A stretch of 64,000 nucleotides of DNA from Terriglobia bacterium (GTDB lineage: Bacteria > Acidobacteriota > Terriglobia > Terriglobales > Acidobacteriaceae): NCBI GenBank assembly GCA_020073185.1, contig JAIQFT010000023.1, positions 1 to 64,000 on the forward strand. Reading direction: 5' to 3'. The notes beneath the pieces are model-generated. The model had not been told where the DNA came from. It searched no databases and saw nothing but the letters and a program-made list of their open reading frames with translations. The translations under genes were made by a program, and so were the position numbers. This document shows, piece after piece, positions 1-64,000 of the stretch; position 1 is the first letter of the stretch; the number at the start of each line of letters is the position of its first letter.

Positions 1-52
1 CGTACGCCACCAAAATCCTCCGCCGCAGATCGTCGGAAAAGGCTCGTGCCAT
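1..52 (-). CDS. IS630-type transposase, first 17 codons (cut by window edge)
   Basis: Reading leftwards from the ATG at 52, the sequence translates as MARAFSDDLRRRILVAY and runs off the window. This opening is the typical start of the helix-turn-helix domain of IS630/Tc1-mariner-type transposases, where an 'SDDLR.+IL.AY' segment precedes the first helix. The bulk of the gene must lie to the left, so it cannot be judged whether the copy is intact. The 95 bases between this ATG and the PilZ gene stop would hold the element's terminal inverted repeat, but I cannot define it without the other end. Confidence 0.6.
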   Translation of the reverse strand, partial: MARAFSDDLRRRILVAY

Positions 53-147
53 CAGCTGTATTCGCAGAGACCGCCAGCACCAGCAGCTTACGTCCAAACA
101 CTCATTCGCGGGTATATCTACTCGGGAACCGCTCTAGGCGAAGTGAA

Positions 148-855
148 TTAGTCGATCCCGAGGTAGTTCTCGATCCAGGCTTTCACCGCCTGGCGACCTT
201 CCGCCGCCGGGTCAAAGCGCAGTCCGAACTGCCCATTCTTATCGTCGGACCAGCAGACGACGCAGGCAATGTCGGCCTGCGCGGATCCGGGAACGGCGAA
301 TGAGGCGTGCACGGTAGTGTCGGGCGGCGGGCAGTGATCCTTGCATTGCAGTGACATGCCGCCACCGCTGATCTCGGACGAGGTTGCCGTGAAGCGGCGC
401 GATCCATATTCGAGGGCGACCGGCGCGGCAAGCGGAAGGCGAACATAGCGCCTCAGCTCGTTCAACAGCAACGAGCGCGTAGCGTGGATTGCCTTGAGCG
501 CCGTCTGACGGGTGACAGGTGAATCCAAAAGAACATTGATACCGTACTTGGCCAAGCCGCTGAGGCCGTGGATGCTGCCGGCCGGTCCGACCGCATAGAC
601 GACCATGCGCTTCTGCCACGCCGAATTGCGCGCTTCGGCCACGATGTCCTCGACAATAGGACTGGTGAGGGACACCACGCAACCTTCCAGTTTCGCATTG
701 CGCAAGATGGTGGTGTCGTGAGCGGCAATGACCTCGATGCTGAACTGGCTGAAGCAGTCACTGAGAACGTCCCGACTCTGCTGATCCAAAGGAAAGAGGG
801 CGACCGTTGGCTTTTTCTTGGCCCACGGTGTACCATCGCGACCCTGTTCCGGCAT
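148..855 (-). CDS. PilZ-domain protein with N-terminal receiver-like region
   Basis: A 235-residue soluble protein. The C-terminal half (about residues 133-232) is a PilZ domain, the family that binds cyclic di-GMP: the RxxxR motif appears as RRYVR and the second motif as EISGGG (E replacing the usual D/N), followed by the usual FGLRF strand. The N-terminal half looks like a degenerate response-regulator fold (alternating hydrophobic strands around 'VALFPLDQQSRDVL') but shows no clear phosphoacceptor Asp. I chose the ATG at 855 because GGAG lies eight bases upstream; an in-frame GTG at 864 would add three residues. It lies 3' of the DppB-type permease on the same strand. The target process is unknown; type IV pilus control is a reasonable guess given the pil genes in the window. 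Confidence 0.85.
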   Translation of the reverse strand: MPEQGRDGTPWAKKKPTVALFPLDQQSRDVLSDCFSQFSIEVIAAHDTTILRNAKLEGCVVSLTSPIVEDIVAEARNSAWQKRMVVYAVGPAGSIHGLSGLAKYGINVLLDSPVTRQTALKAIHATRSLLLNELRRYVRLPLAAPVALEYGSRRFTATSSEISGGGMSLQCKDHCPPPDTTVHASFAVPGSAQADIACVVCWSDDKNGQFGLRFDPAAEGRQAVKAWIENYLGID

Positions 856-983
856 GATGACCACTCCAGCAACAACACGTCGCTGTTACGAGAAAGTTTC
901 GGAGAAGGAGCGGATTCTACAGCAGTTTCGCGGACAGACGCACAGTTAGTTTTCCACGAGGAATGGGCATCGGCATCGAAGCC

Positions 984-1901
984 CTACTGCCTGATACGCG
1001 GATTGAACGCGGAGTACAGCAAGTCCGTCACGAAATTCACCGCAACATAAGTCAATCCAATCGTCAGAATGCAGCCCTGCACGAGATAGTAGTCGCGGTT
1101 GGAGATTGCCTGAATCGTCAGGCGGCCGATGCCGGGCCAGGAGAAGATCGTCTCGGTGACGATGGCGCCGGCCAGCAGCGCGCCGAATTGCAGCCCGATC
1201 ACGGTTAGAACGGGAATCATGGCGTTGCGCAGCGCGTGACGGTAAACCACCGTGCGCTCCGGCAGACCCTTGGCACGGGCGGTCCGGATGTAGTCCTGAC
1301 TCAGTTCCTCCAGCATCGAGGTGCGCACCATGCGCGTGAGGATGGCGGCCAGCGCTCCGCCCATGGTGATCGCGGGCAGGACCAGGTGCGCCACCGTTCC
1401 GCTGCCGGATACCGGCAGGATTCCCAGCTTGACGGCGAAAAACAGGATTAGCACCGGGCCGAGAGCGAAGTTGGGGAACGAAAGCCCGAGCAGGCTGACG
1501 AAGCTGATGGCGCGTTCGTCCCAGCGGTTGCGTCGCCGCGCCGAGCGCACGCCGGCTGGAATGGAGAGCGCCAGGGCAACGAAAAGCGAGGCCAGCGTCA
1601 ACTCGAGCGTGAAGGGATAGCGCTCGGCGATGAGGCGTCCGACTTTCTCATTGAAGCGCAGCGACTGGCCGAGGTCGCCGTGCAGGACACCCCTGCAATA
1701 CTTCAGATACTGTTGCCTGATCGGCAAGTCGAGACCGTAGGCGTGGCGCGCTGCCTGGATGTCGGCTGCTGCTGCGCCTTCGCCGAGCATTTGCTGGATG
1801 GGGTCGCCGGGGACGAGGTGGATCAGCAGGAAGACGACCGATACCACCAGCCAGAGGACCGGGAGAGTGTAGAGCGCGCGGGTTAGTAAGAATCGGAGCA
1901 T
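984..1901 (-). CDS. DppB/OppB-type ABC transporter permease
   Basis: A 305-residue inner-membrane permease of the binding-protein-dependent transport family (dipeptide/oligopeptide/nickel type). The N-terminus '[20 protein letters not shown]' is the conserved first transmembrane segment, followed by the family's 'LVPGDP' motif. About six membrane segments are visible, and the cytoplasmic EAA loop that contacts the ATPase is '[20 protein letters not shown]'. Such proteins work as heterodimers with a DppC-type partner, but no partner, ATPase or binding protein is adjacent; the only DppC-type gene in the window is about 41 kb away at 42737. Substrate cannot be told from sequence. Heptad-type intergenic repeats begin directly upstream. 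Confidence 0.9.
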
Positions 1902-1902
1902 C

Positions 1903-2066
1903 GGTCGGCAGTCGTTAGTCGTTACTCAGTCGTTGGCCGATCAGTCGTTGGTCGTTGGCGCAATCGGTTATCGGTAGTATCGGTAGTCCGAAGCCCGTAG
2001 TCCGGAGGACGGTTCCTGTGTTTTCAAATCACCAAATTACGCAGTTACCCGATTACCCAATTCCTA
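1903..2066. repeat. Intergenic short-period repeats (GTCGTTA/GTCGTTG type)
   Basis: The gap between two minus-strand genes is mostly short-period repeats: GTCGTTA/GTCGTTG units at 1910-1958, then 'ATCGGTA' units to about 1990, then 'ATTACCC'-like units at 2030-2062. The last block is only weakly the reverse complement of the middle one, so this is a poorer inverted pair than those elsewhere. Confidence 0.6.
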
Positions 2067-3428
2067 GTCTCCTGCCCGCTGTGCCGCTTCGGGCTGGAGG
2101 GTTTCGATCAACACGCGGGCGATGCGGCGGTTCTCCATTTCCAGCACGGTGAAGCGGCGGCCATCGAATTCAAACGAGTCGGCCGGATTCGGGATGCGCT
2201 GGAAATTTGCCAGCATAAAGCCCGCCAGCGTTTCGAACCCCTGATTCGAAGGCAGATTTACGTGATGTTGGGTTTCGAGGTCGCGAATGTTGACCGCGCC
2301 CTCCAGTACCATGCTGGTAGCGCCGGCGGGGAGCGGCTGCGGCGTGATGTCGAACTCGTCTTCGATTTCCCCCACCAGTTGCTCGAGCGCGTCTTCGACG
2401 GTCACCACGCCGGAGGTGGAGCCGAACTCATCCACCACCACCGCCAGATGGCGCCTGCGGTGGCGGAATTCGGCCAGCAAGTCGGTGAGCGGCTTGGTCT
2501 CCGGCACCACCAGCACGTTGCGCATGATGTCGCGCACCACCATGCGCGCCAGGCGCGGGGCGGCGGGATCGGACGATGGTTGGCTGTAGCGCAGCCGCAT
2601 CCAGCGGGTGAGGTCCTTACTGTAGAGCAGGCCGATGATGTGTTCGGGGCCGCTCTGCGGGTCGTATACCGGAACGCGCGAATGCTGTTCCTCGACTACG
2701 CGCGCCAGCGCCTGTTCCAAGGGCAAGTCGGCGGGCAAGGAAAAAATCCGCGGCCGCGGCACCATGACCTGGCGCACGGTAATGTCGCCCAGTTCGAGCG
2801 CGCGCAGGATCATCTCTTCCTCGACCTGGGGGACGATGCCGAAGCGGCGGGAAGCTTCCACGATCAGCTTCAGCTCCTCGGGCGAGTGCACGACTGAGGA
2901 ACGTATTTCATGGGTCCCGAAACGGCGCAGCACGAAGCGGGCGGAAGAGCTGATCACGCGCAGAAACGGGCGTGCCACCGTTATGAAGAAGTCCATGGGC
3001 GCGGCCACGGCGAGCGCAACCCGGTCGGGACGCTGCAACGTCACCGATTTCGGTACTACCTCTCCCAGGACAACGTGCAAGTAGGTGATCACGATGAATG
3101 CCAGCACGACGGCAACGGTGTGGGCCAGGACCGTGGGGTGGTCAGCTCGGCCCATTGCCATCTGGATTAAGGCGGCAAGGGTAGGCTCGCCGAGCCAGCC
3201 CAGTCCGAGGCTGGACAGGGTGACGCCGAGCTGGACGGCGCTGAGCAACTCGTCCATGCGCTCGTGCAGCTTGCGCACGGTGCGGGCGCCCACCCGGCCG
3301 GCGTCAATGAGCTGCTGGATGCGGGTGTCGCGGACGCTGACCAGGGCAAATTCCGCTGCCACAAAGAAGGCATTGGCTGCCACCAGCAGCACGACGCCAA
3401 ACACCCGCAGGAGCACGTATCCGGCCAT
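2064..3428 (-). CDS. CorC/TlyC-like protein: CNNM membrane domain, CBS pair, CorC domain
   Basis: A 454-residue inner-membrane protein. Order of domains: DUF21/CNNM membrane domain (about 1-200, hydrophobic segments near 5-27, 65-85, 100-120 and 135-155), a pair of CBS domains (about 218-350, beginning 'VRQVMVPRPRIFSL'), and a C-terminal transporter-associated CorC/HlyC domain (about 370-450). The family is often annotated as hemolysin, but characterised members act in magnesium/cobalt or sodium-linked cation efflux; the CBS pair probably senses adenine nucleotides. The GE motif in 'LGEVVPKS' of the membrane domain is present. Length is normal. It is transcribed away from the HlyD gene across a repeat-rich 467-base gap. 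Confidence 0.9.
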   Translation of the reverse strand: MAGYVLLRVFGVVLLVAANAFFVAAEFALVSVRDTRIQQLIDAGRVGARTVRKLHERMDELLSAVQLGVTLSSLGLGWLGEPTLAALIQMAMGRADHPTVLAHTVAVVLAFIVITYLHVVLGEVVPKSVTLQRPDRVALAVAAPMDFFITVARPFLRVISSSARFVLRRFGTHEIRSSVVHSPEELKLIVEASRRFGIVPQVEEEMILRALELGDITVRQVMVPRPRIFSLPADLPLEQALARVVEEQHSRVPVYDPQSGPEHIIGLLYSKDLTRWMRLRYSQPSSDPAAPRLARMVVRDIMRNVLVVPETKPLTDLLAEFRHRRRHLAVVVDEFGSTSGVVTVEDALEQLVGEIEDEFDITPQPLPAGATSMVLEGAVNIRDLETQHHVNLPSNQGFETLAGFMLANFQRIPNPADSFEFDGRRFTVLEMENRRIARVLIETLQPEAAQRAGD

Positions 3429-3514
3429 TGGCGGAGATTCTAACAGGCTGCAGGCTCCAGGCTTCGGGCTCCAGGCAGTTGACGCAACCTAAGTGCGCCA
3501 GGTCCAAATAACAT

Positions 3515-3556
3515 CCCCACCTTGTTTCGCCAAACCGTGGCGAAACAAGGGTGGGG
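3515..3556. repeat. Palindromic repeat, family A, copy 1
   Basis: Left arm CCCCACCTTGTTTCGCCA and right arm TGGCGAAACAAGGGTGGGG pair over 18 bases with one bulge and a loop of about five bases. The outer part (CCCACCCTTG / CAAGGGTGGG) recurs at 3585, 46719 and 58167. Confidence 0.85.
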
Positions 3557-3584
3557 CAGCCTGCCAGGGACCAAAATGAACATT

Positions 3585-3625
3585 CCCACTCTGTCTCGCC
3601 AAACTCAGGCGAAATAAGGGTGGGG
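3585..3625. repeat. Palindromic repeat, family A, copy 2
   Basis: Arms CCCACTCTGTCTCGCC and GGCGAAATAAGGGTGGG with a seven-base loop; 28 bases from copy 1 and in the same orientation. Several mismatches against copy 1 are spread over the arms. Confidence 0.8.
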
Positions 3626-3895
3626 CAACCGTACAGATGCTTTTCCGCTTGCTGCCTGTGGCCTGACGCCTGCAGCCTTTCTTTGCTTTCCTTTTTCCAA
3701 CGGCGGCGTCTAAGACAGGGGTCGACGTGCACGGCTTGGGGCGCGTCCAGAATCGGACCAGGAAATAGCTGTCAGTGTTATTGCGGAACCAAATCCTCGG
3801 CGGTTGCGTAATGAAGGTCATGGGTATGCGTACCCCTGCACGACGCCAGCACCGTGGCATCGATACCAGCCGGCGGCTAAGGCGAGGAGGGCGTA

Positions 3896-5104
3896 ATGGC
3901 AAACGGCAATGGTAAGAAAAAGAAGAGGCGCTGGCTGTACATCAGTGGCTCGATTGTAGGCGTGCTGGCAATCGTATTCGGCGTGGTGGCTGCCACCCGC
4001 GGTGGGACTAAGATTGACGCATCGAAGCTGGCGAAAGTTGACCGCGGCGATCTGGCCAAGAGCGTGGTCGCGACCGGCAAGATCGAGCCGATTACCAAGG
4101 TGGAAATCAAGTCCAAGGCCAGCGGCATTGTGAAGAAGTGGAACGCCGACGCCGGACAGATGGTGAAAGCCGGTCAGGTGCTGGTCGACCTCGACAAGGT
4201 GGAAATCGAGGCGCAGGTGCGGCAGGCGAAGGCGCAGTTGGAGGCGGCCGAGGCCAGCGAGCGCGCTGCCATCGCCGACTTTGAGCGCGCCAAGGTGGAT
4301 GCGATTAGCCCCGACGTCCCTCTGCTCAAGCGCGCTTACGAACGCGCCGTCAGCATGGCGAAGGACGGGGTGGTATCGCAGTCGCAACTGGACGACGCAC
4401 AGAGGAATTATGTGCTGGCGCTCAACAAGCAGCAGGTTGCGCAGGCCAATCTCGGCGTTTTGAAGGCAAGAGAGAAGCAGGCACAGGCACAGGTGGCGCA
4501 GGCGAGCGCGACCCTGGCGCAGTTGCAGGAACAATACACGTACTACACGATCGTCGCACCCATAGACGGCATCATTCTCTCGCGCGACGTGGAAATTGGC
4601 AACGCGGTCAGTTCCATCCTGGTGATGGGCTCGTCGGCGACGCTGGTCATGACCGAAGGCGACACCAGCGAGGTGTACGTCAAGGGCAAGGTGGACGAGA
4701 GCGATATTGGGAAGGTTTATCTCGGCCAGCCGGCGCGCATCAAGGTGGAGTCGTTCAAGGACAAGACCTTCACCGGCAAAGTGACCAAGATCTCGCCCAT
4801 GGGGGTGGAGAAAGACAACGTCACGACCTTCGAGGTGCGCGCTTCCATCAACAATCCGGGCGGCGAGTTGAAGGCCGCCATGACCGCCAACGCGGAAATT
4901 ATCCTGGAAGAACACAAGAACGTGCTGCGGATACCGGAAGGCGCCGTGCTGTACGACAAGGACAAGAAGGCGTCGGTGGAAGTGCCCAGCCCCAACGCCA
5001 AGGATGGCAAGAGGAAAGTCGCTGTCAAGCTTGGGATCTCCAACGGAGCGAAGGCCGAAGTGCTCGAGGGACTCAAGGAAGGCGACCAGGTCGTGCTGCA
5101 GTAA
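3896..5104 (+). CDS. HlyD/MacA-family periplasmic adaptor protein
   Basis: A 402-residue membrane-fusion (adaptor) protein of the RND/ABC efflux type. After a lysine-rich cytoplasmic start there is one membrane anchor (about residues 14-34), a biotinyl-lipoyl-like half motif ('GIVKKWNADAGQMVKAGQVLVDLD', split by the hairpin), a long alpha-helical hairpin (about 100-200, rich in Ala, Gln and Glu), the second lipoyl half ('YTIVAPIDGIILSRDVEIGNAV') and beta-barrel/membrane-proximal domains to the end. Adaptors link an inner-membrane pump to an outer-membrane channel, but no pump or channel gene is adjacent. The start has a strong Shine-Dalgarno (GAGGAGGG) seven bases upstream. A GC-rich hairpin follows the stop. 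Confidence 0.9.
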   Translation: MANGNGKKKKRRWLYISGSIVGVLAIVFGVVAATRGGTKIDASKLAKVDRGDLAKSVVATGKIEPITKVEIKSKASGIVKKWNADAGQMVKAGQVLVDLDKVEIEAQVRQAKAQLEAAEASERAAIADFERAKVDAISPDVPLLKRAYERAVSMAKDGVVSQSQLDDAQRNYVLALNKQQVAQANLGVLKAREKQAQAQVAQASATLAQLQEQYTYYTIVAPIDGIILSRDVEIGNAVSSILVMGSSATLVMTEGDTSEVYVKGKVDESDIGKVYLGQPARIKVESFKDKTFTGKVTKISPMGVEKDNVTTFEVRASINNPGGELKAAMTANAEIILEEHKNVLRIPEGAVLYDKDKKASVEVPSPNAKDGKRKVAVKLGISNGAKAEVLEGLKEGDQVVLQ

Positions 5105-5112
5105 CTTGACGG

Positions 5113-5145
5113 GGCCCCCCAAGAACCCTCCAGCTTGGGGGGGCC
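5113..5145 (+). terminator. GC-rich hairpin after the HlyD gene
   Basis: Arms GGCCCCCCAAG and CTTGGGGGGGCC enclose a ten-base loop, starting eight bases after the HlyD stop. No U-run follows, so it may be an attenuating or RNA-stabilising hairpin instead of an intrinsic terminator. Confidence 0.55.
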
Positions 5146-5243
5146 AGAAGATGCAGGCTTCAGTCCCCGGGTTCAGTCCCCAGGCGCCAGGTCATGGCAG
5201 AAACGCCATCAGCCCTGAGCCTCGCGCTTTGAACGAGGTCACG

Positions 5244-6275
5244 ATGAAAACATCGCTGCGTGTTGTCCTCTGCGTGGTTCTGCTGTTCGGCAGCCTCCCG
5301 TTGTTGGCGGAGGAGGCGACGTTTGATCGCACCTTGAAGGTTAGCGGTCCGGTGGACCTGGAAGTGGTGACCGGGTCGGGCAGCATCACGGTGCGCAACG
5401 GCGCGCCGGGAATGATCGCCGTGCACGGTACGGTGAAGGCCGGCTTCTGCTTCGGTTTTTGCGGCGGCAGCGGCGATCCGGCTGAGGCGGTGAAAGCGAT
5501 CGCGGCCAATCCGCCGATCGAGCAGAGCGGCAGCACGGTGCGCGTCGGGCACCTCGGCGAATCGCAGCGCTACAACAACATTTCCATCAGCTATGAGCTG
5601 GTTGTCCCCGCCGAAACCAAGTTGTTGTCGAAGACCGGCTCGGGACACCAGGAGATTTCGGGGATTGCCGGTCCGGCGGAGGTGAGCGCGGGTTCGGGCA
5701 GCTTGCGGCTGTCCGACATTGCCGGCCAGGTGCGCGCGCGCACCGGTTCGGGCAGCATCACCATGAGCAACCTGCGCGGTTCGGTACGCGCCCACGCCGG
5801 CAGCGGTTCCATCAAGGGCGAGGGTGTGGGAATTTCAACCTTGGTGGAGAACCGCGCGAAATACCAGGGCAAGGACCCTTCGCCGGCGCCGGCCACCAAG
5901 GCGGGTTCCGGCTTCACCGATACATCCACCATGGGTTCGGCAGCGGATTTGGACTTCCAGACCGGATCGGGCAGCATCCGCGTCAACGACCTGCGTGGCA
6001 CCCTGCGCGCGCACACTGGCAGCGGCAGCATCGAGTTGCAGGGTCAGCCCACCGGAGACTGGAGCATGACCACCGGATCCGGCGGCATCACCGTACGCCT
6101 GCCGGCACAGGCAGCGTTTAATTTGGACGCACGCACCGGCTCAGGGTCCGTCCGTACTGACCGGCAGGTCGTTGTGCAAGGCACGCTCGATAAACATGAG
6201 CTGCGCGGCACGGTGAACGGTGGCGGATTTCATCTGGATCTTCACACCGGCTCGGGAACGATTCGGATTGAATAG
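5244..6275 (+). CDS. Exported beta-repeat protein (DUF4097-like), TGSG repeats
   Basis: A 343-residue protein with a clear signal peptide (MKTSLRVVLCVVLLFGSLPLLAEE; cut likely after LLA). The mature part is built from about eleven copies of a short motif, [TAH]-GSGSI/V, spaced roughly 20-30 residues apart ('VTGSGSITV', 'RTGSGSITM', 'HTGSGSIEL' and so on). This is the pattern of DUF4097-type proteins, which are predicted to fold as a right-handed parallel beta-helix in the periplasm or on the surface. Function is unknown. I chose the ATG at 5244 because it begins the signal peptide; the frame is open further upstream to 5004 but that part overlaps HlyD. It follows HlyD on the same strand after a hairpin. 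Confidence 0.85.
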   Translation: MKTSLRVVLCVVLLFGSLPLLAEEATFDRTLKVSGPVDLEVVTGSGSITVRNGAPGMIAVHGTVKAGFCFGFCGGSGDPAEAVKAIAANPPIEQSGSTVRVGHLGESQRYNNISISYELVVPAETKLLSKTGSGHQEISGIAGPAEVSAGSGSLRLSDIAGQVRARTGSGSITMSNLRGSVRAHAGSGSIKGEGVGISTLVENRAKYQGKDPSPAPATKAGSGFTDTSTMGSAADLDFQTGSGSIRVNDLRGTLRAHTGSGSIELQGQPTGDWSMTTGSGGITVRLPAQAAFNLDARTGSGSVRTDRQVVVQGTLDKHELRGTVNGGGFHLDLHTGSGTIRIE

Positions 6276-6418
6276 CTTCTAGCTCTTAGCTCTCAGCTTC
6301 GAGTCTCCTGGCCCTTACGTGATCCGTTGCACTGCTTCAACATCACTCCCACAACCATATGGGCAGCAGCCCTGACATTGACAAGCTAAAGGCTAAGAGC
6401 TAAAAGCTAAGAGCCCCT
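6274..6418. repeat. Inverted pair of AGCTCTT / AAGAGCT heptad blocks
   Basis: Five heptads (AGCTCTT, AGCTCTC type) at 6274-6308 begin inside the stop codon of the upstream gene. After a 75-base unique spacer a second block at 6384-6418 (AGCTAAA, AGCTAAG type) is the reverse complement of the first. Pairing of the arms would place a long, multi-register stem between two plus-strand genes. Confidence 0.8.
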
Positions 6419-6439
6419 TCCCCGCGAAACGAGGCTCTC

Positions 6440-7267
6440 GTGGCCCAGCGCCTGATCACATTTACCACCGACTTCGGACTGAACGACCACTACGTCGGCA
6501 CCATGAAGGGCGTCATTCTGAGCATCAACCCGACGGCGCAGATCGTGGACATCTGCAACGCGGTGCAATCGTTCGATGTGCTCGACGGCGCGCTGACGAT
6601 TGCGCAGGCCTATACCTATTTCCCCTCCGAAACGGTCCATTTGGTGGTGGTGGATCCGGGGGTGGGCTCGACCCGGCGGCCGCTGCTGGTGACCACCGAC
6701 AAGCACATGTTCCTCGCCCCCGACAACGGCGTCTTATCGTTTGTGTACGACCGCGAGGAGCGTATTTTGGTGCGCGACATCACCTCCACCCACTATTTCC
6801 TGCAGCCGGTGAGCAGCACGTTCCACGGACGCGACGTTTTTGCCGCGGTTGCCGGCTGGCTGAGCAAGGGCGTCGAGGTGGCGAAGTTCGGCGACGAAAT
6901 CACCGACTACACCCGCTTCGCCGCGCCCAAACCCAAGCCGGTCAATGACAAGCTGCTGAAGGGCGTGGTCCTGAAGGTGGACAAATTTGGGAACCTGATC
7001 ACCAACATCACGCCTGATGATCTGCCGCAACTGTTCACCTCCGAGCCGCCGCCGTTCAAAGTGCTGATCGCCAGGCACGAGATCGCCAAGATGACACATT
7101 CGTACTCGGAGGGCACGCCCGGCGAAGTGTTTGTCGTGCTGAACTCCATGGGATTCTTGGAAATTGCCAGCCACCGCGGCTCGGCGGCGCATATCGTGGG
7201 AGCGGGAAAGGGCTCGGATGTCGGCGTGCTGTTTGAGAGCGCGCAGATGGGTGCGATCGCACCCTGA
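6440..7267 (+). CDS. S-adenosyl-L-methionine hydrolase (DUF62 / SAM hydroxide adenosyltransferase)
   Basis: A 275-residue member of the DUF62 family, related to fluorinase and chlorinase. Characterised prokaryotic members hydrolyse S-adenosylmethionine to adenosine and methionine. The N-terminal signature 'ITFTTDFGLNDHYVGTMKG' is present, and the Asp-Arg-His set used to activate water appears as D72 and R79/R80 in 'VDPGVGSTRR' and H129 in 'FHGRD'. The halogenase-specific insert is not obvious, which argues for a hydrolase. The start is a GTG preceded by a weak GAGG. The physiological role of such enzymes is unsettled. It is isolated between repeat-filled gaps. Confidence 0.9.
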   Translation: MAQRLITFTTDFGLNDHYVGTMKGVILSINPTAQIVDICNAVQSFDVLDGALTIAQAYTYFPSETVHLVVVDPGVGSTRRPLLVTTDKHMFLAPDNGVLSFVYDREERILVRDITSTHYFLQPVSSTFHGRDVFAAVAGWLSKGVEVAKFGDEITDYTRFAAPKPKPVNDKLLKGVVLKVDKFGNLITNITPDDLPQLFTSEPPPFKVLIARHEIAKMTHSYSEGTPGEVFVVLNSMGFLEIASHRGSAAHIVGAGKGSDVGVLFESAQMGAIAP

Positions 7268-7270
7268 TCT

Positions 7271-7342
7271 CAGCCACGGAGGACACAGAGTCATTAGGTA
7301 GTCGCTTGGCTTGCCGTTTTTCTCGGTGGCCTCTGTGGTTAC
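7271..7342. repeat. Inverted pair of CCACGGAGGACACAGAG-type repeats
   Basis: Arm 7271-7290 (AGCCACGGAGGACACAGAG) is matched by arm 7321-7342, whose reverse complement reads AACCACAGAGGCCACCGAG. The unit is about seven bases. It lies between convergent genes and overlaps the 3' end of the small minus-strand gene. Confidence 0.6.
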
Positions 7343-7572
7343 GGATTTTTTGGTTTGGGGCGGGCGTACCGCTCCATCTCCGCCGTCCACTGCAGGAAGC
7401 GAAGCAGTTCGCCTCTTTCCTTCCATGTGAACTCGAAAAATTCCAGAAACCCGATGTCCGTCATCTTGACGCCGGTGTAGGTCTCGATCCGCCAGCGCAG
7501 ATAGGGGCTCCGCCACGGGGACAGGTGATGGCCGCGGGTGGCGTTCCACAGGAATCGGAGCAGGTACCACAT
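7339..7572 (-). CDS. Small conserved-looking hypothetical protein
   Basis: A 77-residue basic, aromatic-rich protein beginning MWYLLRFLWNATRGHHLSPW and ending KPKNP. No signal peptide and no domain that I recognise. The composition (regular charged/aromatic alternation, balanced helix-forming C-terminal half 'FLEFFEFTWKERGELLRFLQW') looks coding, and nothing overlaps it on the other strand. Its start sits at the edge of an inverted octad-repeat pair, its stop in another repeat. Confidence is moderate because no homologue can be checked here. Confidence 0.6.
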   Translation of the reverse strand: MWYLLRFLWNATRGHHLSPWRSPYLRWRIETYTGVKMTDIGFLEFFEFTWKERGELLRFLQWTAEMERYARPKPKNP

Positions 7573-7579
7573 GGTCTGT

Positions 7580-7656
7580 CAGTCTATCGGTCGATCGGTC
7601 TATCGGTCCATCATTCCGAGCCCAATTGACTGATCGACCGAGCGACTGACAGACTG
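7580..7656. repeat. Inverted pair of octad repeats (CGGTCTAT type)
   Basis: Four octads (CAGTCTAT, CGGTCGAT type) at 7580-7611 and a reverse-complement block at 7625-7656, separated by about 13 bases. The second arm abuts the start of the TPR gene. Period is eight here, not seven. Confidence 0.8.
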
Positions 7657-7661
7657 TGTTC

Positions 7662-8012
7662 ATGCCAGACTCGCGCCAGGTCGCCGAAGACCACTACTAC
7701 CACGCGCTGGACCTCTATGCCGAAGGGCGCCACGAAGAAGCAGTGGTAGCCTACCAGAACTCCATCGCGGCCGACCCTACTTTCACCGAGGCAATGCACG
7801 GCCTTTCGCGCGCCTACCAAGACATGAACCGGTTGGATGAAGCCATCGAGATCGCCAACCGAATCGCCGAACTCGACCCCGACGACGTGCTCGCACACAC
7901 TTCTCTGTCCATCCTCTACCAGAAGAAGGGCATGGTTCCCGAGGCCGAAGCGGAAGGCAACAAAGCGCGCATCTTAGGCTGGAAGCAGCAGTTGAGGGAG
8001 GGGAAGAAGTAG
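7662..8012 (+). CDS. Tetratricopeptide-repeat protein
   Basis: A 116-residue protein consisting almost entirely of three TPR units: 'AEDHYYHALDLYAEGRHEEAVVAYQNSIAADPT', 'TEAMHGLSRAYQDMNRLDEAIEIANRIAELDPD' and 'VLAHTSLSILYQKKGMVPEAEAEGNKARIL'. No signal peptide, so cytoplasmic. TPR modules mediate protein-protein contacts; the partner is unknown. ATG at 7662 is preferred; an in-frame GTG at 7656 is inside the repeat arm. No convincing Shine-Dalgarno is visible because the upstream DNA is repeat. Confidence 0.85.
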   Translation: MPDSRQVAEDHYYHALDLYAEGRHEEAVVAYQNSIAADPTFTEAMHGLSRAYQDMNRLDEAIEIANRIAELDPDDVLAHTSLSILYQKKGMVPEAEAEGNKARILGWKQQLREGKK

Positions 8013-8019
8013 CTCCAGT

Positions 8020-8117
8020 TTCCAGCCTTTAGACTCTTGGCTTTTAGCTGTTCGCTCGTGCGGTCTGGCTGAGAGCTAGGAGCTAAGAGCTGAAAGCCTC
8101 ATGCTGAAACTGAAACT
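8020..8117. repeat. Inverted pair of heptads between convergent genes
   Basis: Left block (about 8022-8062, TTTAGCT/CTTGGCT type) and right block (about 8070-8117, GAGAGCT, AAGAGCT, GAAACTG type) are reverse complements in several registers. Lies between the convergent TPR and pilR genes, so a terminator role is possible at this locus. Confidence 0.7.
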
Positions 8118-8118
8118 C

Positions 8119-9501
8119 CTACAGATCGTATTTTTTCAGCAAATGCCGGAAAGACCTGTAGGAAAGCTTTAACATTTCGGCGGCCCGGGTTTGAACTCCA
8201 TTGCACTGCCGCAGGGCGGATTGAATAAACGCCCGCTCCAAGTCGGCGACGTAGCGCTCCATGTCCATTCCATCTGCCGGAATGGAGACGCTGGTCCCCG
8301 GTCCGCCAACACTAGGCGCGGCGGCGCGCACCACCCCGCGCTCCACCGGAAGTTCCATCTGTAGTTCGTTCCCGGTGCACAGAGCGACGGCGCGCTCGAT
8401 GGTGTTCTCCAGCTGGCGCACGTTGCCCGGCCAGTCGTATCCGGTCAGGGCCAGCAACGAGTCAGGCGCAATGCGCAGGATGCTTTTCCCCGCTGCCGGC
8501 GCATACTTCTTCAAGAAATGATTCGCCAGGATGGGCAGATCCTCGCGCCGCTCCCGCAAGGGTGGGACATGGATGGGAATGACGCTCAAGCGATAGTAGA
8601 GGTCTTCGCGAAAGCCGCCTTCCGCGGTTGTACGTTCCAGATCGCGATTGGTGGCGGCGATGACCCGCACGTCCACCGGAATCTCGGCGGCCGACCCCAG
8701 CGGGCGCACGGTATTTTCCTGCAGCACGCGCAGCAGTTTCACCTGCATACCGATACTCATCTCGCTGATTTCGTCCAGAAAAACGGTGCCGCCGGTGGCC
8801 TCCTCGAACAAGCCGCGCCGGTTCTGGTTAGCGCCGGTGAAGGAACCCTTGAGATATCCGAAGAGCTCGCTTTCCAGCAGCGTCTCGGTAAACGCGCCGC
8901 AGTTTGCCGGAAGGAATGGCGCTCCGGCGCGGGTGGAGCAGGCATGGACGGCGCGCGCTACCAGCTCCTTGCCGGTGCCGCTCTCGCCATCGATGAGCAC
9001 GGTGCTGTTGGTGGGCGCGATGGCGCGGATGGTCAGTTTGAGCTTCTCGATCGCCGGGCTGATGCCGACCAGGTGGTCGAGCGAGTTGCGACTCAGGGCG
9101 TCGCGCTTGTACGCCAGGTTCTGCCGTCGCAGCGCCAGCTTTTCCATCGCCTTGCTGATGGCGAACTTCACGTCCTCCACCAGGCCGGGGCCCTTGCGGA
9201 TGTAATCGAACGCGCCGCCCGCCTTGACCGCCTGTACCGCCGACTCCAGGTCATCCACCGCCGTGATCAGCACCACCGCCGTATCGGGCGACACGCTGTG
9301 GGCGTAGCGTAGGACTTCGATGCCGTTGGTGCGCGGCATCTTGATGTCGGTGACGATCACGTCGAACAGCGCGGAGTCGACCTTTTTCTTCGCGTTTTCG
9401 CCGGAGTTGACGGTCTCGATCTTGTGCCCATCCTTGCGCAGGGCGATTTCCAACATCTCGCAAATCGAGCGCTCGTCGTCAACCACCAGAACGTTACCCA
9501 C
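8119..9501 (-). CDS. pilR: PilR-like sigma-54-dependent response regulator
   Basis: A 460-residue NtrC-class activator. Receiver domain at 1-120 with phosphoacceptor D52 ('IVTDIKMP') and acidic pocket D8/D9; AAA+ domain about 143-370 with Walker A GESGTGKE (172-179), the sigma-54-contacting loop as GSFTGA (219-224, Ser in place of the commoner Ala) and Walker B 'VFLDE'; Fis-type helix-turn-helix at the C-terminus ('GVQTRAAEMLKLSYRSFRHLLKKY'). Its start overlaps the end of the histidine kinase gene by eight bases, showing translational coupling. The position directly after pilC and the kinase supports the PilR assignment, whose usual target is the pilin gene; no pilin gene is in this window. 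Confidence 0.93.
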   Translation of the reverse strand: MGNVLVVDDERSICEMLEIALRKDGHKIETVNSGENAKKKVDSALFDVIVTDIKMPRTNGIEVLRYAHSVSPDTAVVLITAVDDLESAVQAVKAGGAFDYIRKGPGLVEDVKFAISKAMEKLALRRQNLAYKRDALSRNSLDHLVGISPAIEKLKLTIRAIAPTNSTVLIDGESGTGKELVARAVHACSTRAGAPFLPANCGAFTETLLESELFGYLKGSFTGANQNRRGLFEEATGGTVFLDEISEMSIGMQVKLLRVLQENTVRPLGSAAEIPVDVRVIAATNRDLERTTAEGGFREDLYYRLSVIPIHVPPLRERREDLPILANHFLKKYAPAAGKSILRIAPDSLLALTGYDWPGNVRQLENTIERAVALCTGNELQMELPVERGVVRAAAPSVGGPGTSVSIPADGMDMERYVADLERAFIQSALRQCNGVQTRAAEMLKLSYRSFRHLLKKYDL

Positions 9502-11149
9502 GCCGCCCCCTTGCCACCACTGCGTCTTGCACCGGCTCGCCTACGGGCTGGGCGGCCTGACGCAACAGCACCGTGAACGTGGTTCCCTGTCCGACCTTGG
9601 AACGTACGGTGACCTTGCCCTCATGCGCCTGCACTACCTGGTACACGATCGCCAATCCCAGCCCGGTGCCGCCGTCGAATCCCGACTGGAACGGCTCGAA
9701 GATTTTCTCCATCTCCGGCCCGCGCATGCCGTGTCCCGTATCGGCGAAGCTGATCAGCCAGTTCGCTTCCTGGCCGCGCAGCGTGATCGTCAGCGTTCCA
9801 CCGTCGGGCATGGCGCGGACGGCGTTGTCACAGATATTCCAAAAGACCTGCTTCATGCGGTCGCCGTCCACCTGCGCCAAGGCCCGCTCCGGTTCGAAGC
9901 GGCGCACGACCTCCACTCGGGGCGAACCCGCTTCAGCCCGGTTTTCCAGCAGAGTCAGCGTGTCCTCCAGCAGCGGCACCAGGTCCAGGATGGCAAACTC
10001 GAACTTCTTCTCCCGCGAGTAGGTGAGGAAGTCGGACACGATGCTGTTGAGCCGCTCCGACTCGCGGGTCACGATGTCGACCAGCGTGCGCTGCTCCTGG
10101 TCGAGGACGGCAACGTCCGCCAGCACTTTCACCGATCCCGCGATGGACGACAGCGGGTTGCGAATTTCGTGCGCGATCGCCGCCGCCATGCGTCCGACCG
10201 CAGCCATGCGGTCGCGCAGCCGCACCTCGCGCTCCAGGCGGCGGATCTCGGTCAGGTCGTCGAAGGTATACACGTAACCCATGGCGCTCCGCCCCGGTAC
10301 CTCTAGCATCGAGCGGGCCATGCCGAAGGTTCGCGTGCCCCCGGAGGGAATGGCGGAGCGAACTTCGCAGCGCACGGGGAAGATACCCGGCTCGGGCAAC
10401 TGGTCGAGGAACAGAAGCTCGACGCTCCTACCGACTATGTCCGCTTGGCGGCGTTCCAGCAGCCTCTGGCCGGCGGCATTGATGAGGCGCACACGGCCGT
10501 CCATGGCGGTGGTGATCAACCCACCGCTGATGGAATCAACGATGTTCTCGTGCAGGGCCTGCAGGTTTTCCAGCGCGCCGCTCTGTTCCTGCAAGCGCAC
10601 GTCGGCCTGGCGCAGCTTCGTGCTCAAGTAGCTTGCCAGGTAGGCGATGGCGGCGTAGGCGAACAGGTTGATCAAGATGGAGGCCTGCAGACTGCGCAGG
10701 TCGGGCCGGTTCAGCGAATACGAATGCAAGACGTCGAAGTAGGAAAGCTCCAGGATGGCGCCGCACAGGATGAATGCCAGCGCCGCACTCAGGAAGGTCC
10801 ACGCCCGCGATAGCAGGATGGCGGTGACGATGATGATCAGCGGGTAAAGGAAGTTAAAAGAGCTGTCGATACCGCCGGTAAGATAGACAACGACGGCAGC
10901 CATGCAGAGGTCGGTGAGGACCTGGAGGCGGGCCTGGAATCGTCCATCGTGCCACAAGGAGAGCAGCAGAAGATAGAACGCGGAGATGGTGTACCACAGC
11001 AGGATCGCGACAATGAACAGGCCCTTAGGGAGGCTGGTGGGGGTCAGCACCGCGACCGCCAACTCGATCCCGAACAGCAAGGTGATGACGATGATCCGCA
11101 CCTTGCTCAGCCAGATCAGCCAGCTTCGCTCGTTGAACTCCTCGCGCAT
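9494..11149 (-). CDS. pilS: PilS-like membrane sensor histidine kinase
   Basis: A 551-residue kinase from the ATG at 11149. The N-terminal region holds about six membrane segments (roughly residues 14-175), as in PilS, which senses pilin in the membrane. Then a coiled-coil linker, a PAS domain (about 195-300) and a kinase core with the H-box 'IAHEIRNPLSS' (H327), N-box 'NICDNAVRAMPDGG', 'DTGHGM' and 'GTGLGLAIVYQVV'. It phosphorylates the adjacent PilR. In-frame GTG codons at 11170 and 11152 are alternative starts, but the ATG has AGCAGGGG upstream. Part of the pilB-T-C-S-R run. Confidence 0.92.
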   Translation of the reverse strand: MREEFNERSWLIWLSKVRIIVITLLFGIELAVAVLTPTSLPKGLFIVAILLWYTISAFYLLLLSLWHDGRFQARLQVLTDLCMAAVVVYLTGGIDSSFNFLYPLIIIVTAILLSRAWTFLSAALAFILCGAILELSYFDVLHSYSLNRPDLRSLQASILINLFAYAAIAYLASYLSTKLRQADVRLQEQSGALENLQALHENIVDSISGGLITTAMDGRVRLINAAGQRLLERRQADIVGRSVELLFLDQLPEPGIFPVRCEVRSAIPSGGTRTFGMARSMLEVPGRSAMGYVYTFDDLTEIRRLEREVRLRDRMAAVGRMAAAIAHEIRNPLSSIAGSVKVLADVAVLDQEQRTLVDIVTRESERLNSIVSDFLTYSREKKFEFAILDLVPLLEDTLTLLENRAEAGSPRVEVVRRFEPERALAQVDGDRMKQVFWNICDNAVRAMPDGGTLTITLRGQEANWLISFADTGHGMRGPEMEKIFEPFQSGFDGGTGLGLAIVYQVVQAHEGKVTVRSKVGQGTTFTVLLRQAAQPVGEPVQDAVVARGRRG

Positions 11150-11236
11150 CACGCCCCTGCTACTCGACACACTGTCCTTCGAACGATGTCACCGCCTGCG
11201 CCGCTCCTCTGCCACCTTTCAAGAGCGCCCGGGATT

Positions 11237-12445
11237 CTAGCCGGACAGCTTGGCGATCATGGAGAACAGCGGCATGTACAGCGAGATGACGATGCCGCCG
11301 ACGGCCACGCCCAGGAATGAGATCATCACCGGTTCCAGCAGCGTCAGCATGTCCTTGGTGGCGGAGTCCACTTCGTCCTCGTAGAAGTCGGCAATCTTTT
11401 GCAGCATGGCGTCCATGGCGCCGGTGGCTTCGCCTACCCCGATCATCTGTGTCACCATGTTGGGAAAGACGCCGCATTCCTTCAGCGGATCCACGATGGT
11501 GCGGCCCTCCTCGATCGCCTTGCGCACCTTCATCAGCGCCTGTTCCAGCACCGCATTGCCGGAGGTGCGCGCGGTGATGCTCAGCCCTTCCAGGATGGGC
11601 ACGCCGGAGGTGATCAAGGTTCCCAGCGTGCGGGTGAAGCGCGCCACCGCGATCTTGCGCAGCACCATGCCGAAGACCGGCAGGTGCAGCATCATGTTGT
11701 CCCAAACGTAGCGGCCCTTGGGGTGCTTGCGCACCTGCTTGACGCCGATGACCAGCGCGATCAGAACGGCGAAAACCACCCACCAGAAGTTGCTCACGAA
11801 CTTGCTCAGGTTCATGACGATGCGCGTCGGGACGGGCAGGTCGACGCCGAGGCCGGCAAACAAGTTGGCGAATATGGGGACCACGAACTTCAGCAGCGCG
11901 CCCACGATCAGCACGGCAATGCTGATCACCGAGACCGGGTAGATCAGCGCCGACTTTACCGCCGAGCGCAGTTTCACCGCTTTTTCCACGTAGGCCGAGA
12001 GGCGCTGCAGAATGATGTCCAAAATGCCACCCGTCTCCCCGGCCTCGATCATGTTGGTGGTAAGGTCGTCGAAAATCTTTGGGTAGCCGCGCATCGCGTT
12101 GGACAGCGTCGCGCCGCCTTCCACCGTCTGCCGTACGCCGGTCAGGGCCTTCTGGAAGGCCGGGTTCTCCTGGTTGGCGGCCAGGATCTCCAGGCACTGC
12201 ACCAGCGGCAGGCCGGCGTCAATCATCACCGAGAACTGGCGGAAGAAGATGGCGATGTCCTTGGTGGCAACCTTGCCCGAGCCGAAGGTGGGCATGACAA
12301 ATTCCTTGCCCTTTTCCTTGATGGTCGAATCGCTGATGCGCTCCCGGGTGAGCGCCGCCTTCAACACCTGCTTATTCTCGGCCACCCGTTCTCCGGACAC
12401 CTTCTCGCCGGCGGCATTTTTGCCGGTAAATGTGAAAACTGGCAT
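11237..12445 (-). CDS. pilC: Type IV pilus inner-membrane platform protein PilC
   Basis: A 402-residue type II/IV secretion F-domain protein. Two repeated cytoplasmic T2SSF domains (about 70-193 and 273-395; compare 'FFRQFSVMIDAGLPLVQCLEIL' and 'FTRTLGTLITSGVPILEGLSIT') alternate with three membrane segments near 170-190, 218-240 and 375-395. PilC couples the PilB and PilT motors to pilin insertion and removal at the base of the fibre. Length is typical. The upstream neighbour is pilT and the downstream one is pilS. Confidence 0.95.
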   Translation of the reverse strand: MPVFTFTGKNAAGEKVSGERVAENKQVLKAALTRERISDSTIKEKGKEFVMPTFGSGKVATKDIAIFFRQFSVMIDAGLPLVQCLEILAANQENPAFQKALTGVRQTVEGGATLSNAMRGYPKIFDDLTTNMIEAGETGGILDIILQRLSAYVEKAVKLRSAVKSALIYPVSVISIAVLIVGALLKFVVPIFANLFAGLGVDLPVPTRIVMNLSKFVSNFWWVVFAVLIALVIGVKQVRKHPKGRYVWDNMMLHLPVFGMVLRKIAVARFTRTLGTLITSGVPILEGLSITARTSGNAVLEQALMKVRKAIEEGRTIVDPLKECGVFPNMVTQMIGVGEATGAMDAMLQKIADFYEDEVDSATKDMLTLLEPVMISFLGVAVGGIVISLYMPLFSMIAKLSG

Positions 12446-12517
12446 GTGAACCTCTCTTGTCTTCTGTCTTGCGGTCGATGGGTGCGTTCAGACCGACCCA
12501 GCGATAGACCGAACGGA

Positions 12518-13627
12518 CTACCTCTTCCCCGGCGCTGCTCCTACTCCCTTGGTGATGCCCGCGCCGCGATTGATCATCTCCTGCAGCTCTTCCGCATTGG
12601 ACGACCGCTGCAACGCCGTTTCCAGCGTGATCTGCTTGCTCATGTACAGCGTGGCCAAGGACTGGTTAAATGTCTGCATGCCGAACTTGTCCTGGCCGGA
12701 CTGCATGGCGGAATAAATCTGGTGGATCTTGTCTTCCCGGATCAGGTTGCGCACGGCGGCGTTGGGTATCAGGATCTCCATCGCCATGGCGCGTCCCATT
12801 CCGCCGATCTTTTGCAGCAGCGCCTGGCACATGATGCCTTCCAGCACCAGCGAGAGCTGGGCGCGGATCTGCGATTGCTGGTGCGCCGGGAAAACGTCAA
12901 TCACGCGGTTAATCGTGGAGGCCGCCGAATTGGTATGCAAGGTGCCGAAGGTGAGGTGGCCGGTCTCGGCGATGCGCAACGCCGCTTCGATGGTCTCCAG
13001 GTCGCGCATTTCCCCGATCAGCACTACGTCGGGGTCCTCGCGGAGGGCGGCGCGCAGAGCGTTGGAGAACGACTTGGTGTCGGCGTGCACTTCGCGCTGG
13101 TTCACCAGGCAGTTCTTGTGCTGGTGCACGAACTCGATCGGGTCCTCGATGGTGATGATGTGATCGTGGCGATCGGTGTTGATCTTGTCGATCATGGCCG
13201 CCAGCGTAGTGGATTTGCCCGAGCCGGTTGGTCCGGTCACCAGGATGAGGCCGCGCGGCTTCTCGCACAATTTCGCCACCACCGGCGGCAGGTTCAATTG
13301 CTGGAAGCTCTTGATCTCGAACGGAATCACGCGGAAGACCGCTCCTGCCGCGCCACGCTGATTGAATATGTTGGCGCGGAACCGCGCCAGGCCTTTCATC
13401 CCGAAGGAGAAGTCCAGCTCCAAGTCTTCCTCAAAGCGGTGCTTCTGCGCGTCGGTCATGACGCTGTAGGCCAAGGCCTTGGTTTCGGCCGGGGTCAGCG
13501 GCGGCATGTCCAGCGGCTGCAAGTGACCGTGCACGCGGAGCTGGGGCGGCGAATTCGTGGTGATATGCAGATCGCTGCCGTTCAACTCCAGCAGTTTCTT
13601 CAGAAGATCGCTCAGTGTGACAGCCAT
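12518..13627 (-). CDS. pilT: Type IV pilus retraction ATPase PilT
   Basis: A 369-residue hexameric ATPase of the GspE/PilT family that depolymerises the pilus. Walker A GPTGSGKS (132-139), Walker B 'DVVLIGEMRD', Asp-box region 'ITIEDPIEF' and the His box 'TGHLTFGTLHTNSA' are all present. The N-terminal PAS-like domain begins 'LLKKLLELNGSDLHI', and the C-terminal 'AIRNLIRE'-like retraction motif is seen as 'AVRNLIREDK'. It lies between pilB and pilC in a motor operon. The C-terminal tail is short and Ala/Gly-rich. Confidence 0.95.
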   Translation of the reverse strand: MAVTLSDLLKKLLELNGSDLHITTNSPPQLRVHGHLQPLDMPPLTPAETKALAYSVMTDAQKHRFEEDLELDFSFGMKGLARFRANIFNQRGAAGAVFRVIPFEIKSFQQLNLPPVVAKLCEKPRGLILVTGPTGSGKSTTLAAMIDKINTDRHDHIITIEDPIEFVHQHKNCLVNQREVHADTKSFSNALRAALREDPDVVLIGEMRDLETIEAALRIAETGHLTFGTLHTNSAASTINRVIDVFPAHQQSQIRAQLSLVLEGIMCQALLQKIGGMGRAMAMEILIPNAAVRNLIREDKIHQIYSAMQSGQDKFGMQTFNQSLATLYMSKQITLETALQRSSNAEELQEMINRGAGITKGVGAAPGKR

Positions 13628-13676
13628 ATCGGTGTCCGCTCTCCCTGCTCACAACGCAGAACTAACAACTCGGAAC

Positions 13677-15392
13677 TCAGTGCACGGTTTCTCGCGCCAC
13701 CTCTTCCAGTGTGGTTGCGCCCGTCAAAACCTTCACCAGGCCGCTGCGGCGCAGGGTGATCATGCCGCGCTCCACCGCCTTTTTCTTCAATTCCACCGCG
13801 GAGGCGCCCACCAGGATCAGTTCGCGAATCTCGTCGTCAATTTCCATCACCTCGTACAGACCGCAACGGCCCTTGTACCCGGTGTTATTGCAAATCCCGC
13901 ATCCCTTACCCTTGCTGACCTTGACGGTCTTGGCTTCTTCGGGGGTGAAGCCAGCCTCGATGAGCGCCTGCGGCGGCAGGTCCACCTCTGCCCTGCACTC
14001 GGAGCAGATGCGGCGCACCAGGCGCTGCGCCACGATCATGTGCACCGAGGTCGCCACCAGGAAGGGCTCGATGCCCATGTTCATCAAGCGGCTGATGGTT
14101 TCCGGCGCGCCGTTGGTGTGCAGCGTGGAAAGCACCAGGTGCCCGGTGAGCGCGGCCTTGATGGCAATTTCGGCCGTCTCGAAGTCACGGATCTCGCCCA
14201 CCAGGATGATGTTCGGGTCCTGCCGCAGGAAGGCGCGCAGCGCGGCCGCAAAATTCAGCCCGATGGATTCCTTCATCTGCACCTGGTTCACGCCCGCCAA
14301 CTGGAACTCCACCGGATCCTCGGCGGTCATGATGTTGGTGTCGGGCTGGTTGAGGCGCGAAATCGCGGAGTACAGTGTATTGGTCTTGCCGGAACCGGTG
14401 GGGCCGGTGACCAGCACCATGCCATAGGGCTTCAGGATCGCCTTTTCGAATTTCACCAGCGACTCCGACTCGAAGCCCAGCTTGGTCATATCGAGACGCA
14501 GATTTTCCTTGTCGAGCAGCCGCATCACGATCTTCTCGCCCCACAGCGTGGGCAGGGTGCTGACCCGGTAATCGAGCTGCTTCTTTCTTCCCCCGAGATT
14601 GACCTTCAGCATGATGCGGCCGTCCTGCGGCAGCCGCTTCTCGCTGATGTCCAGCTTGGCCATGATCTTGATCCGCGAGGTGATGGCGTCCTTCAGCTTC
14701 ATGGGCGGGCTCATGATGGTGAGCAGCATGCCGTCAACGCGGAAGCGGACGCGATACTCCTTCTCGTAGGGTTCGACGTGGATGTCGCTGGCGCCGCGCT
14801 TGACCGCGTCGGTGAGGATCAGGTTTACCAGCTTGACGATGGGCGCCTCGTCGGCCGCCTTCTCCAGTTCCGATAGCCCCTTCTCCTCCTCTTCGGCTTG
14901 GAGTTCGATGTCGGTTTCGACGCCTTCGGTCATCGACATCATGACCTTTTCCAAGTCTTCTTCGTGGGTTGCGCCGTAGGCCTTCTCAATGCCGTCCAGG
15001 ATCGAGCTCTCCGACGCCACCACCGGCTCGATGTTGAAGCCGGTCATGAACTTGATATCGTCCATGGCGAAGACGTTGGTCGGGTCCACCATGGCAATGG
15101 TGAGCGACGCGCCCACCCGGCTCAGCGGCAGGATCTGGTAACGCTTGGCGGTCTCGTACGGGATGAGCTTGACCACCGTGGGATCAATTTCGAAATAAGT
15201 GAGGTTGATGGCCGGCACACCGTACTGGCGGGAGAGAAAATTGGTTACGTCTTCGTCGGACAGATACCCCAGCTTGACCAGAATGGAGCCCAGGCGCGTC
15301 CCGGATTCTTTCTGCACTTTCAGAGCCTGTTCCAGCTGCTCCGTCGTGATTACCTTCTCCTTAACGAGAAGGTCGCCCAACCGCTGAGACAT
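13677..15392 (-). CDS. pilB: Type IV pilus assembly ATPase PilB
   Basis: A 571-residue extension ATPase. The N-terminus (1-140) is an MshEN-type domain ('RLGDLLVKEKVITTEQLEQAL' and 'GTRLGSILVKLGYLSDEDV'), a class known to bind c-di-GMP in some homologues. The catalytic part has Walker A GPTGSGKT (330-337), Asp box 'MTAEDPVEF', Walker B 'IILVGEIRD' and His box 'TGHLVLSTLHTNGA'. The zinc-binding cysteines appear as 'CSEC' and 'CGIC' near the C-terminus. First gene of the pilB-T-C-S-R run, with a promoter at 15503-15531. Confidence 0.95.
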   Translation of the reverse strand: MSQRLGDLLVKEKVITTEQLEQALKVQKESGTRLGSILVKLGYLSDEDVTNFLSRQYGVPAINLTYFEIDPTVVKLIPYETAKRYQILPLSRVGASLTIAMVDPTNVFAMDDIKFMTGFNIEPVVASESSILDGIEKAYGATHEEDLEKVMMSMTEGVETDIELQAEEEEKGLSELEKAADEAPIVKLVNLILTDAVKRGASDIHVEPYEKEYRVRFRVDGMLLTIMSPPMKLKDAITSRIKIMAKLDISEKRLPQDGRIMLKVNLGGRKKQLDYRVSTLPTLWGEKIVMRLLDKENLRLDMTKLGFESESLVKFEKAILKPYGMVLVTGPTGSGKTNTLYSAISRLNQPDTNIMTAEDPVEFQLAGVNQVQMKESIGLNFAAALRAFLRQDPNIILVGEIRDFETAEIAIKAALTGHLVLSTLHTNGAPETISRLMNMGIEPFLVATSVHMIVAQRLVRRICSECRAEVDLPPQALIEAGFTPEEAKTVKVSKGKGCGICNNTGYKGRCGLYEVMEIDDEIRELILVGASAVELKKKAVERGMITLRRSGLVKVLTGATTLEEVARETVH

Positions 15393-15502
15393 GCTCCGGT
15401 CTCCCTATCCTCGCGGGCCGCCAGCTTGACTCGAACTGCCCCCCATGCTGCGGGCCTTGCAGAAGTCTTCGGGGCAATATTGTTCAATCCTGGATAGGCC
15501 GA

Positions 15503-15531
15503 ATCGTATGTTGAGTGACAGAAATTGTCAA
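15503..15531 (-). promoter_or_regulatory. Sigma-70-type promoter for pilB operon
   Basis: On the minus strand TTGACA (15526-15531), a 17-base spacer and TACGAT (15503-15508). This is a perfect -35 with ideal spacing. The predicted leader to the pilB ATG is about 105 bases. An inverted repeat TGACA-GAAAT-TGTCA (15517-15531) overlaps the -35 and could be an operator. Confidence 0.7.
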
Positions 15532-15828
15532 TCGAGAAGCATGGTTGAAAAGGTAATGGACACTACACTTTAGGACAAGACCTATTGGCGGCGGCAGCCG
15601 ATGGTAGAAGCGCTGGCATGGACCTGGCGCAGGGGTATGGCCTCGGCCCGCCAGAAGGAACAGCCAGATGGGGAGGCTTCAGCGTCCAAGCCCAGCGCTT
15701 GTGAAGCGGAGCCTGAGCGAGCCCTGGCACCCTGAAGCCTGCTCCCAAAACCCGCATCAGAACCTACTTTCGGACATGTCCGTCAGTACCCTTGCGGCTT
15801 GAATTGTTCCAGAACGACAATTCGAAGG
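15532..15828. other. Divergent spacer without a recognisable gene
   Basis: Between the pilB promoter and the next plus-strand gene there is about 300 bases in which I see no convincing coding sequence. An open minus-strand frame of 64 codons at 15563-15757 lacks a ribosome-binding site and has a proline/alanine-rich, non-protein-like translation. Confidence 0.4.
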
Positions 15829-16458
15829 ATGACACATTCCTCCCCCACAACCAGTGTCTTGGTGCATGCGCAGTGCCATGCCTGTGGGTTCAAAGCCGCA
15901 GGCACCCTTGAAGACGTGGTAAACGCCTGCCGCACTCACCCTCATTCGAGCTCAACCTCCTTGGTTGCGAGAAACGGGGACCAGAGGGAAGAGGCATGGA
16001 CAAAGCATTTCCAGGCACTTCCGCCCGTGCTGGTGGACACCGCTCGTATGCCGCAGCCCTATCCTCGCCTCTACATTTGGGCGACCACCGTGGCCGCCCT
16101 CATTGTGACCGGTGCGTGTGCACTGTTCTCCCGCTGGCTGGCCATCATGTGGTATCCGTCCATAGGGGGCATGGTTCACGGCACCTTCATGTTGCTGGTG
16201 GTCGGCGGACTTATCTACACATTACTGCGGTATACCAATGACCGTCGCGCCGCCGACATTCAGCGCTTCCGGACAGTGGCCGAGTGCAACCACCACATCC
16301 GCAATGCCTTGCAAGTGCTGAGCCTCACCCGCGACGCGCGTACCCAGCCGGGATCGCCGGAAGTGAGCCGCTATACCGCCGACTCGGTGCAGCGCATCGA
16401 GTTGACCCTGGCCGAGGTTCTGCCCAGAGTGTTGCAGCGGCCTCGCACCAATGCCTAG
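15829..16458 (+). CDS. Membrane protein with H-box-like C-terminal segment
   Basis: A 209-residue protein of unknown function. The N-terminal third has two close cysteines and a histidine-rich stretch ('HAQCHACGFKA'), which could form a small metal site. Two membrane segments follow (about 83-104 and 110-132). The cytoplasmic tail contains 'AECNHHIRNALQVLSL', which resembles the dimerisation/H-box helix of histidine kinases, but no ATPase domain follows. A TTG at 15799 in the same frame could extend it by ten residues; I prefer the ATG at 15829, although its GAAGG is very close to the start codon. Orientation is opposite to pilB. Confidence 0.65.
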   Translation: MTHSSPTTSVLVHAQCHACGFKAAGTLEDVVNACRTHPHSSSTSLVARNGDQREEAWTKHFQALPPVLVDTARMPQPYPRLYIWATTVAALIVTGACALFSRWLAIMWYPSIGGMVHGTFMLLVVGGLIYTLLRYTNDRRAADIQRFRTVAECNHHIRNALQVLSLTRDARTQPGSPEVSRYTADSVQRIELTLAEVLPRVLQRPRTNA

Positions 16459-16593
16459 AGAGGCTGAGAATTTTCTGTGTCCGTACCCTGGGTGGGGCGG
16501 CGGCTTCAGGCCCAAACGCAGCGCGGGTTGCGCTGCAAGATAAATCGTCCGTCAACATAATCCTGATCTGCAGCGCACAACTTCCGACCCCCT

Positions 16594-16758
16594 ATGCATT
16601 GTCCCGAGTGCAGCAGCGCGGATGTCGCGCGATCCCATCGCGCCAATTACAAAGAGGTCTTTTTGTCTTGGCTGCGGCTCTGGCCACTACGGTGCAAGAA
16701 CTGCAATTGCAGGTGGCTGGTGTTCAGTTGGGATGACCCCGGACACAAGCTCGGCTAG
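16594..16758 (+). CDS. 54-residue zinc-ribbon-like small protein
   Basis: The frame from ATG 16594 to TAG 16758 encodes a 54-residue protein starting MHCPECSSADVARSHR. It has a C-x2-C pair (C3, C6) near the N-terminus and a second pair in 'RCKNCNCRW' (C34, C37, C39) after a 27-residue aromatic linker, so four cysteines are placed for one zinc ion. The pattern is like the very small zinc-ribbon proteins often seen in acidobacterial genomes (my recollection, not checked). No Shine-Dalgarno of note. It lies 135 bases after the H-box membrane protein on the same strand. Function unknown. Confidence 0.55.
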   Translation: MHCPECSSADVARSHRANYKEVFLSWLRLWPLRCKNCNCRWLVFSWDDPGHKLG

Positions 16759-16835
16759 AAGCTCGGCTAGGTTCAGTTCATCATCCCGCTCCGCCATCTC
16801 CGGACGCGTCGGCTCCGCGCTTCCACCGTACGATG

Positions 16836-18011
16836 TCAACCAACTCGGTTCGAAATCGTGACCAGCGCTCGTGGCCTGCTAGCGGAGCGCAGTCTTGCCG
16901 TGCGGGAGGGCACGATCATGCCTTGGCGCGACCGTGCGGCGAATCTGGCGTGCAGCCAGGCCGGCAGCCACAGGGTCGCGGTTAACAAGATCGATGCGCT
17001 GGTACGCAACGGGACGGACAAAGGACCCACCATCCCGTAGATCATTCGTGCAAAAAAGCAAATGCACGATGACCAGGCGAACACCTGCAACGAGTGCTTG
17101 CCGAGAAACGAAAGGCTCGCGTAGGGCATTGACTTGCCGTACCTGTCCTCGAAGGAGCGCGGGATGGACCAGACGAGATAGGCCAAAGCCGCAAAATCAA
17201 TCAGCCGGAAGGGATGCAGAATGCTCCTGGCGTCGCGAGCGGTCAGATACGTCGAATACGTGTGTTGCGCGGGCATCAGCGCAAGGTGAAAGAAATCTGG
17301 GTGGCGGAACACAAAGAACAATCCCGCAACAATGGCTACCACGGCGATCGCGAATCGCGGGCGCGGCAACTTTGTTTTTCGCTGCATGACTGCCGGGAAA
17401 CTCAGCATCATGCCGCACACGAACAGTAATTGCCACGCGAGCGGGTTGAACGCGCCCATGAAATAAGGAACATTGCCGGGAAACTGCGCGATCACCCAAA
17501 TGCCCGCACTGATCGCCAGCACCATCGAGGACCGCCCGCAACTCAACTGCTTCAACAGCAGCGGAGCGACCGCAATGAACAAACAGTACATGGGCAGGAT
17601 GTCGAGTAATGCGGGTTGGAATATGAATGTGGCGCCCTGAATCCAAGCCTTCCAGGAATCCCAAGCGAACGTGGCTTCGGAATGCTCAGGTGCCATCTGA
17701 TTCGCCGCAAAAAAGATGGTGAGCAATGCAATGTGGACGAAATAGAGTAACCGAACGCGCCGTAACGCGCGCCCAGTGGACGCGTCGCTACCTTCCCTGA
17801 TCAGGTACCTGCCGTAAACCCAGGCAGTCACGGTCCCGGAAAGAAACACAAAGACTTCAGCCGCCGACACGAATCCAAAGGACTGGTATGTATACTGCCG
17901 CCAAGGGTTCGGGAGGTGATCCCAGGTCATTACGACAAGCGCCAAGCCGCGGAGAGCGTCGATGCGCGGATCGCGCTGTGACTGCGAAGGTGGGGAATCA
18001 ATCTCTGCCAT
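16836..18011 (-). CDS. opgC: OpgC-like membrane acyltransferase
   Basis: A 391-residue polytopic inner-membrane protein. Its N-terminal motif 'RDPRIDALRGLALVVMTWDHLPNP' is the diagnostic start of the OpgC family (related to acyltransferase-3), which transfers succinyl groups to periplasmic glucans. About ten membrane segments follow. The start is the ATG at 18011; the open frame continues 91 codons further but that part is low in protein character. No glucan synthase (opgG/opgH) is nearby, so the true acceptor is unknown and the function could be another periplasmic or surface glycan. The C-terminus is arginine-rich and cytoplasmic. Confidence 0.8.
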   Translation of the reverse strand: MAEIDSPPSQSQRDPRIDALRGLALVVMTWDHLPNPWRQYTYQSFGFVSAAEVFVFLSGTVTAWVYGRYLIREGSDASTGRALRRVRLLYFVHIALLTIFFAANQMAPEHSEATFAWDSWKAWIQGATFIFQPALLDILPMYCLFIAVAPLLLKQLSCGRSSMVLAISAGIWVIAQFPGNVPYFMGAFNPLAWQLLFVCGMMLSFPAVMQRKTKLPRPRFAIAVVAIVAGLFFVFRHPDFFHLALMPAQHTYSTYLTARDARSILHPFRLIDFAALAYLVWSIPRSFEDRYGKSMPYASLSFLGKHSLQVFAWSSCICFFARMIYGMVGPLSVPLRTSASILLTATLWLPAWLHARFAARSRQGMIVPSRTARLRSASRPRALVTISNRVG

Positions 18012-18329
18012 GGCAATCTTATGCACCCGTGATAGCACCTTAGTGGAAGTGTTATCCAAGTCTCTTGTGCAGTACAAATGACGCTCGTAATCGGGGTTCT
18101 GCACAAGGGTCACCACGGCGGAAAAGAGCGAAAATCGTTGCTGCCTGGTGCGCAGGGCGGAGGTGTGCTGGATCGGGGGCAGGCTCGCCTTTCCCAGGGC
18201 ACTAAGTCTTGAGGTTGCCGGACCCCGGTCTCGCCTGGGTGTGGCGAGATAGGGTGGTGATTTTCCCCTGACACACATCAACACTTGGCCAAGGGTGGGG
18301 TCTTCTTGAAACTGAAACTTGAAGCCGTT

Positions 18330-21245
<2,916 letters not shown>

Positions 21246-21345
21246 TGTAGTCGGAATCCACGCGCGCCCGGCGGAATGACGACCGGAGCGCGTTGCTCTA
21301 ACAGGCTAACATATATAGATGCGGCGGCTTGGGCGAGGAACCAGT

Positions 21346-21420
21346 TGTCGGGATTCAGGCGTCGGGAGTCAAGCTGAGTGACGTTCGGAATACCCCGAGT
21401 CCTGACTCCCGAGTTCTCTC
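21346..21420. repeat. Inverted pair around CGGGAGTCA in the secA/MFS divergent gap
   Basis: Block at 21346-21375 (ATTCAGGCGTCGGGAGTCA) and block at 21396-21420 (GAGTCCTGACTCCCGAGT) are reverse complements over most of their length with a unit of about seven bases, separated by 20 bases. Confidence 0.65.
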
Positions 21421-21469
21421 CCGGTCGACGACCGCCTGATTCTGCGCTACTCTGCACGTCTCACCACCC

Positions 21470-22723
21470 ATGCGCTCCATCCTGAGAGTCCGGCCGCTGC
21501 GGCTGGTTTTCACAGCCAACGTGATCTCCATGATGGGCAGCGGGATGAATTCCGCCGCGGTGATGTGGTTTGTTCTGCAGGCGACGCATTCCGAGGTCGC
21601 GCTCGGCATGCTGGTCGTGCTGCAGACCATTCCCTCGATGCTGATGCTTCCCTTCAGTGGCGTGATCATCGATCGCGAAGACCGCCGCCATCTGGTGATG
21701 CTGCTCGACGCGGCGCGCGCCCTCATCATCCTTACCGTCGCCTTTCTCGCGCTCACGGGACGGGTGCAGGTCTGGCACCTGTACGTCATGAACACGTTCG
21801 TCCAACTCGGCTTCTGGATGTTCTGGCCGACCATCAATGCCTTGATCCAGGAACTAACGCCTGCCGGCCAATACGTCCAGTCGAACACCTTCCTGATGGC
21901 CGGAATCCAGGGCGGATTCCTGCTCTCCGGCGCCGTCGTAGGTTTCGTCTACAACCACATCCACCTCGGCGGCGTGCTGCTGATTGATTTCTGTACTTAC
22001 CTGGTCTCGCTCGCTTGCTACTTCGGGGTTCGCAAGGGTCGGCATCTGGTGCGCCCGGCCGACGGGGGGCAGCCAGGTGCGGAGGGAGCGCTGGCGCGCT
22101 ACCTGCATGAGATGCGCGAGGGCATCCGCTATCTGCGCCCTCGACGCGACGTGCTGCTCCTGGGCTCAAGCTGGTCGTTGTACCTGGGCGCGATGATGTC
22201 CTCGACGGTGGTGATGGCGCCGCTGAGCGACCGCATCCTGCACGCCGGCGCCACCGGGTTCGGATGGATCTATGGAGGATGGGGCCTGGGCGCATTCCTC
22301 AGCGCACTGTATGTGCCCGCGCTGATGCGCGGTATCGGAGCGCGGCGCGCGCTGCAGATCGCCATGGCGGTGCTCGCCGCCGGTATCTTCGTGATCCCCT
22401 ATTCGGGCTTCGTGCCGCTTGCAGTTCTCATTTACATGACCATGGGATCGGCGCGCGGCGTGGGCGGCATTTCGATTTCCAGCAGCATGATGCACCTGGT
22501 TCCCAAGCACTTCATGGGACGCGTGCAGAACACGTTCTATTTCGCCGGTACCGCCCTGCAAATCATTCTTGCCTTATCAGCCGGAGTCATCGCGCACCGC
22601 CTGTCGCTGACCGCAGCGTTCGCGTTGCTGGGAATGGTGTACGTGCTGGCGTTTATCGGCTCGGTGTGGCCGGTACCGGCGACGAGCGGGGCAACCGAAG
22701 CCGTGGCCGCCGTGGCCGAGTAA
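21470..22723 (+). CDS. Major facilitator superfamily exporter
   Basis: A 417-residue transporter with about twelve membrane segments. The loop after the second segment, 'SGVIIDREDRRHLVML', is the MFS motif A in the form seen in the MFS_3 group of drug and siderophore exporters (EntS/macrolide-efflux type). A central cytoplasmic loop near 195-215 separates the halves. Proton-driven efflux of a small molecule is likely, the substrate being unknown. It is divergent from secA and followed by fabI on the same strand after a repeat-rich 129-base gap. Confidence 0.88.
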   Translation: MRSILRVRPLRLVFTANVISMMGSGMNSAAVMWFVLQATHSEVALGMLVVLQTIPSMLMLPFSGVIIDREDRRHLVMLLDAARALIILTVAFLALTGRVQVWHLYVMNTFVQLGFWMFWPTINALIQELTPAGQYVQSNTFLMAGIQGGFLLSGAVVGFVYNHIHLGGVLLIDFCTYLVSLACYFGVRKGRHLVRPADGGQPGAEGALARYLHEMREGIRYLRPRRDVLLLGSSWSLYLGAMMSSTVVMAPLSDRILHAGATGFGWIYGGWGLGAFLSALYVPALMRGIGARRALQIAMAVLAAGIFVIPYSGFVPLAVLIYMTMGSARGVGGISISSSMMHLVPKHFMGRVQNTFYFAGTALQIILALSAGVIAHRLSLTAAFALLGMVYVLAFIGSVWPVPATSGATEAVAAVAE

Positions 22724-22728
22724 CGCCA

Positions 22729-22850
22729 TCGACCATCGGCGTTCTCACCTGTTATTCTCTTGAGTTTCACGCTTGTCCGTCGTTCGCCGTTGGTCGTTAG
22801 TCGTTCGCAAGTCCGATCAATTGGCCATCGACCATCGACCAACGTCGGTT
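22729..22850. repeat. Mixed heptads (GTCGTTN and ATCGACC) upstream of fabI
   Basis: A GTCGTT-type block at about 22772-22808 is followed by ATCGACC units at 22824-22845 that read as its partial reverse complement (CGTTGGTCG against CGACCAACG). The block ends eight bases before the fabI ATG. Confidence 0.65.
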
Positions 22851-22852
22851 CT

Positions 22853-23623
22853 ATGACAGCTCTGCTCGAAGGACGTACCGCAGTTGTCTTCGGAGTCGCC
22901 AACAAGCGCAGCATCGCCTGGGCCATCGCGCAGCAATTGCATGGCGCCGGCGCGCGCCTGGCACTCACCTATCAGAACGAGCGGCTTGCGCTTGAATCCA
23001 AGGACTTGGTCGAGTCGCTCCTCGGCGCCGAGGGCTTTCAGTGCGACGTATCCAACGACGCCGAGGTCACGCGTCTCTTCGAGCAATTGAAGGAGCGCTA
23101 CGGGAAACTCGACGTCCTGGTGCACAGCATCGCCTTTGCCCCCGCCGCCGAACTCAGCCGGCCCTTCGTCGAGACTTCCCGCGAGGGCTTCCGCATTGCG
23201 CACGACGTCAGCGTATATTCGCTGATCGCGCTCGCCCGCGGCGCCGCCCCGCTGATGGCCGACGGCGGCAGCATCATGACCCTTACCTACTACGGCGCGG
23301 AGAAAGTCGTGCCCAACTACAACGTCATGGGCGTGGCAAAAGCCGCTCTGGAAGCCACCGTCCGCTACCTCGCGGCCGATCTCGGCAAGCAGAAAGTGCG
23401 CGTGAATGCCATTTCCGCAGGGCCCATCAAGACGCTGGCCGCGCGCGGCATTGCCGGCTTCGGCGACATGTTGAAAGGCCACGTCGAGCGCGCCCCGTTG
23501 CAACGCAACGTTGAAGCCGAAGAGGTGGGCAGGGCAGCGCTGTTTCTCGCTTCGGATCTGTCCACGGGCGTGACCGGAGAGACGATCTACGTGGACTGCG
23601 GGTATAACATCATGGGCTTCTGA
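22853..23623 (+). CDS. fabI: Enoyl-[acyl-carrier-protein] reductase (NADH) FabI
   Basis: A 256-residue short-chain dehydrogenase/reductase that carries out the last step of each fatty-acid elongation cycle. The nucleotide motif is the FabI form 'VVFGVANKRSIAWAIAQQL', and the catalytic pair is Y156 and K163 in 'YNVMGVAK', with Y147 in 'LTYYGAEK' also conserved. The C-terminus 'VTGETIYVDCGYNIMGF' is typical. These features separate it from FabG. The start at 22853 is set by the family N-terminus; the frame is open upstream through repeat DNA. FabI is the target of triclosan-type inhibitors in other bacteria. Confidence 0.95.
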   Translation: MTALLEGRTAVVFGVANKRSIAWAIAQQLHGAGARLALTYQNERLALESKDLVESLLGAEGFQCDVSNDAEVTRLFEQLKERYGKLDVLVHSIAFAPAAELSRPFVETSREGFRIAHDVSVYSLIALARGAAPLMADGGSIMTLTYYGAEKVVPNYNVMGVAKAALEATVRYLAADLGKQKVRVNAISAGPIKTLAARGIAGFGDMLKGHVERAPLQRNVEAEEVGRAALFLASDLSTGVTGETIYVDCGYNIMGF

Positions 23624-23645
23624 TGGGGTAACCTGATCCAGCGCG

Positions 23646-24077
23646 CTACAAGCCGCTGACCCGAATCCGTCGCTCGTTCTCACCCAAGCGCCGGAATCGA
23701 ATTTCGACGTGCCGCTCGCGTTCGAAGCGCGCGAACTTCTCGCCCCACTCGATCAGCAGGACGTTGGAATTGCCATACAGATCGTCAATGCCCAGGGTTT
23801 CCAGTTCACGATCGGTGTCGATGCGGTACAGGTCAATATGAAACACGTTGACCGACGGCCCGCGATATTCGCGGATCAGCGCGAAAGTCGGGCTGGTGAC
23901 GTCGTCCTGCGACGCTGCCTGGAAACCTTCGGCGATTCCCTTGACCAGCGTCGTCTTTCCTGTGCCCAGTTCGCCGCGCAGCACCACCAGTTGAGGCGGC
24001 TTCAACTCGCGCGCAAGCTGGTGCCCCAACTGGATGGTCTCTTCCGCGGAGTGAGTAGTAAATTCGCCGGTCGCCAT
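23646..24077 (-). CDS. tsaE: tRNA threonylcarbamoyladenosine biosynthesis ATPase TsaE
   Basis: A 143-residue cytoplasmic ATPase needed with TsaB, TsaC and TsaD for the t6A modification at position 37 of ANN-decoding tRNAs. Walker A GELGTGKTT (35-43) and the family motif 'VTSPTFALIREY' followed by 'VFHIDLYRI' and 'LIEWGEKF' are intact. Length is typical. Transcribed toward fabI (convergent). The next gene upstream on the same strand encodes the NAD(P)HX repair enzyme, a common neighbour of tsaE in many bacteria. Confidence 0.95.
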   Translation of the reverse strand: MATGEFTTHSAEETIQLGHQLARELKPPQLVVLRGELGTGKTTLVKGIAEGFQAASQDDVTSPTFALIREYRGPSVNVFHIDLYRIDTDRELETLGIDDLYGNSNVLLIEWGEKFARFERERHVEIRFRRLGENERRIRVSGL

Positions 24078-24120
24078 TGTCCGTAGTCTCCTGGATTACC
24101 AGGGAGGCAGCAGAGTTTGC

Positions 24121-24198
24121 AGTTTGTAATTGGTAATTTGAAAAGTAAAAACCTGTCTTGTGGTCAGCGCAAATTACAAATTACCAATCTTGGTAAGT
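24121..24198. repeat. Inverted pair of TTGGTAATTTG-type repeats
   Basis: Arm 24121-24140 (TTTGTAATTGGTAATTTG) and arm 24169-24198, whose reverse complement reads ATTGGTAATTTGTAATTTG. A 28-base spacer separates them. The right arm reaches the stop codon of nnr. Confidence 0.8.
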
Positions 24199-25799
24199 TA
24201 CGCCTGCCGGCCGCCGCCATGCTGAATGGCGACAAAGGGATCGCGTTCCAGCCAGTCTTTGGTGACGCCGTCAACGATGGCCGTGTTCAGGATGTCGGTC
24301 GCGGTCAGCCACTGCTCCGACCATACCCTGGCGGCGCGATCCCCCGCGTACCCGTGCAGCCACACCGCCGCGCACACCGCGCGTACCAGGTCATCCGGAA
24401 ACTGCGCGATCATGCCCGCGATCAAGCCGGTGAGCACGTCGCCGGTGCCTCCGGTCGCCATGCCGGGATTGCCCGTCATGTTGACCCATACGTGACCATC
24501 CGGCTCGGCGATCAGGGTGCGATGTCCCTTGAGCACCACAACGCAATGATGATCGCGCGCGAAGGAACGTGCCACGCCGATGCGGTCCCGCTGAACCAGC
24601 TTGGTGGAAAGCCCCGTCAGGCGCGCCATTTCGCCGGGATGGGGCGTCAGCACCAGCGGCCGCTTGCTCCCCTCCAACTTCTCCGCTCGGCCCTCGAACG
24701 CGTTCAGCCCGTCGGCGTCAAGCACCAGCGGCTGCGGGTATTTGTCCACGATGGCGCGGATGAACTGCACGGTGTCCGCCTGCCGCGAAATTCCCGGTCC
24801 CAGGGCGAGAACGGTTTTGCCTTCCACCATCGAATCGAGGCGTCCGTAATCCACCGCCGCGAGTGAAATCGATCCCGCCTCGGTTTCCGGCAAAGGCTCG
24901 GTCATCAATTCGGCGGCGAAACCGGCAACCATGGGCAGCACCGACCGCGGCGTCGCCACCGTGGAAAGCCCTGCTCCGGCGCGCAAAGCTGCCATGCCGG
25001 CCATGGCCGCCGCGCCGGATTTTCCCAACGAGCCGCCGATGGTCAGCACGTGTCCGAAGCTGCCCTTGTTCGCATCCGGCGCGCGCAGGGCAAAACAGGA
25101 TCCAATGTCGTTCCACGCGATGACCTCCAGGCTCAGCGTGGACTGGATCGCCTCCCGCGGAGAGCCAATCTGCCCGACCACGATTTCGCCGCGCGTCAGA
25201 TCGGCAAAGACGTGTGCCGGACGGGGCGCGGTGAAGGTGACAATGGCGTCGGCGCGGCAGCGCAGGTGCGGCTCCGGAGCGAACGCATCGGCGCCGGCGC
25301 CGGAAGGAATGTCCACCGCGAACACCGGAACCGGGAGTGAATTGATCAGCTTGATCGCGCTCGCGATCAGCCCGGAAACCGGCGGCTTGAAGCCCGTCCC
25401 GAGAATCGCATCCAGAATGAGATCGGCATCACGCAGCGCACTTGCGGGCGAGCGTTCACCGCTCATCAATTCTTCTTCGCTGGCGATCGTGACCGGCGTA
25501 ACCGGCAGTTTCTTAAGCATTGCCGCCGCGTCGCCCTTCACCTCCGCAGGACTTCCCAGCAGAAGGACGTCCACCTTTTTCCCAACCTCGTGCAGCTTGC
25601 GGGCCGCCACGAATCCGTCGCCGCCGTTGTTTCCTCTTCCGCAAACGATGCAGATTCGCTCCGCGCGCTGGTAGCGCCGCAACACGTATTCCGCCACGTG
25701 CGTTCCCGCGTTCTCCATCAGCGTAAGGGACGGCACGCCGTGGCGCTCGCTGGTGAGGCGGTCAATCTGGCGCATTTCCTCGGTAGTGGTGACCTTCAT
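24198..25799 (-). CDS. nnr: Bifunctional NAD(P)HX epimerase/dehydratase
   Basis: A 533-residue fusion that repairs hydrated NAD(P)H. The N-terminal YjeF_N domain (about 1-215; 'MRQIDRLTSERHGVPSLTLMENAG', 'CGRGNNGGDGFVAARKL') is the R/S epimerase. The C-terminal ribokinase-like domain (about 230-520) is the ADP/ATP-dependent (S)-NAD(P)HX dehydratase, with 'LTPHPGEMARL' and the signature 'NPGMATGGTGDVLTG'. I prefer the ATG at 25799 to a GTG three codons upstream. Its stop overlaps a repeat arm; tsaE follows. Confidence 0.94.
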   Translation of the reverse strand: MKVTTTEEMRQIDRLTSERHGVPSLTLMENAGTHVAEYVLRRYQRAERICIVCGRGNNGGDGFVAARKLHEVGKKVDVLLLGSPAEVKGDAAAMLKKLPVTPVTIASEEELMSGERSPASALRDADLILDAILGTGFKPPVSGLIASAIKLINSLPVPVFAVDIPSGAGADAFAPEPHLRCRADAIVTFTAPRPAHVFADLTRGEIVVGQIGSPREAIQSTLSLEVIAWNDIGSCFALRAPDANKGSFGHVLTIGGSLGKSGAAAMAGMAALRAGAGLSTVATPRSVLPMVAGFAAELMTEPLPETEAGSISLAAVDYGRLDSMVEGKTVLALGPGISRQADTVQFIRAIVDKYPQPLVLDADGLNAFEGRAEKLEGSKRPLVLTPHPGEMARLTGLSTKLVQRDRIGVARSFARDHHCVVVLKGHRTLIAEPDGHVWVNMTGNPGMATGGTGDVLTGLIAGMIAQFPDDLVRAVCAAVWLHGYAGDRAARVWSEQWLTATDILNTAIVDGVTKDWLERDPFVAIQHGGGRQA

Positions 25800-25812
25800 A
25801 GGACGCACTTAG

Positions 25813-25915
25813 GAATTGAGAATTAGGAATCAAGATTTAAGAAGTCAGAATTAAGAATGGATGAAGCACATCATCGATTCTGGGTTCTTCATTCTGACTT
25901 CTTCATTCTTCATCC
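25813..25915. repeat. Inverted pair of GAATTAA heptad blocks
   Basis: Seven consecutive units of exactly seven bases (GAATTGA, GAATTAG, GAATCAA and so on) occupy 25813-25861. A reverse-complement block (TTCATTC, TGACTTC units) lies at 25876-25915. Both arms share a GAAGTCAGAAT core. The clearest example of the period-7 pattern. Confidence 0.85.
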
Positions 25916-25943
25916 CTCTGCGTTCATTTGCGTTGATCTGCGG

Positions 25944-26942
25944 CTAAGCATTGATTCCCGCTGCTTCTTCCAATTTGCGCAATCCCGCCGCTTCGCCCAT
26001 GGCGATCAGCGTATCGCCCGCCTCGATGCGCTCGTCGGGAGCGGGATTGAAGCGCATGGAGCCGGCGCGTTTGATGGCTAGCACGATGATGCCCGTATCG
26101 TGGCGCATCTTCGACGACCGGAAGGTCTGGCCGACGTAGCGCGAGCCGAGTCGCACCTCGATCTCGGCGATCTCCAAGTCCACGCCAAGCCTTACTGTGG
26201 CCGAGTCGATGAAATCGAGCACATGCGGCCGCAGGAATGACTGCGCGATCCTGTGCCCGGCGAAGTGGTACGGCGAGATCACGGAGTCGGCGCCCGCGGT
26301 CTTCAGGTGCTTCTCGGCGTCTTCCTCGCTGGCGCGCGCGATGATCTTCAGCTTCGGGTTGAGCCCGCGTGCGGTCAGCACGATGTAGATGTTAGTGGCG
26401 TCGGTGGTGGTGGCCGCCACCAACCCGTGGGCGCGCTCGATATGCGCCTGGCGAAGCGCTGCCTCCTGGGTGGCGTCGCCCCTGATCACCAGCCACTCCG
26501 GCGGTAGCCGCTCCATCTTGACGGCGGTACTTTCAATGATGACGAACGGCACCGGCTCGTGCGCCAACTCGCGCGCCGTGCTGCGCCCAACGCGTCCTGC
26601 GCCACAGACAATGAAGTGACCGTCGAGGCGGTCGATCTCGCGTTCCATGCGCCGCCTTCCGAAGAATTGCGTAAGCTCGAATTCTAACAAAGCCTGCGCC
26701 ACCACCCCGATCAGTAAGAACACCAGCCCGACGCCGATGATGATCACGAAGACGTTGTAGATCTGGCCGGCATGCGACAGGGGATGGACTTCGCTGTAGC
26801 CGATGGTAGTGACCGTGATCAACACCATGTAGAAACTGTCGAACCACGGCCAGCCCTCGATGAGGTGGAAGCCAATCGTGCCCAGCAGGAACAGCACCAG
26901 CAGCGCTAGCGCGACCAACTGCAGATTGCGAATCGCTTTCAA
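25944..26942 (-). CDS. Potassium-channel-like protein with TrkA N and C domains
   Basis: A 332-residue protein in the form of a ligand-gated two-segment channel subunit. Two membrane helices (about 8-25 and 68-92) flank a pore loop with the selectivity filter 'TTIGYSE'. The cytoplasmic part is an RCK/TrkA-N domain with the Rossmann motif 'FIVCGAGRVGRSTARELA', then a TrkA-C domain (about 245-330). Probably a potassium channel gated by nucleotide or Ca2+. I use TTG 26942 as start because GGAG lies seven bases upstream and the residues beyond it come from heptad-repeat DNA; an upstream TTG at 27032 is less likely. Confidence 0.85.
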   Translation of the reverse strand: MKAIRNLQLVALALLVLFLLGTIGFHLIEGWPWFDSFYMVLITVTTIGYSEVHPLSHAGQIYNVFVIIIGVGLVFLLIGVVAQALLEFELTQFFGRRRMEREIDRLDGHFIVCGAGRVGRSTARELAHEPVPFVIIESTAVKMERLPPEWLVIRGDATQEAALRQAHIERAHGLVAATTTDATNIYIVLTARGLNPKLKIIARASEEDAEKHLKTAGADSVISPYHFAGHRIAQSFLRPHVLDFIDSATVRLGVDLEIAEIEVRLGSRYVGQTFRSSKMRHDTGIIVLAIKRAGSMRFNPAPDERIEAGDTLIAMGEAAGLRKLEEAAGINA

Positions 26943-27034
26943 GAACAGGCTCCAGGCTCTTGGCTCCGGACGGCAGGCGGCTGCTGAGTGTAAAACAAAA
27001 AGCGGCGCCCGGGCTGTGATTCCGGCAAACAACG

Positions 27035-27058
27035 AGCCCCTCGCGATCGCGAGGGGCT
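27035..27058 (-). terminator. Perfect 24-base palindrome between APC permease and channel genes
   Basis: Arms AGCCCCTCGCGA and TCGCGAGGGGCT are perfect complements with no loop, 25 bases past the stop of the upstream permease on the minus strand. No U-run follows. Likely transcript-end hairpin, possibly in both directions. Confidence 0.6.
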
Positions 27059-27083
27059 GGTTGCAAGCAGTGGAGGGAGAAAC

Positions 27084-28655
27084 TCAGTCGGCCATTACCG
27101 TCGGCGGTTTGCTGACAGGTTCGCGCCTCGCCAACTGCACGCGGCTGTGATGGCGACCGTAGAAGAAGTACACGGCCATGCCGATCACCAGCCAGATCAC
27201 CAGCCGGAGCCAAGTGTCCCCGGGCAGACTGACCATCATCAGGCCGGAAACGACGATCCCCATGATAGGCGTGAACGGCACCCAAGGCGTCTTGAATGGC
27301 CGATGGATCTCGGGCCGCCTGCGTCGCATCAGCCACACGCCGGCGCAGACGATGACGAAGGCGAGCAGAGTGCCGATGGAGACCAGTTCGCCGAGAATCC
27401 CGATCGGGATCAGCGAGGCGAAGATCGCCACGAAAATTCCTACCGTGATCGACGAAATGTAAGGCGTGCGAAAGCGTGGGTGAACGCGGCCCGCCCATTC
27501 GGGCAGCAGACCGTCACGCGACATGGAGAAGAACACGCGCGATTGGCCGAGCAACATCACCAGCATCACTGAGCCGAGTCCGGCGATGGCGCCCAGCTTC
27601 ACCAGCAGCGAGCCCCAGCGCACGCCGGTGGCGTCGATGCCAACCGCAACCGGATCCGGAACGTTGAGTGCCTTGTAGGAAACCACGCCTGTCAGCAGGC
27701 CGGAAACCAGGATGTAGAGGATAGTGCAGATGACCAGCGAGCCGAGAATGCCGATGGGCATATCGCGCTTCGGTTGCTTCGCCTCCTGGGCGGCGGTTGA
27801 AACCGCGTCAAATCCGATGTAGGCGAAGAAAATCACGGCAGCGCCGCGCGCCACCCCCGACCAGCCGTATTGTCCGAATTTGCCTGTATTGGGCGGAATA
27901 AACGGATGCCAATTCGTGGTAGCGAGCGACGGGTTCTTCGTCACGAACGCAGCCGCGATGCCGATGAACACGAGCACGATCGAAACCTTAATGATCACGA
28001 CCGCCGAGTTGAAGTTCGCCGATTCCTGGATGCCAATCACCAGAATTACAGTCACCAGGCAGATGGCGACGAACGCCACCAGGTTGAAGCTCCCGGTGAT
28101 ATGTGGCAAGGAGCCGGAGGCTACACCCGCCTTCTCCAGTGCCGGCTGGATGGTCGCCAGTCGTTCCCAGCGGCCGTGGTAGAGCACCATTTCTGTACCG
28201 GGAGTAGCGGTCAGCGACGGGGGAAGGTGGATGCCCCAGTCCTGCAGCAGGCTGTTGACGTAGCCGCTCCAGCCGGACGCCACGGTGGCTGCGCCGAAGG
28301 CGTATTCCAGGATCAGGTCCCAGCCGATGATCCAGGCAAAGATCTCGCCCAGGGTGGCGTAGCCATAGGTGTAGGCGGAGCCGGCGATCGGAATCAGCGA
28401 GGCAAATTCCGAGTAGCACAAGCCGGCAAAGGCGCACGCAATTCCCGCCAGAATGAATGACAGGACAATCGCCGGGCCGGCGTACTGCGCAGCGGCGGCG
28501 CCGGTGAGCACAAAAATTCCCGCGCCGATGATGGCGCCAATGCCGAGAGTGATCAGGTTCACCGGGCCGAGGGCGCGCTTCAGCGCGTGCTCGCCCGTTT
28601 CCCCCGCCTCGGTCAGAATCATGTCGAGTGGTTTTGTTGCCAGCAAATCAGACAT
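27084..28655 (-). CDS. APC-family amino-acid permease (CAT-like)
   Basis: A 523-residue transporter with about twelve membrane segments. The first helix motif 'LGPVNLITLGIGAIIGAGIFVLTG' carries the GAIIGAGIF signature of amino acid-polyamine-organocation permeases; the sequence is closest in style to the cationic amino-acid transporter (YfnA-like) group. A large loop near 150-185 lies between helices four and five. Substrate not predictable beyond amino acid. It is 30 bases downstream of a second APC-family gene on the same strand, so the two are probably co-transcribed. Confidence 0.9.
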   Translation of the reverse strand: MSDLLATKPLDMILTEAGETGEHALKRALGPVNLITLGIGAIIGAGIFVLTGAAAAQYAGPAIVLSFILAGIACAFAGLCYSEFASLIPIAGSAYTYGYATLGEIFAWIIGWDLILEYAFGAATVASGWSGYVNSLLQDWGIHLPPSLTATPGTEMVLYHGRWERLATIQPALEKAGVASGSLPHITGSFNLVAFVAICLVTVILVIGIQESANFNSAVVIIKVSIVLVFIGIAAAFVTKNPSLATTNWHPFIPPNTGKFGQYGWSGVARGAAVIFFAYIGFDAVSTAAQEAKQPKRDMPIGILGSLVICTILYILVSGLLTGVVSYKALNVPDPVAVGIDATGVRWGSLLVKLGAIAGLGSVMLVMLLGQSRVFFSMSRDGLLPEWAGRVHPRFRTPYISSITVGIFVAIFASLIPIGILGELVSIGTLLAFVIVCAGVWLMRRRRPEIHRPFKTPWVPFTPIMGIVVSGLMMVSLPGDTWLRLVIWLVIGMAVYFFYGRHHSRVQLARREPVSKPPTVMAD

Positions 28656-28685
28656 GCCGTTTGTAGATCTCCTTCGACCTCTGTT

Positions 28686-30245
28686 TCAGCCGTTCACGGC
28701 GGCGTGCTCCGCAGACCGGCGCCACAGGTAATACACCGGAATCCCCACCAGAACGATCATCAGACCTGGCCAAGTGTACTGGGGCTTGTAACGCAGCAGC
28801 ACTATATCAATAAAGAGCGCCATCAGGATGTAAATGGCGGGCAATACCGGATAGCCGAGGGCGCGGTACGGCCGCGTCGCGTTCGGCTGCTTCACCCGCA
28901 ACACGAACAGCCCAAGGATGGTGAGGATGTAAAACACCAGCACGGCAAAGATGATGTAGTCGAGCAACTGGCCGTACGTTCCGGAGAGACACAGGATCGA
29001 GCACCACACCATCTGCACCATCAGCGAAACCACCGGCGTCTTGTAGGTAGGATGAAGGCGCGCCACGCTGCGAAAGAACAACCCGTCCTTGGCCATGGCG
29101 TAATAGACGCGCGCGCCCGCCAGGATCAGGCCGTTGTTGCAGCCAAAGGTCGAGACCAGGATCGCCGCCGCCATCAGCCCGGCGCCGAACTGGTAGTAGA
29201 CGGCCTGCATCATCGCCGTCGCGACCCGGTCTTCGGCGGCATACTGGATGCCGCGGGCGAAGACCGTAGCGCCGTGCGGGTCGCCGTGCAGCGGCAGCAC
29301 GGAGAGGTACGCGAAATTCGCGGCCACGTAGAGCAGGATCACGAAGCCGGTGCCCATCGCCAGCGACAGCGGCAGGTTGCGGCTGGGGTTTTTCACTTCG
29401 GCAGCGGTGAAGGTGACGTTGTTCCACGCGTCGGCGGAAAACAGCGAACCCACCTGCGCGACCGCCAGAATGGTCAGCATGCCGACCATTGCAATCGGGC
29501 CACCAACGCCCACTTCCACCGGAAAACGGGAGCTCCAGTTTGCGTTACGCCAGAAGGCAGCTCCGAAGTTAGCTATCTCGGCGAGGTGCGTGCGCCCGAT
29601 CAGGATCCCGACGAAGACCAATCCGATCAGCGCCGCCGCCTTGGCAAAGGTGAAGATGTTCTGCACCATCGCTCCGGTGCGCACCCCGAACACGTTCACA
29701 ATGGAGAGCACGACGATGATCACGATACCGGCCAGATTCGCCGTGTTGAGGCCAACGTCCATGTTGCCCAGCACCATGGGACCGAGACGAATCGGCGGCG
29801 CCTTCCAGAAATGCAGGATCCAGTGGCTCGACGATACCGACGGAAAGAAGACGCCTAGAAACTTGCCGAACGCCACGCCCACGGCGGCAATCGTGCCGCA
29901 CTGGATGACCAGAAAAAACGTCCAGCCGTACAGAAATCCCCACAAAGGCCCGAGGGATTCGCGTAAAAAGACGTATTGCCCGCCGGCCTTGGGCATCATC
30001 GCCGCCAGCTCGCCGTAGCAGAGCGCGCCGATCACGGTCATGACTCCGGTGACGAGCCAGGCGGCGATCAGCAGCGCAGGCGAATCCACCAGGCGGGCGA
30101 TGTCGGCGGAGACAATGAAGATTCCCGAGCCGATCATCGAGCCCATGACCAGGGTGGTGGCGCTGGTGAGGCCGAGTCCCTTGACGAGTTCCTGATCCTG
30201 GCTGGCGGCGGCGGTGCGGCCTTGGCTGCCGGTCTGGGTGCTCAC
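28686..30245 (-). CDS. APC-family amino-acid permease (second copy)
   Basis: A 519-residue transporter with about twelve membrane helices and the helix-1 motif 'TTLVMGSMIGSGIFIVSADIARL', in the style of the LAT/exchanger group. The start is a GTG at 30245 with AAGGAG four bases upstream; the frame is open for another 72 codons but these look non-coding (Ser/Arg-rich, no helix). The paralogue at 27084 is only distantly similar, so this is not a recent duplication. Likely exchanges or imports an amino acid. Confidence 0.9.
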   Translation of the reverse strand: MSTQTGSQGRTAAASQDQELVKGLGLTSATTLVMGSMIGSGIFIVSADIARLVDSPALLIAAWLVTGVMTVIGALCYGELAAMMPKAGGQYVFLRESLGPLWGFLYGWTFFLVIQCGTIAAVGVAFGKFLGVFFPSVSSSHWILHFWKAPPIRLGPMVLGNMDVGLNTANLAGIVIIVVLSIVNVFGVRTGAMVQNIFTFAKAAALIGLVFVGILIGRTHLAEIANFGAAFWRNANWSSRFPVEVGVGGPIAMVGMLTILAVAQVGSLFSADAWNNVTFTAAEVKNPSRNLPLSLAMGTGFVILLYVAANFAYLSVLPLHGDPHGATVFARGIQYAAEDRVATAMMQAVYYQFGAGLMAAAILVSTFGCNNGLILAGARVYYAMAKDGLFFRSVARLHPTYKTPVVSLMVQMVWCSILCLSGTYGQLLDYIIFAVLVFYILTILGLFVLRVKQPNATRPYRALGYPVLPAIYILMALFIDIVLLRYKPQYTWPGLMIVLVGIPVYYLWRRSAEHAAVNG

Positions 30246-30331
30246 GAAGCTCCTTGGGGGGTGAGAAACTGGGCAAGAATCTACACCGATTCGGCGGCGG
30301 CTGCAATTGGTAAGGAAGGCCACAGAAGCGG

Positions 30332-31057
30332 CTAATTTCGCGGGCTTTCGTGCACTTCGGCCCAGCCCGGCTGGTACCGCGGCTCCTCGGGATCGTAATC
30401 CTGCAGACTGCGAACAATCTTGGACTCGGGCTTGAGCCGAAGCAGATAGACGAAGCGCCACGGAGGCAAGCCCGTCTGCTCGCTCTGCACTTCATACATC
30501 TGGTCGTTGAATCGGATGGTGACCAGGTGGTTCCACTCCTTGGGACGGCAGGACAGGACCTTAAGATCGTACTTCCCCGGCAAGCCCGGTTCCACCACGT
30601 CGGCGAGGCGCGGGCCGAGTTCATGTTCTTGGTACTCGACCTTGCCGACCTCGAGCGCCCACGCGACCAGTTGCAGGGGGAGTGTTGGCAGCACTTCATC
30701 GCTCGCCACGACAGCGAAGATGCGCACCGCGCCTTCGAGCGCAAAGTAGAGGATCAGGAGCGTGATGGGCGAGAACATGTACTGAAAAACGGCGAATGCG
30801 CCGGCGGAAAAATCGGTGAGGCCGGCCACGACCCTGTCGCTACCGGCCGTGGCGCCGGTAACAGCGGCGGCCTCGGCGAGGCGCGCGCGCAGGAACGCCG
30901 GATAGCGCGCCCACAGTGCCGCACAGCACAGGACAAACTGCAGGGACGAAGAGAAGATGGCGCCCCGCCGCACGTCGAGATTGCCGTCGCCAAGCTCGTA
31001 GCCGCGATAGCGGCGAGGCAACAGCGACACGAGAATGCTGAGCAATGCTACCGGCAT
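30332..31057 (-). CDS. Hypothetical membrane protein
   Basis: A 241-residue protein I do not recognise. It has a hydrophobic start (MPVALLSILVSLLP), a second hydrophobic segment near 33-52 and a third near 95-120, then a soluble C-terminal half with mixed charged and aromatic residues ('KEWNHLVTIRFNDQMYEVQSEQTGLPPWRFVYLLR') suggesting a small beta-rich domain. Several possible starts exist (31138 would add 27 residues, without a membrane segment); I prefer the ATG at 31057, since the hydrophobic segment then begins the protein, though no clear ribosome site is seen. It is upstream of the APC genes on the same strand. Confidence 0.65.
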   Translation of the reverse strand: MPVALLSILVSLLPRRYRGYELGDGNLDVRRGAIFSSSLQFVLCCAALWARYPAFLRARLAEAAAVTGATAGSDRVVAGLTDFSAGAFAVFQYMFSPITLLILYFALEGAVRIFAVVASDEVLPTLPLQLVAWALEVGKVEYQEHELGPRLADVVEPGLPGKYDLKVLSCRPKEWNHLVTIRFNDQMYEVQSEQTGLPPWRFVYLLRLKPESKIVRSLQDYDPEEPRYQPGWAEVHESPRN

Positions 31058-31312
31058 GAAGGTAGGTTGGAACGATACATCCTGTTGTTTTCGGTGGTAG
31101 CTTGTACATCTTCGATCGCTAATTTCCACTTCCGCCATAGGCGGGGCATGTGGGGATAACTGTGGGTTTTGCGACAGCCGACCACGTTGCAGAGTTTACT
31201 TCAACCAACGTTCGGTAACGAGGTAACTGATGTCACCAGCGCGCCTATCACAAGTTACGCCCGAATCGGACGTGCTAGCCCCTCAGGCATGGTGTCGGGA
31301 TTGTGTGGGTCG

Positions 31313-31972
31313 TCAGCCTAGAACGGCAAAGAATTCTTCCACCGCGCGGCGCGGGTCGCGGAGCAGATCGGAGATGACCGCAACCGAATCGGCGCCCGCC
31401 TCAATCACCGACCGCGCGTTTGCCCGCGTGATCCCACCAATCGCTACCAGCGGCTTCTGCGTCAGAGACCGGGCGGCGCGCACGCCATCGAGCCCGACGA
31501 CCGGACCGGGATTCGCCTTGCTGGTGGTGGCAAACACTGGACCGATGGCAAGGTAGTCGGCATCGCTCCGATCGGCCTCGCGGAGCTGTTCGGGGCGATG
31601 CGTGGAAACGCCTACCCAGAGCCGGTTTCCGACGATCCCGCGAACGGCGGCGGGCGGGAGATCGTCCTGGCCAACGTGCACGCCGTCGCAATCGGCGGCC
31701 AGGCAGAGGTCGGCGCGGTCGTTCATGATCAGCCGCGCGCTCGGGCCGGCCAGGCGCCGCAACTCGCGGGCATCAGAAAGCATCTGGCGGGAGCTGCCGT
31801 GCTTGTTGCGGTATTGCAGCAAGATAACGCCGGCGGCGAGCAGGTCTTCGGCAAATTGAATAAGAGCGCGATCGTCCGGGAAGCAGGAGAAGTCGAGGAT
31901 CGGGTAGAAGCGGGGAAGTTCGATGGCCTGTAATCGATGGTCGATGGTCGGTGGTCGATGGTCGATGGCCAT
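31313..31972 (-). CDS. thiE: Thiamine-phosphate synthase ThiE
   Basis: A 219-residue TIM-barrel enzyme joining HMP-pyrophosphate and thiazole phosphate to thiamine phosphate. Diagnostic parts are 'LLQYRNK', 'LIMNDRADLCLAADCDGVHVGQDDLP', 'VGVSTHRPEQLREADRSDADYLAIGPVFATTSK' and 'VAIGGITRANARSVIEAGADSVAVISDL'. The ATG at 31972 lies in a run of ATCGACC heptads, so the first 14 residues (MAIDHRPPTIDHRL) are repeat-encoded; the family core starts at about residue 21. It follows accC by 35 bases. No thiamine riboswitch is visible in that short space. Confidence 0.92.
   Translation of the reverse strand: MAIDHRPPTIDHRLQAIELPRFYPILDFSCFPDDRALIQFAEDLLAAGVILLQYRNKHGSSRQMLSDARELRRLAGPSARLIMNDRADLCLAADCDGVHVGQDDLPPAAVRGIVGNRLWVGVSTHRPEQLREADRSDADYLAIGPVFATTSKANPGPVVGLDGVRAARSLTQKPLVAIGGITRANARSVIEAGADSVAVISDLLRDPRRAVEEFFAVLG
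31931..31972. repeat. ATCGACC heptads encoding the start of ThiE
   Basis: On the minus strand, six units of the ATCGACC type (ATCGACC, ATCGACC, ACCGACC...) run from just after the ThiE ATG into its coding region. The same unit recurs at 22824 and 50637. No reverse-complement arm is seen here. Confidence 0.8.
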
Positions 31973-32007
31973 GGAGGAGACTAACTCGTTAGAAGTTCTA
32001 CACTGCT

Positions 32008-33366
32008 TTAATCGGCGGCCTTGCTCGCGGCCAGCAAGCGTTCCATGAACCGGTTGTCGGTGCGTCCGGCGCGAAAGTCGGCATCGGCAACGATGCGCCG
32101 GTGCAGCGGGATGCTGGTGTAGATGCCCTCGACAATGAACATCTCCAGCGCGCGGGTCATGCGCGAGATCGCTTCCTCGCGGTCCCGGCCCCGCACCACC
32201 AATTTCGCGATGAGGGAATCGTAGTAGGGCGGAATGACAGCCTCGGCGTAGGCGGCGGTGTCGACCCGCACCCCGGTGCCGCCCGGCGGGTGGAAGGTGG
32301 TGATCTTCCCCGCCGACGGTGTGAACTTCTCCGGGTGCTCGGCATTGATGCGGCACTCGATAGCGTGTCCGCGAGTGGTGATCGGCCCCTGCAGCACCGT
32401 CTCCAGCTTTTCCCCCATGGCGATCCGTATCTGGCTCTTGACCAGATCCACGTCGGTGACCATCTCGGTGACGGCGTGCTCGACCTGGATGCGCGTGTTC
32501 ATCTCGATGAAGTGCAGGCTGCCATCTTCATCCATGAGGAACTCGACCGTGCCGGCGTTGACGTACCCGATTTTGTTCAATACCTCGGCCAGCAATTTGC
32601 CCATGCGAGCGCGCAGTTCGGGCGTGACCGCCACCGAAGGCGCTTCCTCCAGCAGTTTCTGGTGACGGCGTTGGATGGAGCACTCGCGCTCGCCGAGCGA
32701 GACCACGTTGCCGAAGCTGTCGGCCAGGATTTGAAACTCGATGTGGCGCGGATGCTCGATAAATTTCTCCAGGTAGAGGTCGCCATTGCCGAACGCCGCC
32801 GCCGCCTCGGACTGGGCGGCGTGAAACAGGTTGGGCAGTTCGGCCTCGCTGCGGAGGACCCTCATGCCGCGCCCGCCGCCGCCGGCCGAGGCTTTCACGA
32901 TGACCGGGAACCCGACCTGCCGCGCCCACTCGGCGGCCTCGCCCGCCGACTGCACCACGCCGTCCGAGCCGGGCAGGATGGGCACGCCCGCCTGCTTCAT
33001 GGCCTCGCGCGCTTTCTCTTTCTCGCCCATCAGGCGCGTGATCTCCGGCGGCGGGCCGATGAACTTGATGCCGCAGGTCTCGCATACTTCAGCGAAGTTG
33101 GCATTCTCGCTGAGCAGTCCGTAGCCGGGGTGGATGGCGTCCACGTTGGCGATCTCGGCGGCGCTGATTACGGCGGGGATGTTGAGATAGCTCAAGCTAA
33201 GCCGCGGCGGCCCGATGCAGATGGCCTCGTCGGCGAAGCGTACATGCAGCGAGTTCCGGTCCGCATCGCTGTAGATGGCAACCGTGCGGATGCCCAGTTC
33301 CTTGCAGGCGCAGATGACGCGGAGGGCGATTTCCCCGCGATTGGCGATGAGAATTCTGTTGAACAA
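32008..33366 (-). CDS. accC: Biotin carboxylase subunit of acetyl-CoA carboxylase
   Basis: A 452-residue ATP-grasp enzyme carboxylating the biotin of AccB, the first step of fatty-acid synthesis. N-terminal '[25 protein letters not shown]' is invariant in the family; the glycine-rich ATP loop '[15 protein letters not shown]' and the catalytic '[19 protein letters not shown]' are intact. Normal length. Located downstream of accB, but the two genes are separated by 150 bases of repeat DNA, which is larger than the usual operon spacing. Confidence 0.97.
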
Positions 33367-33515
33367 AGTTTCGGTTTCAGTTTCAGTTATTTTGGTCGAT
33401 CACTCTGTCGCTCAATCGGTCGATCAGTTCCTCAGTCTGTCAGTTTGTCCGTTGGGTCTCCTAGGATGTCAATACTGAGGAACACAGTAACTGAACAACT
33501 GATAGACCGAGAGAC
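33366..33515. repeat. accC-accB spacer filled with inverted octad/hexad repeats
   Basis: Hexads (GTTTCA) at 33366-33388, then octads of the GGTCGATC/AGTCTGTC type to about 33460, then a reverse-complement block at 33468-33510 (CTGAACAACTGATAGACCGAGAGAC). Nearly the whole 150-base spacer is repeat, yet the flanking genes belong to one pathway. Confidence 0.75.
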
Positions 33516-33516
33516 T

Positions 33517-34029
33517 TCATTTTGGACGGATGGCGAACAGCGGCTGCCCGTACTCGACCGGTTGTGCGTTGTTGACGTACCGCTTCACGATCTCGCCAGC
33601 ATAGTCGGATTCGATCTCGTTCATCAGCTTCATGGCCTCGATGATGCACAGCACCTGGCCGACGCTGACGGTGTCGCCAACCTTGACGAAGGGCGGCGCG
33701 CCCGGCGACGGCGCCTCGTACAAGGTGCCGACGATGGGCGAGCGGATCGTGTGCACCCCGGCCTCCTCCGCCTGCTCCGCAGCCGGCGACGCAGGTGCGG
33801 TGGCGGGCGATGCCGGGACGGCTTGCGGCGGCGCTACCGGCGCCGGCGGAACCGCTGCGGGCGCGGGTTGCGCGGGCGCGGCCAGCACGTAGCGCGTTTC
33901 GGTGCCCGGGTTCGCGTCGGCGTGGGCACGCTTGATGCGCACCTTGACGTCGCCGCGCTCGAGTTCGAACTCGGCGATGTCCTTCTCAATGAGGAATTCG
34001 ATCAGCTCCTTGAGCTCTTTCTGATTCAT
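33517..34029 (-). CDS. accB: Biotin carboxyl carrier protein of acetyl-CoA carboxylase
   Basis: A 170-residue carrier. The N-terminal helix region (1-45), an alanine/proline-rich flexible linker (about 48-88) and the C-terminal biotinyl domain (95-170) are in the usual order. The biotinylated lysine is K134 in '[11 protein letters not shown]'. The protruding thumb residues '[17 protein letters not shown]' are present, as in AccB proper. It is 22 bases downstream of a M24 peptidase gene, the same pairing seen in many bacteria (yqhT-accB-accC). Confidence 0.96.
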
Positions 34030-34051
34030 AGGGGATCGGCCTTTTGAGTTT

Positions 34052-35128
34052 TCACAGCTCGATCAACTCCTTCGGGGCCGGGGTGAGAACGTCGCCGCCG
34101 CTTTGGGTAATCACCATCATGTCCTCGATGCGAACGCCGGCTCGGGCGGGGAGGTAGACGCCGGGTTCAATCGTCACCACCATGCCGGCGTGCAGAGTCT
34201 CCGCCACACCGCGGGCAAAACGCGGCGCTTCGTGAATTTCCAGGCCGACGCCGTGACCGGTGGAGTGCATGAAGTACCGCGCCAACCCGGCGCGGCGAAG
34301 TACGTTGCGCGCGGCGCGATCCACCTCGCCGCACGCGACTCCGGCGCGCACGGCATCCATTCCTGCCTGCTGGGCCTCCCGCACTGCCTGATACATGCGG
34401 CGCTCGGCCGCGGAAACTTTCCCCACGTGCACAGTGCGCGTCATATCCGAACAGTAACCGTGGAGTATAACACCGAAGTCGAGGACGACGAATCCATGCG
34501 CGGGGATGGCGGCCGAAGACGCGACACCGTGCGGCATTGCCGAGCGCGGGCCCGCCGCCACGATGGTTTCAAACGACATTGCCTCGACGCCCGCGCGCCG
34601 CGCGGCATATTCCAACTCGGCGGCGACTTCCATTTCCTGCACGCCCGGACGAATCGCCCGCACTGCGGTATCGAGCAAGCTCGCTCCCAGGTTGACGGCT
34701 TCGCGGATGAGCGCGATCTCATCGCTATCCTTGACCATGCGAAGTTTCTCGACCAGTGGTCCGGAATCGCGCAGACGCGTCTTCGGCCCCAGCGCGCGAT
34801 GCAGCATGGTTCGCGCGCTCACCGTCATGTGATGGCCTTCAATGCCAAGCACGCGGAGGCGGTGGCGTTGCGCGGACTGAGCGGCAGCGAGCTGCGGCGA
34901 TCCTTTCACGGTGACAACGCGGGCGCGCGAGACCTCTGCGCCGGCCTGCGCGGTGTAGCGGCCGTCGGTGAAAAACAGCGATCGGCCGCCATGAATCAGC
35001 AAGGCTCCAGAACTGCCCGTAAAACCGCACAGGTAGCGGATATTGGGGAGATGCGTGACTAGCAGCGCATCGAGACGAAGCTTCTCCAGGTGCGCTTCGA
35101 TGGCGGCCTGGCGGCGGGCGTGGTCCAT
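34052..35128 (-). CDS. Xaa-Pro aminopeptidase-type M24B peptidase
   Basis: A 358-residue cytoplasmic peptidase with the pita-bread fold. The N-terminal creatinase domain (1-125) is followed by the catalytic domain (130-355) with the dinuclear-metal ligands in '[19 protein letters not shown]' (two Asp), '[15 protein letters not shown]' (His), '[10 protein letters not shown]' (Glu) and '[11 protein letters not shown]' (Glu). Cleaves Xaa-Pro dipeptides or N-terminal residues before proline. No signal peptide. First gene of the accB-accC group; upstream are repeats and then pilQ. Confidence 0.92.
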
Positions 35129-35145
35129 GCACGGAAGATTAGCAG

Positions 35146-35283
35146 AGTGGTCAGTGGTCAGTGGCCAGTGTGTTCAGCAGATTTACGAATTGTCGAATTG
35201 AAGAATTGACGAATTTGTCGTGTCGCCCAGGAATTCGTCAATTCGTAAATTCTCCAATTCGTAAATCCCTTCTGGCCACTGCA
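35146..35283. repeat. Nested inverted repeats with two different units
   Basis: An outer pair (AGTGGTC heptads at 35146-35170; CTGGCCACTG at 35271-35283) encloses an inner pair of octads (GAATTGTC/GAATTGAC at 35182-35220; reverse complement at 35231-35267). The two pairs are nested exactly, as in a long branched stem. Confidence 0.8.
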
Positions 35284-35318
35284 AGAACAAGCCCCCGGCT
35301 CATGCCGGGGGCTCTTGG
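35284..35318 (-). terminator. Hairpin terminator after pilQ
   Basis: Arms AGCCCCCGGC (35290-35299) and GCCGGGGGCT (35304-35313) with a four-base loop, flanked by AAGAACA and CTTGGTT that extend the stem. It is 21 bases past the pilQ stop on the minus strand. Confidence 0.7.
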
Positions 35319-35338
35319 TTGGGTGATTGGTTGCCGGT

Positions 35339-37786
35339 TTATGTCTGCACGATCTTGGGAGTGATGAAGAAGATCAGTTCCTGAGTCTGCGTGGAGACGC
35401 TGCGGCGCTTGAACAGGTTACCGAGGATCGGAATGTCGCCCAGCAGCGGAACCTGGAACACCGAGACCGAGTTCGACGTCTGGATGACCCCGCCGATGAC
35501 CACCGTGCCGCCGTCGGTGACCAGCACCTGGGTTGTCGCCTGCTGCGTCAGCAGGGTCGGGTTGCCCTGGACCTGACGGCTGAAGTCTGGCGTGGTGTTT
35601 TCCACGTCCACGTTGAGGAAGATGGTGTTCTCCACGGTAATCTGCGGCGTCACCTGCAGGCGCAGCTCGGCGTCCACATAGGTCGTGGTAGGCGGGCCGC
35701 CCAACTGCGCTGCGGTCACCACCGGGATCTTGACGCCCTGTTTCATGGTGGCGCCAATGTTGTTCTGGGTCACCACGCGAGGCCGGGAGAGGATCTTCAA
35801 CAGGCCGCGGCTTTCGGCCATGGTGAGGATCGCATCCACCCGGTAGTTCGCCGTCGCATTCGAGAAGCTGATGCCGGAAGTCGGCCCCACGGCTGGCAGG
35901 TTCGAGAACAGCGGGATTGCGCCGGCGGTAGCGAAGTAGTTTGGTATCTGCCCGCCGGGCAGAGTGACCAGTAGCGGGCTGGTTCCGACCGCGCCGGCGC
36001 CGCCGACTGCCGTCGGCGAGTTGCCCCAGCCAAAACCGAGCTGCACGCCAATGTCACGCGCAAAGTTGCGGGTTGCGGAAACCACCCGGGCTTCGATTTC
36101 CACTTCCTGCGTCTTGCGGTCCAGTTGCGACATGATGCGCTGGATCTCAGGGATGGTGCTGGGAATATCGGTGATGATGAGCGCGTTGGTGCGCGGGTCG
36201 GCGATCACGTCGCCGCGTTGGGAAAGGAATTTCTTCACGATCGGCATAATGGCGGTCGCCTGCGCGTAGCTGAGGAAGTGCGTGACCTGGACCTTGTCCA
36301 CGGCCAGGGCCAAGGCTTCCGCTTGCGCGCGGCGCGACTCGGCTTCTTTGGTGAAGGTTTCGCGCGTCGCAATGCGGAGCACGTTGCCTTCCAGCCGGCG
36401 GTCGAGGCCGTTGTTCTGCAGCACGATGTCGAGTGCCTGGTCCCAGGGTACGTCATCGAGCACCAGGGTCAGGCTGCCGCGCACGTTGGGATCCAGAACG
36501 ATGTTGAGACCGCTGATCTCGTGAATCAGGCGGAAGAAATCCTTCAGGTCCACGTCCTTCAGATTCACCGAGATGGGCTCGCCGGTGTAGCGCTGCCCGG
36601 GTTGGGCGGGCGCTTGTGCGGCACGCTGCATCTGCTGCTGCTGTTGCGCGGCCAGGTTGGTGGCGGGCGCGCCGAGCGCGGCGCTGGGCGCAGGCAGCAA
36701 GGCGGCATCGCTATGCGGGTCAGGCGCGTTCTTGGCGACCACCTGAGCAGCCGCTTGCGCGACCGCTTTGGGATCAAGCTCGGCTTCCGCCGGTTTGGTT
36801 GTGAATTTCGGTTCGACCATGACTACGTCCGCTGCTACCTGCGGCTTCACAGGCTCAACCATCGTCTTCATCGCGGCCGGAACGATCATTGCCTCGGTCA
36901 CCGGCTTGGGCGCTTCCGCAGCGGGCGGCGGTGCCGCTGCGGCGGCAGCCGGTTGCGAAGCCGGATCCGCTACCGCGGATTGTTGCGCGCGCAGTTTCAG
37001 CACCAACCTGTTGCCCGCAGGCACGATTTCGCAGTCGCGCGGCGCGATCAGGTCCACCACCACGCGGGTCACCGGAGGATCCTGCTGGAAGCGACCCATG
37101 CGCACGGACTTGACCTCGGCGCCGTTGACCATTATGGTGCCCGGATGTCCGGCGGGAATCGCGTTGAGCAGGTCCACCACCAGGCGGTCGGGGGCGGTCA
37201 GCTTCATCAGCTTGGGCGTAAGCGGAGCGCTGGCGGAAATCTCCACCTCCATGCCGGTTTTCCCGCGCACCACCGAGATCTTGCGCACCAGCACTGGGTG
37301 AGCGGCCGCATGGGCCGCGGGCTTGGCCGCTGCGGATGTCTTCGCGGCGGCGGGCACGAACTTCGGCAGCTCGGACGCCTCCGCCGCAGCGCTGGCCGCT
37401 CCCGTTACTCGCAGCTGCACACCGCGGGCTATCTCGGACACGTTGACCACCGCGCCAGGGCTCAACGTAATCTCGACGCGCGTCACTTCGGCGCCGCTGT
37501 TGCCGGTGTACCCAAGCACGCGATAGGAAACCACGCCCGGCAGGTTCACCGCCTTGGCCGTGTCCTTGAGCGTGCCCGGCGCCACGCCCGCCAAGTCGAC
37601 CAGCAGCGTCTGGTCTACCGGACGATACTCGGTGTGTGTGAAGGCACCGCTCGCGTGCAGGATGACGGTGGACGCCTGCCCCTGACCGGTCACGCTGATG
37701 GCGGTCAGTTGCGATCCGGCGCCGGCCGCCATCGCGCTCAGAATGAGCAGCAGAAAGAGAATACCCAGCAGTTGCTTCAGCCTCAT
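35339..37786 (-). CDS. pilQ: Type IV pilus secretin PilQ
   Basis: An 815-residue outer-membrane secretin through which the pilus passes. Signal peptide MRLKQLLGILFLLLILSAMAAGA, then two AMIN domains (about 30-115 and 165-265) that bind peptidoglycan, a low-complexity Ala/Pro/Val linker (about 270-400), an STN domain ('LKDVDLKDFFRLIHEISGLNIVLDPNV'), an N1/secretin-N domain and the beta-barrel secretin domain ('LQVTPQITVENTIFLNVDVENTTPDF', ending 'LIFFITPKIVQT'). I start at ATG 37786, which has GGGGAG upstream; a GTG five codons earlier is possible. It is the last gene of the pilM-N-O-P-Q cluster, 198 bases after pilP. Confidence 0.96.
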   Translation of the reverse strand: MRLKQLLGILFLLLILSAMAAGAGSQLTAISVTGQGQASTVILHASGAFTHTEYRPVDQTLLVDLAGVAPGTLKDTAKAVNLPGVVSYRVLGYTGNSGAEVTRVEITLSPGAVVNVSEIARGVQLRVTGAASAAAEASELPKFVPAAAKTSAAAKPAAHAAAHPVLVRKISVVRGKTGMEVEISASAPLTPKLMKLTAPDRLVVDLLNAIPAGHPGTIMVNGAEVKSVRMGRFQQDPPVTRVVVDLIAPRDCEIVPAGNRLVLKLRAQQSAVADPASQPAAAAAAPPPAAEAPKPVTEAMIVPAAMKTMVEPVKPQVAADVVMVEPKFTTKPAEAELDPKAVAQAAAQVVAKNAPDPHSDAALLPAPSAALGAPATNLAAQQQQQMQRAAQAPAQPGQRYTGEPISVNLKDVDLKDFFRLIHEISGLNIVLDPNVRGSLTLVLDDVPWDQALDIVLQNNGLDRRLEGNVLRIATRETFTKEAESRRAQAEALALAVDKVQVTHFLSYAQATAIMPIVKKFLSQRGDVIADPRTNALIITDIPSTIPEIQRIMSQLDRKTQEVEIEARVVSATRNFARDIGVQLGFGWGNSPTAVGGAGAVGTSPLLVTLPGGQIPNYFATAGAIPLFSNLPAVGPTSGISFSNATANYRVDAILTMAESRGLLKILSRPRVVTQNNIGATMKQGVKIPVVTAAQLGGPPTTTYVDAELRLQVTPQITVENTIFLNVDVENTTPDFSRQVQGNPTLLTQQATTQVLVTDGGTVVIGGVIQTSNSVSVFQVPLLGDIPILGNLFKRRSVSTQTQELIFFITPKIVQT

Positions 37787-37984
37787 TGCGATTCTCCCCA
37801 CGCGCAGGCGATGCCTGGAGCGTGTAGCGGCGCCTTACGCCGCTTCCAGCTTAGCCCCCGCCCTTCGCCTCTGCCGCATCGTGCCGCGGCGTGGAACCAT
37901 GGCGGTTACTGCTCCCAAGGGTTCGGCCCAACCGAGGTACTGCCCCTGCGCGTTCAGAAAACTCAGAAAACTCTTCTCCTGCGA

Positions 37985-38629
37985 CTAAACGGCCGGTGCG
38001 ACCACCTTCATCATGACGTCGCGCGTGCTCTGTTTTCCCAACCTGTCCATCACGTTCTCGCGGAATACGATGGTGTCAGGGGTGATCTTGACCACGTAGC
38101 CGTTGAACACCGGGTCGTTTTCGCGCAGGAAGTAGCTGATTTTCCGGGTGGAGCTCTCGACCACCGCGATCATCCCGCTCTGCGACTTGACGATGCCCCG
38201 CAGCACAATCGTGCTAATTGCCAGGCACTTCTTGCCGGTCGTGCAGGCGGGCCCCACCGCGCCCGATTCGCGGATGGGACTGAGGAAAGGATCGCGCTTG
38301 GCCGGGGCTTTGTCGCTGCTGGCGCGTACCTCTGCCTTCTTCACCACCGTGCCCGCCGTCTTCCGCGGCTTGGCTGCCGCTTTCTTCGCCGCCGCCGCTG
38401 GCTTGGACTGCCCCGCTGCTGGCTTGGACCGCGGTGCCGCTGGCTTGGACTGCATGCCGACCCCTGCTGCCGGCTGGGCGGGCGCCGCCGCCCGACTCGC
38501 CTGCTTCGCCACCGGCCTGACGACCCTCGGCCTCGAATCAGGCACAACCTTCTGACTCGGCGGTGGCGTCTGCGCTGCCATGACCCCGGCCGCCAGCATC
38601 CACAACAGAGCAATCGTCCTAGCCTTCAT
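37985..38629 (-). CDS. pilP: Type IV pilus assembly protein PilP
   Basis: A 214-residue periplasmic protein with signal peptide MKARTIALLWMLAAGVMAAQ. A long lysine/alanine/proline-rich disordered region (about 22-112, with repeats like 'SKPAAG') precedes the conserved PilP fold (about 112-205; 'KRDPFLSP', 'LRGIVKSQSGMIAVVESS', 'KISYFLRENDPVFNGYVVKITPDTIVF'). It bridges the PilN/PilO dimer with PilQ. Usual PilP proteins are lipoproteins; this one has no lipobox cysteine, so it would be a soluble periplasmic form. It is eight bases downstream of pilO. Confidence 0.9.
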   Translation of the reverse strand: MKARTIALLWMLAAGVMAAQTPPPSQKVVPDSRPRVVRPVAKQASRAAAPAQPAAGVGMQSKPAAPRSKPAAGQSKPAAAAKKAAAKPRKTAGTVVKKAEVRASSDKAPAKRDPFLSPIRESGAVGPACTTGKKCLAISTIVLRGIVKSQSGMIAVVESSTRKISYFLRENDPVFNGYVVKITPDTIVFRENVMDRLGKQSTRDVMMKVVAPAV

Positions 38630-38637
38630 GGCTTCCT

Positions 38638-39267
38638 CTACCTTCTTTTGGCCGGAGCGGCTGCGGGAGCCCCCGGCGCGATTTCACGGCTGAAGAAAGT
38701 CGTCGTCGCACACGTCACGGCCACGGTCTCGCCCGGCGCATACTGGTATTGCTTCTTGACCCCTGACTCGCCGGGCTTGCGCAGCGACGCCATCCTGAGG
38801 CCGGAGACGTTGACGATGCGATCCAGGTGCGCCACATTCTCAAAAAAATGCAGCATCGAGTAGTACGGGCCATCCAGTTCCAGGTCGAAGGGAACCTCGC
38901 TGAAGAACTCGCGCTGGGCCGTCGGCTTGGACGTATAGCGCCGGATTTCGATGCCGGCCTTGCGCGCCTCCGCCTGCATCATCTCCATGAATTGAGGCGC
39001 TTCCTTCTCGTCGGGCACGATGCGCTTCATCTGTTCCAGTTGATCCTTCAGGGTAACGATCTTCCGCTCCATGTCGGCCTTTTTGTCGGCATAGGGACGG
39101 AGGGCCGCGTTCTCATCCTGCTTCGCCTTGACCTGCGCCCGGAGGGCGCGGTTGGACGTGTCTATCTCTTTGTACACGAACCAATACGCCGCTCCGCTCA
39201 GGGCCACGGCCACAATCACCAGGATCAGCAATTGCACCTTCGCCGATAACTCCGAAAATTTCGCCAT
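38638..39267 (-). CDS. pilO: Type IV pilus alignment protein PilO
   Basis: A 209-residue bitopic protein: short cytoplasmic start, one membrane helix (about 9-30, 'VQLLILVIVAVALSGAAYWFVY'), a coiled coil ('KEIDTSNRALRAQVKAKQDENAALRPYADKKADMERKIVTLKDQLEQM') and a periplasmic ferredoxin-like domain. It pairs with PilN. ATG 39267 is ten bases after the pilN stop; the open frame to 39324 overlaps pilN and is not part of the protein. Confidence 0.92.
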   Translation of the reverse strand: MAKFSELSAKVQLLILVIVAVALSGAAYWFVYKEIDTSNRALRAQVKAKQDENAALRPYADKKADMERKIVTLKDQLEQMKRIVPDEKEAPQFMEMMQAEARKAGIEIRRYTSKPTAQREFFSEVPFDLELDGPYYSMLHFFENVAHLDRIVNVSGLRMASLRKPGESGVKKQYQYAPGETVAVTCATTTFFSREIAPGAPAAAPAKRR

Positions 39268-39277
39268 ATCTGCCGCC

Positions 39278-39874
39278 CTAACTCTTCTGTTGAGGTTGCT
39301 TTTCGCAAACCAGGGTGAAGACAAATGCGGTCAGGTTCTTAGCCACGTCATCCTGGTAGGACTCTTTGATCTCGACGCTCTTGAAATAACCCGTCGCCTT
39401 GAGGTTGCGCATCAAGCCAGCCACCGCATCCACGCTCAGCGCCACGCCGTCCAAGTTGATGTTGTTGCCGTCCTCTTTCATGGTGTTGAGCCAGACGGCA
39501 TCGCTCTTGTTGACGGTGTCGGCGATCGTGGTTAGCAGCGTGGCCGGCCCAGCCTGGTTGGCCTGCAACTGGTGGATGACGCTGACGCGCCGCTCGTACA
39601 GATCCTTCTGTTTCTCCAACTCCAGGTACTTGGACTTGATCTCGGCCAGGCGCTGGTTCTCGCGCCTCGCCTCTTCCATCTGTACCTTGAGCTTGGCCGC
39701 GTCGCGCTGCAGCATCGAGTAGTAGATATAATTTCCACCCGCGGCCAGGGCCGCGACCACCAGCAACACCACTAGGATGTTGGGTCCGCCGCCACCTACT
39801 CCGGCGGCAGCGGCGACTGGACTGCGCTTGCCCTTCTTCGATTTGGACACACCCAGCAGGTTTATGCGGATCAT
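39278..39874 (-). CDS. pilN: Type IV pilus alignment protein PilN
   Basis: A 198-residue bitopic protein. The cytoplasmic N-terminus 'MIRINLLGVSKSK' is the PilM-binding INLLP-like motif (INLLG here). One membrane helix follows at about 33-52, then a coiled coil and a periplasmic domain resembling PilO. Its ATG overlaps the pilM stop by four bases (ATGA type), so the two are translationally coupled. The cytoplasmic stretch before the helix is glycine-rich. Confidence 0.94.
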   Translation of the reverse strand: MIRINLLGVSKSKKGKRSPVAAAAGVGGGGPNILVVLLVVAALAAGGNYIYYSMLQRDAAKLKVQMEEARRENQRLAEIKSKYLELEKQKDLYERRVSVIHQLQANQAGPATLLTTIADTVNKSDAVWLNTMKEDGNNINLDGVALSVDAVAGLMRNLKATGYFKSVEIKESYQDDVAKNLTAFVFTLVCEKQPQQKS

Positions 39875-40929
39875 AGGTCGTCGAAGCTCCTCAGGGCCAA
39901 TCCCACGGCAACCGCGAGTTGTCCCGCATTCTGGCCAATCAATTCCGCGGCGGGCGTGCCCTCCGCATAACTGATCCGGGCGAACGGATTGAGGACCTCC
40001 ACCGGGAGCGAGAACTCCTGGCGCAGCGCCTCCATCAGTCCCGTCACCTTGGAAGAACCGCCGGCCAGGTAAATGCGCTCGATGTGCTCGCCGGCGGCTG
40101 TGGCGCGGAAGAAATCAAAGGTCTTCTGGATTTCCAGCACGATGATCTCGGTCACCTGCTGGAGGATGGGGGCCTTGGCGTCTTCGCTGACCGTGCCGAC
40201 CTTCTGCCCCAGCTTCAGGGATTCCGCGTCGTCGAAGCTGAGGTCGAGTTCCTTCTGCAGCGAGTCGGTGTATTGGTGCCCGCCGACGCTGACATCGCGC
40301 GTGAACAGCGGCTTGCTGCCCTTCACGATATTGATATTCATCACGCTGGCGCCGATGTTCAACAAGGCGACGGTGGTGTTGGGCGCCGGCTCGTAGTTGT
40401 ATTCGTAGCAGTTCTGCAGCGCGAAGGCGTCTATGTCCACCACCGCGGGCGTCTTGCCCGCCATGTTCAGCACGTTGGTGTAGTTGAGGATCTTGTCCTT
40501 CTTCACCGCCACCAGGATGATGTCCATCTGCGGCCCGCTGAGGTCCTCCGACAGCAACTGGTAGTCAATGTTGACTACGTCGATGTCAAAGGGGATGTGC
40601 TGGGCCGCCTCGGTCTTGATGTCGTTGTCCAGTTCCGCTTCCGAGCGGGTGGGAATCGAGATCGGCTTCACGATGACCGAGTGCCCGCTGACGCTGGTTG
40701 CCACCGCTTTTACCTTGATAGCGTTCTCGCTAAACAGCTTGGTAATGGCGCTGGCCACGGCGGGAGAGTCCATGATCATGGAATCCACCACCACATCGGA
40801 GGCCAGCGGCTCGACTCCGAGATGAGCCACTTCGATCCCGCCACGGGACCGCTTCAGCTCGACCGCCTTGATGCAACTGGATCCTATGTCGAGCCCGACG
40901 ATCGTTTTGTTTCCACCCAGTCCAAACAT
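39871..40929 (-). CDS. pilM: Type IV pilus actin-like protein PilM
   Basis: A 352-residue actin-fold cytoplasmic protein, 'TIVGLDIGSSCIKAVELKRSRGG' carrying the first phosphate-binding loop and 'VALLNIGASVMNINIV' the second. It binds ATP and the N-terminal peptide of PilN and recruits the motor. Final 'ARISYAEGTPAAELIGQNAGQLAVAVGLALRSF' is typical. Begins the alignment-complex cluster, ten bases after a small HTH gene. Confidence 0.95.
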   Translation of the reverse strand: MFGLGGNKTIVGLDIGSSCIKAVELKRSRGGIEVAHLGVEPLASDVVVDSMIMDSPAVASAITKLFSENAIKVKAVATSVSGHSVIVKPISIPTRSEAELDNDIKTEAAQHIPFDIDVVNIDYQLLSEDLSGPQMDIILVAVKKDKILNYTNVLNMAGKTPAVVDIDAFALQNCYEYNYEPAPNTTVALLNIGASVMNINIVKGSKPLFTRDVSVGGHQYTDSLQKELDLSFDDAESLKLGQKVGTVSEDAKAPILQQVTEIIVLEIQKTFDFFRATAAGEHIERIYLAGGSSKVTGLMEALRQEFSLPVEVLNPFARISYAEGTPAAELIGQNAGQLAVAVGLALRSFDDL

Positions 40930-40939
40930 GCGTCCGCCC

Positions 40940-41173
40940 CTAGTGCCCTGCCGCCACGCGCGCGGCCTTGGGCTTCTTCTTTTCCCGGGTCTCCCTCATC
41001 GTGCTCTTCTCTTCCATCCACTGGTCGAGCTTGGATTTCTTGAATCTCCAGCGGTTCCCCAGCTTGAAGGCGGGGATTCTCTCCTCGTACACGTATTTGT
41101 AGAGTGTGTCCGGACTTACGCCCAGATACTGGGAGGCCTGGCGAATGTTCATAACTTCTCGCGAATCGGCCAT
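40940..41173 (-). CDS. Small helix-turn-helix DNA-binding protein (excisionase/MerR-like)
   Basis: A 77-residue basic protein. Residues 8-52 ('VMNIRQASQYLGVSPDTLYKYVYEERIPAFKLGNRWRFKKSKLDQWM') form a winged helix of the HTH_17/excisionase type, with the wing 'LGNRWRFKKSKL'. The tail is lysine-rich. The gene lies ten bases upstream of pilM on the same strand and 170 bases after a probable promoter, so it appears to be the first gene of the pilM-Q operon and could be an autoregulator or a nucleoid-type regulator of pilus genes. Role is inferred from position only. Confidence 0.85.
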   Translation of the reverse strand: MADSREVMNIRQASQYLGVSPDTLYKYVYEERIPAFKLGNRWRFKKSKLDQWMEEKSTMRETREKKKPKAARVAAGH

Positions 41174-41799
41174 AAAAGCGCTAAGCCCTTTCCACAGATG
41201 TGACAGCCACCCGTATGCGCCAACCTAGCCGGGCGAAATGCCGTGTCAGGATCTCGCTGCCGGCTCAGCCGAAGCGGACACTGTCCACGGGGCGAGAGGA
41301 AGGTCCTCTCCTGTCTCGGGGGGAATTTCTTGAGCGCTGCACGTTATATCAGTGTAACGAGGGTGGGTGTCAAGAACTACTTGGGTTTTGTACCTTAGTT
41401 TTCCCTGTTTGCTGGTAAAGCAGGCTACGCTTTCGGGGCAGTATCCACCGATATCTTGCGATTCCATCCCCTGGCCACCACAGTATATGGTGGTATTAAT
41501 GCAAACGGTTCGACAAAAGGACCACGGCATTACGAGGGTCGTGGGCCTAAGGTGACCGGCTCATGATGACATAGTGGTCAACCTGAGCCCCGCACTCAAC
41601 CCGCCGTGGCGGGGGCGATTACGCAACTTGACCGGGCTGATTCTGTTGGCCGGAAATCTGCCGCCCCGGGAATCTCGCGCTCGATGACAAATTTCGCCAT
41701 TCCATCCTCGCGGCAGGATATTAGGTCCAAGAGCAGAGTCGATGGTCAAATCACGCAATCAAAGTGAGCAGCGCGTTCCACGGTCGTCCCTAGCCTTGG
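41174..41799. other. 626-base intergenic region upstream of the pilM operon
   Basis: Apart from the promoter at 41343-41373 I see no gene. An inverted repeat CCACCA-N7-TGGTGG lies at 41475-41493 and a short GC hairpin (CCCGCC/GGCGGG) near 41598-41612, which could be the transcript end of a plus-strand unit or a regulatory element. Open frames of 65 and 94 codons on the minus strand look non-coding. Confidence 0.4.
41343..41373 (-). promoter_or_regulatory. Probable promoter for the HTH-pilMNOPQ operon
   Basis: On the minus strand TTGACA (41368-41373), a 19-base spacer and TATAAC (41343-41348). Both boxes are near consensus but the spacing is long. The predicted leader is about 165 bases. Confidence 0.55.
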
Positions 41800-42573
41800 T
41801 TATTCCTCCAACGCTCTCTTCGGCGGCACTTCCCGATATCCTCGCGGCAGCGCAAACTCGGACTCCGGTACCCTGACCTGTTTCACTTCCAGCACATTCA
41901 TCTCGCTGCGGCTGCTGCGTTCGCCGCTGGCGTCAGTCGTGCGCGTCACCGTCACGCGCTTGAGCGGGAAGCCCTCCACCTTACTCATCTCGGCGCGGAT
42001 CATGTTGTCCACCTGCTCATCGCCCGTCGTCGGCGGATCCCGCTTCAGCCAGACCTTCAACGCCGGATCGGCCAATTGTTCGGTCGTCCAGATGTCTTCT
42101 TCCGTCACCGTAGACACCTTCTTCGCCCCGGTGATGTGCATGCTCACCGCATAACTGGTGCGATAGCGATAATGGCGCGTCGGCAGCCCCGCGATCGCTC
42201 CGCCGTCTTCTTCCAGCAATTTTTCGATCTTGGGCGATTCGAAGGTGACTTTCATCATGCCGCGCATACCCTGCACCATGCCGCCCATGCCCGCCATCAT
42301 TGCCTGCACGTCGTACCTGGTGTACGTCCTGGTCGCCGGGCTGACCAGGTACAGCGTCTTGCCCTCGTCCGGCGACAGCATGTAGTCGCCGGTGGCATAG
42401 ATCTCCGCGTCACTTTCCACGAACACCACCTTCGCCCGCGACCCGCTGACAAACGCGTGCACGGTGACATCGCCGCCGCCATCGCTGCGCGTCTGCGCTA
42501 CAAACTCCACGCCGGCGAGCGCGTGCGCCGTTGCCATCAGCAGGAAGCAGAGGGTAACAATGGGCTTACGCAT
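41800..42573 (-). CDS. Exported protein, outer-membrane-lipoprotein-like (DUF4412-type)
   Basis: A 257-residue protein with signal peptide MRKPIVTLCFLLMATAHALAG and a mature part with beta-rich character ('VEFVAQTRSDGGGDVTVHAFVSGSRAKVVFVES', 'MLSPDEGKTLYLVSPATRTYTRYD', 'GLPTRHYRYRTSYAV'). The layout matches DUF4412-type periplasmic proteins of unknown function, several of which resemble lipoprotein carriers. A methionine/glycine-rich stretch (residues about 89-105) precedes the middle. I choose the ATG at 42573, which starts the signal peptide and follows AAGG. Confidence 0.75.
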   Translation of the reverse strand: MRKPIVTLCFLLMATAHALAGVEFVAQTRSDGGGDVTVHAFVSGSRAKVVFVESDAEIYATGDYMLSPDEGKTLYLVSPATRTYTRYDVQAMMAGMGGMVQGMRGMMKVTFESPKIEKLLEEDGGAIAGLPTRHYRYRTSYAVSMHITGAKKVSTVTEEDIWTTEQLADPALKVWLKRDPPTTGDEQVDNMIRAEMSKVEGFPLKRVTVTRTTDASGERSSRSEMNVLEVKQVRVPESEFALPRGYREVPPKRALEE

Positions 42574-42674
42574 TCCACGCCTTTCACAATACATTCAATG
42601 TGATGTCATCCCGAGCGAGGACGCGCCACTGCTTTTCCTCGACCTGCCACGACTCTCATTCATCTCTCAAACCG

Positions 42675-42715
42675 CAACTGAAGTAAACTGAAACAGAAAC
42701 AGAAACTGAAACTCT
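42675..42715. repeat. GAAACTGAAACA hexad repeat
   Basis: Hexads AAACTG/AAACAG repeat about six times at 42675-42712, immediately upstream of the DppC-type permease. Confidence 0.7.
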
Positions 42716-42736
42716 CAGCAACTACAACCCTATCCC

Positions 42737-43633
42737 ATGGCCACAGTTGCAACCTCTTCGTCAAGGATCCCGGCGACCTCGCCTGCCGCCCAGCGCCTGC
42801 TGCTCGCAATGCGCCTGAACCCGCTCGCCACCGTGGGGGTCGTCCTGGTCGCCATCTTCACCGTGCTCGCCATTTTTGCCCCTTGGATCGCTCCCCAGGA
42901 TCCCGCCCACATTGATCTTCCGGCGCGCCTTACCGGCCCATCGGCGGCGCACTGGTTCGGGACCGACGAACTGGGACGCGACATCCTCTCCCGTATCATC
43001 TACGGCGCCCGCATCTCCATGCTGGTCGGCTCCAGCGTCGTTTCGGTCGCGCTCTTCCTCGGCTTGATTGTCGGATGCATAGCCGGCTACTACGGTGGGC
43101 GCGTGGACCGCGTGGTCAACATCGTGGTGATGAACGCCTTCCTCTCATTCCCCGGCATCCTGCTGGCGATCGCCTTCGTCGCTTTTCTCGGCCCCGGGAT
43201 GTTCAATCTGATTCTGGCGCTTTCCATCGGCGGATGGGTCGGCTACGCGCGCCTGGTCCGCGCCCAGGTGCTGGCCACGCGCGAGCGCGAATTCGTGGAG
43301 GCCGCGCGCGCCCTCGGCGCCAGCGACTGGCGCGTCATCACCCGCCACATCCTGCCCAACATGATCCAGCCTGTCATCGTGCAGGCTGCCATCGGCATGG
43401 CCGGCGCCATCCTCGCCGAAGCGACCATGAGCTTCCTCGGTCTCGGCGTTCCGCCTCCGGCTGCCAGTTGGGGCTCCATGCTCAATGACGGCCGCTCGCA
43501 CTTGTTCGACGCGCCCCACCTGGTCTTGTTCCCGGCCGTCGCCGTGATGCTCGCCGTGCTTTCCTTCAATTTCATCGGCGACGCCCTGCGCGACTTCCTC
43601 GACCCCCGCGCCCGCATCGAAGCCGGCTTGTAG
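42737..43633 (+). CDS. DppC/OppC-type ABC transporter permease
   Basis: A 298-residue permease. The N-terminal 'MRLNPLATVGVVLVAIFTVLAIFAPWIAPQDP' and 'HWFGTDELGRDILSRIIYGARISMLVG' are diagnostic of the DppC side of peptide/nickel permeases, and the EAA loop is 'EFVEAARALGASDWRVITRH'. About six membrane segments. It would pair with a DppB-type partner, the only candidate in the window being at 984-1901. No ATPase or binding-protein gene is adjacent. A hairpin at 43666 follows the stop. Confidence 0.92.
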   Translation: MATVATSSSRIPATSPAAQRLLLAMRLNPLATVGVVLVAIFTVLAIFAPWIAPQDPAHIDLPARLTGPSAAHWFGTDELGRDILSRIIYGARISMLVGSSVVSVALFLGLIVGCIAGYYGGRVDRVVNIVVMNAFLSFPGILLAIAFVAFLGPGMFNLILALSIGGWVGYARLVRAQVLATREREFVEAARALGASDWRVITRHILPNMIQPVIVQAAIGMAGAILAEATMSFLGLGVPPPAASWGSMLNDGRSHLFDAPHLVLFPAVAVMLAVLSFNFIGDALRDFLDPRARIEAGL

Positions 43634-43665
43634 AAATCCCGCAGACTACTCTTACCTATATAGAA

Positions 43666-43687
43666 CGCCAGGGTAATCAGCCTGGCG
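43666..43687 (+). terminator. Hairpin after the DppC-type permease
   Basis: Arms CGCCAGG and CCTGGCG with an eight-base loop, 33 bases after the stop. No U-run follows. Confidence 0.45.
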
Positions 43688-43768
43688 AGGATCGAATCGG
43701 AGGAGCCATGAAGGTTTCGAACTTCGGCAAGGCCTTCTTTCCTCTGGCCTCTGTGGCTAAATTTCGAC

Positions 43769-45055
43769 CTAGACGAGACACTTCAGGAATGATCCCGGAC
43801 TCGCGTCAAATCCCGGAAACACCGTGCCCAGGTTGCGGTTGCCGAGGTGGCGGTACACGACTTCGCTCAGCACGGTGCGGAAATCCGTGGTCAGCGCCAG
43901 GTCGCGGCCTTCGTTAAGCTGTTCCTGCGCCAGCCCCGGCCAGCGCCCGTACACGCGCCTTCCGCGCACCGGACCGCCCAAGATGAACATCACGTTCGCA
44001 TGCCCATGATCGGTGCCGCGATTGCCGTTCTCGCGCGCCGTGCGCCCGAATTCCGACATCGTCACGACCACCGTCTCTTCCGCCAGGTTCCCCAGATCCG
44101 TCCACAACGCCGCCATCGCCTGCGACAAGTCGCCAACGCGTTGCGCGATCTGCCCCTGCACCGAGCCTTCATTCACGTGGTGATCCCAGCCGCCGACATC
44201 GGAAAACGCGACCTCCACTCCGAGGTCCACCTTCATCAATTGCGCCACCTGACGCAGCGCATTGCCCAGCGGCTCGCGCGGATAATTCGCTCCCGGCGCC
44301 GGCGTGTACTTTTGCGGATCGGCAGACTTCAGCATCTTCACCGCGTCGAACGTCTCCTGCCCGGTGCCGTGCAGCACCGCGTCCACCGACTGGTCGTACA
44401 TGGCTTCGAACGTGTTGGCCAGCGGTTGCGCCTGCGGGTTCCGCCCGCCGACCCCAAAATTGTTGACGTTGCTGATTGCCACTGCTGGAGCGCTTCCCGC
44501 TAACATGCGCGGCAGCGCGCTGCCCAGCGCGACGGCGCGAAACGGTGACTCGGCGTGGCACGGTTCTCCAAGGCGTGTTCCCGACCCGGATTCGCTGCCC
44601 ACGCACGAACGGTCGCGCAGCGCGCGGTTCAGCCATCCATCCTCGGTTGACTTCACTCCGGGCGTTCCCGACTCCATGTAATCTTGCGCGTCGAAGTGGG
44701 AGCGCGTCGGGTCGGGCGAACCGGCGGCGTGTACGATCGCCAAATGCCCCTGCTCCCACAGCGGCTTGAACGACGCCATCGCCGGATGCAGGCCGAAAAA
44801 TCCGTCCAGATCGATCACCTGCTGTCGCGGGATCGCAATTGTCGGTCGCATAGCGTAATAGGACGCCTCACCGTGCGGCATCACGATGTTCAGCCCGTCC
44901 GCCGCGCCGCGCTGGAAGATGACAATAAACTTTCGCTTGCCTGTCGCCGCCCTTTCCGACGCGAACGCCACCCGCTGCAGGAACGCCGGCACCACCGTCG
45001 TCCCCACCACCGCCATTGCTCCGCCCTGAAGGAAAACTCTCCTTGTGATCGACAT
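43769..45055 (-). CDS. DUF1501 protein with Tat signal
   Basis: A 428-residue protein starting MSITRRVFLQGGAMAVVG, a twin-arginine signal (ITRRVFLQG), so it is exported folded. The mature part is the DUF1501 fold, related to sulfatases/alkaline phosphatases ('FIVIFQRGAADGLNIVMPHG', 'HFDAQDYMESGTP', 'VAFSDVGGWDHHVNEG', 'TVVVTMSEFGRTARENGNRGTDHGHANVMFILGG'). Enzymatic activity of the family is unproven. Its partner gene upstream is DUF1800; this pair is common in planctomycetes, acidobacteria and proteobacteria. The family's GTDHGHA motif is intact. Confidence 0.92.
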   Translation of the reverse strand: MSITRRVFLQGGAMAVVGTTVVPAFLQRVAFASERAATGKRKFIVIFQRGAADGLNIVMPHGEASYYAMRPTIAIPRQQVIDLDGFFGLHPAMASFKPLWEQGHLAIVHAAGSPDPTRSHFDAQDYMESGTPGVKSTEDGWLNRALRDRSCVGSESGSGTRLGEPCHAESPFRAVALGSALPRMLAGSAPAVAISNVNNFGVGGRNPQAQPLANTFEAMYDQSVDAVLHGTGQETFDAVKMLKSADPQKYTPAPGANYPREPLGNALRQVAQLMKVDLGVEVAFSDVGGWDHHVNEGSVQGQIAQRVGDLSQAMAALWTDLGNLAEETVVVTMSEFGRTARENGNRGTDHGHANVMFILGGPVRGRRVYGRWPGLAQEQLNEGRDLALTTDFRTVLSEVVYRHLGNRNLGTVFPGFDASPGSFLKCLV

Positions 45056-45067
45056 TGCGAACTCCAA

Positions 45068-45129
45068 TGGCTCTCAGCTATCAGCTTTCAGCAAAACGAG
45101 TCCTCGCTGATGGCTGAGAGCTGACAGCT
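45068..45129. repeat. Inverted pair of AGCTNTC heptads between DUF1501 and DUF1800
   Basis: Arm 45068-45094 (GGCTCTC AGCTATC type) and arm 45105-45129, whose reverse complement reads AGCTGTCAGCTCTCAGCC. The right arm runs into the DUF1800 stop region. Ten-base spacer. Confidence 0.8.
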
Positions 45130-47248
45130 ATCTTTTCTGAAACTCCGGCGACCCAAAGATGAGTCCCGCCAGCGCTCCCACATTGGGTGGCCGCGCAGGA
45201 TCATCCAGGATGCGACCGGTGATCTCCGGCTCTGCCGCGTGTTTTAGGATCGTCTCGTGCGTTTGCTTGGAGACGTCGCCCGCCAGCAGCGTGTTCTCCA
45301 GCCGCGCCAGTGCCGTGCTGGTATCGCTGGGCGCTTCCGCCGAACCCAGCACGCGTTCCGGCGCAAACGCCACGCCCGGCATCCGTCTCGAGGTGAACCG
45401 CAGCGCGAAGTTCATCCGGTTCAGCAGCGCCGACGAATTCACCCACGTCTCTGCCTTCATCGAGTACCCAGTTGGAGGCTGCGCGCCGTACAGCGGCATT
45501 CCCATCTGGTTCAGAGTCTGCACCAGTGGCATGGCGTTGCTGACCTCGGCGCCGCTGGCCCGCACCGCCGAAACCACGAATTCCAGCGGCGTCTTCACCT
45601 TGGCGCGAAACGCTTCCGGCGCCCAGAACTCCGGGGCGTCAAACATGGTCCGCAGCACCCGCCGGATATCGCCATCCGACTTCAGGAACGTCTCCGCCAT
45701 GCGGTTGACCAGCGTTGGCGGCGGATTGTCCGACACAAACCGCATCGCCAGCTTCTTCGAGATGAAGTGCGCCGTCGACGGATGATGCGCCAGCAGCTTC
45801 AGCATCTCCTTGCCTTCATCCTCGCCGTGTTCCTTGATGGTGTGTCCGAGCACGAACTTCGTTCCCGGCTCGTGCATGCGCTCGTTGAACTCGAAATCGC
45901 CGCCGCGCCGCGGTTCCCTGATCGTCCACCCGGTAAACACGCGGGCCAGCTCCGTGACGTCCTTCTGCGAATATCCGCCGTCCACGCCGAGCGTGTGCAG
46001 TTCCATCAATTCGCGCGCGTAGTTTTCGTTCAACCCGCGCTGCTGCTTCTTGCCCTTCGCCTGCTGCTGCGGACGACGTTGAGGCGGCGGGAACGGACGC
46101 CCGAAAGGCCCGCCAAACGGACGATTTCGCCGGAAGCCGCCGTAGTTTCTCGCTCGCGGCGATTCGCCCATCCCGACCGGCGATCGCGGCCCCACACTCT
46201 GCCAGTTGTCGAGATAAAACAGCATCGCCGGACTGTTCGCGGTCGCCATCAGCAGATCCTGGAACTTGCCCAGCGCGTGCGGACGGATGACGTCGCGCTC
46301 GTAATCCGTCACCAGGTATCGGTCGGCCCCCTTGCCGATAAACACATTGAAGTGGTTGAGCCAGAAATCGGTCATCACCTCGTCGAGTTGACGCTCACTG
46401 TAAGTCGCGCGCAGAATCTTGCCCTGCATCAGCTCGGTGGCGATCACCTGCTGCGGATTGTTCATCGCCATCAACTGCTCGCGCTGTTGTGGAGTAAGCG
46501 AGTTCATCAACCGCTCGCGTTCCTCCGGCGGAAGCGCTCGCGCCAGCATCTGTCGCTGTTGCGGATCCATCGCCAGGATTGCCTGCATGCGCTGATCCGG
46601 CGTGGGCAACGCCATGATTCTTTCCGCCTGCTCGCGCGCCTGCCAGCGGGCCTCGCGCCGTTCCGCCTTCTGCTCTTCCGTCAGCGTCATCTGCAGATCG
46701 TCGCCCACCTGCGGTTGGCCCACCCTTGTCGGGCCCGGGTTTGGCACGACAGGGTGGGGATTTTCCTCCTGCGATGTGCCCGCGGTCTCCAGCTTCGCCG
46801 CTTTCTTCTCCTGCCTCTGCTCGTATTTCTCCACCTGCGATTGGTAGATCGCGCGCTCCGTCTTGTCCGACGGCATCGCCCGGCGTCCCTCCGCCACTTG
46901 CTTGACTAACTGCGGAGGAGGGAAGTTCTCCACCAGTTGCCGCGCATCCATGCGCAGCGTGCGCAACGGCGCCAGCCGCGCCTCCAGCGCCGCGTCATCA
47001 ATCTTTTCCGGATGCAGTTGCCGCTCGAACCACTTGTCCAGCCCCATCGCCATCACGCGATCCACGTCGCCCGGTCGTGGCCCAAACGTCAGGCGGTTGA
47101 GCGCGTGCAGCGCCCGCTGCCGGGCATCCATCTGCATCTGCACGGCCGCCGCTGCCTTCTTATCTTTTTTCTTGTTGCCAGCCCAGACCGACGCGGAAAT
47201 CCCAAGGGCGAGAACAAGCAGCAGGATTGTTAGGTGCTTGCGTTGCAT
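45128..47248 (-). CDS. DUF1800 exported protein
   Basis: A 706-residue protein from the ATG at 47248, which has GGAGG upstream. Signal peptide MQRKHLTILLLVLALGISASVWA. The DUF1800 core starts 'ALHALNRLTFGPRPGDVDRVMAMGLDKWFERQL' and continues to the C-terminus ('NENYARELMELHTLGVDGGYSQKDVTELARVFTGW', 'GHTIKEHGEDEGKEMLKLLAHHPSTAHFISKKLAMRFVSDNPP'). Residues 120-300 are a charged, Gln/Glu-rich helical insertion. A family-A palindrome (46719-46759) lies inside the reading frame and encodes about residues 164-177 ('NPHPVVPNPGPTRVGQ'). Function unknown; partner of the DUF1501 gene downstream. Confidence 0.88.
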   Translation of the reverse strand: MQRKHLTILLLVLALGISASVWAGNKKKDKKAAAAVQMQMDARQRALHALNRLTFGPRPGDVDRVMAMGLDKWFERQLHPEKIDDAALEARLAPLRTLRMDARQLVENFPPPQLVKQVAEGRRAMPSDKTERAIYQSQVEKYEQRQEKKAAKLETAGTSQEENPHPVVPNPGPTRVGQPQVGDDLQMTLTEEQKAERREARWQAREQAERIMALPTPDQRMQAILAMDPQQRQMLARALPPEERERLMNSLTPQQREQLMAMNNPQQVIATELMQGKILRATYSERQLDEVMTDFWLNHFNVFIGKGADRYLVTDYERDVIRPHALGKFQDLLMATANSPAMLFYLDNWQSVGPRSPVGMGESPRARNYGGFRRNRPFGGPFGRPFPPPQRRPQQQAKGKKQQRGLNENYARELMELHTLGVDGGYSQKDVTELARVFTGWTIREPRRGGDFEFNERMHEPGTKFVLGHTIKEHGEDEGKEMLKLLAHHPSTAHFISKKLAMRFVSDNPPPTLVNRMAETFLKSDGDIRRVLRTMFDAPEFWAPEAFRAKVKTPLEFVVSAVRASGAEVSNAMPLVQTLNQMGMPLYGAQPPTGYSMKAETWVNSSALLNRMNFALRFTSRRMPGVAFAPERVLGSAEAPSDTSTALARLENTLLAGDVSKQTHETILKHAAEPEITGRILDDPARPPNVGALAGLIFGSPEFQKR
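46719..46759. repeat. Palindromic repeat, family A, copy 3 (inside DUF1800 gene)
   Basis: Arms CCCACCCTTGTCG and CGACAGGGTGGGG with a 15-base loop. It is embedded in frame in the DUF1800 coding sequence, and the encoded segment is proline-rich, consistent with a tolerated loop. Confidence 0.85.
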
Positions 47249-47393
47249 GGTGGGCCTCCGAACGAGCGCCATCCCATGCCGATTATGAACCCATTGAGGG
47301 CAGGGAAGTTGCACGATCGGGATCTAAGGAGAAAATCCGGACTACCGACGACCGCCTCACGCCGAATAAATCCTGCCGTGCGTGATCTTATGA

Positions 47394-48319
47394 TCAGTTC
47401 CTCTGCTCGCAGGGGCTCAGGAACCGAGGATAACTGAGGGTGGTCTTGGTGCTTGGTTTACCCTTGGCGTCGACGATCGTCAGCTTCCACTTCCGCCACT
47501 CTTGTATCGGTTCTGGTAACCGCACCTGGACGCTGAGTCCGTGATTCTCATTGATGCTCGTAAGAAAGCCGTTTGCCGCGGCGGTCGCGGCATCGGGGCC
47601 AACCCTTGTGATGATGAACCAACCGCCAGTTTCTTCAGATAGCCGTTCGAACCTGACGGGGCCGCTCAGTTCCTCTTCTGTCCTCGGGGTAGAATCAAAC
47701 CAGAGCATCGAAAACAGCCGAATTCCGCCAGCGATAAGTCTCTGCCGCACGGTTTCGAACCGCTCGCGCTCCTCACTTTCTACACCGTCGGTGATCAATA
47801 TGATGGAATCCCCAAACTGAGCAGGCTGGAGCAGATCGGCCGCTTTATTGATCGCAGCCAGCAAGGGGCTGTTCCCCCGAGGGAGATCATGCCGCTTCAC
47901 ATATTCCAGTAGGCGCTGCCCGATGTCGCTTCGCGAGTGTTGGGAGAAGTTGACAACATCTTCCATCTTGTCCGAATAGCTAACCATGGCGATGGAAACA
48001 TCGTCGGCGACGACTTGATGAGATTTGCGGTAATGGCCAACACCGCGGCCCATCTGCTTTTCATACTTCCGCTTGCGTCGAGCAACACAACCGTGCGACG
48101 CCTGCCCGCAAACGGACTTAGTCCGACAACCGACACAGGTTTGCCATGCACCTCACCGCGGATTTGTTCCATCGAGAATTCCGTAGCCGGTCTGAATCCT
48201 GACGCAGTCGGCACTACCAGTATCCTTCGCTCAAGGCAAGGGTCGGGTCGCTGAGCAGAACAGAGCAGCGCGCAACCCAAGACCGCCAGCATGAGCGTCC
48301 ACCGTGCAGGAATGGGCAT
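47394..48319 (-). pseudogene. Von Willebrand factor A protein with a frameshift
   Basis: Two overlapping frames together encode one VWA protein. The upstream frame (from 48319, alternative 48367) gives a signal-like start, then 'ILVVPTASGFRPATEFSMEQIRG' and the MIDAS motif 'VVLLDASGSMKSRW'. The second frame gives 'DDVSIAMVSYSDKMEDV', 'LLAAINKAADLLQPAQFGDSIILITDGVESEERERF' and a C-terminal region to 47394. The protein must switch frame near 48005-48022, where AATCTCATCAAGTCGTCGCC would need a -1 shift or one missing base. Either a single-base error in the assembly or an inactivated gene. Proteins of this acidobacterial type (VWFA-related exported protein) are common in the phylum, from memory. 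Confidence 0.75.
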
Positions 48320-48384
48320 AGGAATAGGAGAGTCCGCACTTTGATTATAGGTCCATCCGTGGATCACTCATACGGACTGCCGCC

Positions 48385-49638
48385 TCACGCGGAGTAAATC
48401 CTGCCATGCGTGATCTTGTGATTCAGCGCCGAGGCCAGCACGTCAATGTCGGCCGGCCCGATGTCGCATAACATGCGTTCATCGAGGAAGCGATGCTCCC
48501 GGCGCCCCACCGCATCGCGCCGCACCTGCACCAGCAGCGACTGCACCGCGTTGACATCGTACTTGTACGGCGCAATGCGCACGATCTCGCTCAGCGTTTC
48601 GCCCACGCCCCTGCCCGGCCGATACGGACGCTCGCTGGTCATGGCGTCGAAGCTGTCGGCAACGGCGGTGATCCGCGCCGGCATCGTGATTTCCTCTCCC
48701 GTCAGCCGGTCAGGATATCCGCTGCGGTCCGCCCGCTCGTGATGCGACCGCACCACCTCCGGCACCTTCGGCCACGGAAACTCCACGCCCTGAACGATCT
48801 GGTGCCCCACCAGCGTGTGGTCCGCCATCTCGCGGAATTCTTCTTCATCCAGCGCGCTCGGCTTGGCAAACAGGCGCTTGTCCACCGCCACCTTGCCGAT
48901 ATCGTGCAGGAAGCCCGCCGCGCGCAGTCCGGACACGTCCGCCTGGTCCATCCCCATGGCTTCGGCGATCCCGGCCGCGTAGCGCCCCACGCGCAGCGAG
49001 TGCCCGCGAACGTTCACGTGCTTGATGTCAATCGCGTTGGCGAAGGTCTCCAGTGCGGTGTCGTAAAAACTGTGCACCGACGCCAGCAGCTTCAGGTGAT
49101 CGGAAACTCGCTGCGCCAGCGACTCCGACAGCACGTGGTTGTGCACCGCCAGCGCCACGTAATGCGCCATCATATCGATCGCCTGGAGATCGTCTTCCGC
49201 GTACGCCGCGTCTTCGTCGCGACGTCCCAGCGCGATCATGCCCACCAGCTTGCCGCCCACCCGCAGCGGCGTGATGCATTGGAATAGCTCCGGCGCCACG
49301 TTGCCGTTGGCGCTCAGGTATTGTTCCCACGAAGCGCGCGAAATCAGCAACGGCGAGCGCACGTTGTTCAGCGCATAAACGTGCTTGGGCAACAGAGGTA
49401 TGACGGCCGGCTCGGGAAACGAAATGAACCCGCGCGCGGCCACCGTCGCCAACACCGCGGGCTTGTCGCGGAGAACGAACAGCGCAGCCTGGCGCGCGTC
49501 CGCCGCCTCCATGACGCAGGAAAGAATGCGGCGCGCACGTTCCACAAAGTCAGTCTCCGCCGTCATCTCCGAGCCGAGTTCGCTCAGGGCCTGGAAGGTG
49601 AGCAGAAGGCGCCGAAAATTGTCGTTCTTGACCCCCAT
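48385..49638 (-). CDS. GAF and HD-GYP domain protein (c-di-GMP phosphodiesterase type)
   Basis: A 417-residue cytoplasmic protein. A GAF domain (about 15-160) leads into an HD-GYP domain (about 190-375). Metal and signature residues: 'HSLRVGRYA', 'GFLHDIGKVAV', 'HTLVGHQIV', 'SHHERADRSGYPDRL' and 'ITAVADSFDAMTSERPYR'. The HHExxDGxGYP core reads HHERADRSGYP, with Arg replacing the usual Gly after Asp. The family hydrolyses cyclic di-GMP; the substitution lies next to the GYP loop that contacts partner GGDEF proteins. I choose the ATG at 49638; the six residues before it are less likely. Confidence 0.9.
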   Translation of the reverse strand: MGVKNDNFRRLLLTFQALSELGSEMTAETDFVERARRILSCVMEAADARQAALFVLRDKPAVLATVAARGFISFPEPAVIPLLPKHVYALNNVRSPLLISRASWEQYLSANGNVAPELFQCITPLRVGGKLVGMIALGRRDEDAAYAEDDLQAIDMMAHYVALAVHNHVLSESLAQRVSDHLKLLASVHSFYDTALETFANAIDIKHVNVRGHSLRVGRYAAGIAEAMGMDQADVSGLRAAGFLHDIGKVAVDKRLFAKPSALDEEEFREMADHTLVGHQIVQGVEFPWPKVPEVVRSHHERADRSGYPDRLTGEEITMPARITAVADSFDAMTSERPYRPGRGVGETLSEIVRIAPYKYDVNAVQSLLVQVRRDAVGRREHRFLDERMLCDIGPADIDVLASALNHKITHGRIYSA

Positions 49639-49769
49639 CGTGGCGCGCGGGAGCAAGAATCGCAGAGCAGAATGAGAGTACCACGCTACAACTGTTTGCG
49701 AATCCGTCCCCGTGTTAGCAAAATAGGTTCAAACTCGTGTGCTCGCAACCAGTTACGGAAGTAGCCTGC

Positions 49770-49844
49770 GGTTGGCTCCTGGCCATCGGCCTTGGCTGCT
49801 CAGATTCGAAGTGGCCAATGGCTAACGGCTAATGGCCAATGGCG
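49770..49844. repeat. Inverted pair of GGCCAAT heptads
   Basis: Arm 49770-49798 (GGTTGGC, TCCTGGC, CATCGGC type) and arm 49811-49844 (GGCCAAT, GGCTAAC, GGCTAAT type) are reverse complements with a spacer of 12 bases. Confidence 0.75.
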
Positions 49845-49849
49845 CAAGT

Positions 49850-50563
49850 TCAAAAGTGCTCCCTCAACCCCGCAAATTTCTCCACCACGATCAACTTCTG
49901 CCCCTGCGGCGCCTGCGCCACTTCCTCATGCTCCAGGATCCAGGTCTGATCGTGCGGCACGAACACCGCGTTCAACCCCGCCGCCAGCGCCGGATTGATG
50001 TCCGACTTCGGGCTGTTCCCGATCATCCACGTCGCATCGTGCGCCAGCCCGTATTTCGAGACTACCTCGCTGTACGTCCCTGCGTCCTTCTCCGCCACGA
50101 TCTCCACCGCCGCGAAATACTCCTTCAATCCCGACCGCTCCACCTTCCCGGATTGTTCCGTGATGTCGCCCTTGGTCATCAGGATCAGGTGATGCCGCGC
50201 CGTGAGGTACTCCAAGGTCTCCGGCACGCCCGCCAGGATCTCCACCGGATGCTCCGCAATGGCATGGGCGAAGCTGCGAATGCGCTCGTGCTGTTCCGGC
50301 GTAACCGGATCGATCGCCAACTGCTCGAATGTCCGCATCAGCGCGTGCGCAAAGCTGTGCAGCCCATATCCGTGTGAAATGATGCACTCGCGCTCCACTT
50401 GGTTCAGCACTGCCCGCACCTGTCCCGGCGAATACTCGCGGTGGTTCAGATACGAAATGAAATGGGCAATCGCCCGCTCGAAATAGATGTTGTTCTCCCA
50501 CAGCGTGTCATCGGCATCGATGAGCAACGTCTGCGCGCCGTTGTTCTGGGGAGAACTGGACAT
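49850..50563 (-). CDS. HAD-superfamily hydrolase
   Basis: A 237-residue cytoplasmic hydrolase. Motif I is 'LLIDADDTLWENN' (nucleophile and acid/base Asp in DADD), motif II is 'LMTKGD', motif III/IV give 'DATWMIGNSPKSDINPALAAGL'. A helical cap lies between motifs I and II. Members act on small phosphorylated metabolites; substrate not assignable. The ATG at 50563 has AAGGA immediately upstream, unusually close. The stop is next to the inverted GGCCAAT repeat pair. Confidence 0.85.
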   Translation of the reverse strand: MSSSPQNNGAQTLLIDADDTLWENNIYFERAIAHFISYLNHREYSPGQVRAVLNQVERECIISHGYGLHSFAHALMRTFEQLAIDPVTPEQHERIRSFAHAIAEHPVEILAGVPETLEYLTARHHLILMTKGDITEQSGKVERSGLKEYFAAVEIVAEKDAGTYSEVVSKYGLAHDATWMIGNSPKSDINPALAAGLNAVFVPHDQTWILEHEEVAQAPQGQKLIVVEKFAGLREHF

Positions 50564-50636
50564 GTCCTTAATATAGCCGCGACTTTTTCCTAATGTCAGT
50601 AGGGCGATTTTCAAGGCGCAGCGAGGAATCTGCTTT

Positions 50637-50689
50637 GGCCATCGACCATCGACCATCGACCATCGACCATCGGCCATCGACTTCCGCTG
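50637..50689. repeat. Run of ATCGACC heptads
   Basis: Six to seven units of ATCGACC/ATCGGCC without an inverted partner, in the divergent gap between the HAD and M49 genes. The same unit is found at 22824 and 31931. Confidence 0.85.
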
Positions 50690-50720
50690 AAACCCACCGC
50701 GTTTGCTAGAATCCTCCGAT

Positions 50721-52461
50721 ATGCCGAGCGCGGGCGTTAGACTCACGGTAGCCTTGCTGGTCCTTCTCATGTCTCCACTTGCCGACTCGCAGACCCACCG
50801 CAAGCACGCGCCGAAAACTTCCCCCACGGCGCCAAAACTCAACGTCGTTGCCGACCTTGCCCAGCGCGTCGCCAAATTCAAGCCCGTGGAAATGCCGTTC
50901 GACTCCGCCGGCCTGAGCGCGCGCGAGCGCCAACTGGTTGACAAGCTGGTCGAAGCCTGCCGCTACCTCGAGGATATCTACTGGCGCCAAAGCGACCCTG
51001 ACGCCCTCACTCTCTACCAGCAACTCGCCGGCAGCAAGGACGCGCGCGACCAACTGGTGCGCCAGTACATTTTCATCAACGCCAGCCGCTTCGACCTGCT
51101 CGAAGACAACCAGCCTTTCGTCTGCACGCACTCGGAAGCGCAGGCCAACGGCGGTACATGCCCGCCCATGTATCCCGGACGCGGCTTTTATCCGCACGGC
51201 CTAACGCGCGACCAGGTGGAGCAGTATCTCAAGCAGCATCCCGACGGGAAGGCCGCCATTTACGCGCCGCAAACCGTCGTTCGCTGGAAGGGCAATCAGC
51301 TCGATGCCGTCTCTTACCACGTTGCCTATCGGTCGTTTCTCGAGCCCGCGGCCCAAGCCTTGCGTGACGCCGCCGCGCTCGCCGACGAGCCGCAGTTCGC
51401 CGACTTCCTCCGCCTGCGTGCCGATGCCTTGCTCACCGATGACTACTACAAGAGCGATATCGCCTGGCTCGACCTGCAAGCGCCCAAGTTCGACGTCATC
51501 TTCGCGCCCTACGAGACCTACGATGACGGCCTGCTCGGCGTGAAGACCAGTTACGGCGCCGCTGTCCTGGTCCGCAACCAAGCCGAGAGCCGCAAGCTCA
51601 CGCTCTACGAAAAATACATTCCCGACATCCAGGACGCGCTGCCCCTGCCCGCCGAAGACCGCCCTTCGAAACGCGGCCACCAGACGCCCATGGAAGTCAT
51701 GGACACGCCCTTCCGCGCCGGCGACCTCAACCATGGCTACCAGGCCGTCGCCGACAATCTTCCCAATGACCCGCGCATCCACCAGGAGAAGGGCACCAAG
51801 AAAATCTTCTTCAAGAACTTCATGGACGCGCGGGTCAACGTCGTGATCCTGCCGGTCGCCAAGCGCCTGATGCGTGCCGACCAGGCCGCGCTAGCTTCCG
51901 CCGACGGCTATCTCGCAGGCACCCTGCTGCACGAAATTTCCCATGGCCTCGGTCCGTCTTTCGCGCGCAAAAACGGCAAGCAGGTGGACATCCGCGAAGC
52001 CATCGGTCCCGCCTTCAACGGGCTGGAAGAAGCCAAGGCCGACGTGGTCGGCATGTTCGGCATCAAATGGCTGGTGGACCACGGCGTGCTGCCCAAGGAG
52101 CGCCTGCCGGAGTTTTACTCGTCGTATCTGGCCGGCCTGTTCCGCACCATCCGCTTCGGCACCGCCGAGGCCCACGGTAAGGCTGAAATGATGGAGTTCA
52201 ACTATCTCTTCCAGCAGAAGGCCATTCAGCGCGACGCCGGCGGCCGCTACGTCATTGATTACGACCGCACCGCCACCGCGATCGCCGCGCTTGCCAAGGA
52301 ACTGCTTGGAGATGGAGGCGACCGGCGATCGCGCCCGCGCCGAAAACTGGTTTCAGAAATACGGCGCCATGCCGGGAGAGCTGAAGGCCGCGCTCGGCAC
52401 GGTTGCGGATGTCCCGGTGGACATCACGCCCAAGTTCTCATTTCCGCAGCCGGTGGAGTGA
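50721..52461 (+). pseudogene. M49-like zinc metallopeptidase with a C-terminal frameshift
   Basis: An exported metalloprotein with signal peptide MPSAGVRLTVALLVLLMSPLADSQ. The zinc motif is H404-E-I-S-H408 ('LLHEISHGLGP') and the third ligand region is 'GLEEAKADVVGMFG' (E436/E437), the arrangement of dipeptidyl-peptidase III (M49)-like proteins; in this branch the site is HExxH, without the extra residue of classical M49. At about 52305 (CTGCTTGGAG) one extra T shifts the frame: the reading frame with 'LEMEATGDRARAENWFQKYGAMPGELK' and a C-terminus 'DITPKFSFPQPVE' ending 52461 is the natural continuation. Either assembly error or an inactivated gene. Confidence 0.8.
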
Positions 52462-52482
52462 AGTAGCGGCTCGCGGCTCGCT

Positions 52483-52818
52483 ATGGAAGAACGCCGGAAA
52501 TTCGATCGCGTGATGATTCCGCCGGCGGCCAACCTCTTTGCCGAAGACGATCACGGCACGCGCCTGGGCCGAATCCTCGTTCTCGGCCGCGGCGGCTTTC
52601 TGTTGCAAACCAGCCGCACGTTTCCCATCGACGTCCCGCTGACGTTGGTCATTGTGGCCGAGCAAGACGGCATTCGCCGCCGCATCGATGTCGTCCTACT
52701 CTATCGGACTGAACAAGGCGATACGGGGTTTGAGTTCCACCATCTCGATCCCGATGCGGCCGTCGAAATCGGCGTCCTTATCGGCAAATATTTCTACGTT
52801 CCGGGTTCCGAAAAATAA
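52483..52818 (+). CDS. Small PilZ-domain protein
   Basis: A 111-residue protein consisting of one PilZ domain. 'RRKFDRV' supplies the RxxxR motif in a compact form (RRKFDR), and 'GRILVLGRGGFLLQTS' corresponds to the second motif, with G in place of D/N. The remaining beta strands 'VVLLYRTEQGDTGFEFHHLD' fit the fold. Likely a c-di-GMP effector, although the degenerate second motif reduces certainty of binding. Starts 21 bases after the M49 gene on the same strand. Confidence 0.75.
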   Translation: MEERRKFDRVMIPPAANLFAEDDHGTRLGRILVLGRGGFLLQTSRTFPIDVPLTLVIVAEQDGIRRRIDVVLLYRTEQGDTGFEFHHLDPDAAVEIGVLIGKYFYVPGSEK

Positions 52819-52890
52819 GAAACGCGCTTTTCGGCGCGCTGTTCGAATAATTCCATTCCGGCCGAATTACCCAATGACCCAATCACCAAA

Positions 52891-53742
52891 TTAGACGAAC
52901 TCCAATCTCGGCTCTTGCGAAATGATTCCCGCCTGCCATCCCATGTGCAGCAGCAGCGCCACCGCGGCGCGCCCATCCTCGCCATAATCCAGCGTGCGCT
53001 CATTCACGTACATGCCGACGAACTTGTCCGCCATCCGCGGTTCCAGCTCGCGCGCGAACTGCATGGCGTACTCCAGCGCCTGCTCGCGATGATCGAGCGC
53101 GTGCTGGATGCTGCGCTTCACGGCGTCGGAAATTCTTGCGGTGGTCTCGGCTCCCAAATCTCGCCGAATGGCGTTTCCGCCCAGCGGCAGCGGCAGCCCT
53201 TCTTTGTCGCGCCACCACTTGCCAAGATCCATGACGCGGTGCAGCCCCAACTTTGCGTAGGTCAGTTGTCCTTCGTGGATGATCAGGCCGGCTTCGTGTT
53301 TGCCCTCGATCACCTGCGGGACAATCTGGTCGAAGGGCACGACCTCGGTCTCGATCTCCGGCGCGAACAGCTTCAGCGCCAGGTAGGCGGTGGTCAGCTT
53401 GCCCGGCACCGCGATGCGTTTCGACTTGATCTCGGCGATGGAGTACGCCTTAGCGGCCACGATCATCGGCCCGTAGCCCTCGCCCACGCTGCCGCCGCAC
53501 GACATCAGCGCGTACTTCTCCTGGATGTACGGATAGGCGTGGAAGGAAATTGCGGTCACGTCGTACACGGCTTCCATCGCCTTGCGGTTCAGCGTCTCGA
53601 TGTCGCACAGCGTGTGCGCGAACTTCAGCCCCGGCACGCGCACCTTGTTGGTCGCCAGCCCGTAGAACATGAACGCATCGTCGGAGTCGGGACTGTGCGC
53701 GATGCTGATGGTGCGCGCTTTCGTCGAGGCTGTCGTGGGCAT
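52891..53742 (-). CDS. mqnD: 1,4-dihydroxy-6-naphthoate synthase MqnD
   Basis: A 283-residue cytoplasmic enzyme of the futalosine menaquinone route, forming 1,4-dihydroxy-6-naphthoate from cyclic de-hypoxanthine futalosine. The periplasmic-binding-protein-like fold has 'IAHSPDSDDAFMFYGL', 'GSVGEGYGPMIVA', 'IAVPGKLTTAYLALKLF' and 'AGLIIHEGQLTYAKLGL' and 'LPLPLGGNAIRRDLG', all MqnD-type. MqnA would be its close paralogue but the 'DSDDAFMFYG' motif decides for MqnD. mqnC is also in the window at 62150; mqnA, mqnB and mqnE are not. Confidence 0.95.
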   Translation of the reverse strand: MPTTASTKARTISIAHSPDSDDAFMFYGLATNKVRVPGLKFAHTLCDIETLNRKAMEAVYDVTAISFHAYPYIQEKYALMSCGGSVGEGYGPMIVAAKAYSIAEIKSKRIAVPGKLTTAYLALKLFAPEIETEVVPFDQIVPQVIEGKHEAGLIIHEGQLTYAKLGLHRVMDLGKWWRDKEGLPLPLGGNAIRRDLGAETTARISDAVKRSIQHALDHREQALEYAMQFARELEPRMADKFVGMYVNERTLDYGEDGRAAVALLLHMGWQAGIISQEPRLEFV

Positions 53743-53854
53743 GATCTTGGTTCAGATTTGGAAGGGCACGGCTTCAGCCGTGCCGTGGAATGCCTTTAAC
53801 CTGGCGGCTCGAGCCGCTGAGGGAATCCGCGAGTTGACGCTCGCAACTCGCAAC

Positions 53855-54412
53855 TCACAACTCGATGCGCGTCGCAATTCCTGCCGCGGCCGCGATCTTG
53901 ATGATCTCGGCGAACAGGAATGGATACAGCCCGAAATTCATCGCCTGCGTGGCGCCATGCGTCAACACCACAAGCCATGCCAGCCCGCCGGCAAATAACA
54001 CAACTTCCGCCGCCAGGGCCGCCATCACGAATCGCGCGAACTTGCCGGCGCCGCGCTCCGCGATCCATCCGGCCAGGAAAGCCGCCGCGGGATAGGCGAG
54101 CAGATAACCGCCGGTGGGGCCCAGCAGTTGCGCGATGCCGCCCGGGCCGAAGGAGCTGAACACCGGCAACCCGGCTGCCCCCTGCGCCAGATACACGGCG
54201 AGCGCGGCGAATCCGCGCTTGCTGCCCAGCAGTATGCCGACCACCAGCACCCCGAAGTTGGCCAGCGTTAGCGGCACCGGCGTAAACGGCAGCGGCACCC
54301 ACAGCCGCGCGCACAGCGCTACAAACAGGCTCGCCCCAATGACAATCGCCACCTGCCGCGCCGCGCTCATCGCCGCGACCTGGTCCCGCACGATCGCTGT
54401 ATCTCTCGCCAT
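53855..54412 (-). CDS. bioY: Biotin transporter BioY
   Basis: A 185-residue S-component of an ECF-type vitamin transporter, about six membrane helices. Conserved 'VPLPFTPVPLTLANFGVLVVG' and 'LGPTGGYLLAYPAAAFLAGW' identify BioY. It can take up biotin alone with low efficiency or with an ECF module (not seen here). Biotin would serve AccB. A 50-codon frame that could encode a membrane peptide lies immediately upstream on the same strand. A BirA operator is not visible. Confidence 0.92.
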   Translation of the reverse strand: MARDTAIVRDQVAAMSAARQVAIVIGASLFVALCARLWVPLPFTPVPLTLANFGVLVVGILLGSKRGFAALAVYLAQGAAGLPVFSSFGPGGIAQLLGPTGGYLLAYPAAAFLAGWIAERGAGKFARFVMAALAAEVVLFAGGLAWLVVLTHGATQAMNFGLYPFLFAEIIKIAAAAGIATRIEL

Positions 54413-54445
54413 GATTTCGCTCCCTAACCGTGCCTGGTACGCGCT

Positions 54446-54598
54446 TCAGTTTCTGCGCAAGGCGGTCGAGGCGGGATGCTCTCCGCTTTCTTGCTTCGCT
54501 GCCAGGTGACGCCGCACCCGAACGTAGCAGGCCCCCGCGGCCGACAGCAGCGCCAGCATGGAAACCACCAGGACTACGTACAGAATCTTGATCAACAC
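54446..54598 (-). CDS. Possible 50-residue single-pass membrane peptide
   Basis: From GTG 54598 to TGA 54446 the minus strand encodes MLIKILYVVLVVSMLALLSA followed by AGACYVRVRRHLAAKQ and a short polar tail. One membrane helix (about 4-25) followed by an arginine-rich segment, giving an Nout-Cin or Nin membrane protein of about 5 kDa. No Shine-Dalgarno is visible, but the coding character (hydrophobic block then basic block) is strong and the adjacent bioY is on the same strand 33 bases on. Unknown function. It overlaps no better gene. Confidence 0.5.
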   Translation of the reverse strand: MLIKILYVVLVVSMLALLSAAGACYVRVRRHLAAKQESGEHPASTALRRN

Positions 54599-54620
54599 CG
54601 TGGTAAGGATAACAGAGGCA

Positions 54621-54710
54621 TTGAAGATTGCAGATTGAAGAATGAAGAATCAAAGAATGGACATCCGCTCGAACCCCGGCCAATCTACATTCTTCATTCT
54701 GAATTCTCCA
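54621..54710. repeat. Inverted pair of GAATGAA heptads
   Basis: Arm 54621-54662 (GATTGCA, GATTGAA, GAATGAA units) and arm 54682-54710 (ATTCTTCATTCTGAATTCTC), separated by 19 bases, reverse complements of each other. Confidence 0.8.
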
Positions 54711-54711
54711 T

Positions 54712-56256
54712 TTATCGTCCCGCCATGTACCTCTCAATCTCCTCCGCCGTCTTCGGCAGTTTCTCGCTCAGGCTGACCAGCTTTCCGCCTCCATCCACCA
54801 GGAACGTGTCCTCGATGCGCACGCCGATCTTCTCTTCCGGAATGTAAATGCCGGGCTCGATGGTGAATACCATGCCCGGCCCGAGCGGCTTGCCCTCGCC
54901 GCCGGGATCGTGCACGTTCAGCCCGACCATGTGGCTGACGCCGTGGATGAAGTATTGTCCCAGCGGCTGTCCGTGCAGGTCCTTGCCGTGCGAGTCGATG
55001 TAGTCGTAGGCGGCCATGAACAGCGAATTCTCGTCGCGCCCGCTGAGCACGGACTTGCCCGACCGGAACGCCCGGATCGCCGCCTGCTGCGCGCCCAGCA
55101 CGATGTCGTAAAGCTCGCGCTGCCGCGGCGTGAACTCGCCGTTGGCGGGCACGGTGCGCGTGATGTCGGTGGCGTACATCGAGTACTCGCCGCCCACGTC
55201 CATCACGATCACGTCGCCGTCGTTGATCGGCCCGGAGTCTTCGTCGTAGTGCAGCACGGTGGAGTCAAAGCCCGAGCCGACAATCGGCCCGTACGCCGGA
55301 CGCTCGCAGCCGCGCCGCTCGTACTCGTACACCATGAGCGCTGCGATCTGGCGCTCGGACGCGCCCGGCTTGATCGCCTTCCAGGCCGCCAGGTGCGCCT
55401 CGACCGACGCGTCGGTAGCCTTGCGGATCAGCTCGATCTCGCCCGCGTCCTTCACCGCCCGCAGCGACGCGATCAGCGGGCGGGCGTCACGCGAATAGAC
55501 CGACAGGTTGCCGTGCTTCAGCCAGTCGAGGGCGAGCTTGGAATCCTTGCCTTCATTGACCAGCACCACGCCGCCCAGCGGGGAAACGACCTTCGCCAAC
55601 TCGTCGCGCAATGCGTCAATCGCCACGATGCGATCAAAGCCGGTTGCCGTCTTCGCCTCGGGATCGTCGGGGCCGAGCTTCGGTCCAGTCCAGCGCTCGG
55701 CGGCGCGATTGCGTTGCGGCAGCAGCAGGACCTCGGAGTACGCGCGCGGCTTTAACGTCGCTGGACGTCCGGGCGGCAACTGCGCGTTGGCGGCCTTCAA
55801 CGCTTCGGCGTCTAGTGCGGGCACGATCAGCACCGCCGCGCCGGGCTCGTTCACTCCGGTGAGATACCAGAAATCCTCGTCCTGGCGGAAGCCGGTGAGC
55901 ACCTCGGTGAGATCGCTCTCGGTGGTGGCAAAGACGAGGATCGGCGCGCCATTGGCTTTCTTGGCCAGCGCCTCGCGGCGGGCGCGGTAAGTCTGGTTGG
56001 GCTGCCGCTCGAGGGCAAAGGCGGCGGTGACGATGAGGAGCAGCAGCAAAACAACGGCGATGGTTAATTTTGTCGTTACGGCGTTCCGCCCCGCCGAAAA
56101 CGCTTCTCGTGCCGTCCCTACGGGACTCCGGAGTTTTTTCACGCCGCTATCCCGGCACTCACGTGCCGGGCTATCCTGTGCTGCCCCTGCGGGGCTGGCT
56201 TGCTCCCAGTCGCTAACAGGCCAACCGTTTGAACGAAGAGGATCGGCTCGTTTCAT
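54712..56256 (-). CDS. M24-family Xaa-Pro aminopeptidase with a repeat-derived N-terminus
   Basis: A 514-codon frame. Residues about 115-505 are a normal M24B peptidase with creatinase domain and metal ligands in 'DVIVMDVGGEYSMYATDITRT', 'FIHGVSHMVGLNVHDPGG' and 'MVFTIEPGIYIPEEKIGVRIEDTFLV'. A hydrophobic stretch near 64-82 ('LTIAVVLLLLLIVTAAFA') looks like a signal anchor. The first 60 residues derive from a 90-base palindromic repeat and, further upstream, the end of an IS200-type fragment, so they are probably not the natural N-terminus. No internal ATG precedes the hydrophobic stretch. A TATAAT box at 56265-56270 lies eight bases before the ATG, which would give a leaderless transcript. 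Confidence 0.8.
   Translation of the reverse strand: MKRADPLRSNGWPVSDWEQASPAGAAQDSPARECRDSGVKKLRSPVGTAREAFSAGRNAVTTKLTIAVVLLLLLIVTAAFALERQPNQTYRARREALAKKANGAPILVFATTESDLTEVLTGFRQDEDFWYLTGVNEPGAAVLIVPALDAEALKAANAQLPPGRPATLKPRAYSEVLLLPQRNRAAERWTGPKLGPDDPEAKTATGFDRIVAIDALRDELAKVVSPLGGVVLVNEGKDSKLALDWLKHGNLSVYSRDARPLIASLRAVKDAGEIELIRKATDASVEAHLAAWKAIKPGASERQIAALMVYEYERRGCERPAYGPIVGSGFDSTVLHYDEDSGPINDGDVIVMDVGGEYSMYATDITRTVPANGEFTPRQRELYDIVLGAQQAAIRAFRSGKSVLSGRDENSLFMAAYDYIDSHGKDLHGQPLGQYFIHGVSHMVGLNVHDPGGEGKPLGPGMVFTIEPGIYIPEEKIGVRIEDTFLVDGGGKLVSLSEKLPKTAEEIERYMAGR
56108..56197. repeat. 90-base triple-hairpin repeat, family B, copy 1
   Basis: Contains three short palindromes: GTCCCTACGGGAC, CCCGGCAC-TCAC-GTGCCGGG and GCCCCTGCGGGGC. 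Nearly identical to a 90-base copy at 58956-59045. It lies inside the 5' part of the M24 peptidase frame. Confidence 0.9.
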
Positions 56257-56446
56257 AAGCGGCGATTATACGTGTTGCGAGACATCGCCCAGCGCGTGGC
56301 GTATCTAAATCGGTCTTCCTCCGGAACACCTCTCCTAAATACTTCCGCAGCTCCCCATACAACGCTTTTCGCCGACCCTTGGGGATAAACACCACGTGGT
56401 ATTTGCACTCCCATTTCGAGTGGCTTAAGCTCTCATACTCGTCCAT
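56213..56446 (-). pseudogene. IS200/IS605-type TnpA fragment
   Basis: The frame starts MDEYESLSHSKWECKYHVVF and continues 'IPKGRRKALYGELRKYLGEVF', the N-terminal part of a Y1 (HUH) transposase of the IS200 type. After about residue 43 (near 56317) the sequence no longer resembles TnpA, and the HUH histidines and catalytic tyrosine are absent. The rest of the element is lost and its end is joined to the 5' part of the M24 peptidase gene. Inactive remnant. Confidence 0.8.
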
Positions 56447-56510
56447 CCAGTTTCTCCTTTGCGTGTGCTTCGCGGCTCACGCCTGGAGTTTCTTGGATGG
56501 ACTCCAGTAT

Positions 56511-56553
56511 CTGTCAAACTGCTCGTGCCTCCCCGGCAGAGCCGGGGGAACTC
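56511..56553. repeat. Hairpin repeat, family C, copy 1 (upstream of IS200 fragment)
   Basis: CTGTCAAACT, a short variable stretch, then the hairpin CCCCGGC-AGA-GCCGGGG and GAACTCC. About 80 bases upstream of the TnpA start, where IS200/IS605 elements keep their left-end hairpin. A reverse-oriented copy lies at 57424. Confidence 0.75.
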
Positions 56554-56705
56554 CCATTTCATTAGTGTTTGGTCGCAGACTTGAGCGATGCTCGCGTCTC
56601 GCCCTGTTGTCCTCTTGTGGTGCTCAAGAGCCATTTTGACGAAGGTAGGGTCCTCGCAATTTGGCAAGTGGTACGTGATTAAGTCCGTTATGGGGGCTGG
56701 CCCTC

Positions 56706-56935
56706 GATAAGAGCGAAGGCGTTGTCAAGGACATAATTCCCCTGGCGGTGCGTCAGCACCGCTCGTTTCGCCAGAGCGGTTGAGGACCAAGACTCTGGAA
56801 ATCTCACGCTGAATCACTCTCGGTGGAAGATCGTTCCACCAACCATCGATTCGACCTAAACCGCGGCCATGATTCTTCTATGCGAACATCCCGCCCCGGT
56901 GCGGGATGCGAGAGCGCCCAATCAACACCTGCGGT
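56706..56935 (-). ncRNA. Candidate bridge/seekRNA region of the IS110/IS1111 element
   Basis: The 230 bases downstream of the recombinase stop hold three good hairpins: 56741-56774 (CTGGCG... with an inner CGGTGC/GCACCG stem), 56822-56840 (GGTGGAA/TTCCACC) and about 56888-56908 (ATCCCGC/GCGGGAT). IS1111-type elements encode their targeting RNA in this position, in IS110 proper it is on the other side. No transcript evidence. Confidence 0.35.
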
Positions 56936-58052
56936 CTAGCTTGCGCCGACCAGGGCCAGCCCCGAGCTGCTCTCGATGCGAACGATCTCCGGATACCCCG
57001 TCTGCGTGCGCAGCATCCAGTAGAGTCGTACGGCTAATTTGCGCGCCGCTGCCACCTTGGCCACGCCTTTCGGTTTTTGGTGGCAGCGATGTAAGTACTG
57101 TTTCCTCATCCCTGGGTCCAGGCGCACTGCGACCTGTGCGGCTTCCACCAGTAAGGAGCGCACCATCCGGTTGCCCTGCTTGGTGATCGCGCCCAGCTTC
57201 TGCCGTCCACCCGAGCTTTCCTCGCGCGGAATCAAACCCAAGTAGCTGGCCACCTGCTTGCCGCGTGCAAAGCGGTTCGCATCGCCGATGGTGAGTACGT
57301 ATGCCAGCGCGGTGTTCGGCCCCACCCCGGGTTGCGTCATCAGCAGCTTCGCTTGCGGATGCTGATCGGCGGCTTGCTGCACGGCTCCGTCCAACTTCCC
57401 GATCTGCTGGTCTAATGCAACTAGGAGTTCCCCCGGCTCTGCCGGGGAGGCTCCCAAAGTTTGACAGTTCCGGGAGTATGCCGTCGCATTGTTTGCGCGT
57501 GCGATTGAGCAGCGTGTGCGTGGCGGTTTTGCAAGCGCACAGCTTTCACAGCTCACGCAGCATCTGCTGCCCGATTTGGCTCCACAGCTTGCGCTTGCGC
57601 TGCATTCCCTTATTCAAGGAAAGGTGTTGCAGTTCGTTTTTCACGCGGCTCCGGATCATCACGAGTTTGTGCCGGTGCAGCACCAGTTGCCGCAGGTCGC
57701 GCTGCTCGCGGTCCGGCGTCCACAGGCGCGGGAAACGGCCTTCCACCACGAGCTTCAGAATGTGCGCCGCATCCCGCTTGTCGGTCTTCTGCTTGCGCAC
57801 GTAGCTAGCCCGGATCTCGGCCGCGTCCCCGATCCAGATCTCGTGCCCCAGGTCCTGCACCAGTTCGATGAACCACTGGCTGTTGCCCGTGGCCTCCATG
57901 CCGATCAGCGCCGGTAGCCCCGGGTGTTGGTAGAACTGGTTGCCATCGCCCGAGGCGTGCACCAGTTTCTGCTCGCCCGTTTCCCCTGTTTCTGTATCCA
58001 CCCACGCAATCTGTTGCCAGCTAGGATGAAAATCACATCCTATAATCATCAT
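56936..58052 (-). pseudogene. IS110-family DEDD recombinase, split
   Basis: The N-terminal half (58052 to about 57546) starts MMIIGCDFHPSWQQIAWVDT with AAGGAG seven bases before the ATG and contains the RuvC-like DEDD part ('KTDKRDAAHILKLVVEGRFPRLWTPDREQRDLRQLV'). The C-terminal half (about 57430-56936) is a Transposase_20 domain ('LDQQIGKLD', 'LMTQPGVGPNTALAYVLTIGDANRFARGKQVASYLGLIPREES', 'RQKLGAITKQGNRMVRSLLVEAA') in another frame. A family-C hairpin (57424-57467) and stop codons lie between. The catalytic serine region 'QGNRMVRSLLVEAA' is intact in the C-terminal half. Combined length is about 340 residues, normal for the family. Confidence 0.85.
57424..57467. repeat. Hairpin repeat, family C, copy 2 (inside IS110 gene)
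   Basis: Reverse complement reads CTGTCAAACTTTGGGAGCCT then CCCCGGCAGAGCCGGGG and GAACTCC, matching the copy at 56511. The copy sits precisely at the break of the IS110 recombinase gene. Confidence 0.8.
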
Positions 58053-58166
58053 GCGAAGGCTCCTTCCCTTGCAGAGTCTCTGGTCCTCAACCGTAGACTA
58101 CCGGTTTTGGATCGAGCCTTCGCTCTTATCCAATCAACCCTTTCCTCATAGCGATTCTCGAGGTTG

Positions 58167-58208
58167 CCCCACCCTTGTCGCTCCCGGTTTTGGAGCGACA
58201 GGGTGGGG
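58167..58208. repeat. Palindromic repeat, family A, copy 4
   Basis: Arms CCCCACCCTTGTCGCTCC and GGAGCGACAGGGTGGGG with a loop of about seven bases. The best-paired copy of the family, just outside the IS110-type element. Confidence 0.9.
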
Positions 58209-58243
58209 TTGTTCCTGATGGCGTGCTAGCGACCCTGACGCCG

Positions 58244-58381
58244 CTACGCTCCCCGCTTCGCTTCCGCCTTCTTTCGGCGGCTGGCCGCAATCACCAGGCT
58301 CCGATCACGAAGTTTGGCGAGGATCTTGAGCTTCTCGCCGACGGGCAACTTCGCAAGCTTCCGATCCAATTCTTTACTCAT
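58244..58381 (-). CDS. 45-residue basic protein adjoining a nucleotidyltransferase pseudogene
   Basis: From ATG 58381 the frame encodes MSKELDRKLAKLPVGEKLKI and then LAKLRDRSLVIAASRRKKAEAKRGA, a short helical, lysine-rich protein. It overlaps the 3' end of the nucleotidyltransferase remnant by eight bases in an ATGA-like coupling. This arrangement recalls two-gene toxin-antitoxin or abortive-infection pairs in which the small gene encodes the antidote. I do not recognise the family, and its partner is broken, so it may be a relic. Confidence 0.5.
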   Translation of the reverse strand: MSKELDRKLAKLPVGEKLKILAKLRDRSLVIAASRRKKAEAKRGA

Positions 58382-58885
58382 CGAGATACCGCTGTTTGAA
58401 CTTCTCCCATTTGGGCGACAGTCCGTGCTTCTCAAGAATACGATTCAGCTTATCTCTGTTCAGCGCGCCTAGTCCAAGGAACTGCAAAATCCGGTTGAAA
58501 TCCTTCGGCCGTCCCGTCTTCAGCGCAATCGCCAGCAGATGCTCCGCGGTCATCACCCGCGTTGGGACTCCTTCGACATCGAGCTTGACCGCTTCGTACC
58601 AAAGCCTCGTGCTCCAACGCATCGCCGGCAACCAGGAACTGCACCGGCCAATCACCGATCACGATGTGTTCGCCCTGGGCTTTGCAGCCGCTCGCACTTA
58701 AACACTCATAGATTGACGTGAGGCTTACCAGCGAACTGCCGGAAGTGCCGTGTTACGAAGATGTCCACATCCAGCGTCGCCGCAGGCGCGATATAAAACG
58801 TGGCCCCCACCGCGCCGCCGATGGCGTAGTTCCCGAGGATGCCATCCGCCTGCATGCGGTTCAGCGTCGCCAGCGTTTCCTTCAT
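58374..58885 (-). pseudogene. Degraded nucleotidyltransferase (AbiEii/DUF6036-like)
   Basis: Three frames in succession give one protein: (1) from ATG 58885, MKETLATLNRMQADGILGNY then 'AIGGAVGATFYIAPAATLDVDIFV', the nucleotidyltransferase G-G and D-x-D metal motifs, ending at a stop at 58706; (2) 'IYECLSASGCKAQGEHIVIGDWPVQFLVAGDALEHEAL' on a shifted frame; (3) 'YEAVKLDVEGVPTRVMTAEHLLAIALKTGRPKDFNRILQFL' ending 58374. At least two frameshifts are needed, so it is a pseudogene (or assembly errors). Members are toxin-like nucleotidyltransferases in bacterial toxin-antitoxin systems or phage defence. Confidence 0.75.
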
Positions 58886-58955
58886 CGCTGCCTTAGGTGC
58901 ATATTACAGGCTATCTAGCTCTGTTGAGATCCTCGCAGGAAACAAGTATTTACTT

Positions 58956-59045
58956 CGTGCCGTCCCTGCGGGACTCCGTGTATTTCAAAGGCAGCTTTCC
59001 CGGCACTTACGTGCCGGGCTAGGTTCTGTCGCCCCTGCGGGGCTG
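58956..59045. repeat. 90-base triple-hairpin repeat, family B, copy 2
   Basis: Same three palindromes as copy 1 at 56108 in the same order and spacing, with a few substitutions (TGCGGGAC for TACGGGAC; TTACGTGCC for TCACGTGCC). Intergenic here, between the nucleotidyltransferase pseudogene and the small exported protein. Confidence 0.9.
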
Positions 59046-59333
59046 AGATCACGCGGTCCGGTCCTCCGTGGCTGGATCTTCAGCTCCCGATTTGCCGGCA
59101 GACTGAAAGCCCATAAGTCTTTGATTCTACAGGATAAACTAGGGGTGATGTGCGCCCTTCATAACCATTGCTCCGCCGCGCCACTCACGAAAAGAGCGTA
59201 CACACCGAAGCTCCTGCTGGCGTCGCCGGGCCAAGCCGTATCGCGCGATTCTTGTTCAATCTCAGACCACCTGCGGTGCGCCGCAGGCGTCCAAGTAGCT
59301 GTCGCCACTTCGATCATCTTTTGGGAGGCTCAC

Positions 59334-59720
59334 ATGAAACTGAAGATAGCGACCGGGCTCATGGCCCTGCTCATATTCGCCGCCGTGGTTCCGCTGGCGA
59401 AGTCGGAAGACAAGGACAGCAAGAAAACGCAAGAGTTGACCGGCTGCCTGCAAAAGGGTAGCAGTGACCACGAGTTTAAGCTCACCGCCAACGACGGAAG
59501 CACATGGGAACTCAAGAGCGACGACGTCAACCTGGGCGCTCATGTCGGGCACGAGGTTACGGTCAAAACGGAAGCCTCGAAGATTCACGCCAAAGCCCAC
59601 GAAATGAAAGAGGGCGCCAAGGAGGAGATGCAGGAGCACGGCATGGCCAAGAATGCAACGGAGCGTGGCCATCTGACGGTTACCAACCTCACGATGATCA
59701 GAGACACCTGCAGCAAGTAG
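59334..59720 (+). CDS. Small exported protein (DUF5818-like)
   Basis: A 128-residue protein with a signal peptide (MKLKIATGLMALLIFAAVVPLAKS) and a strong GGGAGG ten bases upstream. The mature part contains 'LTGCLQKGSSDHEFKLTANDGSTWELKSDDVNLGAHVGHEVTVKTEASK', a compact beta-rich domain seen in many acidobacterial periplasmic proteins of unknown function, followed by a helical, His/Lys/Glu-rich segment and 'LTVTNLTMIRDTCSK'. Two cysteines (in TGCLQ and DTCSK) could be disulfide-bonded. Preceded by 288 bases of gap containing the family-B repeat; followed by a strong hairpin. Confidence 0.8.
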   Translation: MKLKIATGLMALLIFAAVVPLAKSEDKDSKKTQELTGCLQKGSSDHEFKLTANDGSTWELKSDDVNLGAHVGHEVTVKTEASKIHAKAHEMKEGAKEEMQEHGMAKNATERGHLTVTNLTMIRDTCSK

Positions 59721-59740
59721 ATCACTGGTGCGCATTTTGG

Positions 59741-59769
59741 AGGCCGCCCCGACCGCCGGGGCGGCCTCG
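59741..59769. terminator. Bidirectional hairpin between converging genes
   Basis: Arms GAGGCCGCCCC and GGGGCGGCCTC with a seven-base loop, 20 bases after the DUF5818-like stop and 38 bases from the glycosyltransferase stop. It lies between convergent genes, so it may end both transcripts. Confidence 0.65.
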
Positions 59770-59807
59770 CCATTGGAAACAACTTTGGGATTATTGCTGT
59801 ATCAGCG

Positions 59808-61505
59808 TTACACGCCCACCGGATACGGTTTGCCGGTTTGCGGCTCGCGCAGTTCGCGGCCGGTGAACAGGCGCTCGAAGCGGCCCTGCAGCAGCGACAT
59901 CAGCCCCGTGTACCAGTAGCCGAGCACGAACAGGCAGAGGAAGGGCACGGTGATGTAGTTCTCGTTGGTCACGGCGTACCAGACAGTGGCGGCGAAGTAG
60001 GCGCCGATGAGCAGCTCGAAGTATGGCACCAGGCCCAGGCGCTTGCGGTATTTGCCGGTGCGCACTTTGTCTTTTTTCGATTCGACGCGGTATTTGGGCG
60101 TGCGCGCAAACGGCGACTGCTTTCCGATCAGCGCCTCCAGCACGACCTTGGTATTCGTCAGCGTCAAGCCGATGCCCTGCGCCATGAGGAAGGGCAGAAA
60201 CAGCAGGCAGCGCGGCCATTTCTTCGGGAACAGCTCCTTCTGCGAGACCAGGTAGAAGCTGGAAATCGAGAACGTGGACGCCATGAACAAGGGCAGGTCA
60301 ATGTAGAGCATCTGAAACCAGCCCTGGTAAAAGCGGATGATCATCGCCGGCAACAGCAGCGTGGAGAGAATGATCATCAGCGGATAACTGATGTTAGCTG
60401 TCAGGTGATACCAGGCTTCGATCTTTACTCGCAGCGGAACTTTGCTGCGCATCACCAGCGGCAGGTCCTTGATGGCGCACTGGATCAGGCCCTTGGCCCA
60501 GCGCGCCTGCTGCGTCTTGAAGGCGGTCATCTCGACCGGCAATTCGGCGGGACATTCCACATCCTGCAGATAGACGAAGCGCCAGCCCTTGATTTGGGCG
60601 CGGTAGGAGAGGTCGGTGTCTTCGGTGAGAGTGTCGTGCTGCCAGCCGCCGGCTTCCTCGATGGCGCGCCGCCGCCACATGCCCGCGGTGCCGTTGAAAT
60701 TAAAAAACAGGCCGTTGCGCGAGCGCCCGCCGTGCTCGAGCACGAAATGGCCGTCGAGCAGGATGGCTTCGACCTCGGTGAGGAAGGAATAGTTGCGGTT
60801 GATGTGCGTCCAGCGCGTCTGCACCATGCCTACGTCGGGCGCGGTGAATTGGTGGATGCAGCGCATCAGGAAATCTTCCGGAGGAACGAAATCGGCGTCG
60901 AAGATGGCGATGAACTCGCCCGTCGTGGTCTTCATGCCCTCTTGCAACGCGCCCGCCTTGAAGCCTTCGCGATTGGTGCGATGGTGGTAGGTGACCGGAT
61001 AGCCGAGCGCGGCCCAGCGCTCGACGGCCGCACTGGCGACCTCCACGGTTTCGTCGGTGGAGTCGTCGAGCACCTGGATTTCCAGCTTCTCGCGCGGATA
61101 TTGCAGCTTGCAGACCGCCTCCAGCAGGCGCTCGATGACGAACTGCTCGTTGAAGATCGGCAACTGCACGGTCACGCGCGGCAGTTCGGCGAAACGTGCG
61201 GGCGGTTTGTCGGAGCTGGCGCGCTGCTTGCGGTTCTTGTAGTAGAGGTACACCAGGGTGTAGCGGTGCAGACCGTAGGACGCCAGCCAGATGAGGACAA
61301 TGAAGTACGGGATGAGCAACGCCATGTCGAAGGCGTTGGCCTGGTAGAGCCCGCGGAAGGTGGTGTCGAGAAAATGGGTGCGGAAATATTGTCCGAAGCC
61401 GCGCGGCGCGGCGAACACGGCCAACATGGGGACTGCAAGTATCAGTGCGATGCTCCGGTACAGCAGACGATCACGGGCAAGCCGCCCGGGCAACGGTACA
61501 AACAA
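59808..61505 (-). CDS. Family-2 glycosyltransferase, cellulose-synthase-like
   Basis: A processive GT2 enzyme of the inner membrane. The catalytic core has 'VTVQLPIFNEQFVIERLLEAVCKL', 'IQVLDDSTDET', 'FDADFVPPEDFL', 'TLTEDTDLSYRAQIKGW' and 'QQARWAKGLIQC', that is the D, DxD, TED and QxxRW motifs of polysaccharide synthases. Membrane segments flank it (about 20-45, 56-80 and four to five at the C-terminal end). Probable product is a beta-linked polysaccharide; the closest styles are CslA-like mannan or glucan synthases. Start is uncertain: TTG 61505 is used because the upstream frame overlaps the toxin gene, and ATG 61427 would remove 26 residues. Confidence 0.85.
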   Translation of the reverse strand: MFVPLPGRLARDRLLYRSIALILAVPMLAVFAAPRGFGQYFRTHFLDTTFRGLYQANAFDMALLIPYFIVLIWLASYGLHRYTLVYLYYKNRKQRASSDKPPARFAELPRVTVQLPIFNEQFVIERLLEAVCKLQYPREKLEIQVLDDSTDETVEVASAAVERWAALGYPVTYHHRTNREGFKAGALQEGMKTTTGEFIAIFDADFVPPEDFLMRCIHQFTAPDVGMVQTRWTHINRNYSFLTEVEAILLDGHFVLEHGGRSRNGLFFNFNGTAGMWRRRAIEEAGGWQHDTLTEDTDLSYRAQIKGWRFVYLQDVECPAELPVEMTAFKTQQARWAKGLIQCAIKDLPLVMRSKVPLRVKIEAWYHLTANISYPLMIILSTLLLPAMIIRFYQGWFQMLYIDLPLFMASTFSISSFYLVSQKELFPKKWPRCLLFLPFLMAQGIGLTLTNTKVVLEALIGKQSPFARTPKYRVESKKDKVRTGKYRKRLGLVPYFELLIGAYFAATVWYAVTNENYITVPFLCLFVLGYWYTGLMSLLQGRFERLFTGRELREPQTGKPYPVGV

Positions 61506-61537
61506 TTGATTGTAACCGAAATTGGATGCCGCCTGCG

Positions 61538-61879
61538 TCAGTCGAGTTCGAGCGCGGTTCGAATTTTTTCGGCAATGGCGCCCATGGATTCGGCGGAAAG
61601 AGTTCCGGCCGGAGGATAGTGCAAGTCGATACGCTCCACGGTCGTGACCTGATCGCACTTGGCCCATGAGTCGGTTCGTAAGCCGCCTTGGCCCGCCGGA
61701 ATGCGTGGGCGAATTGAATAAACCTGGCGCCTGACGCGCGTTATCGGCACGACACATACATCGTACGAGAAGCTGTTGAGCGAATTCGAGGAAATGACGA
61801 CTACGGGCCGGGGCTTGTCCATGTCAGCGATATAAACCTCGCCACGGCGGGGAAACCACTCGGCGGGAATTTTGGCCAT
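61538..61879 (-). CDS. mazF: MazF/PemK-family toxin (mRNA interferase)
   Basis: A 113-residue protein with the PemK/MazF fold: 'RRGEVYIADM', 'RPVVVISSNSLN', 'VCVVPITRVRR', 'GLRTDSWAKCDQVTTVERIDL'. Members cleave mRNA (or tRNA) at short sequences. The conserved active-site Arg (in 'RRGEVY') and a Ser/Thr-rich segment are present. The proline-rich 'DKPRPVVVIS' motif is typical of this family. The antitoxin gene lies three bases upstream. Confidence 0.9.
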   Translation of the reverse strand: MAKIPAEWFPRRGEVYIADMDKPRPVVVISSNSLNSFSYDVCVVPITRVRRQVYSIRPRIPAGQGGLRTDSWAKCDQVTTVERIDLHYPPAGTLSAESMGAIAEKIRTALELD

Positions 61880-61882
61880 GGC

Positions 61883-62122
61883 TCAGTCCCTGGAGCGCGC
61901 GCGCTTGGATGCTTTGCTGAAAGCCTTGCGTTCAGCCCGCTCGTCAGGATCGGGTTTGCGGAAAAAAGCGGCCGCTTCGCGCGCAAGCTGCTCGTATCTC
62001 TCGGCTCGCAGACCGCGCTTGACCAATTCATTGACGCGATCGCTCACGGAGCGACCGTTCTTGGACTTGGCAACAGCCGCAATCACGTCGGCGTCAAATG
62101 TGATGCTTCTCGCAGTTTTCAT
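61883..62122 (-). CDS. MazE-like antitoxin
   Basis: A 79-residue protein. The N-terminal part 'SITFDADVIAAVAKSKNGRSVSDRVNELVKRGL' suggests a ribbon-helix-helix DNA-binding domain, which in such pairs autoregulates the operon; the C-terminal half is a basic, arginine/lysine-rich segment that would bind the toxin. It begins a two-gene unit with MazF (three-base gap), the standard order antitoxin then toxin. Family assignment rests on position and size, since the sequence is not a classical MazE. Confidence 0.8.
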   Translation of the reverse strand: MKTARSITFDADVIAAVAKSKNGRSVSDRVNELVKRGLRAERYEQLAREAAAFFRKPDPDERAERKAFSKASKRARSRD

Positions 62123-62149
62123 ACTATAAATTATACGGCGAAAATAGGA

Positions 62150-63196
62150 CTAATTCAGAAAATAGGTGCGGTAGAGCGTGTCGCGCCGCACCGGGCGGAA
62201 GCCGGCGTCGCGGATCATGTGGCGGAGTTCTTCCTCGGTGGTGCAGTTGGCGACCCCGGCGGAGCGCACCACGTTTTCCTCGATCATCACCGAGCCGACA
62301 TCGTTGCCGCCGAAGCGCAGCCCGAGCTGGCAGACCTTCAGGCCCTGCGTTACCCAGCTCGATTGCACGTTGAGGAAGTTGGAGAGGAACAGGCGCGAGA
62401 CGGCCAGCACCTTGAGGTATTCGACCGCGGTGGCCTCGTCCCAGCCGCGCCCGCCCAGCGCCGTGTTCTTTGGCTGAAAGCTCCACGGGATGAAGGCGGT
62501 GAAGCCGCCGGTTTCTTCCTGCAGGTCGTAGAGGCGCTGCAGGTGGTTGACGCGGTGCTCGATGGTCTCGCCGACTCCGAACATCATGGTGGCGGTGGTG
62601 CGCATGCCGAGCTGGTGCGCGGTGCGGTGAACGTTGAGCCAGTCGCCAGTAAGGCATTTGAGGCGCGCGATGCGGTAGCGGACCTCATCGTCCAGAATTT
62701 CGGCGCCACCGCCGGGAATGGAGTCGAGCCCGGCGTCGCGCAGGCGGGCGATGGTGTCGCGGATGGTGAGCCCGCTGTATTCGGCGATGGCGATGATCTC
62801 CGACGCCGAGTAGCAGTGCAGGTGGACGCGCGGGAAGCGCTGCTTGATGCCGCGCAGCATTCCTTCGTGCCAGTCGATCTTCAGGTCGGGATGCAGGCCG
62901 CCCTGCATGAGCACGCCGGTGCCACCGAGCTGCACGGTCTCGGCGATTTTTTCGTAGATGGTGTCGTAATCGAGGATGTAGCCTTCGGCGGCCATCTTGC
63001 CCTTCAGCGGCCGGTAGAAGGCGCAGAAGGTGCAGTACTCGGTGCAGAAGTTGGTGTAATTGATGTTGCGGTCGATGATGTAGCTGACGATGCCGTCGGG
63101 ATGCAGACGGCGGCGCATGGCGTCGGCATCCAGGCCGAGGCCGATCAGGTCGTCGGAGCGAAAAAAGTCGAGCGCTTGAGCGTTGGTCAGCGACAT
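62150..63196 (-). CDS. mqnC: Dehypoxanthine futalosine cyclase MqnC
   Basis: A 348-residue radical SAM enzyme that closes de-hypoxanthine futalosine to the cyclic form in menaquinone synthesis. The cluster motif CxxxCxxC is C51-T-E-Y-C55-T-F-C58. Radical SAM barrel with 'GTGVLMQGGLHPDLKIDWHE', 'SIPGGGAEILDDEVR' and 'FIPWSFQPKNTALGG'. Length and motifs match MqnC; 'NINYTNFCTEYCTFCAFYR' separates it from MqnE. Together with mqnD in this window it shows the futalosine route. Confidence 0.95.
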   Translation of the reverse strand: MSLTNAQALDFFRSDDLIGLGLDADAMRRRLHPDGIVSYIIDRNINYTNFCTEYCTFCAFYRPLKGKMAAEGYILDYDTIYEKIAETVQLGGTGVLMQGGLHPDLKIDWHEGMLRGIKQRFPRVHLHCYSASEIIAIAEYSGLTIRDTIARLRDAGLDSIPGGGAEILDDEVRYRIARLKCLTGDWLNVHRTAHQLGMRTTATMMFGVGETIEHRVNHLQRLYDLQEETGGFTAFIPWSFQPKNTALGGRGWDEATAVEYLKVLAVSRLFLSNFLNVQSSWVTQGLKVCQLGLRFGGNDVGSVMIEENVVRSAGVANCTTEEELRHMIRDAGFRPVRRDTLYRTYFLN

Positions 63197-63198
63197 CG

Positions 63199-63265
63199 CG
63201 TGTCTCGGTCCGTCGGTCTATCAGTCTATCAGCCGATCAGGTATCGGTTGTCGGTTGTCGGTACC
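63199..63265. repeat. Octad/heptad block between mqnC and comEA-like gene
   Basis: Units of the GGTCTATC, AGTCTATC, AGCCGATC, GGTTGTC type occupy 63203-63260, with only a short reverse-complement tail (CTGACAATCC). A single-armed locus. Confidence 0.65.
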
Positions 63266-63284
63266 GAAGACTGACAATCCGGCT

Positions 63285-63665
63285 TCACTCCTTCGGCTTC
63301 TTCGCGCCCGCCGTGTGCTGGTGCGCAATGATCTGTTCTTTGATCTTTTCGTAGTCGCTCTTGCTGACGATCTTCCTGCTCACCAGCTCGTTCTTGGCGC
63401 GATAGGGGCGGCCGTCGATGATTTTCTGCGAGGTTGCCGGGCCGATGCCGGGCAGTTTCTCGAGGTCGTCCTTGCTGGCGCTGTTGATATCGAGCTTGTC
63501 GCCGGCTTTCGCGGCCGGAACTGCCGCCGGCGATTTTGACCCGGTCGACGATTGCGCGGTCGTGCCTCCGGCCGGCGTGCCGGTGGCCTTGTCGGGCTTG
63601 CTTTGGGCTGCGACCATTGCCGTGGCCACGATCACGGTAAGGAATGCCATCCAGAGTTTCTTCAT
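63285..63665 (-). CDS. ComEA-like helix-hairpin-helix protein
   Basis: A 126-residue exported protein with signal peptide MKKLWMAFLTVIVATAMVAAQ, an Ala/Thr/Ser/Pro-rich linker (about 22-55) and a C-terminal helix-hairpin-helix domain ('LDINSASKDDLEKLPGIGPATSQKIIDGRPYRAKNELVSRKIVSKSDYEKIK'). The 'LPGIGPATSQKIIDGRPY' is the HhH motif that binds double-stranded DNA, as in ComEA; here 'LDINSASKDDLEKL' is the usual lead-in. A role in DNA uptake with the type IV pili would be consistent with the rest of the window, although many such small proteins are not involved in competence. Confidence 0.85.
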   Translation of the reverse strand: MKKLWMAFLTVIVATAMVAAQSKPDKATGTPAGGTTAQSSTGSKSPAAVPAAKAGDKLDINSASKDDLEKLPGIGPATSQKIIDGRPYRAKNELVSRKIVSKSDYEKIKEQIIAHQHTAGAKKPKE

Positions 63666-63901
63666 GTCGACCTTTCTCCTTTGCGCTACGTTACGTTACG
63701 GCGCAACGCCGCCCATGATAACAGCGCGCACAGCATCGGTGGATGGTAACGGGTTGCGAAGGAGATGATCTACTCGCCGTCAGCACGCGTCAGGCAGGCG
63801 ACGGCCATGTAGCGGATGCCCGCGGCCAACAGTCAGGGCGGCGATGAAAGGCCGACGTTCCCCAGATGGGCGGATCCGAACGGCGCGAGCGCAAAAGGGG
63901 G

Positions 63902-64000
63902 TCAGAGACGGACTTGACTGGTGAAACCCTGGTCTAGCGTGGTGAATCGAAAATGTGTTTCCCGATTCTTGAGGCGCGTTGCGTAGTGGAAGAGATCGCC
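63902..64000 (-). CDS. 3' end of an unknown gene, cut by window edge
   Basis: The minus-strand frame open at the right edge ends at TGA 63902 and encodes GDLFHYATRLKNRETHFRFT then TLDQGFTSQVRL. It has good protein character (alternating polar and aromatic residues) and no frame problem, but 32 residues are too few to name a family. Confidence 0.4.
   Translation of the reverse strand, partial: GDLFHYATRLKNRETHFRFTTLDQGFTSQVRL

Follow-up and report, generated by a model that had tools for sequence, protein, structure and literature searches.

RNA-guided recombinases of the IS1111/IS110 type are under development for DNA insertion, and their guide, named seekRNA or bridge RNA, is an already known class of system. 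The IS1111 RNAs are described in the available text of PMC11187229, which deals with ISEc11, ISPa11 and ISKpn4, as mapping downstream of tnp, whereas the bridge RNA of IS621, a member of the IS110 group, is located upstream of the recombinase (PMC11208160).

The DNA analysed here (the window) is the 64,000-nucleotide stretch of Terriglobia bacterium contig JAIQFT010000023.1 introduced above, in which an earlier note had proposed the region 56706-56935 to be the flank of an IS110/IS1111 element with a candidate targeting RNA. According to our comparison with related sequences, this flank very probably encodes the 3′ part of the seekRNA (bridge RNA) of an acidobacterial IS1111-type element, a reading to which we give a probability of about 0.93.

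The element and its recombinase

The element lies on the minus strand and its parts, listed from left to right along that strand, are:
56704..58136, minus strand: IS1111-type element of 1433 bp, delimited by the pair of subterminal inverted repeats (sTIRs) and by empty sites in the same genome
58130-58136, minus strand: 7-bp left extension TGATTGG, preceding the left sTIR
58116..58129, minus strand: left sTIR ATAAGAGCGAAGGC, 14 bp
57546..58052, minus strand: N-terminal half of the recombinase with the DEDD_Tnp_IS110 domain, frame stopping at residue 169
57412..57477, minus strand: REP-like repeat inserted in the recombinase gene, found about nine more times in the genome, once at 56501-56566
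56936..57556, minus strand: C-terminal half of the recombinase with the Transposase_20 domain, stop side at 56936
56707..56720, minus strand: right sTIR GCCTTCGCTCTTAT, 14 bp, matching ATAAGAGCGAAGGC
56704-56706, minus strand: 3-bp right extension CGA, after the right sTIR

Thus, the left end (58136) consists of TGATTGG and the sTIR and the right end (56704) of the sTIR and CGA, and these boundaries are borne out by the empty sites described below. The non-coding DNA amounts to 84 bp upstream of the recombinase gene versus 232 bp downstream. The features characteristic of the IS1111 group are all found, namely sTIRs with 7-bp and 3-bp extensions, a longer downstream non-coding region and a specific target without duplication, so the assignment made in the earlier note stands, the flank being the 3′ non-coding region of this element. 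Two Acido-Lenti-1 RNAs (RF01687) are located on either side of the element, at 56151-56196 and 58999-59044 on the plus strand of the window, and many more repeats of this kind are dispersed over the genome. Solitary right ends were seen at five loci in several relatives (L036, L096, L099, L100 and L108), with the target flank present and the full non-coding region and the recombinase absent.

The two recombinase ORFs (58052-57546 and 57556-56936) do not share a reading frame, and the first 40 or so codons of the latter have no homology to intact relatives; the homologous halves are separated by a diverged stretch with the REP-like repeat, which takes the place of the central part of the gene and is longer than it. 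The 66-bp REP-like repeats at 56501-56566 and 57412-57477 adjoin a degenerate IS200-like (Y1_Tnp) fragment at 56256-56444, an arrangement resembling REP-associated transposase systems. An intact relative, L041, encodes a single 346-aa protein with the motif GLIPREESSG which is recognised as an IS110 family RNA-guided transposase. The marks of an IS1111-group recombinase (PF01548 and PF02371, GL-P----S(T)G, 330–350 aa) are present, with the window copy having both domains in broken frames. Matches to the TIGR-Tas RNA-guided endonuclease family were weak and below the family cut-off (E 4.7e-7 for the L041 recombinase and 1.1e-7 for window positions 56939-57556).

The window recombinase is a pseudogene and the copy does not supply its own enzyme, so it could move only by means of an enzyme provided in trans by an intact relative. 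It is rather likely that the family has a genuine RNA system but that this particular copy is a dead relic, with an RNA that currently plays no role: besides the broken frame and the REP-like insert, the only other copy with the guide RNA in the genome lacks most of the recombinase, and one of the two target guides described below (guide B) matches its flank less well. Against this, the sequences of guide T, the helices, the donor guide and both ends are undamaged, and movement in trans would still be feasible. The RNA and ends of the copy look intact, then, and it may at most be mobilised in trans. A relic status is compatible with the flank encoding part of a seekRNA and bears on activity only.

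A conserved RNA at the recombinase end and in the downstream flank

The minus (transcribed) strand of the 230-nt flank folds with a z-score of −2.6, 2 of 200 shuffles being at least as good, and the plus strand does not fold better than its shuffles (z −1.3, 23/200). No family known to Rfam was detected in the flank with either gathering or relaxed thresholds. Many relatives were gathered in Acidobacteria by DNA and protein searches and used for two alignments: A1 with 32 core RNA sequences, the window copy among them, and A4 with 20 full flanks. The conserved parts in the window are:
56842..56985, minus strand: guide RNA core (R1), covariance-model match with E 4.9e-33, the window copy being itself part of the 32-sequence model
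56969..56975, minus strand: outer helix P1, 5′ strand CGAGAGC, in the recombinase ORF, covarying with 56909-56915
56933..56951, minus strand: inner hairpin P2 (GGTC...GACC), holding the recombinase stop codon, 3 of its 4 pairs showing compensatory changes
56909..56915, minus strand: outer helix P1, 3′ strand GCTCTCG, covarying with the 5′ strand
56887..56908, minus strand: hairpin P3, 92.9% paired, with 4 of its 8 pairs showing compensatory changes
56822..56840, minus strand: hairpin P6, 88.8% paired, with 3 of its 7 pairs showing compensatory changes
56745..56762, minus strand: hairpin P7 near the right end, 84.2% paired, with 2 of its 7 pairs showing compensatory changes

Alignment A1 supports five helices, with 95.2% of cells paired compared to 87.7% after shuffling and changes on both sides in 15 of 25 pairs; none of 500 shuffles equalled the values for cells paired, double changes and the covariation score, and sliding the partner by one column as a control reduced pairing to 33–42%. 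Eight helices are supported by A4, where helices 4, 7 and 8 have 93, 89 and 84% of cells paired and compensatory changes in each. All three hairpins that the earlier note had placed between the recombinase stop and the terminal repeat (P3, P6 and P7) are among the eight, with their coordinates and the anatomy holding, and the covariation check fixed beforehand came out in favour of a folded RNA with 20 to 32 homologues. The conserved RNA has its start at 56975, within the recombinase ORF and some 40 nt before the stop, and continues through the non-coding region. In L027, L032, L041, L044 and L050, hairpin P3 is lengthened by an extra arm of about 70–85 nt.

The covariance model built from A1 has matches in 122 of 398 genomes of one acidobacterial family and in 10 genomes of a phylum sample of 297, only two of which are outside the family. 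One 6.4-Mb chromosome (G189, contig C1, loci L160-L167) contains ten or more copies of the element; those read have identical guides, and the right flank is GGGGCACCC or a one-base variant of it in seven of eight.

It might be argued that the hairpins are structure alone, i.e. a terminator, an mRNA stabiliser or an end-recognition hairpin in the DNA, and do not act as guides, given that stable hairpins 3′ of genes are common and that the minus-strand fold surpasses shuffles just moderately. This is very improbable and already contradicted, since it leaves unexplained why the loop sequences covary with the flanking target DNA and the element ends.

Target guides

A target loop (56909-56975) spans the recombinase stop and is enclosed by P1 (CGAGAGC/GCTCTCG) and P2 (GGTC/GACC). 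In this loop, the 5′ strand (guide T) reads as the reverse complement of the right flank, and the 3′ strand (guide B) has the sequence of the left flank and continues into the left terminus:
56952..56963, minus strand: guide T GGGGCTGGCCCT, complementary to the right target flank, in the recombinase ORF
56918..56932, minus strand: guide B GCAGGTGT followed by TGATTGG (identical to the left terminus)
58137..58174, minus strand: left target flank ...GGGTGGGGCAACCTC...GGAAAGGGT, also preceding GGGCCAGCCCC at seven genomic sites that lack the element
56692..56703, minus strand: right target flank GGGCCAGCCCCC, complementary to guide T and found in empty sites

In the window, the portion GGGGCTGGCCC of guide T (56953-56963) complements the flank GGGCCAGCCCC, and guide B matches the left flank at three of five positions. 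Over 37 distinct guide pairs, guide T has Watson-Crick complementarity to the right flank at 6.95 of 9 positions (shuffled mean 4.01, maximum 5.30) and guide B agrees with the left flank at 3.59 of 5 positions (shuffled mean 1.69, maximum 2.46), with 0 of 20000 shuffles reaching the observed value in either case; matching is maximal at offset 0. The guide T scores are bimodal, with 27 pairs at 7–9 of 9 and ten at no more than 4 of 9 in the set register, some of the latter being one-base shifts and some possibly reflecting wrong ends. Among distant matches, automatic end finding failed in more than half, and these were left out.

Such agreement could in principle come from shared repeats or from common descent of flank and element instead of targeting, as the target GGGGCACCC is common to many elements and guides are inherited among relatives. 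That explanation appears highly unlikely: matching guides are also found in elements with the unrelated targets CAAGATGAC, TGGCGATTT, CGAATACAT, CGCCTTACC and TGGGGCACC (for example GTCATCTTG with right flank CAAGATGAC, AAATCGCCA with TGGCGATTT and GGTGCCCCA with TGGGGCACC), the signal persists when shuffles are restricted to end subfamilies (0/20000), and both target halves are present in empty sites without the element.

The 11-mer GGGCCAGCCCC occurs 14 times in the genome of the window, and seven of these sites are in the repeat GGGTGGGGCAACCTC-N-AAAGGGT-GGGCCAGCCCCC or near variants of it, which represents the left flank joined straight to the right flank; four of the seven empty sites match the strict repeat pattern. 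Likewise, Edaphobacter aggregans has sites AAAGGC|CGAATACATT (or CGGATACATT) without the element, and the relative L062 has an element between the same halves. The empty sites in both genomes thus indicate that insertion is site-specific, proceeds without duplication and is directed into a multicopy repeat. The idea that the insertion point always lies in a perfect palindrome was rejected, as pairs across the junction were not enriched on folding of the joined flanks, even though the folding energies of the joined flanks were lower than those with swapped flanks (0/200). Repeat targeting is claimed here; palindrome recognition is not.

Donor guide and candidate circle-junction promoter

Two further features are related to the ends of the element:
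56839..56851, minus strand: donor guide AATCGATGGTTGG in the joining segment, resembling the joined ends TATCGA|TGATTGG and tracking right-end variants
56723..56728, minus strand: TTGACA, candidate circle-junction promoter read from the junction, 17 nt before GATGAT across the joined ends

The donor guide is situated between hairpins P4 and P6. The right ends CGA, TGA, AGA, ACA and GAGA go with ATCGA, ATTGA, ATAGA, ATACA and AGAGA, respectively, in most members, L061 being among the exceptions. The total guide-end match was 480, compared to maxima of 465 in 300 between-element swaps and 385 in 100 letter shuffles. One donor segment was found in the RNA and no second donor strand was identified; AATCAT was considered for this role and dropped, as it forms a helix with TGATTC. 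TTGACA is strongly conserved in A4, and the arrangement TTGACA-17 nt-GATGAT would fit the junction promoter described for ISEc11.

The comparison of loops with ends and flanks suggested by the earlier note therefore revealed right-flank, left-flank and donor guides that each covary with their own DNA, which strengthens the proposal of a targeting RNA while moving its start out of the proposed interval and into the ORF (56975). The expectation that loops hold donor and target recognition sequences was right as to the sequences and wrong as to their place, the target guides being strands of an internal loop over the stop codon and the donor guide a joining segment, not hairpin tips. Guide T is outside the interval, in the recombinase ORF.

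By analogy with published work on IS1111/IS110 elements, the RNA would be formed from the transcript of the element and would bind the recombinase. The ends of the element would join in a circle, creating the promoter across the junction, and the RNA would pair with both the circle and the target, leading to strand exchange and, at this locus, to insertion between AAAGGGT and GGGCCAGCC.

Comparison with described IS1111 and IS110 elements

Where the acidobacterial copies are intact, the segment matching the right flank usually lies 26 to 17 nt upstream of the stop codon's end. The stop shifts between residues 339 and 359 with the RNA register unchanged, and in L032 it falls inside the guide. 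The proteobacterial comparison comprised four known elements, since five of nine gave no guide with automatic ends and were left out; in IS5075, IS4321 and the two further elements the right-flank match starts 96, 96, 96 and 75 nt past the stop, respectively. With moderate confidence, the overlap of the guide with the last recombinase codons in the acidobacterial branch may be regarded as an unusual placement relative to these four elements and to the available text of PMC11187229. It is fairly likely that in this IS1111 branch, with the target loop lying over the recombinase end, a single stretch of DNA acts at once as coding sequence, stop codon and programmable guide, that retargeting rewrites the C-terminal tail of the protein and that a translating ribosome would need to clear this portion of the RNA before it can fold and bind. 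The overlap poses a testable question about translation and guide-RNA formation on one transcript, and the branch adds dozens of naturally reprogrammed guides with their targets, i.e. a table from which the guide code could be learned.

As in described seekRNAs and bridge RNAs, there is a conserved folded RNA with two target-strand segments, the top-strand complement coming first, and a segment corresponding to the joined ends. An RNA situated downstream of the recombinase gene, which is the placement given for seekRNAs in the available source text, is not what is seen in intact acidobacterial copies, where the target loop starts in the ORF; we treat this as a variant position and not as a breach of a defining requirement.

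The closest likeness in organisation is to ISEc11, ISPa11 and ISKpn4 of the IS1111 group, which, as far as the available text of PMC11187229 describes them, share the sTIRs with 7-bp left and 3-bp right extensions, the long downstream non-coding region, the pair of short matches to the target, in which the complement of the top strand lies 5′ of the match to the bottom strand, and the absence of duplication. They differ in that their RNAs are placed downstream of tnp in that text, whereas the acidobacterial 5′ target match and one strand of the outer helix are inside the recombinase ORF. IS5075 and IS4321, IS1111-group elements that target the ends of the Tn21 family, also have sTIRs with 7/3 extensions, and the same method revealed in them a 9-nt complement of the right flank, AAAACGGAA, but this segment begins 96 nt after the stop and not, as in most acidobacterial copies, before the end of the stop codon. 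With the IS621 bridge RNA (PMC11208160) the acidobacterial RNA has in common two guide strands around an inner hairpin, a separate donor-reading segment and repetitive palindrome targets; in addition to its upstream position, the IS621 RNA differs by the opposite order of its guides, and the element has short subterminal repeats only.
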